Origin: Halobacteriales archaeon QS_8_65_32
GTDB lineage: Archaea > Halobacteriota > Halobacteria > Halobacteriales > Halococcaceae
DNA length: 44,850 bases
Direction of reading: 5' to 3'
Assembly: GCA_003022925.1 (NCBI GenBank)
Contig: PXRY01000085.1
Location: 1-44,850, forward strand
Shown: positions 1-44,850 of the stretch, piece after piece
How the letters are laid out: each line of letters starts with the position of its first letter
Numbering within the stretch: position 1 is the stretch's first letter
Notes under the pieces: model-generated
Database searches by the model: none
The model's input: the letters and a program-made list of their open reading frames with translations, nothing else
What the model was told of the DNA's origin: nothing
Made by a program: the position numbers and the translations under genes

Positions 1-2476
1 GGTCGAGTGAGCCACCGACTGTCGAAACAGATGGCGGGGAAAAACCGGCCAACAACAGCGACGACGCAACGTTCACGAAACGCGGATTCACGAAAAGCGC
101 CAGCATGGGCGCGCTGTTTCCCGGCAGCATCGGACCGAGTGGCGCGCGGAGTTACGGATTCGACGAGGGCGTCGAGACGCCCGGCAAGAAGAGCGCGGAG
201 AGGGGAGTCGCACCGCATTCGCCCGGCTGGGTGCTGACGCCGGCCGACGATCAGATCGAGGTCGGGGATCGCCCGATGGACGTTGCGCTGAGTCCCGACG
301 GGAGCTATCTCGCCGTCTCGAACAACGGCCAGGGCGCCCAGGCGATGATGCTCGTCGACACCGACGTAGGAGAAGTCGTCCACACGACCACCTACGAGTC
401 GCCCGAGGCGCTGTTCGTCGGCGTCGCGTTCTCGCCCGACGGTTCTCGTCTGTACGCGTCGGCGGGCGCGAACAACAAAGTCCGCGTCTACGACGTCGGC
501 GACGGGGAGCTCAGCGAGCGCGACCCGATCCGGCTCGAACCCTCCAGTGTCAACGAGGAGGGCGACGAGGACCCACAGCTGTTCGCGGCGGGACTCACCA
601 TCACCGACGACGGCGAGCGCCCGTTCGTCGCGAACAACCTCGACAACTCGGTGTTGGTGATCGACCTCGACGCCGAGGAGGTGATCGAGACGGTCGGCGT
701 CGGCAACCAGCCCTATACCGTTGCGCTCACGCCCGACGAAACGAAAGCGTACGTCTCGAACTGGGGCGACGGAACCGTCTCGGTGATCGATACGGAGAGT
801 TACGCGATGACCGAATCGGTGCTCGTCGGAATGGGGCCGAACGCGATCGTCGCCGATCCGGAGCGCCCGCGGATGTACGTCGCGGACGGCAACAGCGATA
901 CGGTGTCGGTGATCGAAACGGAGAGCGACGAGGCGACCGACTGGATCAACTTAGAACCGTACGAGGGAGCGCCCTTCGGAAGCCTGCCGAACACGCTCAC
1001 GATCAGCGACGACGGCGAGACGCTGTACGTTGCGAACATGAAAGGGGTGGGGAGCGGGCCGAACCCGAACGGGCCGAACCCCGCCGTCGAAGACCAGCCC
1101 AACGTCCAGTACATCGGCAACCTCATCCCCGAGAGCCTCTCGGTCGTTGACGTCCCGAACGAGGACCAACTGACGGAGTACACTGAGCAGGTAGTCGAGA
1201 ACAACGGGTTCGACGAGACGTCGAACACGCTCTTTCGGGAGCCCGAGGCAACCGAGCCCAAATCGATCCCCGATCGGCTGGGCGATCCCTCGCCGATCGA
1301 GCACGTCATCTACGTCATCAAGGAAAACCGTACCTACGACTAGATCTTCGGCGACTTCGATCGGGGCAACGGCGAACCCTCGCTGACGCTTTTCGACGAG
1401 GCTTCGACGCCGAATCACCGCGCGCTCGCCGAGGAGTTCGTGCTGTTCGACAACCTCTACGTTGACGCCGAAGTCAGTCCCGACGGGCACGACTGGTTGG
1501 TCGGGGCGATCGCCGACGACTACACCCGGAAGACCTAGCCGACGAACTACGGCGGACGGGGTCGGAGCTACGTCTGGGAGGACGACAGTTCCGCCCGCCC
1601 GGGTGGTGGCTACCTCTGGAACGCCGCTGAGGAGGCGGGCGTCTCCTATCGGAGCTACAGGGAGGTCGCCTTCGGCGTCTACGACGACGACGGGAACTTC
1701 GTGCGATCCGAACCCAACGTCCCCGGCCTCGTCGGGCACGTCGACGAGAGCTTTCCGGGGTACGACCTCTCGATCACCGACCAGACGCGGGTCGAAGGGT
1801 GGCTGTCGGAGTTCCGCGAGTGTGAGGAGAACGGCGACCTGCCGGAACTCTCGATCGTTCGTCTGCCGAACGACCACACCTCGGGCACGAGGCCGGACGC
1901 CCCGACGCCCGAGACGATGATGGCCGACAACGACCTCGCGCTCGGTCGGTTGGTCGAAGCGGTCGTGGATTCGGACTATTGGGAGAACACGGCAATCTTC
2001 ATCACCGAGGACGACGCCCAGAACGGGCCTGACCACGTCGACGCCCACCGGTCGATCGCGCTCGCCGTGAGCCCCTACATCAGACGGGGCGTCGTCGATA
2101 CACCTTCTATAGCACGGTGTCGATCCTCCGGAGCATGGAACTGATCCTCGGAATGCGCCCGTTGAGCCAGTTCGATACGCGCGCCACCCCGATGGGAAAC
2201 GCCTTCATCGATCTCGACGAGGAACCCGCACTCGACTTCGAGTACAGCATGATTACCCCCGAGCAACCGCTCGACGAGACGAACACCCGAGCGTCCTACG
2301 GGGTCGAACAGTCCTTGGAACTCGATCTCTCGGTCGAGGATCGCGCGGCGATGCAGCCGTTCAACCGGATCCTCTGGCACGACACTAAAGGGGCCGACGT
2401 CCCGATGCCCGATCCGAAGTTCAACTGCCGACTGAACGCCTCGCCACAGGGAACGCTCGCCGCCGAGGACGACTGA
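1..2476 (+). pseudogene. YVTN beta-propeller / phosphoesterase fusion, degraded and 5'-partial
   Basis: The frame is open from the left window edge, so the real start lies upstream; the ATG at 105 is internal. The N-terminal half is a YncE-like beta-propeller with repeats such as MDVALSPDGSYLAVSN and PYTVALTPDETKAYVSN. The C-terminal half is an alkaline-phosphatase/phosphoesterase-type domain that opens with VIYVIKENRTYD. The frame is broken three times. TAG at 1341-1343 sits inside KENRTYD-x-IFGDF, where the family normally has Gln (CAG to TAG). TAG at 1536-1538 follows DYTRKT, probably a former Trp or Tyr. A one-base deletion near 2099-2101 (probably GATCACACC to GATACACC) splits RRGVVD from TFYSTVSILRSMELILGM, and the tail ends at 2474-2476. 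Intact homologues are probably exported proteins of about 700 residues with a hydrolase domain; their substrate is not known to me. The reading frame is otherwise well preserved, which suggests recent inactivation. Confidence 0.85.
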
Positions 2477-2575
2477 GAGAACGAACTGACGTCGCCACGC
2501 GGCCGGCGGACCGATAGGGGTGATCCCGATCGCGGACCGATCGTCCGGTCTCCGGTTCGGGTCCGGCCCGGGTCG

Positions 2576-3133
2576 CTACGCTCCGACGATCGCGTCGAAG
2601 AGGACCGTGAGCACCGGTTCGACGACGCCGATGAGATCGGTGCCGACGTACGCGAACGCGGTGAGTGCGGTAGCGTACAGCAGCCACCCGGCTGCCGAAT
2701 AGCTCACGAACCGCCGGAGATCGGTCCCTGCGAAGCCCGCAGGAATGGAGATCGGCGTTCTGACGACCGGGACGAGTCGGCCCCAGAACAACAGCCCTTC
2801 GCCCCAGCGGCGGAACCACCGCTGGCTGCGTTCGACCTCGCCGGCCGTGAGGCGCTCGATGCGCTCGGAGCGTTCGAGCAGGTGTGCGCCCGAAACCCCG
2901 AACAGGTAGTACGCGAGCAGGCTCCCGACGACCGCCGCCACCGTCGCATTGAGTACGAACAGCGCGAACGTCGTCGGTCCGGAGACGAGTCCGAGCACCG
3001 CGACCGGGAGCACGACCTCGCTCGGAACGAAGTGGATCACGTAGCCCGTCTCCAACACGACGAAGACGAACAGCGCGAAATATCCGTACTGGGACAGCAA
3101 CGACAGTACGGTGTCGATGAGTCCGGCGACCAT
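2576..3133 (-). CDS. DedA/VTT-family membrane protein
   Basis: An integral membrane protein of about 185 residues of the DedA (VTT/SNARE-associated) superfamily, whose members act in lipid or proton-dependent transport at the membrane. The conserved core is visible: a first hydrophobic segment followed by HFVPSEVVLPVAVLG, a re-entrant-type Glu/Pro motif. A charged loop RRWGEGLLFWGRLVPVVRTPISIPAGF carries the family's G-R-x-P-x-x-R-T motif, and two more helices follow. I chose ATG 3133 over the upstream GTG at 3184 because a clear TATA-like sequence lies at about 3164-3174 and would fall inside the longer reading frame. The gene is convergent with the upstream pseudogene and shares its direction with glnA. 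A second, divergent VTT protein is at 11471. The substrate cannot be told from sequence. Confidence 0.85.
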   Translation of the reverse strand: MVAGLIDTVLSLLSQYGYFALFVFVVLETGYVIHFVPSEVVLPVAVLGLVSGPTTFALFVLNATVAAVVGSLLAYYLFGVSGAHLLERSERIERLTAGEVERSQRWFRRWGEGLLFWGRLVPVVRTPISIPAGFAGTDLRRFVSYSAAGWLLYATALTAFAYVGTDLIGVVEPVLTVLFDAIVGA

Positions 3134-3163
3134 CGTGCGTCCGTAAGCGTAGGCATTCGAAAC

Positions 3164-3174
3164 CGTATATATTA
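3164..3174 (-). promoter_or_regulatory. TATA box for the DedA gene
   Basis: On the minus strand this reads taatatatacg, an AT-rich island in GC-rich DNA about 31-41 nt upstream of ATG 3133. The geometry predicts a very short leader and decides the start codon of the DedA gene. Confidence 0.6.
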
Positions 3175-3313
3175 CTCGATCCACCGGCCCCGTTCGCCGA
3201 TCGGGACTCGACGACCGAACGGCCGCCGACTCAGCGATCGAACGGCCACCGACCCGACGATCGGACCGTCAGTCCCCGGCAATCGTTCGTCGATCGGACA
3301 GCGTTCCGTGCGC

Positions 3314-4687
3314 TCAGAACGTCTCCAAGTAGCGATCGAGTTCCCACTGCGAGACCGACACCCGGTAGTCGGTGATCTCCGCGCGTTTGGCCTCGACGAA
3401 CTTCTCGGTGACGTGGCTCCCGAGCGCGTCGGTGATGACCTCGTCGGCTTCCAAGGCGTCGACGGCCTCGGCGAGCGTCGAGGGGAGCGTGTCGATGCCG
3501 TACTCCTCCCGGCGCTGTTCATCGAAGTCATAGATGTTCTCGCGCACGGGGTCGGGCGCTTCGAGGCCCTGCTCGATGCCGTCGAGACCGGCATGGAGCA
3601 TGACCGCGAAGGCGAGATAGGGGTTGCAGGAGGGGTCCGGCGAGCGCAACTCGACCCGCGAGGCGGCGGGCACGCGGGCAGCGGGCTTGCGAACGAGCGC
3701 CGACCGGTTGACGTCCGACCACGCCATGTACACCGGTGCCTCGTACCCCGGCACCAAGCGCTTATACGAGTTCACGTTCGGGTTCGCGACCGCGGTGATC
3801 GCGGGCGCGTGTTCGATGAGCCCCGCCAGGAACTGCTTTGCGAGTTCCGAGAGATCGAACTCGTCGTCGCCGTCGTGGAAGGCGTTCTCGCCGTCCTCGA
3901 ACAGCGAGAGGTGGGTGTGCATCCCGCTGCCGTTGATCCGCGGGATGGGTTTGGGCATGAACGTGGCGTGGAGGTCGTGTTCCTCGGCGATCGCACGGAC
4001 GACCGACCGAAACGTCGCGGTGTTGTCCGCAGTCGTCAGGACGTCGGCGTACTTGAAGTCGATCTCGTGTTGGCCTTCGGCGACCTCGTGGTGGCTCGCT
4101 TCGACCTCCATGCCCATCTGTTCGAGTCCGTAGATGATCTCCCGGCGGATTTCGCTGGCCATGTCCTTCGGCGCGAGGTCGAAGTAGCCCCCGACGTCGT
4201 GGGTCTCGGTCGTCGCCCGGCCGTCCTCGTCGTTCTTGAAAATAAAGAACTCCGGTTCGGGGCCGGCGTTCAGATCGTAACCCATCTCCTCGGCCCGGCC
4301 AATAGCGCGTTTCAAGACCTGGCGCGGGTCGCCGGCGAAGGGCTCGCCGCTCGCGGTATCGATGACGTCGGCGATCAGCCTGGCGGTCGCCGTGCCGTCC
4401 TCGCGGCGCTTCCAGGGCAGCACCGCGAAGGTAGAGGGGTCGGGATCGAGGCGCATGTCCGATTCCTGAATGCGGACGAACCCCTCGATCGAGGAGCCGT
4501 CGAAGTAAATCCCTTCGTCGAAGGCCTTCTCGACCTGGCTCGCCGGGATCGAGACGTTCTTGACAGTACCTAAGATGTCCATAAACTGGAGGCGAATGAA
4601 GTCGACGTTCTCCTCGTCGACCCGTTCGATAACGCGCTGTGCTTCAGTCGAAAGTCCGCCGTCGGTCCGCGGGTTGTCGCTTGCCAT
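3314..4687 (-). CDS. glnA: Glutamine synthetase, type I
   Basis: Condenses glutamate and ammonium with ATP to glutamine in the cytoplasm, the main route of ammonium assimilation. The 457-residue length fits GSI-alpha. Visible signatures are [10 protein letters not shown] at about 61-70, the metal-site acids in [10 protein letters not shown] (141-150) and [13 protein letters not shown] (199-211), the nucleotide/glutamate loop [14 protein letters not shown] (246-259), and [19 protein letters not shown]. The region where enterobacterial GSI-beta carries the adenylylated Tyr (NLYDLPPEE) reads [14 protein letters not shown] here, so adenylylation control is unlikely. The gene is divergent from the Lrp regulator at 4813, separated by 125 bp. 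That arrangement is typical of haloarchaea, where an Lrp protein is reported to affect glnA expression. The Amt-PII fusion at 41060 is the other nitrogen gene in the window. Confidence 0.97.
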
Positions 4688-4720
4688 GTTGCTCCGTCGC
4701 GGTAGCTGAATACCCCAGGT

Positions 4721-4728
4721 ACTAAAAC
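4721..4728 (-). promoter_or_regulatory. TATA-like box for glnA
   Basis: Minus strand GTTTTAGT, 34-41 nt upstream of the glnA ATG. It lies in the 125-bp divergent glnA/lrp intergenic region, so both genes could share an Lrp-bound control region. Confidence 0.45.
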
Positions 4729-4782
4729 GCTACTGTTGTGTGCAAGCCCTTTGATCCGAGCTGGAATTGGATATTCGTAAAG

Positions 4783-4790
4783 TTCTAAAC
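4783..4790 (+). promoter_or_regulatory. TATA-like box for lrp
   Basis: TTCTAAAC is centred 27 nt upstream of the lrp ATG at 4813, the spacing expected for a leaderless archaeal transcript. Confidence 0.45.
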
Positions 4791-4812
4791 CCTCCGGCGA
4801 GGATCGAGTGAC

Positions 4813-5271
4813 ATGACGTACGAAAACCTCGATACGGAACTGATTAACGAGCTATTAGGCAACGGTCGGGCGAGCCTGCGTAGCCTCGCCGAGGAGTTGG
4901 GCGTCTCGGTCACGACGGTCTCGAATCACCTGAAGGAGTTAGAGGCCGACGGCGCGATCACCGGCTACTCGCCGACGATCGATTACGATCGGCTCGGTTA
5001 CGACGTGACCGCGGTGCTTCGACTGAACGTCGAAGGGAACGCCTTACCGGAGGTCACCGACGCGCTGCACGAGCAAAAACAGATGATCTCGGTCTACGAG
5101 GTGACCGGCGACCACGACGTCGTCGCCATCGGCAAGTTCAGGGACACCGACGATATGAACGACAGCATCAAGAACTTGCTTTCGAACCCGGACATCAAAG
5201 AATCGAACACCAGCGTCGTGCTCAACGCCGTCACCGAACACGAACAGTTCACCTTGGACGTCGAGGGGTAG
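4813..5271 (+). CDS. lrp: Lrp/AsnC-family transcription regulator
   Basis: A 152-residue DNA-binding regulator. An N-terminal winged helix-turn-helix (residues about 5-60; helix-turn-helix around [20 protein letters not shown]) is followed by a RAM/ligand-binding domain (from about 65: [19 protein letters not shown], with the glycine-containing turn [14 protein letters not shown]). Proteins of this family form octamers that respond to amino acids, often glutamine or leucine. Its position divergent from glnA suggests control of glutamine synthesis and of itself. The effector cannot be read from the sequence. Confidence 0.95.
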
Positions 5272-5424
5272 CCCGACGCTCCGGCATTCCGGCGTTCCGG
5301 ACCGCCGGCATCTCGGTCCCCGGGCCGACGACCGCTCTCCGACCGACGGCTCCGTGTTTCGATCGGCCCGGAGCGTGCAGCGGGCGAAGAACCGTTTTGA
5401 ATCCGAGGTCACGAGCGCACGAGT

Positions 5425-6072
5425 ATGCAGCACGTTTCGATCGAAGCGGTGGAAACGAGCCCGTCGGACGGCGGTGCCGACCGGCGGCGACTGAGCGACC
5501 CGCTGAACGCCGCCGCGGTCGCGATCAACCACTACGAACTCGGCCCGGGTGAGCGACTCGCCGGTCTGCACGCCCACACCGACCAGGAGGAGGTGTTCGT
5601 CGTCAGTGAAGGCACCGTAACGTTCGAGACCTGGACGCCCGCCGGGGGTTCGGCTCGGCCGCGCGAGGAAGCCGTGACCGACGGACTCACGACCGGCGGT
5701 GGCACCGGAGAGAACGGTACCGGCGACGAAGTAACCGTCCGTGCGGGCGAGGCGATCCGCTTCGCGCCCGGCGAGTTCCAGTCGGGGACGAACGACGCCG
5801 ATAACGAGACGACGGCCGTGCTCGCGTTCGGCGCACCCCGCGAGGGTGGGGCGGTCCGCGTTCCGCTCGCGTGTCCCGACTGCGGGCACGCGAGCAGGCG
5901 GCCGGACGCAAGCGACGGCGAGACGCCCGTGCTCGTCTGTCCGAACTGTGACGGCGAACGCGACGCGACGTGTCCGGAGTGTAGGAGCGAGGCGATGACC
6001 GCGGTGCTGGCCGACGATCGGACGGCGGTAATCGGTGTCTGTCGGGATTGCGGTGCAAAAGTGTGGGCGTGA
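5425..6072 (+). CDS. Cupin domain protein with C-terminal zinc ribbons
   Basis: A 215-residue protein. Residues about 35-140 form a cupin beta-barrel: ELGPGERLAGLHAHTDQEEV carries the first cupin motif (metal-binding His and Glu), and AIRFAPGEFQSGTNDADNET resembles the second. A Gly/Thr-rich loop interrupts the barrel. The last 70 residues hold four Cys pairs (CPDCGH, CPNCDG, CPECRS, CRDCGA), most simply read as two zinc ribbons. The combination points to a small metal-dependent sensor or binding protein rather than a classical enzyme. It lies between lrp and the PLP enzyme, with 57 bp to the latter. No catalytic activity can be assigned. Confidence 0.8.
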   Translation: MQHVSIEAVETSPSDGGADRRRLSDPLNAAAVAINHYELGPGERLAGLHAHTDQEEVFVVSEGTVTFETWTPAGGSARPREEAVTDGLTTGGGTGENGTGDEVTVRAGEAIRFAPGEFQSGTNDADNETTAVLAFGAPREGGAVRVPLACPDCGHASRRPDASDGETPVLVCPNCDGERDATCPECRSEAMTAVLADDRTAVIGVCRDCGAKVWA

Positions 6073-6129
6073 GACGAAAGCGGCGCGCCGTCGGAACGGC
6101 TATTCGCCTCGGCCGGTTCGATTCGAGCG

Positions 6130-7347
6130 ATGACCGACCACGGCGATGGAGCCGACGACGTCGGCGACGCAGGCGAACGGGGATTCGAGACACAGGCGGT
6201 GCGCGCGGGCGAGGAGCCCTTCGTACGGCCGGGTTCGGCGGGCGAAACCGGCGACGTCGTCAGCCCGATCCACCTCGCCTCGACGTTCGCCATGGAGACG
6301 GTCGGCGAGCCGTCCCAGGAGTACAAGTACTCCCGATTGGGGAACCCGACCCGCAACGCGTTAGAAACACGGCTGGCCGTTCTCGACGGCGCGGCGTACG
6401 GACTGGCCTTTGGCTCGGGGACCGCGGCGACGACCTGTTTCTGCCTCTCGGTTCTCGAACCCGGCGATCGCGTGCTCGCGTTCGACTCGCTGTACGGCGG
6501 GACCAGGGTGCTTCTCGACGACCTGATCTCGGGGTTCGGGATCGACGTCGAGTACGTCGACGCCACCGACCCGGAAAACGTCGCTGCGGCCGTGACTCCC
6601 GAGACGGCACTGCTCTGGATGGAGACGCCCACCAATCCCCTGCTCAAGCTCTGTGATATCGAAGCGCTCGCCGACCTCGCTAACGGAAACGACTGTCTGC
6701 TCGCCGTCGACAACACCTTCGCAAGCCCCTACTTCCAGCAGCCGCTCGCACTCGGGGCTGACGCCGTCGTCTACAGCACCACCAAGTTTCTCAATGGTCA
6801 CAGCGACTCGGTGGGCGGTGCGGTCACGACGGACGACGCGGCGCTCGCGGAGAACGTTCGCCACGTCCAGGAGTATGGTGTCGGCGCGATGCTCGCGCCC
6901 TTTGACTGTTATCTGACGCTGCGCGGCACAAAGACCCTCCCGGTGCGGATGGATCGTCACGCACACAACACCGCGCGGCTCGCCGCCTTCCTCGACGAAG
7001 CACCGGCCGTGACCGAGGTCCACTACCCCGGACTGGAGAGCCACCCCCAGCACGATCTCGCCGCCCGGCAGATGGACGGCTTCGGCGGCGTGCTCTCCTT
7101 CGAGATCGACGGCGGGACCGACGAGGCGCAGGCGCTGCTCGGCGAGCTGGAGCTGTTCGACGTGGCGGTGAGCCTCGGCAGCGTCGAATCGTTGATCGAA
7201 CACCCCGCCAGCATGTCGGCGTCGTATATCTCGGCGGCCGACCGACGCGCCGCCGGGATCACCGACGGGCTGATCCGCGTTCCGGTCGGTATCGAGCGTG
7301 CGGAGGACCTGATCGCCGACCTGCAGCGAGGGCTCGAAGCGCTGTGA
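6130..7347 (+). CDS. Cys/Met metabolism PLP-dependent enzyme (cystathionine gamma-synthase/lyase type)
   Basis: A 405-residue fold-type I PLP enzyme of the trans-sulfuration family. Visible landmarks are SRLGNPTRNALE (68-79), FGSGTAATT (94-102, cofactor phosphate loop), the Asp that contacts the pyridine nitrogen in AVDNTFASPY (192-201), and the Schiff-base Lys219 in VVYSTTKFLNGHSDSVGG. The C-terminal SLGSVESLIEHPASMSA is typical of cystathionine gamma-synthase, gamma-lyase and O-acetylhomoserine sulfhydrylase, which cannot be separated by eye. It would act in cytoplasmic cysteine/methionine interconversion. A short N-terminal acidic extension (residues 1-18) looks like a haloarchaeal feature. 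It ends 56 bp before thrS, which has its own promoter. Confidence 0.9.
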   Translation: MTDHGDGADDVGDAGERGFETQAVRAGEEPFVRPGSAGETGDVVSPIHLASTFAMETVGEPSQEYKYSRLGNPTRNALETRLAVLDGAAYGLAFGSGTAATTCFCLSVLEPGDRVLAFDSLYGGTRVLLDDLISGFGIDVEYVDATDPENVAAAVTPETALLWMETPTNPLLKLCDIEALADLANGNDCLLAVDNTFASPYFQQPLALGADAVVYSTTKFLNGHSDSVGGAVTTDDAALAENVRHVQEYGVGAMLAPFDCYLTLRGTKTLPVRMDRHAHNTARLAAFLDEAPAVTEVHYPGLESHPQHDLAARQMDGFGGVLSFEIDGGTDEAQALLGELELFDVAVSLGSVESLIEHPASMSASYISAADRRAAGITDGLIRVPVGIERAEDLIADLQRGLEAL

Positions 7348-7373
7348 TCCCGCCCGACCGCCCGTCTCAACAG

Positions 7374-7380
7374 CCTTATT
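7374..7380 (+). promoter_or_regulatory. TATA-like box for thrS
   Basis: CCTTATT is centred about 27 nt upstream of ATG 7404. It supports this start over the upstream in-frame codon at 7344 and predicts a leaderless mRNA. Confidence 0.5.
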
Positions 7381-7403
7381 CCGCGCGTGTTATTACCGTC
7401 CCT

Positions 7404-9374
7404 ATGAGCGACGCAACGACGACGGGCGAGGAAGTCGTCGTCACGCTGCCCGACGACTCGGAACTCCGCGTCGAGCGCGGCACGACGGTCGAGGGAGTGG
7501 CCTACGAGATCGGTTCCGGCCTGGGACGAGCCACCATTGCGGGCGTGCTCGACGGCGATCTAGTGGATAAAGTCACGCCGATCGAATCCGATAGCCGGAT
7601 CGAGATCGTTACCGAGGACGGCGGCACGAACGAGTACCGCCGCGTTCTCCGTCACTCCGCCGCGCACGTCTTCGCCCAGGCGCTCGGACGGCTGTACCCC
7701 GACGCTCGTCTCGCGATCGGCCCCCCGACCGACGAGGGATTTTATTACGACATCGCGAACGTCGATCTCGACGGCGACGACCTGGCGGAGATCGAAGCCG
7801 AAGCCTACGAGATCATCGACGCGGATCTGGCCATCGAGCGGTTCGAGCGGCCGCGCGAGGAGGCGATCTCGAAGTACGAACGCGAGGACAACCCCTACAA
7901 GCTCGATGTTTTGCACACGGAAGCGGCCGACGCCGAGTCGGTCTCCTTTTACGAGCAAGCCGAATTCGAGGACCTCTGTCAGGGCCCCCATGTTTCCTCG
8001 ACCGGGGAGATCGGCGGGTTCGCACTGCTTCAGACGTCGGCGGCGTACTGGCGCGGCGACGAGGCGAACGATTCGCTGACCCGAGTATACGGCACCGCCT
8101 TCGAGAGCGAGGGCGAACTGGAAGAGTATCTCGAACGACGCCGGAAGGCAGAGGAGCGCGATCACCGCCGGATCGGCCGGGAGATGGATCTCTTTTCGAT
8201 CCCCGATCACGCGCCGGGCTGTCCCCACTACCACCCCGACGGGATGACCGTCCGCCGGGAGTTAGAGGGCTACGTCCGCGAGAAGAACGACGAACTCGGC
8301 TACAAGGAGGTCTGGACGCCCGCGCTCAACAAAGCGGAGTTGTGGAAGCCAACGGGCCACTACGACACCTTCACCGCCGAAGGCGAGATGTTCAACTGGG
8401 ACCAGGACGACACGGAGTACGGCCTGAAGCCGATGAACTGCGCGAACCACGCGTCGATCTACGCGAGCGACCGGCGTTCCTATCGCGAGTTGCCGATCCG
8501 CTTCTCGGAGTTCGGCACCGTCTTTCGCAACGAACAGTCGGGCGAACTGTCCGGGCTGCTTCGCGTGCGGGGCATGACCCAGGACGACGGCCACGCGTTC
8601 GTCCGTCCCGACCAACTCCAGGGCGAGATCGTCGACGCACTGGGCGTCATCGACGACATCTACGGCAGCATGGACTTGGCAGTCAATTACGTCTTGGAGA
8701 CCAAAGGTGACAACGCCGTCGGCGGCGACGATATCTGGGAGGAGGCGACCGACGCGCTGCGCGATGCACTCGGTGCGGGGGACTTCGAGTACGAGGTCAA
8801 CGCGGGCGAGGCGGCCTTCTATGGCCCGAAGATCGGCATCAACGCGGTCGATGCGATCGGCCGCGAGTGGACGATCGGCACCGTCCAAGTCGACTTCAAC
8901 ATCCCCGAGCGCCTCGATCTCACCTACGTCAACGAGGACAACATCGAACAGCGGCCGGTGATGATCCATCGCGCCCTGCTCGGCAGCTTCGAGCGGTTCA
9001 TGGGCGTCGCCATTGAGCACTTCAACGGCAAGTTCCCGCTGTGGCTCGCACCCGAACAGATCAGAGTGCTTCCCGTGAGCGACGGCAATGTCGAGTATGC
9101 CGAAGCGGTCGCGGCCGAGCTGGAGAACTCGGACCTTCGCGTCGACGTCGAACGGCGCTCCTGGACCGTCGGCAAAAAGATCAGACAGGGCCACGAGGAT
9201 CGAGTCCCCTATATGTTGATCGTCGGTGACGACGAAGAGGAGTCCGAGACCGTCTCGGTTCGTGATCGGGCGGAACGCGAGGAGGGCGGCAAGGGAGTCG
9301 ATTTGGAGGACTTCCGCGCGCACGTAGAAGCCGAACGCGCGGAGAAACGGACTGAACCTGACTTCCTCGCGTAA
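7404..9374 (+). CDS. thrS: Threonyl-tRNA synthetase, bacterial-type architecture
   Basis: Charges tRNA-Thr. The 656-residue protein has, in order: a TGS domain (about 10-70); an N2-type editing domain with HSAAH (84-88) and CQGPH (192-196), the zinc-like HxxxH...CxxxH set that hydrolyses Ser-tRNA-Thr; the class II catalytic core, with motif 2 around FRNEQSGELSGLLRVRGMTQ and the zinc ligand Cys in MNCANH; motif 3 in RPVMIHRALLGSFERFMG; and an anticodon-binding domain from about 555. Many archaea use a different editing domain related to D-aminoacyl-tRNA deacylase; haloarchaea are known to carry this bacterial type. The start MSDATTTGEE was chosen because it sits just 3' of the TATA box. Confidence 0.96.
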   Translation: MSDATTTGEEVVVTLPDDSELRVERGTTVEGVAYEIGSGLGRATIAGVLDGDLVDKVTPIESDSRIEIVTEDGGTNEYRRVLRHSAAHVFAQALGRLYPDARLAIGPPTDEGFYYDIANVDLDGDDLAEIEAEAYEIIDADLAIERFERPREEAISKYEREDNPYKLDVLHTEAADAESVSFYEQAEFEDLCQGPHVSSTGEIGGFALLQTSAAYWRGDEANDSLTRVYGTAFESEGELEEYLERRRKAEERDHRRIGREMDLFSIPDHAPGCPHYHPDGMTVRRELEGYVREKNDELGYKEVWTPALNKAELWKPTGHYDTFTAEGEMFNWDQDDTEYGLKPMNCANHASIYASDRRSYRELPIRFSEFGTVFRNEQSGELSGLLRVRGMTQDDGHAFVRPDQLQGEIVDALGVIDDIYGSMDLAVNYVLETKGDNAVGGDDIWEEATDALRDALGAGDFEYEVNAGEAAFYGPKIGINAVDAIGREWTIGTVQVDFNIPERLDLTYVNEDNIEQRPVMIHRALLGSFERFMGVAIEHFNGKFPLWLAPEQIRVLPVSDGNVEYAEAVAAELENSDLRVDVERRSWTVGKKIRQGHEDRVPYMLIVGDDEEESETVSVRDRAEREEGGKGVDLEDFRAHVEAERAEKRTEPDFLA

Positions 9375-9424
9375 GCACACCGTTCTTTCGCCCTTTTCAG
9401 TAGGAAGCCAGCAATTCAGCAAAG

Positions 9425-9545
9425 CCCTCGCGCTCTAAACTCGCGCGACCACGACTGCGCTCCTCGCCTCACTACGTTCGCCTGCGGTGCTTAACGGGTC
9501 GTGCTTCGTTTAGAGCACTCGCTCTTTGCGAGTCCACCAGGACCG
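9425..9545 (+). repeat. Decayed intergenic element downstream of thrS
   Basis: The 267 bp between thrS and the GNAT pseudogene hold no gene. The stretch with GCGCTCCTCGCCTCACTACG and GCGGTGCTTA resembles the middle of the element at 16289-16684 (GCGCTCCTCGTCTCACTCGC, then GTGGTGCTTA). I read it as a degenerate, end-less copy of that family. Boundaries are approximate. Confidence 0.4.
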
Positions 9546-9641
9546 CAGGAGTCGATGTTCGCACAAACGAGCGCCCGAATCGGCTCGGACCCGACTGTTT
9601 GTACGGATCGAATGAATTGAACGCTCCGACGCTACGTATCG

Positions 9642-10255
9642 CTATGATCGGGTTCGCTCCTGCCACTCCTCGCGCAATAGTCCGTAGTGGATCGTATCGG
9701 CGTATTCGCCGTCGATGAACCGGTCCTTTCGGATCCGACCTTCCTCGCTGAACCCGAGCGATTCGAGCAGGCCGCGGGAAGCGTCGTTGTCCTCGTAGGC
9801 GACTGCGCCCACGGCGGGGTGTGCGTAGGTCCGAAAGACGTACTCTATAACCAGGGAGACCGCCTCTTTGCCGTAGCCCTCGCCATGGACTTCGGGGACG
9901 AGCCAGTAGCCGAGTTCGGGGCGTCGGTGACCGGGACGACGCCAATCCGCCCGGTTTCGTTCTCTTCAGGTCGGCCGGGATCAGCCGCCTAGCCGTCTGC
10001 TCGCGGACTTCGTCCGCTCGCGTGGTTCGAGGCGCTTCGCGCCTCGCTATCGAGACAGATGAGAAAGCGATCGGCGCTGTCCTCGCCTTCCGTCTCGTCC
10101 CACTCGCCTTCGAGCTGTCCGCGGCTTCTGAGCGATGTTCCGAGCGGATAGCGCAGTTCGGGGTTGGCCGACGCGCGCCCACAAAAGGTGAGATCCTCGC
10201 GTTCGAGCGTCTGCGGGGTAACCTGCTCGCCGCTCGCGATACGTGCTCCCGGCAC
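9642..10255 (-). pseudogene. GNAT N-acetyltransferase (RimJ/RimL type), interrupted
   Basis: Three pieces in different frames form one GNAT protein. The N-terminus is VTPQTLEREDLTFCGRASANPELRYPLGT followed by DRFLICLD. A middle fragment is TGRIGVVPVTDA. The C-terminus contains ELGYWLVPEVHGEGYGKEAV (acetyl-CoA loop), AHPAVGAVAYEDNDASRGLLESLGF and LLREEWQERTRS-stop. The break after DRFLICLD coincides with two perfect hairpins at 10003-10045, the second preceded by GTGGTTC, as in the repeat elements elsewhere in the window. A further small frameshift lies between VTDA and ELGYW. The start is a GTG at 10255; an alternative upstream start is possible. It would have acetylated a protein N-terminus or small amine. 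Confidence 0.8.
10003..10045. repeat. Hairpin module inside the GNAT pseudogene
   Basis: Two perfect mini-hairpins lie side by side: GCGGAC-TTC-GTCCGC at 10003-10017 and GAGGCGC-TTC-GCGCCTC at 10029-10045. The linker before the second contains GTGGTTC (10022-10028), the same heptamer that introduces hairpins in the dispersed elements. Confidence 0.75.
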
Positions 10256-10313
10256 GGATACGTGAACGGAGGCGCGCGGGAATACCGGTTCCGAAACGGA
10301 TCGCGGCGATCGA

Positions 10314-10463
10314 TCAGGCGTTTCTGGCTTCCTTCGCTTTCACGCGTAGGTTCTTGTAGCCACACTTCCGGCAGCGATCCGCGCGTGAGGGGTTGCGAGC
10401 GTTACAGCGCATGCAGATCATCTTCTCGAGAATCCGTCCTTCCGCTTCCTCGAATCGGGCCAT
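10314..10463 (-). CDS. rpl40e: 50S ribosomal protein L40e
   Basis: A 49-residue protein reading [20 protein letters not shown] followed by [19 protein letters not shown] and a basic tail. Its two Cys pairs (CMRC, CRKC) form the single zinc ribbon of eL40, and the size and basic character match the archaeal ribosomal protein. ATG 10463 lies next to an AT-rich patch (catgttttattt) that includes the upstream end of the gene. It shares its direction with tsr3, 270 bp upstream, but that gap now contains a dispersed repeat, so co-transcription is uncertain. Confidence 0.93.
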
Positions 10464-10540
10464 GTTTTATTTCCCTCCTCCGGCGGCTAAGTGGTTTCGG
10501 GTCGACTCCGGATAGTACTCGATGTAGTAGTCCCCGAGAA

Positions 10541-10705
10541 GTGGTTCAATGAGACCGCTTTGGAAGCCCCCGGGCGCTCGACGAACCCCGGCAACGTAAG
10601 CACGTGAGCGAACGCGCGCAACGAGCCGCGGGAGTCGAGCGCCCAGCCCCTTCCAGTCCCACCCGTGACGGTTCGTGGCGGTGCTCGTCGTTCGAGTTAG
10701 AAACC
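10541..10705. repeat. Dispersed composite element, copy between tsr3 and rpl40e
   Basis: Contains GGAAGCCCCCGGGCGCTCG at the left and, reading leftwards from the right end, the core GTGGGACTGGAAGGGGC (complement of GCCCCTTCCAGTCCCAC near 10650). The middle block GTAAGCACGTGAGCGA is on the opposite strand, relative to the core, from the arrangement in the copies at 29539, 37050 and 44499. No hairpin cluster is present. The 270-bp gap holds no gene. Confidence 0.7.
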
Positions 10706-10733
10706 GCTCGACGTGAACGTCGGATATCTGTAC

Positions 10734-11300
10734 TCACTCGACGCGCGGAGTTCGATCGCTAGTACCCTCGCTCTCGGCGGTTTCCTCACTATCGGTTTCG
10801 TCACCGCTGCCCTCGTCAGCCATATACTCCGCTTGGACGACGACCACTTCGCTCGAATCGGCGCACTCGGCGTACCGTCGGAGGGGTTCAGCGTTGAGTT
10901 CGAGGAAAGTGTGGCCCCAGCGGAACTTCGAGCAAATCTCCTCCGCCTTCTCGGACTCGCCGGCGATGAACAGCGCCCCGGCGAAGGCCTCGACGGTCGT
11001 CAACTCGAAAGGGTGGCCGAAGTTCACCGGGTTCGCCGCGACGAGAAACGGAAGCGCCCGGTGGGGCCCCCGGAGCGAGAAGGCCTCCGCGGTCGCGGTC
11101 TCCCACGAGCAATCGAGGGCAACGAGCGCTTCGGGGTCGTCGGCTGGCGAAAAGGCCTGCTCGGCATGGGGATCGAGCACGACGCCTGCGGGGATCGACC
11201 GGGCCGACCGGTGTAGCGTCGCGAGGTCGAACCGCGCGAGCTTCCGGGCCGTGCACTTCGCGGGGTCGTCGTTGCCCTCGTAGCGAGCGTGGAGATCCAC
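10734..11300 (-). CDS. tsr3: Tsr3-type rRNA aminocarboxypropyltransferase (DUF367)
   Basis: A 188-residue protein. Tsr3 transfers the 3-amino-3-carboxypropyl group of S-adenosylmethionine to a hypermodified uridine of small-subunit rRNA. The RLI-like start region [16 protein letters not shown], the core [10 protein letters not shown] and the SAM-pocket stretch [15 protein letters not shown] match the family, as does [16 protein letters not shown]. The C-terminal 35 residues are an acidic Glu/Ser/Thr-rich tail, common in haloarchaeal versions. The start is GTG (VDLHARYEG), which fits the family's first residues. The rpl40e gene follows downstream, a pairing that fits ribosome biogenesis. Confidence 0.92.
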
Positions 11301-11470
11301 ACCGATCGCAGGGGAGCGAGCGACGAAAGTCCGTCGGTGGGGTCGGCGGGGTTCGCAGGATCGGCGTGAGGTCGGTCCCGGCGGCTCCGTTCCTGAGCGC
11401 CCCTCGAGGCGAACACCGTTCCGTTGCGAGTCGGAAAGGTCTATACGGCCGCTCGACTATCGATCCAGTG

Positions 11471-11995
11471 ATGGCCACTGCGGTCGCCCAGATCTCACAG
11501 ATGCCCTCGCTGTTACGCGACCTGCTCACCTCCGAACTCGCGTACGTTGCCCTCTTGGGGATCTTCGTCCTCGAAGGGGCGATGTTGATGTACTTCATGC
11601 CGAGCGAGGCCATCGTGCCCGGAGCCGTCTTGCTGATCGGCGGCACGCTCGCGGAAAACGCCATTATCATTGGTATCGCGGTCCTCGGCGCGACGATCGG
11701 TCAGTTCGCGCTCTTTTACCTCGCGAAACGCGGCGGCCGCGAGTACCTGTTGGGCAAGCGGTGGTTCCGGGTGAGCGAAGGGCGTCTCGATCGCTTCGAC
11801 GGCTGGTTCGACCGCTGGGGCCCGGTGGTCATCCCGGTGAGCAACTCGCTACTGTTCACCCGGGGGATGCTCACCGTCCCGGCGGGCTTCGCGAAGATGA
11901 GTAATCGACAGTTCCTCGCGCTTTCGGCGCTCGGGACGCTCGCGTTCGAGACGATCCTCGCAGCGCTCGCGGTCGGTCTCATCGAACTGTTCTAG
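11471..11995 (+). CDS. DedA/VTT-family membrane protein
   Basis: A 174-residue polytopic membrane protein of the DedA/VTT family. The signature FMPSEAIVPGAVLLIGG (about 42-58) corresponds to HFVPSEVVLPVAVLG of the protein encoded at 2576. The charged loop RFDGWFDRWGPVVIPVSNSLLFTRGMLTVPAGFAK ends in the same P-A-G-F segment, but the G-R-x-P-x-x-R-T motif is altered to NSLLFTRGMLTVPAG. It is divergent from tsr3, with a TATA-like CTATACG at about 11441-11447, 27 nt before the ATG. That position rejects the longer frame opening at 11366. Its role in lipid or ion movement is inferred only from the family. Confidence 0.85.
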   Translation: MATAVAQISQMPSLLRDLLTSELAYVALLGIFVLEGAMLMYFMPSEAIVPGAVLLIGGTLAENAIIIGIAVLGATIGQFALFYLAKRGGREYLLGKRWFRVSEGRLDRFDGWFDRWGPVVIPVSNSLLFTRGMLTVPAGFAKMSNRQFLALSALGTLAFETILAALAVGLIELF

Positions 11996-12018
11996 CTTCC
12001 GATCCCAGCGTATCGGTT

Positions 12019-12429
12019 GTGTTTAGTGTAGCAGCCTCTCGGGAAAGAGCTGCCGCGATCGTTTAGGAAGCCCCCGGGCGTTCACGGGCGCTTCGCGCCC
12101 GTTAGCTCGGGAGAGCGAAGCTCTCTCGAGATGTGGCGGGAACGCGAAGCGTTCCTGCTGTAAGCTGGAAATCCGCGATTCCCCGCTATGACGAAAGGCG
12201 TGGAGCACCTTTCGAACTACGGTGCTTACTTCGCCCGCTGTCGCCGAGCGCGAGGTCGGCCCCGCCAACCTCGGAATCCGTGGTCGTTCGAGAGAGCTCC
12301 GCTCTCTCGTGATGAACGAAAGACGCCGGAGGCGTCTTTCGAACCACAGCGAAGCCGCCACGCGCCCGGCCCCTTCCAGTCCCACCCGCGACGGTCCGTG
12401 GCATCGTTCATCGCTTCACTAGACATCGC
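12019..12429. repeat. Dispersed composite element with six mini-hairpins
   Basis: A non-coding element of about 411 bp filling most of the 559-bp gap. The left end GTGTTTAGTGTAGCAG and right end CTTCACTAGACATCGC are imperfect inverted repeats. Inside are GGAAGCCCCCGGGCG and hairpins at 12084-12102 (ACGGGCGC/TTC), 12111-12125 (GAGAGC/GAA), 12139-12155 (GGAACGC/GAA), 12290-12308 (GAGAGAGC/TCC) and 12318-12340 (GAAAGACGCC/GGA), plus a weaker one near 12197-12217. The last two strong hairpins are enclosed by outer arms GTGGTCGTTC (12280) and GAACCAC (12341-12347). The core GTGGGACTGGAAGGGGC lies near the right end in complement. Confidence 0.8.
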
Positions 12430-12524
12430 TGGCGAACCCCTCCGAACGACTAGTGGCCGTTCGCTCCCAGCCCTTCGGTGCTCCACTCTGGTCGATCTAC
12501 CTACGCTTCGCTACGGTTAGAAAT

Positions 12525-12532
12525 CCTTACTA
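12525..12532 (+). promoter_or_regulatory. TATA-like box for the first sulfotransferase-like gene
   Basis: CCTTACTA is centred 27 nt before ATG 12555, supporting the short start and a leaderless transcript. Confidence 0.45.
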
Positions 12533-12554
12533 CCCTGTCCCGCTCCGAAGAAGT

Positions 12555-13853
12555 ATGAGCGGCCGGAGTAGACGGGCGTACCTCGCGGCAGCAGTCCTCG
12601 TCCTCGCGCTCGCACTCGGCGTTCAGGCCGTCCTCGGGGGCGCGCTCGGGGCGCTCGCCGGCGACGACGGTGTGAGCGCCGCCGCCGACGAAAGCGGGGG
12701 TGACGGGCCGACGCCTGGTAACACGCTCATCAGTTCCCAGAGTTACCGGAACAAGGGGAAACTGATCGAAGTTTCCCCCGACGGCGAGGTCGTCTGGGAG
12801 TATGCTCCCGAGGACTCTCGAATATTCGACGCCGAAGTCCTCGACAATGGCGATATACTGGTGGCAGTCGCGACCCGACTGCCCGCCGAGGAGTGTCCCG
12901 CCCGCGAACTCGACGTCGAGCCGGGCACCTGTGTCTACAACCGGATCGAACGCCTCGACTATGGCTCGAAGGAGGTCGTCTGGGAGTACACCTGGTACGA
13001 CGAGTACATCACCCACCACGAAGTTCACGACATGGACATGCTCGAAACCGGCGAAATCGCGGTCGTCGACATGGGCAACGACCGGGCCTTCACCGTCGAC
13101 CGGGCGGGCAATATCACCTGGGAGTGGAGCGCCGACGAGCGAATCGCGCCCGGCACCGACTTCTATCAAGAGTACGGCGGCGACCCGAACCCCGGCGGCG
13201 AGGCCGACTGGACCCACGTGAACGACATCGATCGCCTCGATAACGGGAACTTCCAATTATCCGTCCGCAACTTCGACAGCGTGATCGAGGTCGACCCCGA
13301 AACGAAGGCAGTCGTCGCAGTCTATGGCCAGCCCGGTAATTACAGTCTGCTCTACGAACAGCACAACCCCAACCGGCTGGCCGACGGCGAGACGATCCTC
13401 GTCGCCGATTCGGAGAACCAGCGGATCATCGAAGTCGGCCCCGACGGCCGGATCGGCTGGGAGTTCGGCGGGCCCGGCGAACTCACCTGGCCCCGGGACG
13501 CCGACCGCCTGCCCAACGGCACAACCCTCGTGACCGATTCGGTCAACGACCGGGTGATCGAGGTCGCGCCCAACGGGACGATCGTCTGGGAGTATCAGGG
13601 CGTTGCGCTTCCCTACAGCGCCGATCGCGTCGGCGTCCCCGAGGAGTCCGGCGGACCGGTCGTCGGCAACGCGACTGAAAGCCGCTTCGACGACGCGCCG
13701 ATTCTCGGGACCATCGGTCGATACGTCTCCTTTACGAAGTTCATCCTCCCGGCATGGGTCGGCACAATGGAAGTGGCGAACGCGATCTTGCTCGTCGTCT
13801 GCGGGCTTGCCCTCGTCGTTGAGACGGTCCGCCGACGCTACCGGTCGGTCTGA
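12555..13853 (+). CDS. Arylsulfotransferase-like beta-propeller membrane protein (paralogue 1)
   Basis: A 432-residue protein with an N-terminal membrane/signal segment (about 8-36) and a C-terminal membrane segment (about 404-424). Most of the chain would be outside the cell. Between them are propeller blades with recurring GEVVWEY / GTIVWEY strands and DADRLPNGTTLVTDS turns, as in PQQ-like and arylsulfotransferase (ASST) proteins. Candidate active-site histidines, conserved in the next gene, are HHEVHD (154-159), DWTHVNDID (His221) and EQHNP (His270). Cys114 and Cys126 are conserved too and could form a disulfide. Sulfotransfer is inferred from the fold and unproven. It lies 144 bp before its paralogue. 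Confidence 0.75.
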   Translation: MSGRSRRAYLAAAVLVLALALGVQAVLGGALGALAGDDGVSAAADESGGDGPTPGNTLISSQSYRNKGKLIEVSPDGEVVWEYAPEDSRIFDAEVLDNGDILVAVATRLPAEECPARELDVEPGTCVYNRIERLDYGSKEVVWEYTWYDEYITHHEVHDMDMLETGEIAVVDMGNDRAFTVDRAGNITWEWSADERIAPGTDFYQEYGGDPNPGGEADWTHVNDIDRLDNGNFQLSVRNFDSVIEVDPETKAVVAVYGQPGNYSLLYEQHNPNRLADGETILVADSENQRIIEVGPDGRIGWEFGGPGELTWPRDADRLPNGTTLVTDSVNDRVIEVAPNGTIVWEYQGVALPYSADRVGVPEESGGPVVGNATESRFDDAPILGTIGRYVSFTKFILPAWVGTMEVANAILLVVCGLALVVETVRRRYRSV

Positions 13854-13997
13854 CCGTCCGCTGTTCAGCGTCGGGTGTCGAGCGTCCACCATTGAGCGTT
13901 TGGACGCGCCCGATGGGCCGACCATTGTCGTAGCGTCGTCGTAGTTGGCCAGCAAGCGGACCGAAACCGTTAGCACGGGCGGCCGTGACCGACAGTT

Positions 13998-15281
13998 ATG
14001 ACGCGAGGGTGGCGGCGAGGCGGACGGATCGCACTCCCGGCGGCCGTGGTGCTCATACTCGCGGGGTCGTTAGGGATGCAAGCCGCGCTGGCCGGCGTTA
14101 GTGACCAACGAACCGCCGGGACGACGACCGATCGCCCCGCGCCCGGCAACACGCTGATCAGCACCCAGGGGTACAACGACAACGGCGAGTTGATCGAAGT
14201 TTCCCCCGCAGGGGACATCGCCTGGCGGTTCGACCCGCCCGACTCGCGAGTGTTCGACGCGGAAGTTCTCGACGACGGTAACGTCTTGGTATCGGTCGCC
14301 ACCCTGCGAGACCCTGCGGCGTGTCCGGAGTGGACCCTGGACGCGAAACCCGGCCAGTGCGTCGAAAACAGGGTCCTAGAACTCGATTACAGTACTCGAG
14401 AACCGGTCTGGTCGTACGCCTGGTACGACGTCTACGCGCGCAACCACGAGGTCCACGACGCCGACCGTCTCGACGACGGGACCACCGCCATCGTCGACAT
14501 GGGTAACGACCGCGCGATGATCGTGAACCGTGCGGGCGAAACGGTCTGGGAGTGGCGCGCGGACGAACATCTCTCGCCTGGCACCGATTTCTATCAGGAG
14601 TACGGCGGCGACCCGAACCCCGGCGGCGAGGCTGACTGGACTCATATCAATGACATCGACCGGCTGGAAAACGGCAACTTTCAACTATCGGTCCGCAACT
14701 TCGACAGCGTGATCGAGGTCGACCCCGAAACGAAGGCAGTCGTTCGCGTGATCGGCCGGCCCGGAAATCACGGCTTCCTCTACGAGCAGCACAACCCCGA
14801 CCGGCTCGAAGGCCCTGGAACAGTGCTGATCGCCGACTCGGAGAATGATCGGACCATCGAGTACGACACGGACACCGGCGAGACGGTCTGGGAGTACGGC
14901 GGCGACGGCTTGCTCACCTGGCCGCGCGACGCCGATCGGCTGCCGGACGGCAACACGCTGATCACCGATTCACAGCGCAACCGGGTGATCGAGGTTTCCT
15001 CGGCGGGCAGGGTGGTCTGGGAGTACCGGGGCGTTCCCTTCGCGTACAGCGCCGATCGCGTCGGCGTTCCCGAGGACGCGACGGGCCTTCCCTCCGGCCG
15101 GACGCTCGACAGCCGGACTGCCACCGACCCCCTAACCGGAACGGCCAGGACGCTGGCTTCCTACGCCCGGTTCGTCCTCCCGGCGTGGGTCGGCATACCC
15201 GAACTCGCGAACGCCCTCTTGTTGCTCGTCAGCGGCGGCTGGCTGCTCGTTGCGCTCCGACGGGCCCGCGCCCTCGGCTAA
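13998..15281 (+). CDS. Arylsulfotransferase-like beta-propeller membrane protein (paralogue 2)
   Basis: A 427-residue tandem paralogue of the preceding protein with the same plan: N-terminal hydrophobic segment, propeller, C-terminal hydrophobic segment (about 395-420). Long blocks are identical at the protein level, for example TDFYQEYGGDPNPGGEADWT and QLSVRNFDSVIEVDPETKAV. The His motifs NHEVHDAD, DWTHINDID and EQHNPDRL and the two Cys are kept. Divergence is greatest in the N-terminal linker and near the C-terminus. The stop codon overlaps by 3 nt the stop of the convergent dehydrogenase pseudogene. Two copies suggest substrate or expression specialisation. Confidence 0.75.
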   Translation: MTRGWRRGGRIALPAAVVLILAGSLGMQAALAGVSDQRTAGTTTDRPAPGNTLISTQGYNDNGELIEVSPAGDIAWRFDPPDSRVFDAEVLDDGNVLVSVATLRDPAACPEWTLDAKPGQCVENRVLELDYSTREPVWSYAWYDVYARNHEVHDADRLDDGTTAIVDMGNDRAMIVNRAGETVWEWRADEHLSPGTDFYQEYGGDPNPGGEADWTHINDIDRLENGNFQLSVRNFDSVIEVDPETKAVVRVIGRPGNHGFLYEQHNPDRLEGPGTVLIADSENDRTIEYDTDTGETVWEYGGDGLLTWPRDADRLPDGNTLITDSQRNRVIEVSSAGRVVWEYRGVPFAYSADRVGVPEDATGLPSGRTLDSRTATDPLTGTARTLASYARFVLPAWVGIPELANALLLLVSGGWLLVALRRARALG

Positions 15282-16237
15282 GCGACGCAGTTCGCGAGCG
15301 GGTCGCCCGTCTCCGTTCGTCGGAGGTTCTCGCGGACGATATCGACGACGCAGTCGACGTAGGTGTCGTGGGTGGCGGCGTGTAGCGTCACGAGCACCTC
15401 CTCGAACCCCCACAGCGGCGACTCGGGATCGAGGGGTTCGGCCTCGGAGACGTCGAGCGCCGCGCCCGCGATCTCCCCGGCGTCGAGAGCTTCGACCAGC
15501 GCTCCTTCGTCGACGACCGCTCCCCGCGCGACGTTCACGAGCGAGGCGTCCTCGTCCATCGCCGCCAGCTCCTCGCGGCCGATCAGTCCCCGCGTACTCT
15601 CGGTCAGCGGTACGCACAGAACGACGAATTTCGACCTACCGATCGCCGCTTCCAGGTTCGCCGGCGTGTACACCGTCTTCACGCCGTCGACCGGCGTCGG
15701 CGTTCGCCTGACCCCGATAACCTCCATGCCGAACGCGTCGGCGCGTCTCGTGACGCCCTGCCCGAGCGTTCCGAGACCGATCACACAGACCCGTTCGCCC
15801 TGAAGCGTTCCCAACTCGCTCCAGTCGGGGTCGCTCCAATGTGCCTCGCGCTGGGCGTCCCGGAAGCGATGGAGGCCGCGCGCGAACGAGAGCAAGTACC
15901 CAAGCACCGTCTCGCCGACGATGTCCCCGTGGATCCCCTCGCTGCTCGTGAGCGAAACTCCCTCCTGCTCGAACGCCGCCGTGGGGAACCGGTCGACGCC
16001 CGCCTGTACCGAGTGGACTCACCGGAGACCGCTGTCGAGAAACGCCTCGTCGTACGCGAGCGTTACACAGACGCCGAGAGCACCCAACTCCTCGGAATCG
16101 TCGCCGACGACCGCGACGTCGACCGCTTCGGGTTCCCTGGTTTCCGTCGCTCCGCCGGCACGGTCGAACGCTCGTGCGACGGCCGCCGGTTCGAACAGTT
16201 CGCCGACCGACTCGTGTACGCCGATCTGCCGAGTCAT
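15278..16237 (-). pseudogene. D-2-hydroxyacid dehydrogenase with one internal stop
   Basis: A 319-codon gene of the SerA/glyoxylate-reductase family (NAD-dependent 2-hydroxyacid oxidation). The only defect seen is TGA at 16019-16021 in LDSGLR-x-VHSVQAGVDRF, where Trp (TGG) is expected. Reading through, the frame continues to the end. The Rossmann motif is VCVIGLGTLGQGV. Catalytic-region blocks are SLVNVARGAVVDEGALVEAL (containing the expected Arg) and DVSEAEPLDPESPLWG (Glu); the His is in LHAATHDTY. The start MTRQIGVH at 16237 is preferred to an upstream in-frame codon at 16276. A single G-to-A change could be recent decay or a sequence error; a truncated protein would lack the NAD domain. 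Confidence 0.8.
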
Positions 16238-16288
16238 AGCGAAGGGGCGCTCCCCGACCCTATCAGCGTTCGTCACGCCGGAAGGGTC

Positions 16289-16684
16289 GTGTTTGCTTTA
16301 GCAACTTTCAGCAAGAACACCGTCGAGATCGTTTTGAAAGCCCCCGGCACGCTCGGCTTCTGCTCGCGGGCCGGGAGCCCGCTCGCACGGTCCGTGGGAC
16401 TCTCCCAGTCCCGCGTGGTTCGGGAGAACTCCGTTCTCCCGTCATCACGAGAGAGCTTCGCTCTCTCGAACGACTACCCGCGACTCGTTGCGCTCCTCGT
16501 CTCACTCGCGGTGCTCGTTCGACTGTGGTGCTTACTTCGTCAGGTTCTACGAAGGACTCGCTCCGCTCACCCTTCGAGCTCTCGTTCGCTCGCGGTGCTC
16601 GCTCACGAGAACGCCGAGCGGTCGGCCCCTTTCAGTCCCACCCGAACCGGTTCCCGCCGACCCTCATCGCTCAACTGAACACTG
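16289..16684. repeat. Dispersed composite element upstream of citrate synthase
   Basis: About 396 bp. The left end GTGTTTGCTTTAGCAAC and right end GCTCAACTGAACACTG are imperfect inverted repeats. GAAAGCCCCCGGCACGCTCGG follows the left end. The hairpin module at 16415-16475 reads GTGGTTC, hairpin GGGAGAAC/TCC (16422-16440), GTCATCAC, hairpin GAGAGAGC/TTC (16449-16467), GAACGACT. The core GTGGGACTGAAAGGGGC is in complement near 16623-16640. A stretch of about 110 bp before the right end is close to that of the copy at 37050-37442. The 574-bp gap holds no gene. Confidence 0.8.
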
Positions 16685-16811
16685 CCGCCGGAAGCCTCTC
16701 CGTAGTCGTCGGCGCACCGAGCGTCCGATTCGCCCGCGCTCCCTGTGGAACGCTACCGCCATGCATCGATGCAACGGCAATCCTTTTGCCGGCAGGTCGG
16801 AAAACCAAAGC

Positions 16812-17957
16812 ATGACGGACGACGATGTAGAGAAAGGACTCGAGGGGGTCACGGTCACCGAATCGACCCTCAGTAACATCGACGGCGACGAGGGTCGCCT
16901 GATCTATCGCGGCTACGATATTACCGACCTGGCTCGCGAGGCGAGTTACGAGGAGGTGCTTTACTTGCTTTGGTACGGCGACCTCCCGACCGAGGCGATC
17001 CTCACCCAGTTTCGCGAGGCGATGGCCGCCAATCGCGGGCTCGAAGACGGCGTGTTGAGCGTCGTCCGGGAACTCGCCCGCCAGAACGCCGCTCCGATGG
17101 GCGCGCTGCGGACGATCACCTCGACGCTCGCGGCGTACGACTCCGACGCCGCCGACGAGGCCGATCCGCAAAACCTCGTCGCCAACGTCCGCAAAGGGCG
17201 GCGGGTCACCGCGAAACTGCCGACCGCGCTCGCGGCGTACGTCCGCCTCAGAAACGGTAACGAGCCGGTCTCGCCCCGGGCGGACCTCGATCACGCCGCG
17301 AACTTCCTCTACATGCTGAACGGCGAGAAACCCGATCCGGTCGCCGCAGAGACCTTCGACATGGCGCTCGTGATCCACGCCGACCACGGACTGAACGCTT
17401 CGACCTTTTCGGCGATGGTCACCGCGAGCACGCTCGCCGATCTGCACAGCGCGCTCGTGAGCGCGGTCGGCACCCTTTCGGGGTCGCTGCACGGCGGCGC
17501 GAACCAGAACGTGATGAGCATGCTCCGGGAAGTCGACGAAAGCGAAAAAGAACCCGCCGATTGGGTCGAAGATGCTTTGGAGGAGGGTCGACGGGTGCCG
17601 GGTTTCGGCCACCGCGTCTACGACGTAAAGGACCCCAGAGCCGTGATCTTGGGCGAGAAGTCGGAGGAACTCGGCGAGGCCGCAGGTGACACCAAGTGGT
17701 ACGACTACTCGACGGCCATCGAACGGTATATCAGCGAGGAGAAGGGCCTCGCGCCGAACGTCGATTTCTACTCGGCGACGACGTACTACCAGATGGGCAT
17801 CCCGGTCGACGTCTACACCCCTATCTTCACCGTCTCGCGGGTCGGCGGCTGGGTCGCCCACGTCTTAGAACAGTACGAGGACAACCGACTCATCCGCCCG
17901 CGTGCCCGCTACACCGGACCGACCGACCGGGAGTTCGTGCCCCTCGGCGAGCGCTAA
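16812..17957 (+). CDS. citZ: Citrate synthase
   Basis: Condenses oxaloacetate with acetyl-CoA to citrate, the entry of the TCA cycle. The 381-residue length fits the short archaeal/Gram-positive type. The catalytic triad is visible: His227 in SLHGGANQ, His267 in GFGHRVYD and Asp318 in NVDFYSATTYYQMG; ADHGLNAST (190-198) is also conserved. The start MTDDDVEKG was chosen because the family begins near GLEGV and because a T-rich TATA-like CCTTTTG lies 28 nt upstream. The longer in-frame opening to 16488 would run through the repeat element. Monocistronic as far as can be seen. Confidence 0.95.
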   Translation: MTDDDVEKGLEGVTVTESTLSNIDGDEGRLIYRGYDITDLAREASYEEVLYLLWYGDLPTEAILTQFREAMAANRGLEDGVLSVVRELARQNAAPMGALRTITSTLAAYDSDAADEADPQNLVANVRKGRRVTAKLPTALAAYVRLRNGNEPVSPRADLDHAANFLYMLNGEKPDPVAAETFDMALVIHADHGLNASTFSAMVTASTLADLHSALVSAVGTLSGSLHGGANQNVMSMLREVDESEKEPADWVEDALEEGRRVPGFGHRVYDVKDPRAVILGEKSEELGEAAGDTKWYDYSTAIERYISEEKGLAPNVDFYSATTYYQMGIPVDVYTPIFTVSRVGGWVAHVLEQYEDNRLIRPRARYTGPTDREFVPLGER

Positions 17958-18017
17958 TCCTGCCCGCGTCGATGCGTCGTTCCCTGACGCACGATCGAGG
18001 CCGTCCGTCGCCGCCCG

Positions 18018-19396
18018 TCACGTCGTCTCGACATCGACGCCGGTAATCTCGAAGCGCGCTCCGCCGTCGTCGCTTTCGGTCGCGTCGATCTCCCAGTCGT
18101 GGGCCTCTGCGATCCGCGAGACGATCGCGAGGCCGAACCCGGTTCCCTCCGCGGCGGTCGAGACGCCGTACTCGAAGACCGCCTCGCGCTTCTCGGCCGG
18201 GATCCCCGGCCCGTCGTCGGCGAGATAAAAGCCGGTCGCGTCGGGAAGCGCGCCGACCGTGACGGTGACGTCGGGACCGCCGTGTTCGGCGGCGTTGCGA
18301 AAGGAGGTTTTCGAGCAACTGTTGGGTCCGCTCGCCGTCGGCTTCGATCGTGCGGTCCGCCGCGACGCTAAGGGTCGCGTTCTCGGTATCGGCGATACCG
18401 AACGCCCGCTCGCTCGACGCCGCGAGCGAGACCGGCTCGAGGTCCGTGACGACCCGGCCGTATCGCGCCTCCGCCAGGATCCGCTCGATCAGCCCTTCGA
18501 TCCGCTCGTGAGCACGTTCGACCCGTTTGAAATCCGCGGCCTCGCCGGTCTCGCGCGCGAGGTCGAGATAGCCCGTCGCCACGCCCAGAGGATTTCTGAG
18601 GTCGTGGCTGAGAACGCTTGCGAACTCCTCTAACCGATCGTTCTGGCGCTCTAAGGCCCGTTCGTGTTCCTTCCGGTCGGTGATGTCCCGACCCGTGCCG
18701 ACGACACCGATCACGGTTCCGTCCTCGTCGGTCACGCGGGTCCCGTTGAACTCGTGAGCGATCCGACGGCCCTCCTTGGTCAGGTACGCCGCCTCCCTGG
18801 TTTCGACGCCGTCGTCGGCGAACACCGTCGCGATCGCCTCGACGATCCCGGCACGATCCTCCTCGGCGACGAACTCCATCGGATCCATCTCGGCGATCTC
18901 CGCGTCGGTGTAGCCCATCAACTCCGATACTCGATCGTTCCAGCGGATCAGTTCGCCCTGATCGTCGATGGTGAAAAACACGTCCGGGATGGCCCGGAAA
19001 ACGCTCTCGACGAGCGCCTTCTCCTCGGCGAGTTCGCGCTCGCGCTCGTGCCGGTCGGAGATGTTCCGGACGACGCCGACGGTACCCTGTCGCTCCCCGT
19101 CGGCGTACAACAGCGTGATGTGTGACTCACAGGGGACCCGCTTGCCGCCCGCGGTGTGAAAAATCCACTCGAACGCGTCGTTGTTCCGTACCGCGTGCTT
19201 CGGGATCGGTCCCCGACCCGGCGGGCGCTTCGTTGGAATCCGGAGCCATCCCGAGCCGACGAAGCCCCGCCTCGGCGCTCGTCGCCGTCTTGGCGGCGAC
19301 GTCGTGCCGGCGTAGAAACGTCGCCGTGAGTTCGGCAAGCGCCGCGTCGTCGTCGACGACGAGAACGCGGATCGACTCGGATTCGGGCCTGTACAT
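18018..19396 (-). pseudogene. PAS sensor histidine kinase with truncated receiver domain, frameshifted
   Basis: Starts MYRPESESIRVLVVDDDAAL, the first part of a receiver domain. After about 45 residues the frame and the rest of the receiver (including the phosphoacceptor Asp) are lost, somewhere around 19195-19260. The sequence resumes in another frame with a PAS domain (FEWIFHTAGGKRVPCESHI), a second PAS (VESVFRAIPDVFFTIDD), and the phosphoacceptor helix FASVLSHDLRNPLGVATGY. A second frameshift lies in an AAA run near 18299-18302. Removing one base restores the N-box ([12 protein letters not shown]), DDGPGIP and GTGFGLAI, ending GVDVETT-stop at 18018. Such kinases are usually cytoplasmic sensors. 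The homopolymer shift might be a sequence error, but the receiver deletion looks real. Confidence 0.8.
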
Positions 19397-19426
19397 CGGT
19401 TGGGTCGCTCTGGGTGCCTTTTCGGG

Positions 19427-19433
19427 TATAAAA
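19427..19433 (-). promoter_or_regulatory. TATA box for the histidine kinase locus
   Basis: Plus-strand TATAAAA (minus TTTTATA) is centred 33 nt upstream of ATG 19396. It fixes the start at the receiver domain rather than at the longer upstream frame. Confidence 0.55.
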
Positions 19434-19555
19434 CTCCCCTAGCGCGCACGACGACAACGATAGCGGCGACGACGGCGGCGCAAAACCGAACGCGAGGCGA
19501 TCGGTGCTCGCCGCCGGAGTAACAGAGCTAAGTTACCCTCGCTCGTGGGCGGTGT

Positions 19556-20854
19556 ATGGCCCTGAGGGACGTCGGGACGAGCGCCCTGCGGGTGGGGGTC
19601 GTCGTCGTGGTGCTTGTTACCGTGGTGGTCGCGACCGCCTTCGCGGGACTGCAGATCGGCGGCGGTCCCCCCGAGGAGGGCGGCCCGACGCCGATCGATT
19701 CATGTACGACGCTTTCGAGTCCGGGCGCGTACGAACTGGCACGAGACCTCGAAAACCGGAACGCCGGGGCCTGCATCCGGATCACGGCGAGCAACGTCAC
19801 GTTCGACGGGAACGGCCACCGGATCGACGGCGTCGGTGCCTTCGGCTCGGGCGGGGTGATCGTCGGCTCGCTCGATCGCGGTATCGCAAACGTCAGCGTC
19901 TCGAACGTCACCGTGACCGACTGGGACGACGGGCTCAGGTACCTAAACGTCTCCCGGGGGCGCGTCGAGGGGACCACGACCGCGAACAACCGGATCGGGC
20001 TGAGTGTTCTCAACAGCACGGCGACAACGGTGACGAACACCACCGCCGCCGCGAACGAGCTCTACGGCGTCTCGGTCACCAGGAACTCGAAGCGCACCCT
20101 CCTGACCAACAACACCGCCCGGGCGAACACCCTGTTCGGCTTTCACTTGGTGGGCGTTGGCGGCACCACCGTCATGAGCAATCGGGCGGCGGCCAACGAG
20201 TACGGCATCGCCCTGATCGACGCCGATCGCAACCGGATCGTTCGTAACAACGTGAGCCGCAATCGGATCGCCGGGATCTGGCTCTCGGCGGCCGATCGCA
20301 ACGAAGTCGTCGACAACTACGTCTCGAACCGCTTTTATGGAATCTACCTCAGTGATCGCTCGACGCGCAATCGCCTCGTGGCGAACACGGCCGTCTCGAA
20401 CGCCGTCGGTGTCCGCCTCGTCGAGAGCCGGCGCAACCTGATCGAGCGAAACGCAATACGGGACAATCGCGCCGAAGCGATCTTGCTGCTTGCCGCCGAT
20501 AGCAACCGCCTCGGCCCCAACCGGCTCACGGATAACGGCCGCGCGGTCGCGATCCGAAACTCGGAGAACGTCACCGGGCCGGGGGCCGAAAACACCTCGG
20601 CGTATTCGGTGTCGCTATTGACGCCGGCGTTAGCGGGAAACGCCGACTCGACGCGAGAGGCGGGAGCGGGAGCAAGGACGAGGACGAGGGCGAGGGCGAG
20701 AACGAGGACGACGAACGGAGCCGTTCAGGTCGAACAGGCTCGTTCGATGGCGTCGATCAGGGCGGCGAGTTCGTCGATCTCCTTCCCACGAGCGACCGCG
20801 CCGCTGCGTCGGTCCCAGTCGACGACGCCGGCGTCGTCGAGCTTCGGGAGGTGA
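19556..20854 (+). CDS. Right-handed beta-helix (NosD-like) exported protein
   Basis: An N-terminal membrane/signal segment (about 11-33) is followed by a parallel beta-helix built of about 22-residue repeats, such as NRIVRNNVSRNRIAGIWLSA and NEVVDNYVSNRFYGIYLSD, with many N-x-T/S sequons (NVT, NNT, NVS). This is the NosD/carbohydrate-binding type of surface protein; no catalytic residues can be named. Past about residue 365 the sequence turns into Arg/Thr low complexity over a GA-rich hexamer repeat (20660-20712), then runs 130 bp antisense into the convergent regulator. In the +1 frame the same repeat would encode an acidic tail (DEDEGEGENEDDE), more typical of a haloarchaeon. A frameshift in the repeat is therefore likely, and the true C-terminus is unsure. 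Confidence 0.7.
   Translation: MALRDVGTSALRVGVVVVVLVTVVVATAFAGLQIGGGPPEEGGPTPIDSCTTLSSPGAYELARDLENRNAGACIRITASNVTFDGNGHRIDGVGAFGSGGVIVGSLDRGIANVSVSNVTVTDWDDGLRYLNVSRGRVEGTTTANNRIGLSVLNSTATTVTNTTAAANELYGVSVTRNSKRTLLTNNTARANTLFGFHLVGVGGTTVMSNRAAANEYGIALIDADRNRIVRNNVSRNRIAGIWLSAADRNEVVDNYVSNRFYGIYLSDRSTRNRLVANTAVSNAVGVRLVESRRNLIERNAIRDNRAEAILLLAADSNRLGPNRLTDNGRAVAIRNSENVTGPGAENTSAYSVSLLTPALAGNADSTREAGAGARTRTRARARTRTTNGAVQVEQARSMASIRAASSSISFPRATAPLRRSQSTTPASSSFGR
20660..20712. repeat. Purine-rich hexamer repeat in the beta-helix gene tail
   Basis: Imperfect tandem units of the type GAGGAC / GAGGGC / GGGAGC, nearly all purine on one strand apart from the regularly placed C. It lies exactly where the reading frame changes character. 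Confidence 0.6.
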
Positions 20855-21168
20855 CATTGCAGTAGCGAGACGTAGACGCTCTTTCGCTGTCCGGAGCCGA
20901 CGCGGGCGACCGGAACGTCGTGTTCGATCGCGGCGATCCGTTCGGCCAGGTCGCCGAGTGCGGTTTCGGCCTCCGGATCGAGCGCGGCGACCGCGGCGAT
21001 GACGGCACGGCGGCGGCCGTTACTGAGCAGCCGATAGACGGCGTCGGTCGGGAGGCGGATCGGGTCGTTCGCCGCGGAGTAGTCCGGCCGGTCGGCACGG
21101 GCGAGTTTCGTAAGCACGCGCCGGGAGACGGAACGCCGGGGCGGGTCGAGCGAGTGATCGACGGTCAT
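20725..21168 (-). CDS. Winged-helix regulator-like protein (DUF7344 type)
   Basis: A 147-residue protein. The core LPTDAVYRLLSNGRRRAVI, then LGDLAERIAAIE, then RKSVYVSLLQCHLPKLDDAG and VVDWDRRSGAVARGKE is the haloarchaeal DUF7344 winged-helix pattern: a recognition helix around VYVSLLQCHLPKL and a wing ending in V-x-x-D. Such proteins are thought to be DNA-binding, with targets unknown. The N-terminal 40 residues are variable and basic. The 3' end overlaps the tail of the convergent beta-helix gene, so antisense effects are possible. A TATA-like GCTTATG lies upstream near 21205. Confidence 0.8.
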   Translation of the reverse strand: MTVDHSLDPPRRSVSRRVLTKLARADRPDYSAANDPIRLPTDAVYRLLSNGRRRAVIAAVAALDPEAETALGDLAERIAAIEHDVPVARVGSGQRKSVYVSLLQCHLPKLDDAGVVDWDRRSGAVARGKEIDELAALIDAIERACST

Positions 21169-21360
21169 GATATCCCCTCGCTTCGCTGACGTTCGGTGGG
21201 AGACATAAGCTTCGTGGCCACCCGGGAGACGCGACGACCTGCGTCGGACGGACTATCGACGACGAGGGGTCGGGCTATCGCCTTTCGAATACATCCGTGT
21301 TCCACCGGGTTCGTCGCAATCGGTGCGATGATATACTGATGTCGACGTCGGATCGTTCCG

Positions 21361-22317
21361 TTACTCGTCTCCGGCTAGTGCCGCTCGGAGGCGTGTGGCT
21401 ACGTCGTCGATGGCCGCACGGCCCTCGTCGATGTGTTCGTACAGACTGAGAAAGGCGTGTATCTGTGACTCGTAGTGGAGGCGTTCGACCTCAACGCTCG
21501 CCGTCACCAACCGCTCGGTGTAGGCCTCCCCTTCGTCCCGAAGGGGATCGAACCCGGCGGTCAGAACGGTCGCGGGCGGCAGCCCGGAGAGATCACGGGC
21601 GCGCAGCGGAAAGGCGTAGGCATTCCCGAGATGGACGTTGGTAGGCGTGTACTGGTCGTAGTACCATTCGACGCTGTCCATTTCGAGAAAGTAGCCCGTC
21701 CCGTTCTCGTCGTATGAATCGAACCACTGGACTGATGGCGGGTTGACCGCGGGATAGATCAGGAGTTGATGAGCGAGATCTGGCCCGTTCCGGTCACGTG
21801 CAGCGAGCGTGACGGCGGCCGCGAGGTTCCCGCCGGCGCTGTCGCCGCCGACAGCCACTCGGTCCGGATCGCCCCCCATGTCGGCGGCGTGGGTAGCTGT
21901 CCACTCAGTGGCGGCGTAGCAGTCCTCGACCCCCGCGGGGAAGGAATGTTCCGGTGCCCGCCGATAGGCGACGGAGACGATGAGACATCCCGTTTCGTTC
22001 GTGAGAACGCGACAGAGGCCGTCGTAGGCGTCGAGCGAGCCGCGCACCCACCCCCCGCCATGAAAGAACACGAGCACGGGAAATGGCCCATCGCCGTCGG
22101 GGGTGTAGATCCGAATCGAAATAGGGTCACCCGGCCCCTGAATCGCGAGGTTAGTCACGTTTTCGACGGGTTCCGGAGCGTCCACGGCGAACAGTTGCTC
22201 CAAAAGGGCACGTCCGGTCGCGACCGAGAGCGTTGACGACGGTGGGGAAACGCCCGACGCCAACTCGTCGAGTAGAGCACCTGCCTGCGGATCGAGGTTC
22301 GAAGCTCGGTCTGCCAT
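21361..22317 (-). CDS. Alpha/beta hydrolase, hormone-sensitive-lipase type esterase
   Basis: A 318-residue carboxylesterase of the HSL (bacterial family IV) group. The oxyanion-hole motif is HGGGW (86-90), the nucleophile Ser160 is in GGDSAGGN, the acid is the Asp of AGFDPLRDEG, and the catalytic His is in SQIHAFLSL. These enzymes hydrolyse short-chain esters in the cytoplasm. No signal peptide is seen. The minus-strand GTTTATAGT at 22347-22355 is the probable TATA box, giving a leader of a few nucleotides. Divergent from the amidotransferase gene across a 399-bp gap in which I see nothing else. Confidence 0.93.
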   Translation of the reverse strand: MADRASNLDPQAGALLDELASGVSPPSSTLSVATGRALLEQLFAVDAPEPVENVTNLAIQGPGDPISIRIYTPDGDGPFPVLVFFHGGGWVRGSLDAYDGLCRVLTNETGCLIVSVAYRRAPEHSFPAGVEDCYAATEWTATHAADMGGDPDRVAVGGDSAGGNLAAAVTLAARDRNGPDLAHQLLIYPAVNPPSVQWFDSYDENGTGYFLEMDSVEWYYDQYTPTNVHLGNAYAFPLRARDLSGLPPATVLTAGFDPLRDEGEAYTERLVTASVEVERLHYESQIHAFLSLYEHIDEGRAAIDDVATRLRAALAGDE

Positions 22318-22346
22318 CGTTCTACGCGACCGTCCGCAGAACGGCT

Positions 22347-22355
22347 ACTATAAAC
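22347..22355 (-). promoter_or_regulatory. TATA box for the esterase gene
   Basis: Minus strand GTTTATAGT is centred 34 nt before ATG 22317, within the 399-bp divergent intergenic region. I see no repeat or RNA gene in the rest of that region. Confidence 0.5.
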
Positions 22356-22716
22356 TTCGCCTGTCCGTTCGATGGACGTCGTGGCCGAGGACCGTCCGCG
22401 ATCGATTACCGAGTGGTATACGCGTATCGAATCGCGGACCGCTCGCGGTTCTCGTGAGCCGGGGGCCGGACCGTCGTTGTTTGGGTCAAGCATCTTTTCG
22501 TGTTAAAAGGGGGACGCCGATCGTCGGTTCTCTCGATTCCCTCGGTCGGTGACGTCCTAAGCACGATCGAACGCGGAACGATCGGTTTCGCTCGTCGGAT
22601 GCGAACGTATCGATCGGATACCGAATCGATTTTGCCGGGCGTATGGTCGATCGATCACGGCGAAACTCCGCGCAGGGCACAATGCTCTTGAGCGCGTGTC
22701 GATTAAGAACGGACGA

Positions 22717-23478
22717 ATGCAATTGCGGATCGCCCTCTTGAACGCTTCCCACGGGAACTCGGACACCCCACGGAACTTCCGGCGCGAACTGGACGCCGAC
22801 CTCGTCGAGTTCGACGTCTCCTCGGGTTCGCTCCCCGATTCCTTTCGGTACGACGCGGCGGTCGTTACCGGGTCGCGCGCGTCGGTCTACTGGGACGAGC
22901 CGTGGATCGCACCACTGAAACGATGGACGCGCCAGGCGATCGACCGCGACATGCCCTTCCTCGGGGTCTGTTACGGCCACCAGCTACTCGCCGACGTCAT
23001 AGGGGGGACCGTCGAGGGAATGGACGACTACGAGCTCGGTTACCGGACCGTTACCCATCGGGGCGGCGGACTGTTCGAGGGTATCGACACCGATTTTACG
23101 GTCTTTACGACCCACTCCGACACGGTGACCGATCTGCCCCCCGAGGCGACGCTCACTGCCGAGAACGACCGGGGGATTCACGGCTTCCAGTGTGGGGACG
23201 TCTTCGGGGTGCAGTTCCACCCCGAGTACGACATGGAAACGGCCGAACGCGTCACCGATGGGAAACGCGACCAGCTCCCCGACGACCGAATCGACCGGGT
23301 GTTAGGCGGTATCGACGAGGAAACCTACGACGCCGCCTGCGGGGCGAAGACACTCTTCGAGAACTTCACCGCCTACGTACGGGAACGCCGAGCGGAGCGA
23401 TCCGAAGCCGACCGGACGGACGGGAACGAGCGCGATGGGGGGAGCGAGCCCGTCGGCGAGAGCGCTGGTGCCGTCTGA
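22717..23478 (+). CDS. Class I glutamine amidotransferase-like protein
   Basis: A 253-residue protein of the GMP-synthase glutaminase type. The nucleophile Cys85 is in FLGVCYGHQL, the partner pair His168/Glu170 is in GVQFHPEYDM, and VVTGSRASVYWDEPWI corresponds to the oxyanion strand. No synthetase domain is attached. It may release ammonia for a partner enzyme or act on gamma-glutamyl compounds; stand-alone members are poorly characterised. The C-terminal 35 residues are a charged, low-complexity tail. I chose ATG 22717; a GTG at 22696 in the same frame is the alternative. Confidence 0.9.
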   Translation: MQLRIALLNASHGNSDTPRNFRRELDADLVEFDVSSGSLPDSFRYDAAVVTGSRASVYWDEPWIAPLKRWTRQAIDRDMPFLGVCYGHQLLADVIGGTVEGMDDYELGYRTVTHRGGGLFEGIDTDFTVFTTHSDTVTDLPPEATLTAENDRGIHGFQCGDVFGVQFHPEYDMETAERVTDGKRDQLPDDRIDRVLGGIDEETYDAACGAKTLFENFTAYVRERRAERSEADRTDGNERDGGSEPVGESAGAV

Positions 23479-23484
23479 GAACCG

Positions 23485-23655
23485 GGTGATCGGCGGTTAG
23501 CGGTCGATGACCGATGACCGGTGATCGGTGGCCAGTAATCGCTGGTTGGTTTCGATCCTCGATCGATCCGCTGGCTCCGATTATCGGGTATCGATCATCG
23601 GATTATCGGTTGCCGGCCATCAATTTCGGGCTACCGACGACCGATCACCGGTTGT
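23485..23655. repeat. Degenerate GATCGGT-rich intergenic sequence with a 13-bp inverted repeat
   Basis: The gap between two convergent genes is made of variations on GATCGG, GACCGG and ATTATCGG. It includes the perfect inverted pair ACCGGTGATCGGT (23517-23529) and ACCGATCACCGGT (23640-23652), 110 bp apart. It may act as a bidirectional terminator or simply be slippage-derived. Confidence 0.5.
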
Positions 23656-23872
23656 CGATTCGGGTCGCAGCCGAGCGCTCGCAGCGCAGGCACTCGGTGA
23701 CGCGGTAGGGTCCGCGGGAGTACTTCTCGGTGCCGCGGCGCACCGCGTCGCCGGCCTCTCCTGTGCGGATCTCGATGGTTATGCGCTGGGTGGTAACGCC
23801 GTCACAGGTCGGGCAGCGTTCGTTGCGTATCGTATCGGTGGAGGGGGTATTATCGACCGAAGTGGACGACAT
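23645..23872 (-). CDS. Small zinc-ribbon protein (DUF7835-like)
   Basis: A 75-residue protein with two CxxC knuckles, RCPTCDG (20-26) and ECLRCER, bracketing a beta-rich segment (TTQRITIEIRTGEAGD and the variable RGTEKYSRGPYRVT). That is a classic zinc beta-ribbon layout found in many small haloarchaeal proteins. No function is known. It is short, well conserved in pattern, and has a clear promoter upstream (GATATAC at about 23894-23902 on the minus strand). An inverted repeat overlaps the expected transcription start, suggesting repressor control. Confidence 0.75.
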   Translation of the reverse strand: MSSTSVDNTPSTDTIRNERCPTCDGVTTQRITIEIRTGEAGDAVRRGTEKYSRGPYRVTECLRCERSAATRIDNR

Positions 23873-23875
23873 ATG

Positions 23876-23897
23876 ACGTATTAATTGTCGAATACGT
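23876..23897. promoter_or_regulatory. Inverted repeat at the start of the small zinc-ribbon gene
   Basis: ACGTATT (23876-23882), eight bases, then AATACGT (23891-23897): a perfect 7-bp dyad. It lies 4-25 nt before the ATG and abuts the TATA-like GATATAC, so a bound protein would block initiation. Confidence 0.5.
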
Positions 23898-24089
23898 ATA
23901 TCAACCTACGGCTTTACAACGTAAGCACTCGATCGCGGGCTACTGATCGGCGACCGTACCGAAGGACGGCCGCTCGACTGATCGACGACGAGCGGGCTTC
24001 GTCGAGCGACGAGGCCGATGGGTCGTCGTCGCGGGACGTCGGAGGTTTCCCGCCTACAGGAAACGCGGAACGTCGTTGCTACGTTCGTT

Positions 24090-24155
24090 CACGGGCCGCG
24101 GGTCCCGCGAGCAGAAGCCGAGCGTGTCGGGGGCGTTCCGAGCGGCCGCATAGCA
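24090..24155. repeat. Fragment of the dispersed element upstream of NAC
   Basis: Contains GCGAGCAGAAGCCGAGCGTG followed by TCGGGGGCGTTCC. The first 20 bases are identical to the complement of the left part of the element at 16289-16684, and the piece also matches the copy at 37050 (GAGCCGAGCGTGTCGGGGGC). It is in reverse orientation, without hairpins or ends. The rest of the 364-bp gap holds only promoters. Confidence 0.65.
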
Positions 24156-24236
24156 CTGTTGTCCGAAGCTGCCACGGTAGACGCTACCCCGACCGAAACC
24201 CGAAGTACCAAACCGTCGGCTCCCTTCCTGTGACCC

Positions 24237-24704
24237 ATGTTCGGAGGAGGCGGCGGCGGACTCGACCCGCGCAAGATGCAACAGATGATGAAGCAGATGG
24301 GCATCGACGTCACCGAGATCGATGCCGAGGAAGTGATCATTCGAACCGCCGAGGAGGACCTCGTGTTCGAGAGCGCCGACGTCCAACGTATGGACGCCCA
24401 GGGCCAACAGACCTACCAGATCGTCGGCGAACCCGACTCCCGCCCGCGCGGCGAGGGTGGGGCGAGTGCCGTCAGTGCCGGTGCCGGCACCGAAAGCAGT
24501 ACCGAGGCCAGCGCCGGTACCGAGGGCGGTGCTGAGGCAGGCGGCGCGACGAGCGACGCGAGCGGTACGGGCGGCGCGGCCGAGATTCCCGATACGGACG
24601 TCGAGATCGTCGCAGGGCGGACGAGCGCGACCGAGGAGGAAGCGCGCGACGCGCTCGCGGCAACCGACGGCGACCTGGCCGCGGCCGTCGAGCGACTGGA
24701 GTGA
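24237..24704 (+). CDS. nac: Nascent polypeptide-associated complex protein (archaeal NAC)
   Basis: A ribosome-associated chaperone that contacts nascent chains, forming a homodimer in archaea. Its 155 residues comprise an N-terminal Gly-rich start, [20 protein letters not shown] and [24 protein letters not shown] (NAC beta-domain, about 15-63), a long Gly/Ala/Ser/Glu linker (about 64-110), and a C-terminal UBA domain ([20 protein letters not shown], ending AAVERLE). The linker is unusually long and low in complexity. The stop codon overlaps the GTG start of trmI, so the two genes are co-transcribed and probably translationally coupled, a pairing common in archaea. Confidence 0.95.
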
Positions 24705-25459
24705 TTCTGCTCGTTCGCGAACAACGCGAGTACCTCCGCGAACCGGGCGACGTCTTAGAGACCGACTTGGGCGTACTCGAAATCCCCGACGATCCGAGCC
24801 CCGATCCGGGCGACGTCTTGGAGACGCACCTGGGAACTAGTTTCACCGTTCGCGAGCTACGCGGTCCGGATTTCGCGCGTCACTTCGAGCGCAGCGGCGC
24901 GCCGATGCTGCCGCGGGACGTCGGCCTCGTGATCGGTCATACCGGGGTCCGAGCCGGTAATCGGGTACTCGACGCCGGGACCGGTACTGGCGTTCTCGCC
25001 GCGTCGCTCGGCCGGATCGGCGCGGCAGTCACGAGTTACGAGCGCAACCCCGACGCGGCCGCCGTCGCCCGCGAGAACATGGCGCTCGCCGGCGTGGACG
25101 AGACCGTCGACGTCCGAACGGGGGACGTCCTCGATTACGTAGATGGCCTCTCCGGAGGCGACGACGCCGATGGCGACGACGGGAGCGTGCCGTTCGATCT
25201 CGTGACGCTCGATACCGCCGACGCGCCGGCGGTCGTCGAGCGAGCGCCCGATCTGTTGGTATCCGGGGGCTTTTGTGCGATCTATAGCCCGTTCGTCGAG
25301 GCGGCCCGGGATGTCGTCGAAACCGCGCGGGAGGCCGGCCTCGCTGTCGATACCTACGAGACGATCCAGCGCGAACTCGACGTCGATGAGCGAGGCACCC
25401 GGCCGACAACGGGTGGCGTTGGACACACCGGATTCTTGAGCATCTGTCGGCGCGAGTAA
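24701..25459 (+). CDS. trmI: tRNA (adenine-N1)-methyltransferase TrmI
   Basis: SAM-dependent methylation of adenosine (position 58, in some archaea also 57) of tRNA. The 252-residue GCD14/TrmI protein has an N-terminal beta domain ([20 protein letters not shown]) and a Rossmann methyltransferase with motif [20 protein letters not shown], motif II acid in VTSYERNP, and [12 protein letters not shown] where the family usually has LD-x-P. Its start GTG overlaps the NAC stop (GTGA). An acidic insertion ([11 protein letters not shown]) sits in a surface loop. No frame problems. Confidence 0.93.
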
Positions 25460-25704
25460 CGACCGATCGACGCCTATAATTCCTCGACGCGAGCACCTGT
25501 TGCCGGTGTGGCGAGCGGACCCGTACTCGCGCGAACGATGCGTGAGCCGCCGTCGCTCACCGGTTGCGCTCCGTTCGTCACTCGCCCTTCAGGTCCATGA
25601 CGGTCGGCGACCGGTGATCGCTCGCCGAGTCGTCGTGAGCACGCGGCCCGTGAGAACCCCTCGCCCGAGAGCGGAGTAGCGGTCAATCCGCCGGCTGTCC
25701 GTAC

Positions 25705-25710
25705 TTATAA
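25705..25710 (+). promoter_or_regulatory. TATA box for the 25740 operon
   Basis: TTATAA is centred about 27-32 nt before the GTG at 25734 and the ATG at 25740, so the transcript should be leaderless. The rest of the 280-bp gap after trmI shows no gene or repeat. Confidence 0.55.
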
Positions 25711-25739
25711 GGGGTTCTCGGTGGTACGATGGAGTGCAT

Positions 25740-25955
25740 ATGAGCGACGCAGAACCCGACGAGCGTCTCGACGAGACGACGACCTGGCCCGAACTCGCGA
25801 TCGGCCTGTACGATCGGCTGACCGGCCGCGGCGCGGAGATCACCTACGAGTTCGAGGACATGGAAGTCGCGGTCCCCTCGAAGGCCGGCGAGAACGCAGA
25901 ACACGCCCACTGGGGGGTCGACGGTACGATCCGTATCACGACGCGCGAGCCGTGA
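25740..25955 (+). CDS. Conserved small acidic protein of unknown function
   Basis: A 71-residue acidic protein: MSDAEPDERLDETTTWPELA, then IGLYDRLTGRGAEITYEFED and a C-terminal beta-like segment ending GVDGTIRITTREP. I do not recognise a characterised family, though the pattern looks like a short haloarchaeal conserved protein. GTG at 25734 would add two residues. The next gene starts 9 nt after its stop, so the two are probably an operon. Confidence 0.7.
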   Translation: MSDAEPDERLDETTTWPELAIGLYDRLTGRGAEITYEFEDMEVAVPSKAGENAEHAHWGVDGTIRITTREP

Positions 25956-25964
25956 CGCCGGCTG

Positions 25965-26406
25965 GTGTCCCGTTCGGACTCGCTCGTGATCGCTGTCGAG
26001 GGAGGGGGTGCCCGGCGCGGTGAACGCGGCCGCAGCCCTCGGGACTATCTCCGAAGCCGACCTCGCTCCACTCGACGTCGAGGCCGACCTGACGATCGCG
26101 ATCGAGGGCGAGGAGATACGGGTAACCTCGAAGACGAACAGGCCCCTCGTCGATATCCCCTCGATGCGGGTCGCGCTCGTACTCGCTCGTCAGGGCGGCA
26201 GCAGCGGGCTTCGAATCGTCCCCGAACTCGCAAACGTGCTCGCCGCGGCTGACATCACCGCGGGGATCGCCGTCGACGGAACTGGGGTCGCGGTGCTCGG
26301 TGCCGACGCCGACCCCGGCCCGCTCGCGAGACGGGTTAGCCCCCACGTCGAGGTGCGCGAGAACGGCGCGGCGCGGGCGCTGCTCGACGCGGTTCGCGGC
26401 CGGTAG
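25965..26406 (+). pseudogene. Unknown conserved protein, frameshifted in a G run
   Basis: Two frames form one protein. The N-terminal piece begins VSRSDSLVIAVEGG (GTG 25965). The C-terminal piece runs VPGAVNAAAALGTISEADLA, LTIAIEGEEIRVTSK, MRVALVLARQGG and ends ARALLDAVRGR at 26406. They join if one base is removed from the GGGGG run at 26004-26008. The body alternates beta strands and Ala-rich helices; I cannot name the family. The extra G may be a real mutation or a homopolymer error. If it is an error, this is an intact protein of about 146 residues co-transcribed with the preceding gene. Confidence 0.65.
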
Positions 26407-26537
26407 TTCTCGAACCCGGCTTCCGGCGTCGTCGTGAGGTCTACTGCGAGCGGCGACCGACAGCCATCGGGGGCCAACTTCGTGTCGGTGTCTTCGTCGA
26501 GTGAAAGTACGGCGATCGGCGCGTTCCGAGCGGCCGG

Positions 26538-27203
26538 TCAACGAACCGCTCGTATCAGCGCTATCAACTCCTCGCGGTAGGCAGTCGGGTCGCGATCGAG
26601 TCGCTCGTCGGCGATGTCCAGGACCTCGACGAGCGGACGGTCGGGGTACGCGCCGCCGGCGAGGCGGAACTCGTCATCGTAGGTCCATACCGCGAGCCAG
26701 CCGGTGACCGGGAGGGTTCGTCGGTCGCCCTGCGACCGGTTTGCCGCTCCGACCCCTGTCTCCTCCGGGTCCCCGTCCGTGGCGTCGTCCCGGTCCGTGG
26801 CGTCGAGGCGGTAACGCGTGTCGTATTTCGTGAGTGAGGCCCGGTCGCCGGCGTCGGTCCGGACTCGTCCGCCACGCCCGCGCGAGACGTTCTCGAAGCC
26901 CCGACGCTGCAGGTCAGTGGCGAACTCCCGTTTGGCCTCCGTCGAAACGCTGCCATACAACATCGCAGGCCCGATGCCGGGCGCTAAGGGCGGGTCGAAC
27001 TCCAGTCGCGTCGCGAAAAAAAAGCGCCAGCGCCGATCGATCCCCGTCACCCTCTCCACCGCTTCCCGGAGTTCGGCGTCCTCGTAGAGACGGGTGTGGC
27101 CGACGACGCGCATCGTCGGCAGTTCGAAGCGCGTCTCGGAGGACTCCTCCGAAAGCGTCCAGCCGCCTTCTGCCAACCGCTCGTCGGGCACCGACGGCAT
27201 CAT
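26538..27203 (-). CDS. Conserved haloarchaeal protein of unknown function
   Basis: A 221-residue soluble protein starting MMPSVPDERLAEGGWTLSEE. It has a beta-rich N-terminal half (TRFELPTMRVVGHTRLYED, WRFFFATRLEFDPPLAPGIG) and a C-terminal half with a variable Asp/Glu-rich insertion (DATDRDDATDGDPEE), then LPVTGWLAVWTYDDEFRLAGG and a terminal helix REELIALIRAVR. I recognise no catalytic motif or domain name. The frame is open far upstream, but residues before MMPSV are Arg-rich shadow sequence of the divergent GNAT gene. It is separated from that gene by about 100 bp. Confidence 0.7.
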   Translation of the reverse strand: MMPSVPDERLAEGGWTLSEESSETRFELPTMRVVGHTRLYEDAELREAVERVTGIDRRWRFFFATRLEFDPPLAPGIGPAMLYGSVSTEAKREFATDLQRRGFENVSRGRGGRVRTDAGDRASLTKYDTRYRLDATDRDDATDGDPEETGVGAANRSQGDRRTLPVTGWLAVWTYDDEFRLAGGAYPDRPLVEVLDIADERLDRDPTAYREELIALIRAVR

Positions 27204-27304
27204 TACTACGTCTACGCGTGGGCCGTTCTTGTAGGTGTGGTACCGCAGCGACGCGATGACGCGGTCCCGACAGACGTTTGCTCCCCGTGTCCGTCGTTCG
27301 ATTC

Positions 27305-27820
27305 GTGTCCGACCTTCGTCTCCGATCGGCGATGCCAGCCGACGCCTCGGCCATCGAGCAGGTCGCCCGCGAGTCGTGGCACGCTGCCTACGACGACTTC
27401 CTCGGCGAGGACACGGTACGCGAGGTGGTCGACGAGTGGTACGATCGCGACGGCCTTCGGGACTCAGCGGGCGACGACGATCAGGTCCTCGTGGTCGCCA
27501 CGGACGAAAGCGAGAACACCGATGTCCGAGGGTTCGCACACGCCGCTCCCGACCCCGATCCCGAACGCGACGTCTGGCACCTCCTTCGCATCTACGTCGC
27601 ACCCGGATGCTGGAACGCGGGGATCGGCACTGCGTTGCTCGAACGCGTCGAGGGGGACCTCGAAGCCCGAGACGTCCCGGCGTACGAACTCGCGGTTCTC
27701 GCGGCGAACGACGTCGGCGTCTCCTTTTACGAGTCGTGCGACTTCGAGCGAGTCGAAACGGAGGAAGCCGAACTGGCGGGCGTGGCGGTAACGCAGCATT
27801 GGTACCGGAAGGAACTTTGA
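27305..27820 (+). CDS. GNAT-family N-acetyltransferase
   Basis: A 171-residue acetyltransferase. LRLRSAMPADASAIEQVARE is the usual GNAT beginning, and LLRIYVAPGCWNAGIGTALL is the acetyl-CoA pyrophosphate loop (consensus Q/R-x-x-G-x-G/A, here N-A-G-I-G-T). It is followed by LAVLAANDVGVSFYESCDFE (strand-helix with the Asn and Tyr typical of the fold). I chose GTG 27305 since it precedes the SDLRLRSA strand; ATG 27332 is a possible shorter start. The acceptor is unknown. Confidence 0.85.
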   Translation: MSDLRLRSAMPADASAIEQVARESWHAAYDDFLGEDTVREVVDEWYDRDGLRDSAGDDDQVLVVATDESENTDVRGFAHAAPDPDPERDVWHLLRIYVAPGCWNAGIGTALLERVEGDLEARDVPAYELAVLAANDVGVSFYESCDFERVETEEAELAGVAVTQHWYRKEL

Positions 27821-27904
27821 GGTCGCCACTTCGATCGGTGGCTATGACCCTCGGAGTCGTACCGTGCTACTCTAATGCGTGCTTTCTCGCCTCGTCCGCC
27901 GTCG

Positions 27905-28041
27905 CGCGGTGGCGGGGCGGTAAGGCAAGCAGTTCCGCCGCGAGCGAACCGCGTAGCGGTGAGCGAGCGGTTTTTGGTGCAGATTTTTGGAGGAGCGGTG
28001 CGCGAACGCAGTGAGCGCACCCGACAACGAAAAGGTGCGTG
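27905..28041. repeat. Second repeat family, copy immediately 3' of TFS
   Basis: On the minus strand it begins at the TFS stop and reads CACGCACCTTTTCGTTG, later CCAAAAATCTGCACCAAAAA, then hairpin ACCGC-TAC-GCGGT and GAACTGCTTGCC. It shares GCAAGCAGTTCCxCCGCGAGCG and the block TTTTTGxTGCAGATTTTTG with the copy at 28586-28866. T-rich tracts next to the stop could end TFS transcription. Confidence 0.7.
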
Positions 28042-28350
28042 TTAATGATCGTCCTCGCGCCAGCGGTGTTCGCACTCCGTACAGACGAAAAATCTCGTCT
28101 CACTCTCGTCGGCCGCCCGGATCTGTTGCAGGTACCAGTACGCGCGATCGTTCCCACAGTCGGGACAGCGAGCGTCGGTGGTCGGCAGGCCGCTTTCACT
28201 GTCGCTCACGTCGATTACCTCGCTGGCTTCCTGGCCCTGGGTAAGGACGAACTCCCCGCTGCCCTTCGCTTCGACGTTCCTGCACTGGCTACACTCCCAG
28301 ACGTCGCCCTCCGCACGCATCAACGACCCGCACTCGTCGCAAAATTCCAT
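28042..28350 (-). CDS. tfs: Transcription factor S (TFS, archaeal TFIIS/RPA12-like)
   Basis: Rescues stalled RNA polymerase by stimulating transcript cleavage. The 102-residue protein has two zinc ribbons: Cys4/7/20/23 (MEFCDECGSLM, VWECSQCRN) and Cys62/65/90/93 (RCPDCGND, FFVCTECEHRW). The acidic tip of the second ribbon, QQIRAADESETRFF, carries the Asp81-Glu82 pair inserted into the polymerase active site. Length and layout match archaeal TFS. The AAAAAC-type TATA at 28371-28380 gives a leaderless mRNA starting at this ATG. A repeat element begins directly at the stop codon. Confidence 0.96.
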   Translation of the reverse strand: MEFCDECGSLMRAEGDVWECSQCRNVEAKGSGEFVLTQGQEASEVIDVSDSESGLPTTDARCPDCGNDRAYWYLQQIRAADESETRFFVCTECEHRWREDDH

Positions 28351-28370
28351 GCCCGGAGTACGCCAGGGAC

Positions 28371-28380
28371 GTTTTTAAGC
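28371..28380 (-). promoter_or_regulatory. TATA box for tfs
   Basis: Minus strand GCTTAAAAAC is centred 26 nt before ATG 28350, typical of a leaderless haloarchaeal promoter. Confidence 0.6.
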
Positions 28381-28585
28381 GCCGGGTTCGTCGCTGCCGT
28401 CCGACCCGTACTGAGAGGTCACTCGTTCGTGGTCGGAGCACAGAGCACTCCTTCGGCGTTGTAGCCACGTGTCGTCACGATTCCGACGGCACCTCGCGGC
28501 GAACGAACCGCAGTCGGGACGGTTGGCCCCTCGATAGCTGGCCGACCGTCCGCCGTCAAAAAGCGCGACGATCGCCGATCAACCG

Positions 28586-28866
28586 ACAGGGCGGTGGCTG
28601 CAAGCAGTTCCCCCGCGAGCGAGTGCCGAAGTTCTCGTGAACGAAGTGAACGAGAGCAGGGAGCAGTCGTTTGAAAGGCGCGGAGCGTCTTTCGTGATGA
28701 CAGAAGAGCTTTGCTCTTCTGAACCACTTTGCTGCGACCAAGGCACGAGCGAGCGGCTTTTTGATGCAGATTTTTGCTGAGCCCGTAGCGAGCGACCGAA
28801 CGGAGTGAGGGAGCGAGCGAGGACCTCAGCAAAAAGGTGCGCGTAAGACGCCAGCAAAAAGCTGCG
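28586..28866. repeat. Second repeat family with nested hairpin module, 3' of cmi4
   Basis: On the minus strand it begins at the cmi4 stop (GCAGCTTTTTGCTGG, GCGCACCTTTTTGCTG), continues with AAAAATCTGCATCAAAAAG and ends with GAACTGCTTGCAGCC, colinear with the copy at 27905-28041. Where that copy has only a 13-nt hairpin, this one carries extra DNA. The insert includes the module GTGGTTC, hairpin AGAAGAGC/AAA (28702-28720), GTCATCAC, hairpin of GAAAGACGC/TCC type (28673-28693), AAACGACT (complement of 28665-28672). The 516-bp gap upstream of tfs contains this and the tfs promoter, and no gene. Confidence 0.75.
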
Positions 28867-29475
28867 TCAGAACGAAACGTCGGTCTCCATCCCGTCGGTG
28901 GCGTCTTCGAGGCCGGTCTCGCGGACGTCTTCGGTCAGGTTCGTCCCGAGATCGGCGTCGGTGAGGATCTCTTCGAACTCGTCGCGAAAGCGCCCGTTTG
29001 CCTGTCGGCTCTCGTGCCGGGTGGCGAGCACGCGTCGGTACCGGCGCACTGTCGACTCGGCGACGTCAAGCACGGTCGCGATCTCGGCGACGCTATACTC
29101 GGCGTCGAGCAACTCGCGCAGCTCGTCCATGTCGAAGGGGGCGTTGGCATCCCCGTCCCGGAGAAGATGGAGGTCCGTCCGCGCGAGGAAGACCTCGTGG
29201 CGGGTCGTATCGAGGGCGTCTGCGATCGCGCCGTCGCCGTCCTCGTCCTCGTCGTAGAATCGCCGGACGACGGTACACAGCGACTCGACGGGGAGATCGG
29301 AATCGAACTCGTAGCGCTCTCCCATCCGTTCGATGACGCTCTCGATGCGTTCTGCGGCGCGTTCTGCGTCCTCGTCGGCGAGCGAGCCGCGCGCTTCGGC
29401 CTGTCGCTCGGTCACCGTCTCGTCGTCGGCGACATCGACGAAGATGTCGCGTAGTTCCTCCGTTTTATCGTCCAT
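28867..29475 (-). CDS. Conditioned-medium-induced protein 4 (Cmi4-like) with helix-turn-helix
   Basis: A 202-residue acidic protein. An N-terminal helical region (MDDKTEELRDIFVDVADDET, then SLADEDAERAAERIESVIER) is followed by a central DELRELLDAEYSVAEIATVL with VAESTVRRYRRVL, a clear helix-turn-helix, and an acidic C-terminus. It matches the haloarchaeal conditioned-medium-induced family, first noted as a gene induced by spent medium; its molecular role is not established. It could be a regulator of growth-phase genes. A strong TATA (TTTATATA) lies at 29509-29516, leaving a leader of about 10 nt. Confidence 0.85.
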   Translation of the reverse strand: MDDKTEELRDIFVDVADDETVTERQAEARGSLADEDAERAAERIESVIERMGERYEFDSDLPVESLCTVVRRFYDEDEDGDGAIADALDTTRHEVFLARTDLHLLRDGDANAPFDMDELRELLDAEYSVAEIATVLDVAESTVRRYRRVLATRHESRQANGRFRDEFEEILTDADLGTNLTEDVRETGLEDATDGMETDVSF

Positions 29476-29508
29476 GTATCGAGTGAACGGAAGGGAAACG
29501 CTTGCGGG

Positions 29509-29516
29509 TATATAAA
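29509..29516 (-). promoter_or_regulatory. TATA box for the Cmi4-like gene
   Basis: Minus strand TTTATATA, 34-41 nt upstream of ATG 29475. It is one of the clearest archaeal core promoters in the window. Confidence 0.7.
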
Positions 29517-29538
29517 TGTATCGACGAACTCAGCGGTA

Positions 29539-29742
29539 GTGTTTAGTTTAACAGCTTTCGGGAAAGGAGGCCCCCGGGACCGTTTCGGAAGCCCCCGCTC
29601 GCTCGACTCGGGGGACTCGTTGCGCGCGCTCGCTCGCGGTGCTCGCTCACGTGCTTACGTCGCCCGCCGTCGCCGAGCGAGCGGCCCCTTCCAGTCCCAC
29701 CCGAACCGGTTCCCGTCGGTCTTCCTCGTTTAGCTAAGCACC
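29539..29742. repeat. Short dispersed element with both inverted ends
   Basis: About 204 bp between cmi4 and bioY, the shortest copy with both ends. The left end GTGTTTAGTTTAACAGC pairs imperfectly with the right end TCGTTTAGCTAAGCACC. GGAAGCCCCCGCTCGCTCG follows the left end. The right part has GCCCCTTCCAGTCCCACCCG (complement of the core), preceded by GTGCTTACGTCGCCCGCCGT. No tandem mini-hairpins, so these are an optional insert. It stops exactly where the biotin-operon control region starts. Confidence 0.8.
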
Positions 29743-29781
29743 GTCAACCCGACACCTATCGGCTTGACCCGTCGCGCAGGC

Positions 29782-29813
29782 TCGTCAACCAGTACGTTGA
29801 ACACCGTTGACGA
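29782..29813. promoter_or_regulatory. BirA-like operator upstream of bioY
   Basis: A perfect dyad TCGTCAAC - 16 nt - GTTGACGA lies 85 nt before the bioY start. Arm length, arm sequence and spacing recall biotin operators bound by BirA repressors (TTGTAAAC - N15/16 - GTTTACAA). A further imperfect pair (GTCAACC at 29743, GCTTGAC at 29762) lies just upstream. Confidence 0.6.
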
Positions 29814-29897
29814 CACTGGTCGGAGCATGTCGAATTCTATCTCGTCCGTCCGACGGTCGAAACCGGGACGTGAGAAGAACTCGCGCGGACGTACGCA

Positions 29898-30587
29898 ATG
29901 CGTCCGGCGACCCCAGCGAGCGGAACGAGCGGAACCGGAGGAACGAGCGGGCCGGAGAGGGCGGAGGGATCGACGGGGCCGAGGGAATCGACGGAGGCGA
30001 TCGCGGTGAGCACCGAGACGAGCGGGGTTGATCTCGTCGGCGACGAGGTAGCGCGGAACCTCGCGCGGGCGGCGTTGTTCGCCGCGTTGACAGGAGCCTT
30101 CGCGTATGTCTCCTTTCCGAACCCGCTATCGCCCGCGCCGATCACGCTCCAGGTGCTTGGAGTCTTTCTCGCGGGCATCCTGCTCGGACCGGCATGGGGC
30201 GGCGCGTCGATGGCGCTGTACCTGCTCGCCGGTGCGGTCGGCGTGCCCGTCTTCGCCGGCGGCGCGGCGGGGATCGGCGTGTTGGTCGGTACGACGGCGG
30301 GGTATCTCTGGTCGTACCCGATCGCCGCGGCCCTGATCGGCGCGCTCGTCCACGGCGGTAGCGAGCTCCGCGACCCGGGTGAGGCGGGGTCGATACGGCT
30401 CGTCGGCGCGATGGTCGCCGGCGTGGCCGTGATCTACGGCCTGGGCGTGCTCGGCATCGCGCTCGTCAACGACGTGGGTTTAGTCGCGGCCTTTCTCGCT
30501 GGCGCGGCGGCGTTCGTCCCCGCCGAGGCGTTCAAGATCGCCGCCGCGGTCGGGATCGTCCGCAGCGACCGGTTCGCCGCCTCGTGA
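29898..30587 (+). CDS. bioY: Biotin transporter S component BioY
   Basis: The substrate-binding membrane subunit of an ECF biotin transporter. The 229-residue protein begins with a low-complexity Gly/Ser/Thr/Glu extension (residues about 1-50). Six hydrophobic segments follow, from ALFAALTGAFAYVSFP through ITLQVLGVFLAGILLGPAWG and ALYLLAGAVGVPVFAGGAAG to AAFLAGAAAFVPAEAFKI. The blocks PITLQVLGVFLAG and GVPVFAGG..GIGVLVGTTAGYL are diagnostic of BioY. The true start might be further in (GTG near 30006), as the extension is not conserved in character. Its stop overlaps the GTG of ecfA. Confidence 0.93.
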   Translation: MRPATPASGTSGTGGTSGPERAEGSTGPRESTEAIAVSTETSGVDLVGDEVARNLARAALFAALTGAFAYVSFPNPLSPAPITLQVLGVFLAGILLGPAWGGASMALYLLAGAVGVPVFAGGAAGIGVLVGTTAGYLWSYPIAAALIGALVHGGSELRDPGEAGSIRLVGAMVAGVAVIYGLGVLGIALVNDVGLVAAFLAGAAAFVPAEAFKIAAAVGIVRSDRFAAS

Positions 30588-31423
30588 TCGAAGTCCGCGA
30601 TCTCGTCTACCGCTACGGGGACGCTGGAGACGGCGGCAACGACGGAGGTAGTGGGGGCGATGGGGACGACCGAGACGACGGAGACACCAAGGACCGTGGG
30701 ATCGACGGGGAGAGCCGCAGGGACGAACCCCATCCGAACCGAGCGGCCGCGGTGCTCCGCGGCGTGACGCTCTCGATCCCGGACGGGTCCTTCCTCGCCC
30801 TCGCCGGGCCGAACGGCTCGGGAAAGACCACGCTGGTACGCCAGTTCAACGGGTTGCTCGAACCGGATTCGGGCGAGGTGCTCGTGAACGGCATCGAGGT
30901 AGGCGAAGGCCTTATTGCCGCCCGGAGCGCCGTGGCGATGACCTTCCAGAACCCGCGGGACGCCTTCGTTGCGAGCACGGTCGGCCCCGAGGTCGCCTTC
31001 GGCCCAGAGAACCTCGGGTTGGATCGATCGGAGATCGACCAGCAAGTCGAGCGGGCGCTCTCGGCGGTGGGGATGGGCGGCCGCGAGCACGAGCGGCTCA
31101 CTCGCCTGTCGGGCGGCGAACAGGCCCGCGTCTCGGTCGCCAGCGCGCTCGCGATGGAGCCCGATCACCTGGTGCTCGACGAGCCCTTCGCGGGACTGGA
31201 CTGGCCGGCCCGCGAGCGCCTGCTCGATCGCCTCGTTACGCTCCACGAAGCGGGCACCGGGGTGATCGTCGTTAGCCACGATCTAACCGACCTCCTCGAC
31301 CCGGTCGACCGGATCGTCGTTCTCGCCGACGGGCGGGTCGCCGCCGACGGCCCGCCCGAGGAGGTCCGCGATCGACTGCCGGTCCTCGGCGTGCGCGACC
31401 CCGCGTCGTCGATCGAACCGTGA
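30584..31423 (+). CDS. bioM: ECF transporter ATPase (EcfA/BioM)
   Basis: Hydrolyses ATP to drive biotin uptake. The 279-residue ABC ATPase has Walker A GPNGSGKTT (75-83), the Q-loop in MTFQNPRDAF, signature LSGGEQARVSVA, Walker B LVLDEPFAGLD and the switch His in VVSHDLTDLL. After the first strand (MIEVRDLVYRYGD) it carries an unusual insertion of about 40 residues, very rich in Gly and Asp, before AAAVLRGVTLSIPDG; this should form a disordered surface loop. Starts with GTG overlapping the bioY stop; the next gene begins 8 nt after its stop. A single ATPase gene implies a homodimer. Confidence 0.93.
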   Translation: MIEVRDLVYRYGDAGDGGNDGGSGGDGDDRDDGDTKDRGIDGESRRDEPHPNRAAAVLRGVTLSIPDGSFLALAGPNGSGKTTLVRQFNGLLEPDSGEVLVNGIEVGEGLIAARSAVAMTFQNPRDAFVASTVGPEVAFGPENLGLDRSEIDQQVERALSAVGMGGREHERLTRLSGGEQARVSVASALAMEPDHLVLDEPFAGLDWPARERLLDRLVTLHEAGTGVIVVSHDLTDLLDPVDRIVVLADGRVAADGPPEEVRDRLPVLGVRDPASSIEP

Positions 31424-31433
31424 ACGATAGACC

Positions 31434-32141
31434 GTGAGCCTCGCGTACGAACCGGGAACCACGTTCGTCCATCGGCTCGACCCGCGGAGCAAGCTGGCAG
31501 CGCAGATCGCGTTCGCGGTCACCGCCTTCGCCCACACCACGCCCCGGGGACTCGCGGTTCTCACCGGCCTCACCCTTGCGGTACTCCGAGCGGCCCGGCT
31601 CCCGGCCGGCCGAGCCCTATGGGAGATCCGCTTTCTCGTCGTGCTCGTCGCCGTGCCGGCGGCGATCGAGGGGCTCGTCTTGGGACCGCCGTGGGTTTCG
31701 ATCGCCGACCTGCGGGGACCGGCGCTCGCGAGCTATCGCGTGGTCCTGATCGTTCTCGTGAGCGCGGCGTACGTCCGGACCACGCCGATCCGCGATTCGG
31801 AGGCGGCGATCCGGTGGATGGTGCCCGGGAAACCCGGCCGGCTCGCGAGCGTCGGGGTCGCGCTCGTGGTCCGCTTTTTGCCCGTGCTCCGAGCCGACCT
31901 CGCGGCGATCAGGCGGGCAATGGCCGCCCGGTTAGGGACCGAGCGGCCGCTCGTCGATCGGATCCGGATCGTCGCGGTCGGCGGGCTGAGCCGGGCGTTC
32001 GGTCGAGCCGATCGGCTCGCGCTCGCGATGAACGCACGCTGTTTTTCCTGGAACCCGACCCTGCCGGTGCTCCGCTTCTCCCGGGTCGACATCCCCGCCT
32101 TCTGTCTCGCGGCGGGGCTTCTCGTCTGGGCCGCCCTCTGA
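31434..32141 (+). CDS. bioN: ECF transporter T component (EcfT/BioN)
   Basis: The membrane scaffold that couples BioY to the ATPase. Its 235 residues begin MSLAYEPGTTFVHRLDPRSK, the conserved EcfT beginning. Hydrophobic helices lie at about 25-50, 65-85, 105-125 and 215-235. Two cytoplasmic coupling-helix motifs correspond to the Ala-Arg-Gly signatures: RRAMAARLGTERPL (about 160-173) and ALAMNARCFSWNP (about 197-209). The start is GTG. It ends the operon; the next gene has its own TATA box. Confidence 0.9.
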   Translation: MSLAYEPGTTFVHRLDPRSKLAAQIAFAVTAFAHTTPRGLAVLTGLTLAVLRAARLPAGRALWEIRFLVVLVAVPAAIEGLVLGPPWVSIADLRGPALASYRVVLIVLVSAAYVRTTPIRDSEAAIRWMVPGKPGRLASVGVALVVRFLPVLRADLAAIRRAMAARLGTERPLVDRIRIVAVGGLSRAFGRADRLALAMNARCFSWNPTLPVLRFSRVDIPAFCLAAGLLVWAAL

Positions 32142-32290
32142 GGTAGCCGCCTGTCGCCGAGTCATCGGCCGTTGGCCGTCGGTCGCCGACCGATCGTCGG
32201 CCGAGACGGGAGCGACCGTTCGGCGGCGAATGATAACGGCGTTTCGACGACGAAACCGCTCGCGGGCAGGGCGGTTCTCGGCGATCGTAA

Positions 32291-32300
32291 TAAGTCTTAA
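32291..32300 (+). promoter_or_regulatory. TATA box for the Fe-S oxidoreductase gene
   Basis: TAAGTCTTAA, centred about 29 nt before ATG 32325. A leaderless transcript is expected. Confidence 0.5.
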
Positions 32301-32324
32301 GCGGACGGTGGCCCGGAATCAGGT

Positions 32325-34517
32325 ATGGATTCCGTGCTCTCGCTTACGCCCTTGCTCCAGGCCGGCGAGCCGGTCACGCGCCCGACGTTCTGGCGGATCG
32401 GCAGCGTCGGCGAAGTCCTCTTTTACTATTTAGCGGCGGTTACGATCCTCGTCTTCCTGTACGGCGTCTACGACCGCTTCGCCCGCTATGCCCGAGGTAC
32501 CGAGGACCCCTTCGACCGGCTCGATGACCTCCCCGGTCGCGTGCTCCAAGCGGCTAAGACCGTCACGACGAACGAGAAACAGTTCGATCGCGATCTGTAT
32601 GGCGGCATCATGCACGCCTTTATTCTCTGGGGCTTTCTGACGCTGCTGATCGGCACGACGATTCTCGGCATCGACATGGATATCTACCGCAATCTCACTG
32701 CCTGGTTCACTGGCGAACGGCAGTCGTTTTTCGTCGGCGATTTCTACCTCTCGTACTCGCTTGTCATGGATTCGCTCGGGTTCCTGTTCGTCGTCGGCGT
32801 CGGGATGGCGCTCTACCGGCGATACGTCACCCGCAACGAGCGGCTGTGGGGGAAACACACGAGCAGCGAGGACGCGCTGTTCGTCTGGACGCTCTTTCTC
32901 TTAGGCGTCGGCGGCTACCTCACCGAGGGCCTGCGAATTCTGGGCACCGGCTATCCGGACTTCGAGACGGTGAGTTTCGTCGGGTGGTTCGTCGCCGACG
33001 TCTTCGGCTTCGTAGGCGTCTCACAGTCGGGTGCAGCCGCGCTCTATCCCATCGCCTGGTGGTCCCACGCCGTGCTCGCGCTCGGCTTCATCGCGTGGAT
33101 TCCCTACGCCAAACCGTTCCACATGATCTCCAGTTTCGCGAACCTGGTCACCCGCGACGAGAAGGCCGGCAACCGCCTCCCGGGTGTGCCCGCCGACCTC
33201 GCGCCGGACGAGATCGGCTTTACGGGGATCGAGGATCTGTCCTGGAAGCAGTTGCTCGATCACGACGCCTGTACGAAATGCGGGCGGTGTTCTGCGGTCT
33301 GTCCGGCGAAGGCCTCGGGCCGGCCGCTCGACCCCCGGGACGTCGTTCTCGACCTCAAAGCCTATCGTGAATCCGTGGATGCCGGCGGGGAACAAACACC
33401 GATCGTCGCGGACGGCGGCGGGGTGATCGACGCCGCGACGATGGAGTCCTGTATGTCCTGTATGGCCTGCATGGACGCCTGTCCCGTCGATATCGAACAC
33501 GTCCCGCAGTTCACCGAGATGAATCGGCGGCTCACCGAGACCGGCGCGATGGACGAGGGCGTACAGGACGTGATGATGGACGTGTTCATGAAGGGCAATT
33601 CCTTCGGCGAACCCCAGCGCAAACGCTCGAACTGGGCCGACGACCTCGACTTCGATATCCCCGACGCCCGCGACGAAGCAGTCGAGTACCTCTGGTACGT
33701 CGGGGACTACCCGAGTTTCGACGAGCGAAACAAGCGTATCGCCCGGTCAGTGGCCAAAATCCTCGAGGCCGCAGATGTCTCCTATGGCATCCTGTACGAC
33801 GACGAGAAGACCGACGGCAACGACGTCCGCCGGGTGGGCGAGGAAGGCCTCTTCGAGGAGTTGGCCGACCACCACGCAGATGTCTTAGCCGACTGCGAGT
33901 TCGAGAAGATCGTCTGTACGGACCCGCACAGCTTCAACACGTTCAAACACGAGTATCCCGTGCTGAACGGACTGGAATGGCCCGCCGAGGAAGGCGACGT
34001 CTACCACTACACCCAGGTCGTCAACGACCTCGCGTCCGACCTGCCGCTTTCGGGCACGGAACTCGACTACACCGTTACCTACCACGATCCCTGCCATCTC
34101 GGACGGATGAACAACGAGTACGACGCGCCCCGTGACCTCGTTCGCGAAACCGGGTGTGATCTGTTCGAGATGCCGCGCAACAGGGCCGATTCGTTCTGTT
34201 GTGGTGGCGGTGGCGGCGGCCTCTGGATCGACCAGGACGAAGACACCAAGCCCTCCGAGGAACGCCTGCGCGAGGCTTTAGAGGACACCGACGCCGGCGA
34301 GAGAGTAGAGAAATTCGTCGTGGCGTGTCCGATGTGCATGACGATGTACGAGGACGGCCGCAAGACCGGAAACTACGAGGACGAACTCGAGATCGTCGGC
34401 GTCTCGGAACTGCTCGCCGAAGCGATCGACGCCGCCGGACGGGAACCCGAAGGAGCCACCGCAGGCGTCGAGGTCGATACCGACGCCGGCGGCGAAGGGG
34501 CGACGGCGGACGACTGA
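32325..34517 (+). CDS. Membrane-bound Hdr-like Fe-S oxidoreductase (heterodisulfide-reductase DE / GlpC type)
   Basis: A 730-residue fusion. The N-terminal 270 residues hold about six hydrophobic segments with candidate haem-b His residues (YGGIMHAFILWG, WWSHAVLALG) like NarI/HdrE. Next are two 4Fe-4S clusters: CTKCGRCSAVCP (316-327) and CMSCMACMDACP (about 378-389). The C-terminus has CCG domains of HdrD/GlpC/LldE type, with HDPCHLGRMNNEYD and FCCGGGGGGLW, then ACPMC. It probably passes electrons between a cytoplasmic thiol or hydroxyacid substrate and the quinone pool; the substrate is unknown. In haloarchaea an acyl-CoA/electron-transfer-flavoprotein role has been proposed for such proteins. 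The acidic tail (about 700-730) is low complexity. Confidence 0.85.
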   Translation: MDSVLSLTPLLQAGEPVTRPTFWRIGSVGEVLFYYLAAVTILVFLYGVYDRFARYARGTEDPFDRLDDLPGRVLQAAKTVTTNEKQFDRDLYGGIMHAFILWGFLTLLIGTTILGIDMDIYRNLTAWFTGERQSFFVGDFYLSYSLVMDSLGFLFVVGVGMALYRRYVTRNERLWGKHTSSEDALFVWTLFLLGVGGYLTEGLRILGTGYPDFETVSFVGWFVADVFGFVGVSQSGAAALYPIAWWSHAVLALGFIAWIPYAKPFHMISSFANLVTRDEKAGNRLPGVPADLAPDEIGFTGIEDLSWKQLLDHDACTKCGRCSAVCPAKASGRPLDPRDVVLDLKAYRESVDAGGEQTPIVADGGGVIDAATMESCMSCMACMDACPVDIEHVPQFTEMNRRLTETGAMDEGVQDVMMDVFMKGNSFGEPQRKRSNWADDLDFDIPDARDEAVEYLWYVGDYPSFDERNKRIARSVAKILEAADVSYGILYDDEKTDGNDVRRVGEEGLFEELADHHADVLADCEFEKIVCTDPHSFNTFKHEYPVLNGLEWPAEEGDVYHYTQVVNDLASDLPLSGTELDYTVTYHDPCHLGRMNNEYDAPRDLVRETGCDLFEMPRNRADSFCCGGGGGGLWIDQDEDTKPSEERLREALEDTDAGERVEKFVVACPMCMTMYEDGRKTGNYEDELEIVGVSELLAEAIDAAGREPEGATAGVEVDTDAGGEGATADD

Positions 34518-34550
34518 TGGACTGCCGACTGCTGAGGGGCCGGCCGATTC

Positions 34551-36908
34551 TCACTCGCCCTCGAATTCGAACGCGACCGCCGTCTCGCCGCGAACGTCCA
34601 GCGAGGATCGGCCGACCGCGATCGTGAAACTCCCCGAGGGGATCGTCCAGCCGCCGCCCTCGTCGTAGTACGCGAAGGCGTCGCGATCGAGATCGATCGA
34701 TACGTCTCTCCTTTCGTCCGGTTCGAGTCGTACCTTCGCGAAGCCCGCGAGTTCGTGGTCGGGCCGGGCTATGGCAGGATCGTCCTCGCCGACGTAGACT
34801 TGAATTACTTCGGTGCCCGCTCTGTCGCCGACGTTGCGGACCGGGACGGTCACCTCGTAGACGACGTCGGTTCCGAGGTCGCCGCGGTCCTCGCCGGCCG
34901 CGTGGCCGTCGTCGGCGCGATGTCCGACGCGCTTTGCGGTGGTCTCGCCGTACTCGAAGTCCGTGTACGACAGGCCATGACCGAACGGGAATCGCGGCTC
35001 GATTCCCTCGCGATCGAAGTACCGGTACCCGACGAAGACCCCTTCGTCGTACCGTGCTTCGCCGTCAACGCCGGGAAACGCTTGCTCGGTCGTGGTCGGA
35101 TAGTCCTCGTGACGGCGACCGAACGTGACCGGGAGCCGGCCGCCCGGATCGGCGTCCCCGTAGAGCACCGCCGCGAGCGCGTCGCCGTCGGCCTGCCCGG
35201 GATACCACGTTTGCATTACTGTGTCGACCGCATCGAGCCAAGGGGTCTCGACTGCGCCGCTCGTCCGGAGTACGACGACCGTCTGTTCGGCCACGTCGGC
35301 CACCCGCTCGACGAGTTCGTCCTGACGGCCCGGGAGCCGGAGGTCCGGGCGGTCCTCGCTCTCGGTCGTGTCGTCCTGGACGACGACGACGGCACAGTCG
35401 GCCGTTTCGGCGGCGGCAACTGCGTCGTCGATCGACGCCGCCCCATCGTCATCGCTGCCGCCAGCACCGGGCCGATCGCTCGACCCCCGGTTGTCGGCTC
35501 CGGTCTCGTCTTCGTCTCCGTCTCCTTCGGGCGCGAAGGCGTCGAACAGCGAGGACTCGGCGATCGGATCGAGGCCGCGCTCGAAGCTTACCTCGCTTGC
35601 GCGCTCGCGCAGCCCTTCGAGAGGGCTCACCTGTGTGACGGGCGAAACCTCGGAACTCCCGCCGCCGCCGAGCTTGGCGCGATCTGCGTTCGGCCCGCAG
35701 AGCGCGATCGTCTCCTCACCACCGAGCGGGAGCGCACCGTCGTTTTCTAACAGGACCGTACCCTCGCAGGCCGCTCGACGGGCGAGATCGCGGTGAGCGG
35801 CCGAATCGAGAACTCCGTCCGACTCGCCGTCGTCCTCGGGCTCGGGGTCATCAGATCCCTCGCCGCGCTCTGGTCGCTCATCCGTTCTATCGAGCAATCC
35901 GAACCGATCCATCGTTCCGAGAACTCGGGCAGCTTTGTCGTCGACGGTCGCCGCATCGACCTCGCCGGCCTCGATCGCGTCTCGGAGCGGGTCGCCGAAC
36001 AGACCCCCTTCGTGCATCGCGGGCAGCGTATCAGGGAAGTCGATCGCGGCGGGATCGACGCCGGCGGGCAGATTCCCGGCGGCCGCCGTCTCCGCGAAGG
36101 GGACGCCGGGCATCTCGACGTCGAGGCCGGCCCGTGCGGCTCCGATCGTACTCTCGGTGCCGTACCAATCGGACATGACGAAGCCCTCGAACCCCCACTC
36201 GTCTCTGAGCACCTCGCGCACCAGGCGGCGGTGATCGCTCATGTGGACGCCGTTGACGCGGTTGTAGGCGGTCATCACGGCGGCGACGCCCTCCTCGACG
36301 GCCGCGCGGAAGGCCGGCAGGTAGATCTCCCGTAGCGCGCGCTCGGAAACCTCGGTGCTCACGTCGTAGCGGTTCGTCTCCTGGTTGTTCGCGACGTAGT
36401 GTTTCACCGTCGCCATCACACCCTCGGACTGGACACCCCCGACGTATTCGGCGGCGAGTCGCGAGGCCAGACGGGGGTCCTCGCCGTAGTACTCGAAGTT
36501 CCGCCCGCCTTCCGGCACCCGGGCGATGTTGACGCCGGGGGCGAGCAGGACGTCCTGATCGTAGGCGCGGGCTTCACGAGCGATCGCCGCACCGACCTCG
36601 CCGGCGAGCGACGGGTTCCACGACGCCGCGAGCGAAATCGAGGCCGGAAAGGCGGTCGCCGACCCTTCCTCCGGTCGGACGCCGAGCGGGCCGTCAACGA
36701 GGCGAAGCGGCGGTATTCCGAGCCGTTCGATCCCGGAGACGTACCCGGTCGCCATCCCCTCGGGGTCGGGCGCGCCGCGGAGCAGGCGGAGCTTCTCGTC
36801 GATGGCCAGTTCGTCGACCAGCGCCGCGATACGGTCCCGGCGGTGGGCCGACTCGCCGTCGTGACCCGCGTCGTCGTTACGACCCGTCGGCCGCCAATCG
36901 TCGGTCAT
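34551..36908 (-). CDS. Glycoside hydrolase family 3 (beta-glucosidase-like)
   Basis: A 785-residue GH3 enzyme that removes terminal beta-linked sugars. The (alpha/beta)8 domain includes LVDGPLGVRPEEG, NIARVPEGGRNFEYYGEDPR, TVKHYVANNQETNRYDVST and the nucleophile Asp247 in GFVMSDWYGTES. The second domain contains VLLENDGALPLGGEETIALC. A C-terminal fibronectin-III-like domain (GLSYTDFEYGETT, VRNVGDRAGTEVIQVYVG) ends the chain. No signal peptide is visible, so it acts inside the cell. An acidic low-complexity insert (about 455-490) separates subdomains. Divergent from the 37492 gene across a gap that contains a repeat element. Confidence 0.93.
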   Translation of the reverse strand: MTDDWRPTGRNDDAGHDGESAHRRDRIAALVDELAIDEKLRLLRGAPDPEGMATGYVSGIERLGIPPLRLVDGPLGVRPEEGSATAFPASISLAASWNPSLAGEVGAAIAREARAYDQDVLLAPGVNIARVPEGGRNFEYYGEDPRLASRLAAEYVGGVQSEGVMATVKHYVANNQETNRYDVSTEVSERALREIYLPAFRAAVEEGVAAVMTAYNRVNGVHMSDHRRLVREVLRDEWGFEGFVMSDWYGTESTIGAARAGLDVEMPGVPFAETAAAGNLPAGVDPAAIDFPDTLPAMHEGGLFGDPLRDAIEAGEVDAATVDDKAARVLGTMDRFGLLDRTDERPERGEGSDDPEPEDDGESDGVLDSAAHRDLARRAACEGTVLLENDGALPLGGEETIALCGPNADRAKLGGGGSSEVSPVTQVSPLEGLRERASEVSFERGLDPIAESSLFDAFAPEGDGDEDETGADNRGSSDRPGAGGSDDDGAASIDDAVAAAETADCAVVVVQDDTTESEDRPDLRLPGRQDELVERVADVAEQTVVVLRTSGAVETPWLDAVDTVMQTWYPGQADGDALAAVLYGDADPGGRLPVTFGRRHEDYPTTTEQAFPGVDGEARYDEGVFVGYRYFDREGIEPRFPFGHGLSYTDFEYGETTAKRVGHRADDGHAAGEDRGDLGTDVVYEVTVPVRNVGDRAGTEVIQVYVGEDDPAIARPDHELAGFAKVRLEPDERRDVSIDLDRDAFAYYDEGGGWTIPSGSFTIAVGRSSLDVRGETAVAFEFEGE

Positions 36909-37049
36909 GAGTCATTCTCGGAGCGCCGCGACTTAACGGTCGGCTCGTCGGCCGCCGATCCGTCGATCCGCCGGTCGGCCGGTTCGCGTTCGATGCGATC
37001 TCGGTCGACCGTCCCGCCCTGGCCGCAACGAAACCAATACGGCCGGCGG

Positions 37050-37442
37050 CATATGTCGACGAGAGTCGACAGGAACCGCTTCGGGTAGGACTAGAAGGGG
37101 CTGACCGCTCGGCATTCTCGTGAGCGAGCACCGCGAGCGAACGAGAGCTCGAAGGGCGAGTAACGCGAGTCCTTCGTAGAACCCCGGCGACGCAAGCACC
37201 GCAGTCGAACGAGCGAAGCGAGTAAGACGAGGAGCGTGGTTCGAGAGAGCAAAGCTCTCTCGTCATTGCGGGAAATCGTCGATTTCCCGCTTGCAGCAAA
37301 AACGCGGAGCGTTTTTGCCACATCACAAAAGGTGCGAAGCACTTTTATGAACGACAGCGAGCCGCAGGAGCCGAGCGTGTCGGGGGCTTCCGAGCCGTTC
37401 ATAACGGATCGTTCTCGAACGGCTACTGAACTAAATGCTACC
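37050..37442. repeat. Dispersed composite element with four tandem mini-hairpins
   Basis: In the 583-bp gap between divergent genes, core-forward. It has GGGTAGGACTAGAAGGGGCTG (degenerate core), CCGGCGACGCAAGCACCGC, then the hairpin array at 37236-37355: GTGGTTC, hairpin GAGAGAGC/AAA (37243-37261), GTCATTGC, hairpin GGGAAATC/GTC (37270-37288), GCTTGCAGC, hairpin AAAAACGC/GGA (37298-37316), GCCACATCAC, hairpin with AAAAG..TGC/GAA (37327-37346), ATGAACGAC. GAGCCGAGCGTGTCGGGGGC and the end CTGAACTAAATGCTAC follow. The linkers match those at 44627. Confidence 0.8.
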
Positions 37443-37460
37443 TACCGGTCATCGGACGGG

Positions 37461-37468
37461 CTTAAGTA
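37461..37468 (+). promoter_or_regulatory. TATA box for the 37492 gene
   Basis: CTTAAGTA, centred 28 nt before ATG 37492, just outside the right end of the dispersed element. Confidence 0.5.
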
Positions 37469-37491
37469 GCTCTCGGTGAAGGGTAGAACGA

Positions 37492-38469
37492 ATGTCGCTC
37501 GCGGACTTCATCGAGAAATCGAAGGGTCGCCTCGCGACCCAGGGTACCGACGCGCTCGGACCCATAGCGAAGGACTTCGCTTCGAGCGCGCTCGTCCGCG
37601 TCTTCAAACGCCTCGATCCCGATCTGGGCTATCGAATCTACGACCGGGACTGGAACGTGCTGTTGATCCTCGACGCTGCCCGCGCGGACATGTACTTCGA
37701 AATCGCCGGCCGCGGTCGCGCTGAACTCTCGTGTGCAAGCGCCTCGACCGAGTGGATCGGGAAGAACTTCTCCGAGGAGTACCGGACCGAAACGCGGGAG
37801 ACGGCGTACGTCACCGCCAACCCGCACTCGAACCAGCTCGATCCCGCGGACTTCGGCTTGCTCGACGAGGTCTGGCGAACGGACTGGGACATGAAGCGGG
37901 GTACGATCCCGCCCCAAGCGATATCCGATCACGGGATCGCTGCCGCCCGTTCCAGTGAGTACGACCGAGTCGTCCTCCACTACATGCAGCCACACTTCCC
38001 GTTTATCGGCGCGGACACGCAGTTCGGGCGCATGAAACGCGACAACTTCGGCTATGGAGTAAATACCGAGAACGTCTGGCCCCGCGTGCAGACCGGCGAA
38101 CTCGATCGCGAGGCGGTGATCGATGCCTACCGGGCGAATCACCGCTACATCTACGACCACGTCCAGCAGGTCCTCGAAAACGTCGAGGGGATCGTTGCGA
38201 TCACCGCCGACCACGCGAACGCCCTCGGCGAGTGGGGCGTCTGGGGCCATCGCCAGTACCTCCCGGTGCCCGCGATCCGAACCGTGCCGTGGGACGTCCG
38301 GGCCTGTACCGACGCGAGAACGTACGACCCTGGCGAGGTCGAACCGGCAACCCGAGGTGGCGATGGCGGCAACGGCAGTAATGGTAGTAGGGATGGCCGC
38401 GACGGCGGTGCGAGCGGCGAGAACGCGACGGTCGCCGACCGATTGCGCCAGCTCGGCTACCGCGAGTGA
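37492..38469 (+). CDS. Sulfatase/alkaline-phosphatase superfamily protein
   Basis: A 325-residue protein. The strand-turn NVLLILDAARADMYFEIAG places the metal/nucleophile region near the start. TVLHYMQPHFPFIG-like VVLHYMQPHFPFIGAD and ITADHANALGEWGVWGHR carry the metal-binding Asp/His set of the alkaline-phosphatase fold. Haloarchaeal relatives occur in surface-glycan or polysaccharide clusters. The adjacent glycosyltransferase 16 bp downstream fits that. The segment before the C-terminus (about 280-312) is Gly/Asn/Arg low complexity. The position expected for formylglycine Cys or Ser reads ARAD, so the exact reaction is unknown. Confidence 0.75.
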   Translation: MSLADFIEKSKGRLATQGTDALGPIAKDFASSALVRVFKRLDPDLGYRIYDRDWNVLLILDAARADMYFEIAGRGRAELSCASASTEWIGKNFSEEYRTETRETAYVTANPHSNQLDPADFGLLDEVWRTDWDMKRGTIPPQAISDHGIAAARSSEYDRVVLHYMQPHFPFIGADTQFGRMKRDNFGYGVNTENVWPRVQTGELDREAVIDAYRANHRYIYDHVQQVLENVEGIVAITADHANALGEWGVWGHRQYLPVPAIRTVPWDVRACTDARTYDPGEVEPATRGGDGGNGSNGSRDGRDGGASGENATVADRLRQLGYRE

Positions 38470-38485
38470 TCGCGAGGAGTCGCTC

Positions 38486-39430
38486 GTGAACGGCTCTTCG
38501 GACTCCGACCCCGACGTTCGTTACAGCTTCCTGACGACCAACTACGAGAAGGCGGACGTCCTCGAACGGAGCGTACCGACCATATTAGCGGCACTGCCCG
38601 AAAACGGAGAACTGATTGTCGTCGACGGCGGGAGCACCGACGGGAGCGTCTCGATCCTCCGGACGCTTGCACGGAGCGACGACCGGCTTCGAATCGTCGA
38701 GGCGCGCTCGAACCTCGGCGAGGGGAGACAGATCGCGTTCGAGCGCGCGCGTGGCAATGTCCTCGTTCAACACGTCGATACCGACCGGGCGTACGAACCG
38801 GCGGTCGCGAAGCTCCTGTCCGTCTTCGCGCACCTCGAAGGCGAGTACGACGACCTCGTGCTCTGTACGCTCGACTCGCTTTATATCTCGCGAGCGGCCC
38901 CGATCCGGCGAGTGGGCGGGTGGCCGCCGTTGGGGCGCGTCGAAGAACGGCTGTTCGTAGAACGGCTGTGTCGGTCGGGCGCGACCCTCCGGGCGCTTCC
39001 GATCCGCCTGAGCCGCGAGCTCCCAACGGCCGACGCCGCATCGCCCGGGGCGCGCGCCCGGAAGTGGCGTCTGACCGCCCGAGACCTCCGCCGCGTCGGC
39101 TTTTCGCTGCGGACGCTCGTGCGATACGACCACCGCCGGTTTCCCCTCCCGAAGGCGCTCGTCGCCGACCTGTGTTGCGTGCTCGGCGCGTACGACGCAC
39201 GGCGAGCGGGGGAAATCGAGACCGTTCCCGGCGCGCCGCGCGGCCCCGCGGTCGTCGAGTCCTGGCAGGACGTCCTGCGCTACGAGCCGGACTTCTTCCC
39301 CGACGGCGAGGCGACGGTTCTCTCGCCGGCGGACCTCTCGACGCAGGTCCCTGAGACGGCGTGGGTCGATCTCCGGTTCGGTGACCCCGGACAAGGGTGG
39401 GAGTCGGCAGGACTCGACGGGTCGGCGTGA
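38486..39430 (+). CDS. Family 2 glycosyltransferase
   Basis: A 314-residue GT-A enzyme that transfers a sugar from a nucleotide or lipid-phosphate donor. VRYSFLTTNYEKADVLERSV and ELIVVDGGSTDGSV are the N-terminal GT2 motifs. NLGEGRQIAFERARGNVLVQ leads to the HVDTDRAYE metal-binding D-x-D. The start GTG 38486 has GAGGAG seven bases upstream and follows the preceding stop by 16 nt; the longer frame to 38123 overlaps that gene. C-terminal helices RKWRLTARDLRRVGFS and LPKALVADLCCVLGAYD are probably amphipathic or membrane-associated. Likely partner of the preceding phosphatase-like protein. Confidence 0.85.
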   Translation: MNGSSDSDPDVRYSFLTTNYEKADVLERSVPTILAALPENGELIVVDGGSTDGSVSILRTLARSDDRLRIVEARSNLGEGRQIAFERARGNVLVQHVDTDRAYEPAVAKLLSVFAHLEGEYDDLVLCTLDSLYISRAAPIRRVGGWPPLGRVEERLFVERLCRSGATLRALPIRLSRELPTADAASPGARARKWRLTARDLRRVGFSLRTLVRYDHRRFPLPKALVADLCCVLGAYDARRAGEIETVPGAPRGPAVVESWQDVLRYEPDFFPDGEATVLSPADLSTQVPETAWVDLRFGDPGQGWESAGLDGSA

Positions 39431-39524
39431 GTGAGGCGGGCCCCGAGGTCCGACGGGAACTTGGCGAGGGCCGCTCGACCTCACGTCCCAACACGGCTTT
39501 GAGTCAGCCGTTCGTGCGACCAAC

Positions 39525-40589
39525 ATGGACTTCACGCGACGCCCGCGACGGCTCCGTACCGACGGCGTTCGACCGCTGGTGCGCGAGACCGACCTATCGG
39601 CGACGGATCTCGTCGCGCCGGTGTTCGTCGATGCGACGACCGACTCCCGGGAACCGATCGAATCGATGCCCGGTCACGAACGGGTCCCGATCGACGAGGC
39701 CACAGCGCGCGTTGCGGAGATCCGCGAAACCGGCGTCGAAAGCGTGCTTCTCTTTGGCATCCCCGAATCGAAGGACCCCGAGGGTAGCCGGGCGTGGGCC
39801 GACGACGGAGTAGTGCAAGAGGCCACCCGCCGGCTCAAACGCAAGACCGACGCCTACGTGATCACCGATGTCTGCCTCTGTGAGTACACCGACCACGGCC
39901 ACTGCGGCACGCTCGAAGACGGGGCCCGCGAGCGCGCCGAGGCGGACGGGGGCGTGGCCGACGACGGTCCGATCGGCGATGGCGTGGCCGGAACCGGACG
40001 AGCGAGCGACACGAGCGGGCCAGGGCTCACGATCGACAACGACGCGACGCTCGACTCGCTTACCCGGATCGCGACCTCACACGCCGCCGCCGGTGCGGAC
40101 ATGGTCGCACCCAGCGGGATGGTCGACGGAATGGTCGGCGCGATCAGAGGGGCGCTCGACGACGCTGAGCACGAACACACGGCGATCATGAGCTACGCCG
40201 CGAAGTACCAGTCGGCCTTCTATGGACCGTTCCGCAATGCTACCGACGGCGCGCCCGCCTTCGGCGATCGTCGCCACTACCAGATGGACCCGGCGAACGC
40301 CAGGGAGGCCCGCCGGGAGGTCGCCTTAGACGCACGACAGGGTGCGGACGTCCTCATGGTCAAACCCGCACTGCCCTACCTCGATGTCGTTCGGGACGTC
40401 CGCGAGAACTTCGATCACCCGGTCGCCGCCTACAACGTCTCCGGCGAGTACGCCATGCTCCACGCCGCAGCGGATCGGGGCTGGCTCCCGCTCGAGGATG
40501 TCGCGACCGAATCGTTGCTTTCGATCAAGCGCGCCGGTGCCGACCTGATCGTCACGTACTTCGCCGAGAACGTCGCCAACCGGCTCTAA
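39525..40589 (+). CDS. hemB: Porphobilinogen synthase (delta-aminolevulinate dehydratase)
   Basis: Condenses two 5-aminolevulinate molecules into porphobilinogen for haem, sirohaem and cobamide synthesis. The 354-residue protein has the zinc-site cysteines in DVCLCEYTDHGHCG (Cys117, 119, 127). The two active-site lysines are in MSYAAKYQSAFYGPFR (Lys227) and VLMVKPALPYLDVV. It also has IDNDATLDSL and VSGEYAMLHAAA. An insertion of about 35 Gly/Asp-rich residues (132-165) follows the zinc site, longer than usual. ATG 39525 follows a weak TATA (GGCTTTGAG). Haloarchaea need this pathway for cytochromes such as those proposed for the Hdr-like protein. Confidence 0.96.
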   Translation: MDFTRRPRRLRTDGVRPLVRETDLSATDLVAPVFVDATTDSREPIESMPGHERVPIDEATARVAEIRETGVESVLLFGIPESKDPEGSRAWADDGVVQEATRRLKRKTDAYVITDVCLCEYTDHGHCGTLEDGARERAEADGGVADDGPIGDGVAGTGRASDTSGPGLTIDNDATLDSLTRIATSHAAAGADMVAPSGMVDGMVGAIRGALDDAEHEHTAIMSYAAKYQSAFYGPFRNATDGAPAFGDRRHYQMDPANAREARREVALDARQGADVLMVKPALPYLDVVRDVRENFDHPVAAYNVSGEYAMLHAAADRGWLPLEDVATESLLSIKRAGADLIVTYFAENVANRL

Positions 40590-40939
40590 TTCCGACCCGG
40601 CTCGACCCTGTTCGAACTGGCGCACCCCTCGCGGTGTCGGCTCTCGGTTCCGTTCGTCCCGTTCGGTGCCGTCGTTCCGCCCGGTCCCCTCGTCCGCGAT
40701 CCCTCGGCCGAACGGTTCTCGTTCTCGATCGCGAATCGGAAGCGCGCGCGAGCGCGCCCCGCCCCTCAGCTATGCGTCCGGTCGCTCGTCCCGACCGTGA
40801 CGGTGGACGATCGGTCGGATCGACCTGCGGTATTGCCCACCGTTCCGGACGAAGAACGACCTTATATTCGTAATACCATATCCAAATCGGACATTTGTCT
40901 ACCAGGATTGGGGTAGATCGGACGGCGACACCTCCAAAA

Positions 40940-40947
40940 TTTATATA
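40940..40947 (+). promoter_or_regulatory. TATA box for amt
   Basis: TTTATATA at 40940-40947 in CCAAAATTTATATATTC. A second AT-rich patch lies near 40863-40885. The start codon is 113 nt away, so the mRNA has an untypically long leader of about 88 nt. The remaining 350 bp after hemB show no gene. Confidence 0.65.
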
Positions 40948-41006
40948 TTCGTCCTCCCTGGAGCCGACCCGTGATACGTGGTGCAGACGTGGCACGCACA
41001 GGAGAA

Positions 41007-41063
41007 ATGATGAACGAACGTCGAACGAAAGCGAACTCGAAAGCACGGAGCGAAATCGAATGA
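41007..41063 (+). CDS. Possible 18-residue leader peptide upstream of amt
   Basis: After the Shine-Dalgarno-like AGGAG (41000-41004) comes an ATGATG start. The frame reads [18 protein letters not shown] and ends with TGA at 41061-41063, overlapping the amt ATG (41060-41062) as ATGA. The arrangement suggests translational coupling. The peptide is charged and Arg/Lys/Glu-rich. Not proven to be translated. Confidence 0.45.
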
Positions 41064-42781
41064 CGACCGACCTATTACTACAACTCGACGCGGGGACGCT
41101 GGCCGAAGGGGTTAACAACGTCTGGGTGTTGACCGTGACGTTCCTGATCTTCTTCATGCACGCCGGCTTCGCCATGTTGGAGGCGGGCCAGGTACGCTCG
41201 AAGAACGTCGCGAACCAGCTCACGAAGAACATGCTGACCTGGAGCGTCGGCGTAATACTGTTCTTCTTAGTGGGCGCGGCGGTCTCGACGATCGTCGGCG
41301 GCCTCACCGGCGGCGGCGGCGTCTCGGTCGGCGGGGCCTTTGCGGACGTGATCGCGCCCGCGAGCGAGACCTCCTGGGTCGGCTGGCTATTCGGAGCGGT
41401 CTTTGCGATGACCGCGGCGACGATCGTCTCCGGGGCGGTCGCCGGCCGGTGTAAGCTTCGGGCATACGTCGGGTATACGATCCTGTTAGCGGCGATCATC
41501 TACCCCGTCGTCACGGGCTTCACCTGGGCCGGGGGCCTTCTCGCGAACCTCTTCGGCGTTGGCTTCCACGACTTCGCCGGCGGCATGATCGTCCACGGTA
41601 TGGGCGGCATCGCCGGGCTCACCGCTGCGTGGGTGATCGGTCCTCGGATGGATCGCTTTACCGATAACGGCGGCGTCAACGTCATTCCGGGCCACTCGAT
41701 GACCTTTGCGGTGCTGGGGACTCTCATTCTCTGTTTCGGCTGGTACGGGTTCAACGTCGGTACCGCCGCCTCGGTGTTCGTCACCGAGAACGGCGGACTC
41801 CAACTGGGTGCCTTCGCGGATACGGTCGGGCGGGTCGCGCTCACGACGACGCTCGCGATGGGCGCGGGCGCGATCGGTGCCGCCGGCGTCTCGCTGTTGC
41901 GGACCGAGAAGGTAGACACGCTGTACGTCGCGAACGGGATGCTCGCCGGCCTGGTGGGCATTACCTCGATCACCGACGCGACGGCTTGGTGGGGCGCGCT
42001 CGTCGTTGGCCTGCTCGCCGGCGGCCAGCTCCCGATCGTCTTCGGGTTCGTCGAGAAACGCCTCAATATCGACGACGTCTGTGCGGTCTACCCGGTCCAC
42101 GGCTCGGCAGGGGCAATGGGCGCGGTCCTGTTCCCCTTCGTCGCGGTCGGGGAGGCGTTCCTCAACCCCACTGTACTGCTCGCCCAGATCGTCGGCGTCA
42201 CGGTTATCGGCGCGTGGACGATTTTGGCGACGGCGGCGGTCTTCGGCGCGTTCAAGGCAGTCGGTCAGGCCCGCGTGACGCCCGAACACGAACGCGACGG
42301 GCTCGACGTCTCCGAACACGGCGTCGAGACTTACCCCGAGTTCGGGATGGGAGAGGGCAGTCGCGGCCCGGTCGCCGACGGCGGCGCGGTCTACGACATC
42401 GACGACGTGCGGACCGACGGCGGCCGACCCAACCAGGGCGGGCTGAAGATGGTCATGGCGGTCATCCGGCCCGATAAGCTCTCGGCGGTCAAACAGGGCT
42501 TATCGAAGGTCGGTGCGCCCTCGCTCACGGTCTCGAACGTCAGCGGGCGGGGCTCTCAGCCTGTAAAGAAGGGCCAGTGGCGTGGCGAGGAGTACTCCGT
42601 CGATCTGCATCAGAAAGTCAAGGTCGAGACCGTCGTCGCCGATATCCCCGCGGAGGACGTCGTCAGCGCGATCGCCGAAAGCGCGAGCACTGGCGATCCG
42701 GGCGACGGGAAGGTGTTCGTCATGCCCGTCGAGGACGCCCGTCAGATCCGGACCGGCAACGTCGGCACTGAAGCCGTATAG
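41060..42781 (+). CDS. amt: Ammonium transporter Amt fused to a PII (GlnK) domain
   Basis: 573 residues. Residues 1-405 form an Amt/Mep/Rh channel with about 11 helices: the signature [19 protein letters not shown] and the twin pore histidines His179 (MIVHGMGG) and His347 ([13 protein letters not shown]). An acidic linker (406-460) leads to a complete PII domain (463-573) with [38 protein letters not shown] (T-loop) and [12 protein letters not shown] (B-loop). The T-loop site of bacterial uridylylation (Tyr51, YRGAEY) is Trp507. In related haloarchaea GlnK is usually a separate gene. The fusion should give stoichiometric gating of NH4+ uptake by ATP/2-oxoglutarate. Confidence 0.93.
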
Positions 42782-42787
42782 ACCCAC

Positions 42788-42793
42788 TTTTTT
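42788..42793 (+). terminator. Poly-T terminator after amt
   Basis: TTTTTT, 7 nt after the amt stop, followed by GC-rich DNA: the usual archaeal intrinsic termination signal. Confidence 0.5.
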
Positions 42794-42818
42794 GCTCGTC
42801 GGGTCTCCTCGCTCGTCG

Positions 42819-42935
42819 GTGGTTCCAGAAAGCTTCGCTCTCTCGTCATCACGGGACGGCTTCGCCGTCTCGAACGACTTCAGCGGTTCGTTCGCGGGGA
42901 ACCGCTCGCCACCTCCGGTGGCTCGCGGATGCGCT
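42819..42935. repeat. Hairpin module of the dispersed element, isolated
   Basis: GTGGTTC (42819-42825), near-perfect hairpin AGAAAGC/TTC (42827-42843, one mismatch), GTCATCAC (42845-42852), hairpin GACGGC/TTC (within 42853-42871), GAACGACT (42872-42879). Further hairpins are AGCGGTTC...GGAACCGCT and CCACC-TCC-GGTGG to about 42918. The core and terminal repeats are absent. Confidence 0.75.
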
Positions 42936-42965
42936 GCCGTCAGCAGACGGGTCAGCGTTCGATTG

Positions 42966-43496
42966 CTATCCGCTTCCGTTCTGCTCGGTCCGAGTCGTTC
43001 GAGTGCTGGTTTCCCCGCTTGCCCCTTCTATCCGTAACACGTAGTCCGGAGCCCCACAGCCGTCCTCCAGGTCCTTGCCGGAGCCGCCCATTATTACCGG
43101 TCTGTAGAGTCGGCCTTGGTACTCGATTAGTCGATTCGACGGCGGAGCGAGACGATCGAGTTCGTCGAGCAGCGCCAGCTGCTCGTCGCAGGACTCGTAT
43201 TCTCCCTTTTGAATGGCGATGCGCGCTTCTCGCTGTGACTCGGGGGAGAGTTCGCTGAACTGGACGATCGTGGGTGGCGGCGGTAAAGCACGTGTTACCC
43301 CAGGAGACGTCGGTTGAGCGGTCTCCGTCGTGGACGGCTCATTAGTCGTCGATGGCAACCGGGTGTGCGTTCCCGACGGCTCGCTGGAAACCCGATCGTC
43401 CCGCGACTGAGACGCCGGCGTGCCGGTTACGCAACCGGCAACGAGCGCCAGGCTTGCGGCAGTCATCGCCTCGGCGAGGAACGTCCTGCGGTTCAT
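42966..43496 (-). CDS. Putative secreted lipoprotein
   Basis: A 176-residue protein starting MNRRTFLAEAMTAASLALVA with a lipobox (LVAGC) at about residues 18-22. The RR-T-F-L before the hydrophobic stretch suggests Tat export, the normal route for haloarchaeal lipoproteins. A Ser/Thr/Pro-rich linker (about 30-80) leads to a short domain with STVQFSELSPES-like IVQFSELSPESQREARIAIQ and YRPVIMGGSGKDLEDGCGAP. I recognise no catalytic motif. The upstream reading frame to 43646 is excluded because a TATA-like GGTATTTACC lies at 43517-43526, 25 nt before this ATG. Confidence 0.8.
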   Translation of the reverse strand: MNRRTFLAEAMTAASLALVAGCVTGTPASQSRDDRVSSEPSGTHTRLPSTTNEPSTTETAQPTSPGVTRALPPPPTIVQFSELSPESQREARIAIQKGEYESCDEQLALLDELDRLAPPSNRLIEYQGRLYRPVIMGGSGKDLEDGCGAPDYVLRIEGASGETSTRTTRTEQNGSG

Positions 43497-43612
43497 ACCA
43501 GCGGTTGTAACGATATGGTAAATACCTTCTGCCGGTCGGCGGTCCGTATCGGTCGAGTGAGAGAAGACGGAATGACGTAGAACGAAGTCGCTTCGATACG
43601 TAGGACACGAAC

Positions 43613-44437
43613 ATGGACGACCAGGGGACAGCCCCGCATCTCTCACGGATCACGATCTACCCGATCAAATCACTCGATTCGACCGAACGCGAGCAGAGTG
43701 AGGTGGTCGAAGGCGGCGCGTTATCCGGCGATCGGGCGTTCGCCATCCGTGACGACGAGGGCAGGTACGTCAACGGCAAGCGAACACCGGACGTCCACCG
43801 GCTCCGAACGGAGTTCGACGACGACCTGAGGGCGGTGACCGTCCGGGAGGAAGGCACCGACGAGGCCGAAACGTTCCCGCTCGACGGCGATCGCGGGTCG
43901 CTCGAAACCTATCTGGGAGCGTACTTCGGGTATCCCGTAACGGTCGATCGCGACTCGGCGGGAGGGTTTCCCGACGACACGGCTGCGTCGGGCCCGACGA
44001 TCGTGAGCACCGCAACGCTTCGCGAAGTCGCCTCCTGGTTCCCGGGAATCGACGCCGAGGGGATGCGCCGACGCCTGCGCGCGAACCTCGAAGTCGGCGG
44101 CGTCCCGCCGTTCTGGGAGGATCGCCTGTACGCCGATCGCGAGCACTGCGTGTCCTTTGCGATCGGATCAGTCACCTTCGAAGGGGTGAACCCCTGTCGG
44201 CGCTGTGTCGTGCCCTCGCGCGATCCGGCGACTGGCGAGGCCTACGAGGGGTTCAACCGGACGTTCGTCGAACGGCGCGAGGCGACGCTGCCGTCGTGGG
44301 CGAACGAGGCGTGGTTCGACGGCTTCTTCCGGCTGATGGTGAACACCCGCGTCCCCGAGTCGGAACGGGGACGCGAGATCGCGGTCGGCGACGAGGTGAC
44401 GATCCTCGGGGAACGGGCGCTCGAAGCGGCCGACTGA
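43613..44437 (+). CDS. MOSC-domain sulfur-carrier protein
   Basis: A 274-residue protein of the MOSC (molybdenum cofactor sulfurase C-terminal) superfamily, related to mARC/YcbX. The N-terminal MOSC-N barrel begins ITIYPIKSLDSTERE and continues GALSGDRAFAIRDDEGRYV. The MOSC domain contains RLRANLEVGGVPPFWED and the cofactor Cys in FEGVNPCRRCVVPSRDPATG. Such proteins reduce N-hydroxylated compounds using a Moco with this Cys as ligand, usually with an electron donor encoded elsewhere. It is divergent from the lipoprotein gene; no shared role is evident. Confidence 0.9.
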   Translation: MDDQGTAPHLSRITIYPIKSLDSTEREQSEVVEGGALSGDRAFAIRDDEGRYVNGKRTPDVHRLRTEFDDDLRAVTVREEGTDEAETFPLDGDRGSLETYLGAYFGYPVTVDRDSAGGFPDDTAASGPTIVSTATLREVASWFPGIDAEGMRRRLRANLEVGGVPPFWEDRLYADREHCVSFAIGSVTFEGVNPCRRCVVPSRDPATGEAYEGFNRTFVERREATLPSWANEAWFDGFFRLMVNTRVPESERGREIAVGDEVTILGERALEAAD

Positions 44438-44498
44438 CCCCCCCGCTCGTTTGAGGTGTTTCGAGGAGCGCCCATAGTCGATCGGCGAGCATGAGCGG

Positions 44499-44735
44499 TA
44501 GTGTCAACTTACGCGATTGGTCGTCGAACAACCGCCATCAGGGCGGAACTGAAAGGGGCCGACCGCTCGGCAGACCCCGGCGAAGCAAGTACTGGAGCGA
44601 CTGAACGGAGTAAGGGAGTGAAGCGCGTGGTTCGAGACGGCTTCGCCATCTCGTCGTTGCGGGACCGAAGGTCCCGCTTGCAGCAAAAACGCGGAGCGTT
44701 TTTGCCACATTCACGAGAACTCCGTTCTCGTCGCA
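44499..44735. repeat. Dispersed composite element, truncated at its hairpin array
   Basis: Begins AGTGTCAACTTACGCG, then GGCGGAACTGAAAGGGGCCG (degenerate core), CCGACCGCTCGGCAGACCCC and GAAGCAAGTACTGG. The array at 44627-44735 reads GTGGTTC, hairpin GAGACGGC/TTC (44634-44652, one mismatch), GTCGTTGC, hairpin GGGACC/GAA (44661-44675), GCTTGCAGC, hairpin AAAAACGC/GGA (44685-44703), GCCACATTCAC, hairpin GAGAAC/TCC (44715-44729). The left-end module is missing; a different sequence (CACTGTCTAGTCAAAG) starts at about 44733. The rest of the 338-bp gap holds nothing else. Confidence 0.8.
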
Positions 44736-44775
44736 CTGTCTAGTCAAAGTATGAGCAGTTCTTGGTTTCGGTGTA

Positions 44776-44850
44776 ATGACTCTCCAAGAACTACTCACAG
44801 AGAACGTAGAGACGCCTTCTATTGAGTGTTTGGACGACGAGAGCACCGCG
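44776..44850 (+). CDS. Partial ORF at window edge, possible transposase start
   Basis: 25 codons from ATG 44776 (MTLQELLTENVETPSIECLD and on) run off the window in frame. The region before it (CACTGTCTAGTCAAAG) interrupts a repeat element, as the end of an insertion sequence would. That is the only reason to suspect a transposase; I do not recognise the family. Confidence 0.35.
   Translation, partial: MTLQELLTENVETPSIECLDDESTA

Follow-up and report, generated by a model that had tools for sequence, protein, structure and literature searches.

A probable family of very small mobile DNA elements with paired, differing hairpin stems in the class Halobacteria

A hairpin island in DNA of Halobacteriales archaeon QS_8_65_32 probably belongs to a group of tiny mobile DNA elements, non-autonomous and typical of the class Halobacteria, in which fold and linkers are conserved while paired stems vary; the probability of this reading was put at about 0.7. 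The core unit, TGGTT-hairpin-TCATCA-hairpin-AACGA, is approximately 54-66 bp long and occurs class-wide. The 120-bp copy in the window (the whole 44,850-nucleotide stretch that was analysed) is this core unit enlarged by another double-hairpin module, which interrupts the central linker. The first-pass annotation of the window had attributed the hairpins to selection or copying acting on structure; its interpretation did not include a mobile element whose ends are defined, whose targets share a consensus and for which empty sites exist.

Results

Anatomy and copies in the home genome

The long nested unit occupies positions 37236..37355 of the plus strand and reads GTGGTT-hairpin 1-TCATT-hairpin 2-TTGCA-hairpin 3-CACATCA-hairpin 4-AACGAC. 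Hairpin 1 (37242..37262, plus strand, CGAGAGAGC.aaa.GCTCTCTCG) is perfectly paired, as are hairpin 2 (37268..37290, plus strand, GCGGGAAATC.gtc.GATTTCCCGC) and hairpin 3 (37296..37318, plus strand, GCAAAAACGC.gga.GCGTTTTTGC), the first and second halves of the inner double-hairpin module; the 3' arm of hairpin 4 (37326..37349, plus strand, CAAAAGGTGC.gaa.GCACTTTTATG) is degenerate. The tandem mini-hairpins and joining linkers described by the first-pass annotation were therefore present, with three of the four perfect and the fourth damaged in its 3' arm, and the sister copies that it had placed near 16422, 28720 (minus strand), 42827 and 44634 were all found, together with one more at 12347-12283.

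Four of the copies are short units of two hairpins: 12283..12347 (minus strand, stems GAAAGACGCC and GAGAGAGC), 16415..16474 (plus strand, stems GGGAGAAC and GAGAGAGC), 28666..28727 (minus strand, stems AGAAGAGC and GAAAGACGC, the second imperfect) and 42819..42878 (plus strand, both stems with mismatches). A further long unit at 44627..44738 (plus strand) carries hairpins GAGACGGC, then GCGGGACC and GCAAAAACGC, then ACGAGAAC, and has a degenerate right end. Stems of at least 9 bp numbered 12 in the window, versus 1-6 in five order-3 Markov simulations. The 37 kb island lies in an intergenic gap (36909..37491) between divergent genes, a GH3 glycosidase on the minus strand and an open reading frame without a Pfam match on the plus strand. 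Around the unit, positions 37057-37236 and 37356-37400 belong to a wider mosaic, built from dispersed repeats in which GAGCGAAGCGAG phrases are frequent, and pieces of this mosaic were found singly at other places in the genome.

Statistics for the home genome (3.28 Mb assembly, 127 contigs) were taken from fetched stretches and pattern searches. A 201-bp query found 73 similar places. A linker pattern blind to complementarity (GTGGTT, 17-29 free bases, TCATNNC) gave 122 matches, versus 2 for the reversed pattern used as control, and in almost every match the free bases formed a hairpin around a loop of three bases. Stem sequence and length varied among these matches (GGGAGAAC, GAGACGGC, GAGAGAGC, AAGAGAGC, AAAAGGCGC, GAGAGACGC, GAAAGACGCC and others), and in the fetched stretches at most one mismatch was present in 79 of 90 first hairpins and in 59 of 74 last hairpins. 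Some units sit within larger dispersed repeats, and part of the spread of the unit is therefore passive.

At three places in the home genome (L046, L033 and L051) a third double-hairpin module, ATCAGAACTC..GAGTTCTGAT-TTAC-TCACGAGAAC..GTTCTCGTGA, was seen within the long unit, with ATGTG on either side in L046 and L033. Hairpin units probably break assemblies, because several contigs start or stop in or beside them (G000:C87, C37 and C56; G023:C3 and C15; G037:C36).

Taxonomic range

The two-hairpin pattern GTGGTTC-gap-GTCATCAC-gap-GAACGAC was scanned over 84,980 species genomes and matched at least 110 stretches, in dozens of haloarchaeal genera. Among the matches listed with names, 78 of 80 were haloarchaeal and the other two actinobacterial (L093 and L105), both of these being unpaired, consistent with chance. 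Among the matches listed, 111 of 122 distinct haloarchaeal units had at most one mismatch per stem. When 295 genomes of the phylum were drawn, the unit was carried by 37, all in the order of the window, and by none of the other 242.

Viral carriage was considered and rejected: the two-hairpin pattern had no match in viral contigs, and the 16 matches of a looser single-hairpin pattern were all unpaired chance matches. These served as a negative control, in which the linkers by themselves brought no complementarity.

Filled sites, empty sites and the target

Insertion was precise and without target duplication. In Natrinema hispanicum (L085) a unit lies inside an IS200-type tnpA (Pfam Y1_Tnp; L085:4547-5179) with the frame kept, the translation across the insert reading SAHPK-WFERRSLSSSRESEILERH-APSEIV. 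The insert is 54 bp, runs from TGGTT to AACGA and is placed between G and C at CCGAAG^CAC, with no target duplication. In Salinadaptatus (L103), with flanks 89-91% identical to those of L085, the same tnpA site is empty; L103 carries a unit just 3' of tnpA, in the loop of CCTCGGGG-TCAAG-CCCCGAGG, where L085 is empty. The palindrome after tnpA, CCTCGGGGTCAAG^CCCCGAGG, was intact and empty in most of 30 further copies from a search of the class (L208-L237). A PATE, that is, the ends of an IS605 element without its core, was rejected as an identity for the unit, since at tnpA the unit has inserted into an IS palindrome that also occurs whole in its absence.

The same palindrome, CCTCGGGGTCAAG/CCCCGAGG, holds units with differing stems in many genera (L069, L097, L112, L157 and others), either by repeated insertion or by a single insertion that later diversified. 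In haloarchaeal tnpA genes, double-hairpin inserts were seen at three in-gene positions and at one just after the gene, some of them in frame.

Two tnpA sites, S1 and S2, were filled in some copies and empty in others. The S1 insert has stems GCGGGATC and GCAAAGC and resembles the inner module (hairpins 2-3) of the window copy; one of its nine copies shows a paired arm change, from GCAAAGC/GCTTTGC to GCAAATC/GATTTGC, and its loops include GAA and the inverse, TTC. The S2 insert, TCGTC-CGAAAATC-TGATCA-CGAGAGAC-AACGA, adds an in-frame TGA. The tnpA carrying this TGA was otherwise well preserved in ten genomes.

Junctions follow a target consensus, G^CNNCG, in 72 of 102 distinct cases (71%), whereas 12-15% of the GC steps in the surrounding DNA or elsewhere in these loci do so; the 37 kb copy of the window is joined at GAGCG^CAGCG. 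When the flanks were rejoined, a perfect hairpin of at least 7 bp was formed in 17 of 140 cases; in 50 shuffles the count averaged 5.8 and never exceeded 12. At GCGGGAG^CttcGCTCCCGC, for example, the unit entered one base ahead of the triloop. The 37 kb locus itself is without the hairpin island in three congeners, whose flanking genes are 77-86% identical, and the gap in the home genome is approximately 490 bp longer than in these congeners, whose intergenic DNA is too diverged for exact borders to be drawn.

An element of the REP/REPIN type, mobilised by a domesticated IS200/IS605-family transposase (Y1, HUH), would have several of these properties, namely a pair of hairpins, short unpaired tags of constant sequence, insertion that leaves the target unduplicated and an association with IS200-type elements. 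REP, BIME and REPIN sequences are likewise intergenic palindromes in pairs, with short constant unpaired tags and high copy numbers (PMC3733652, PMC3116915). The unit differs from REP/REPIN in its constant parts (GTGGTT, TCATCA, AACGAC), without the GTAG/CGTC tetranucleotide described for the hairpin foot (PMC3733652), in having constant linkers with freely varying paired stems, and in its insertion between G and C. It also inserts into tnpA rather than flanking it. A search for Y1 transposases in the home genome and three congeners, all rich in copies, detected none, although in assemblies 78-90% complete such an absence is no proof. A Y1 partner in the home genus was set aside as improbable, and we consider a REP/REPIN origin unlikely. 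An autonomous form of the unit, carrying a gene between its hairpins, was also sought; none was found, and the candidates were separate neighbouring units.

Pairing of the stems

Stem covariation was measured in 30 distinct units of equal length, against a null in which the letters of the 3' arms were dealt anew in 500 shuffles, which do not correct for relatedness among the units. Paired cells made up 96.1% (80.8% when shuffled), two-sided changes numbered 90 (31.8 when shuffled, sd 4.8, an approximately threefold excess) and the covariation score was 0.430 (0.166 when shuffled); none of the 500 shuffles reached any of these values. Structures slid along the units as a control were only 31-46% paired. 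The outcome in a second set of 15 units was the same, and the excess of compensatory stem changes anticipated from the window was in this way borne out. The outer helix GTGGTT/AACGAC could pair at five of six positions, but both sides are constant and hence uninformative for covariation.

The pairing signal looks DNA-like, not RNA-like, and resembles what palindromic DNA would show. Only 2 cells held a one-sided change to a standard pair, versus 90 two-sided changes, and G-U wobbles were nearly absent. If one strand were read as an RNA helix, wobbles of that strand should predominate; the mismatches in 147 home-genome hairpins were evenly split (GT/TG 22, AC/CA 21). The earlier proposal that structure is under constraint thus stood as far as pairing is concerned, and a preference for DNA over RNA was supported in part, by the rarity of G-U pairs and the even mismatches.

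These data also bear on a structured non-coding RNA or a transcript-end element (a terminator or mRNA stabiliser) dispersed in untranslated regions, for which the mostly intergenic position and the stable paired stems would speak. Besides the near absence of G-U pairs and of strand bias in the mismatches, no Rfam model matched, even at E up to 1, and a unit is inserted within a transposase reading frame. The units are moreover flanked by genes in all orientations: among the units scored with a purpose-written gene finder, whose gene calls are approximate, 40 were co-directional, 16 divergent, 13 convergent and 3 in-gene, with 39 at locus edges. An RNA element was on these grounds judged very improbable.

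Differing stems within a unit

The two stems of a unit avoid likeness. Identical stems were found in none of 145 units, versus 9.0 expected when stems were permuted within groups (11.9 when permuted over all), and the outer 6 nt were common to both stems in 3 of 145 units, versus 24.4 expected from permutation within groups. With each of the 98 distinct stem combinations counted once, none had identical stems versus 4.7 expected (P 0.0026), and the outer six were alike in 3 versus 16.5. Inside single groups the numbers are small and the avoidance is only suggestive. Alike stems would either misfold into one long hairpin or disappear by deletion between repeats; that as few as six shared bases are already avoided speaks for misfolding, without proving it.

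Triloops and template switching

Among linker-flanked hairpins with stems of at least 8 bp, GAA/TTC and GGA/TCC made up 312 of 455 loops, and AAA/TTT 38. The GNA-type loops noted in the window thus predominate, and only part of the bias is specific to the units, as GAA/GGA were also favoured in other hairpins of the same DNA (114 of 248). The suggestion that the GNA loop belongs to one strand held only in that the loop is GNA on one strand or the other, which strand not being fixed relative to the linkers (GAA and GGA 60, TTC and TCC 50 in the home genome). A GNA loop is equally likely on either strand, and recognition of the loop of one strand would not predict this.

Triloops change fast and can be inverted. 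At S1 the loop of hairpin 2 is GAA in L103 and TTC in L085, an inversion at one site. Three Haloarcula loci with the same flanks (L073, L090 and L129) have a second hairpin with loop tt, aa or tgc and a stem that is the same or shortened, and these differences look like natural loop inversion.

Mutation alone could be proposed as the source of such patterns: template switching during replication copies one arm onto the other, perfects palindromes and inverts loops, with no function or mobility. Loops that are mainly GAA/TTC and GGA/TCC, the S1 inversion and the rarity of one-sided relative to two-sided changes are as this process would have them. It leaves unexplained the linkers constant across the class, insertions that are clean and end at fixed points, the consensus at the target and the stem avoidance. 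At S2, moreover, an insertion shared by many genera, eight copies sampled blind to their stems were identical in all four arms (differences 0), with per-site differences of 0.51 and 0.64 in the two loops and of 0.22 at third codon positions upstream; arms without drift beside third codon positions that differ by 22% are not expected from such copying. Because the arms are frozen there, the stem sequence of S2 appears, beyond its pairing, to be either constrained or young.

As a complete explanation, template switching was accordingly considered unlikely. The template-switch remodelling raised in the first-pass annotation fits the loop inversions and perfect arms and is insufficient alone, given the identical S2 arms (n=8) and the avoidance of likeness between stems; it may act within the mobile element, as the process that repairs arms and flips loops. 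Selection for the folded form would be compatible with a process of copying, and the two are not fully separated by these data; the frozen arms of S2 argue against copying alone.

Discussion

None of the papers searched contained the unit sequences. Two adjacent hairpins likewise form the mobile unit in the double-hairpin elements of Allomyces mitochondrial DNA, which differ from the haloarchaeal unit in being mitochondrial.

Compared by description, the nearest elements are the small mobile repeats SMR-A of Haloquadratum walsbyi (HqIRS42, 43 and 55), small haloarchaeal repeats without a transposase, with inverted ends and no target duplication, which enter palindromes lying close to the ends of IS605-type elements or PATEs and whose mobilisation was called enigmatic (PMC3119063). 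Like SMR-A, the unit is without target duplication, as seen at filled and empty sites in tnpA and in the neighbouring palindrome. Some copies occur in the palindrome after an IS200-type tnpA, but most units found sit elsewhere. SMR-A measure approximately 110 bp, have prominent ITRs and are highly alike inside each type (PMC3119063), whereas the core unit is 54-66 bp, has imperfect ends of 5-6 nt and variable paired stems, and is class-wide, only the long form reaching 120 bp. Rickettsia palindromic elements (approximately 150 bp) are also palindromic and mobile and can lie in frame inside protein-coding genes, and the review consulted describes among them no double-hairpin unit with covarying stems (PMC10969869).

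Judged by its anatomy alone, the mobile unit would move as folded single-stranded DNA. A candidate enzyme would recognise the unpaired ends and the linker beside the hairpins, and not the sequence of the stems, so that stems would be free to drift while they remain paired and mutually different, each hairpin folding separately. Joining by this enzyme would take place at a G^C step, in many cases next to the triloop that caps a different mini-hairpin. The inverted loops and the perfectly paired arms would probably arise by template switching or by hairpin opening and repair. We advance tentatively, at somewhat below even odds, the broader proposal that the fold and not the sequence is the heritable identity of the element: an enzyme would read ends and linkers beside arbitrary stems and insert at the apexes of mini-hairpins, nesting hairpins in hairpins, with the stems staying complementary and unlike each other as triloops flip. 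The logic of such conservation as structure would be comparable to that of the attC sites of integrons.

With its ends, target rule and empty sites, the unit gives repeats that abound between haloarchaeal genes, and that had no explanation, a defined identity as a mobile element, and it offers a practical way into the mobilisation called enigmatic in Haloquadratum (PMC3119063). Should recognition depend on the folded form, the unit would be one of few mobile elements conserved as structure, and would point to a structure-specific archaeal enzyme.
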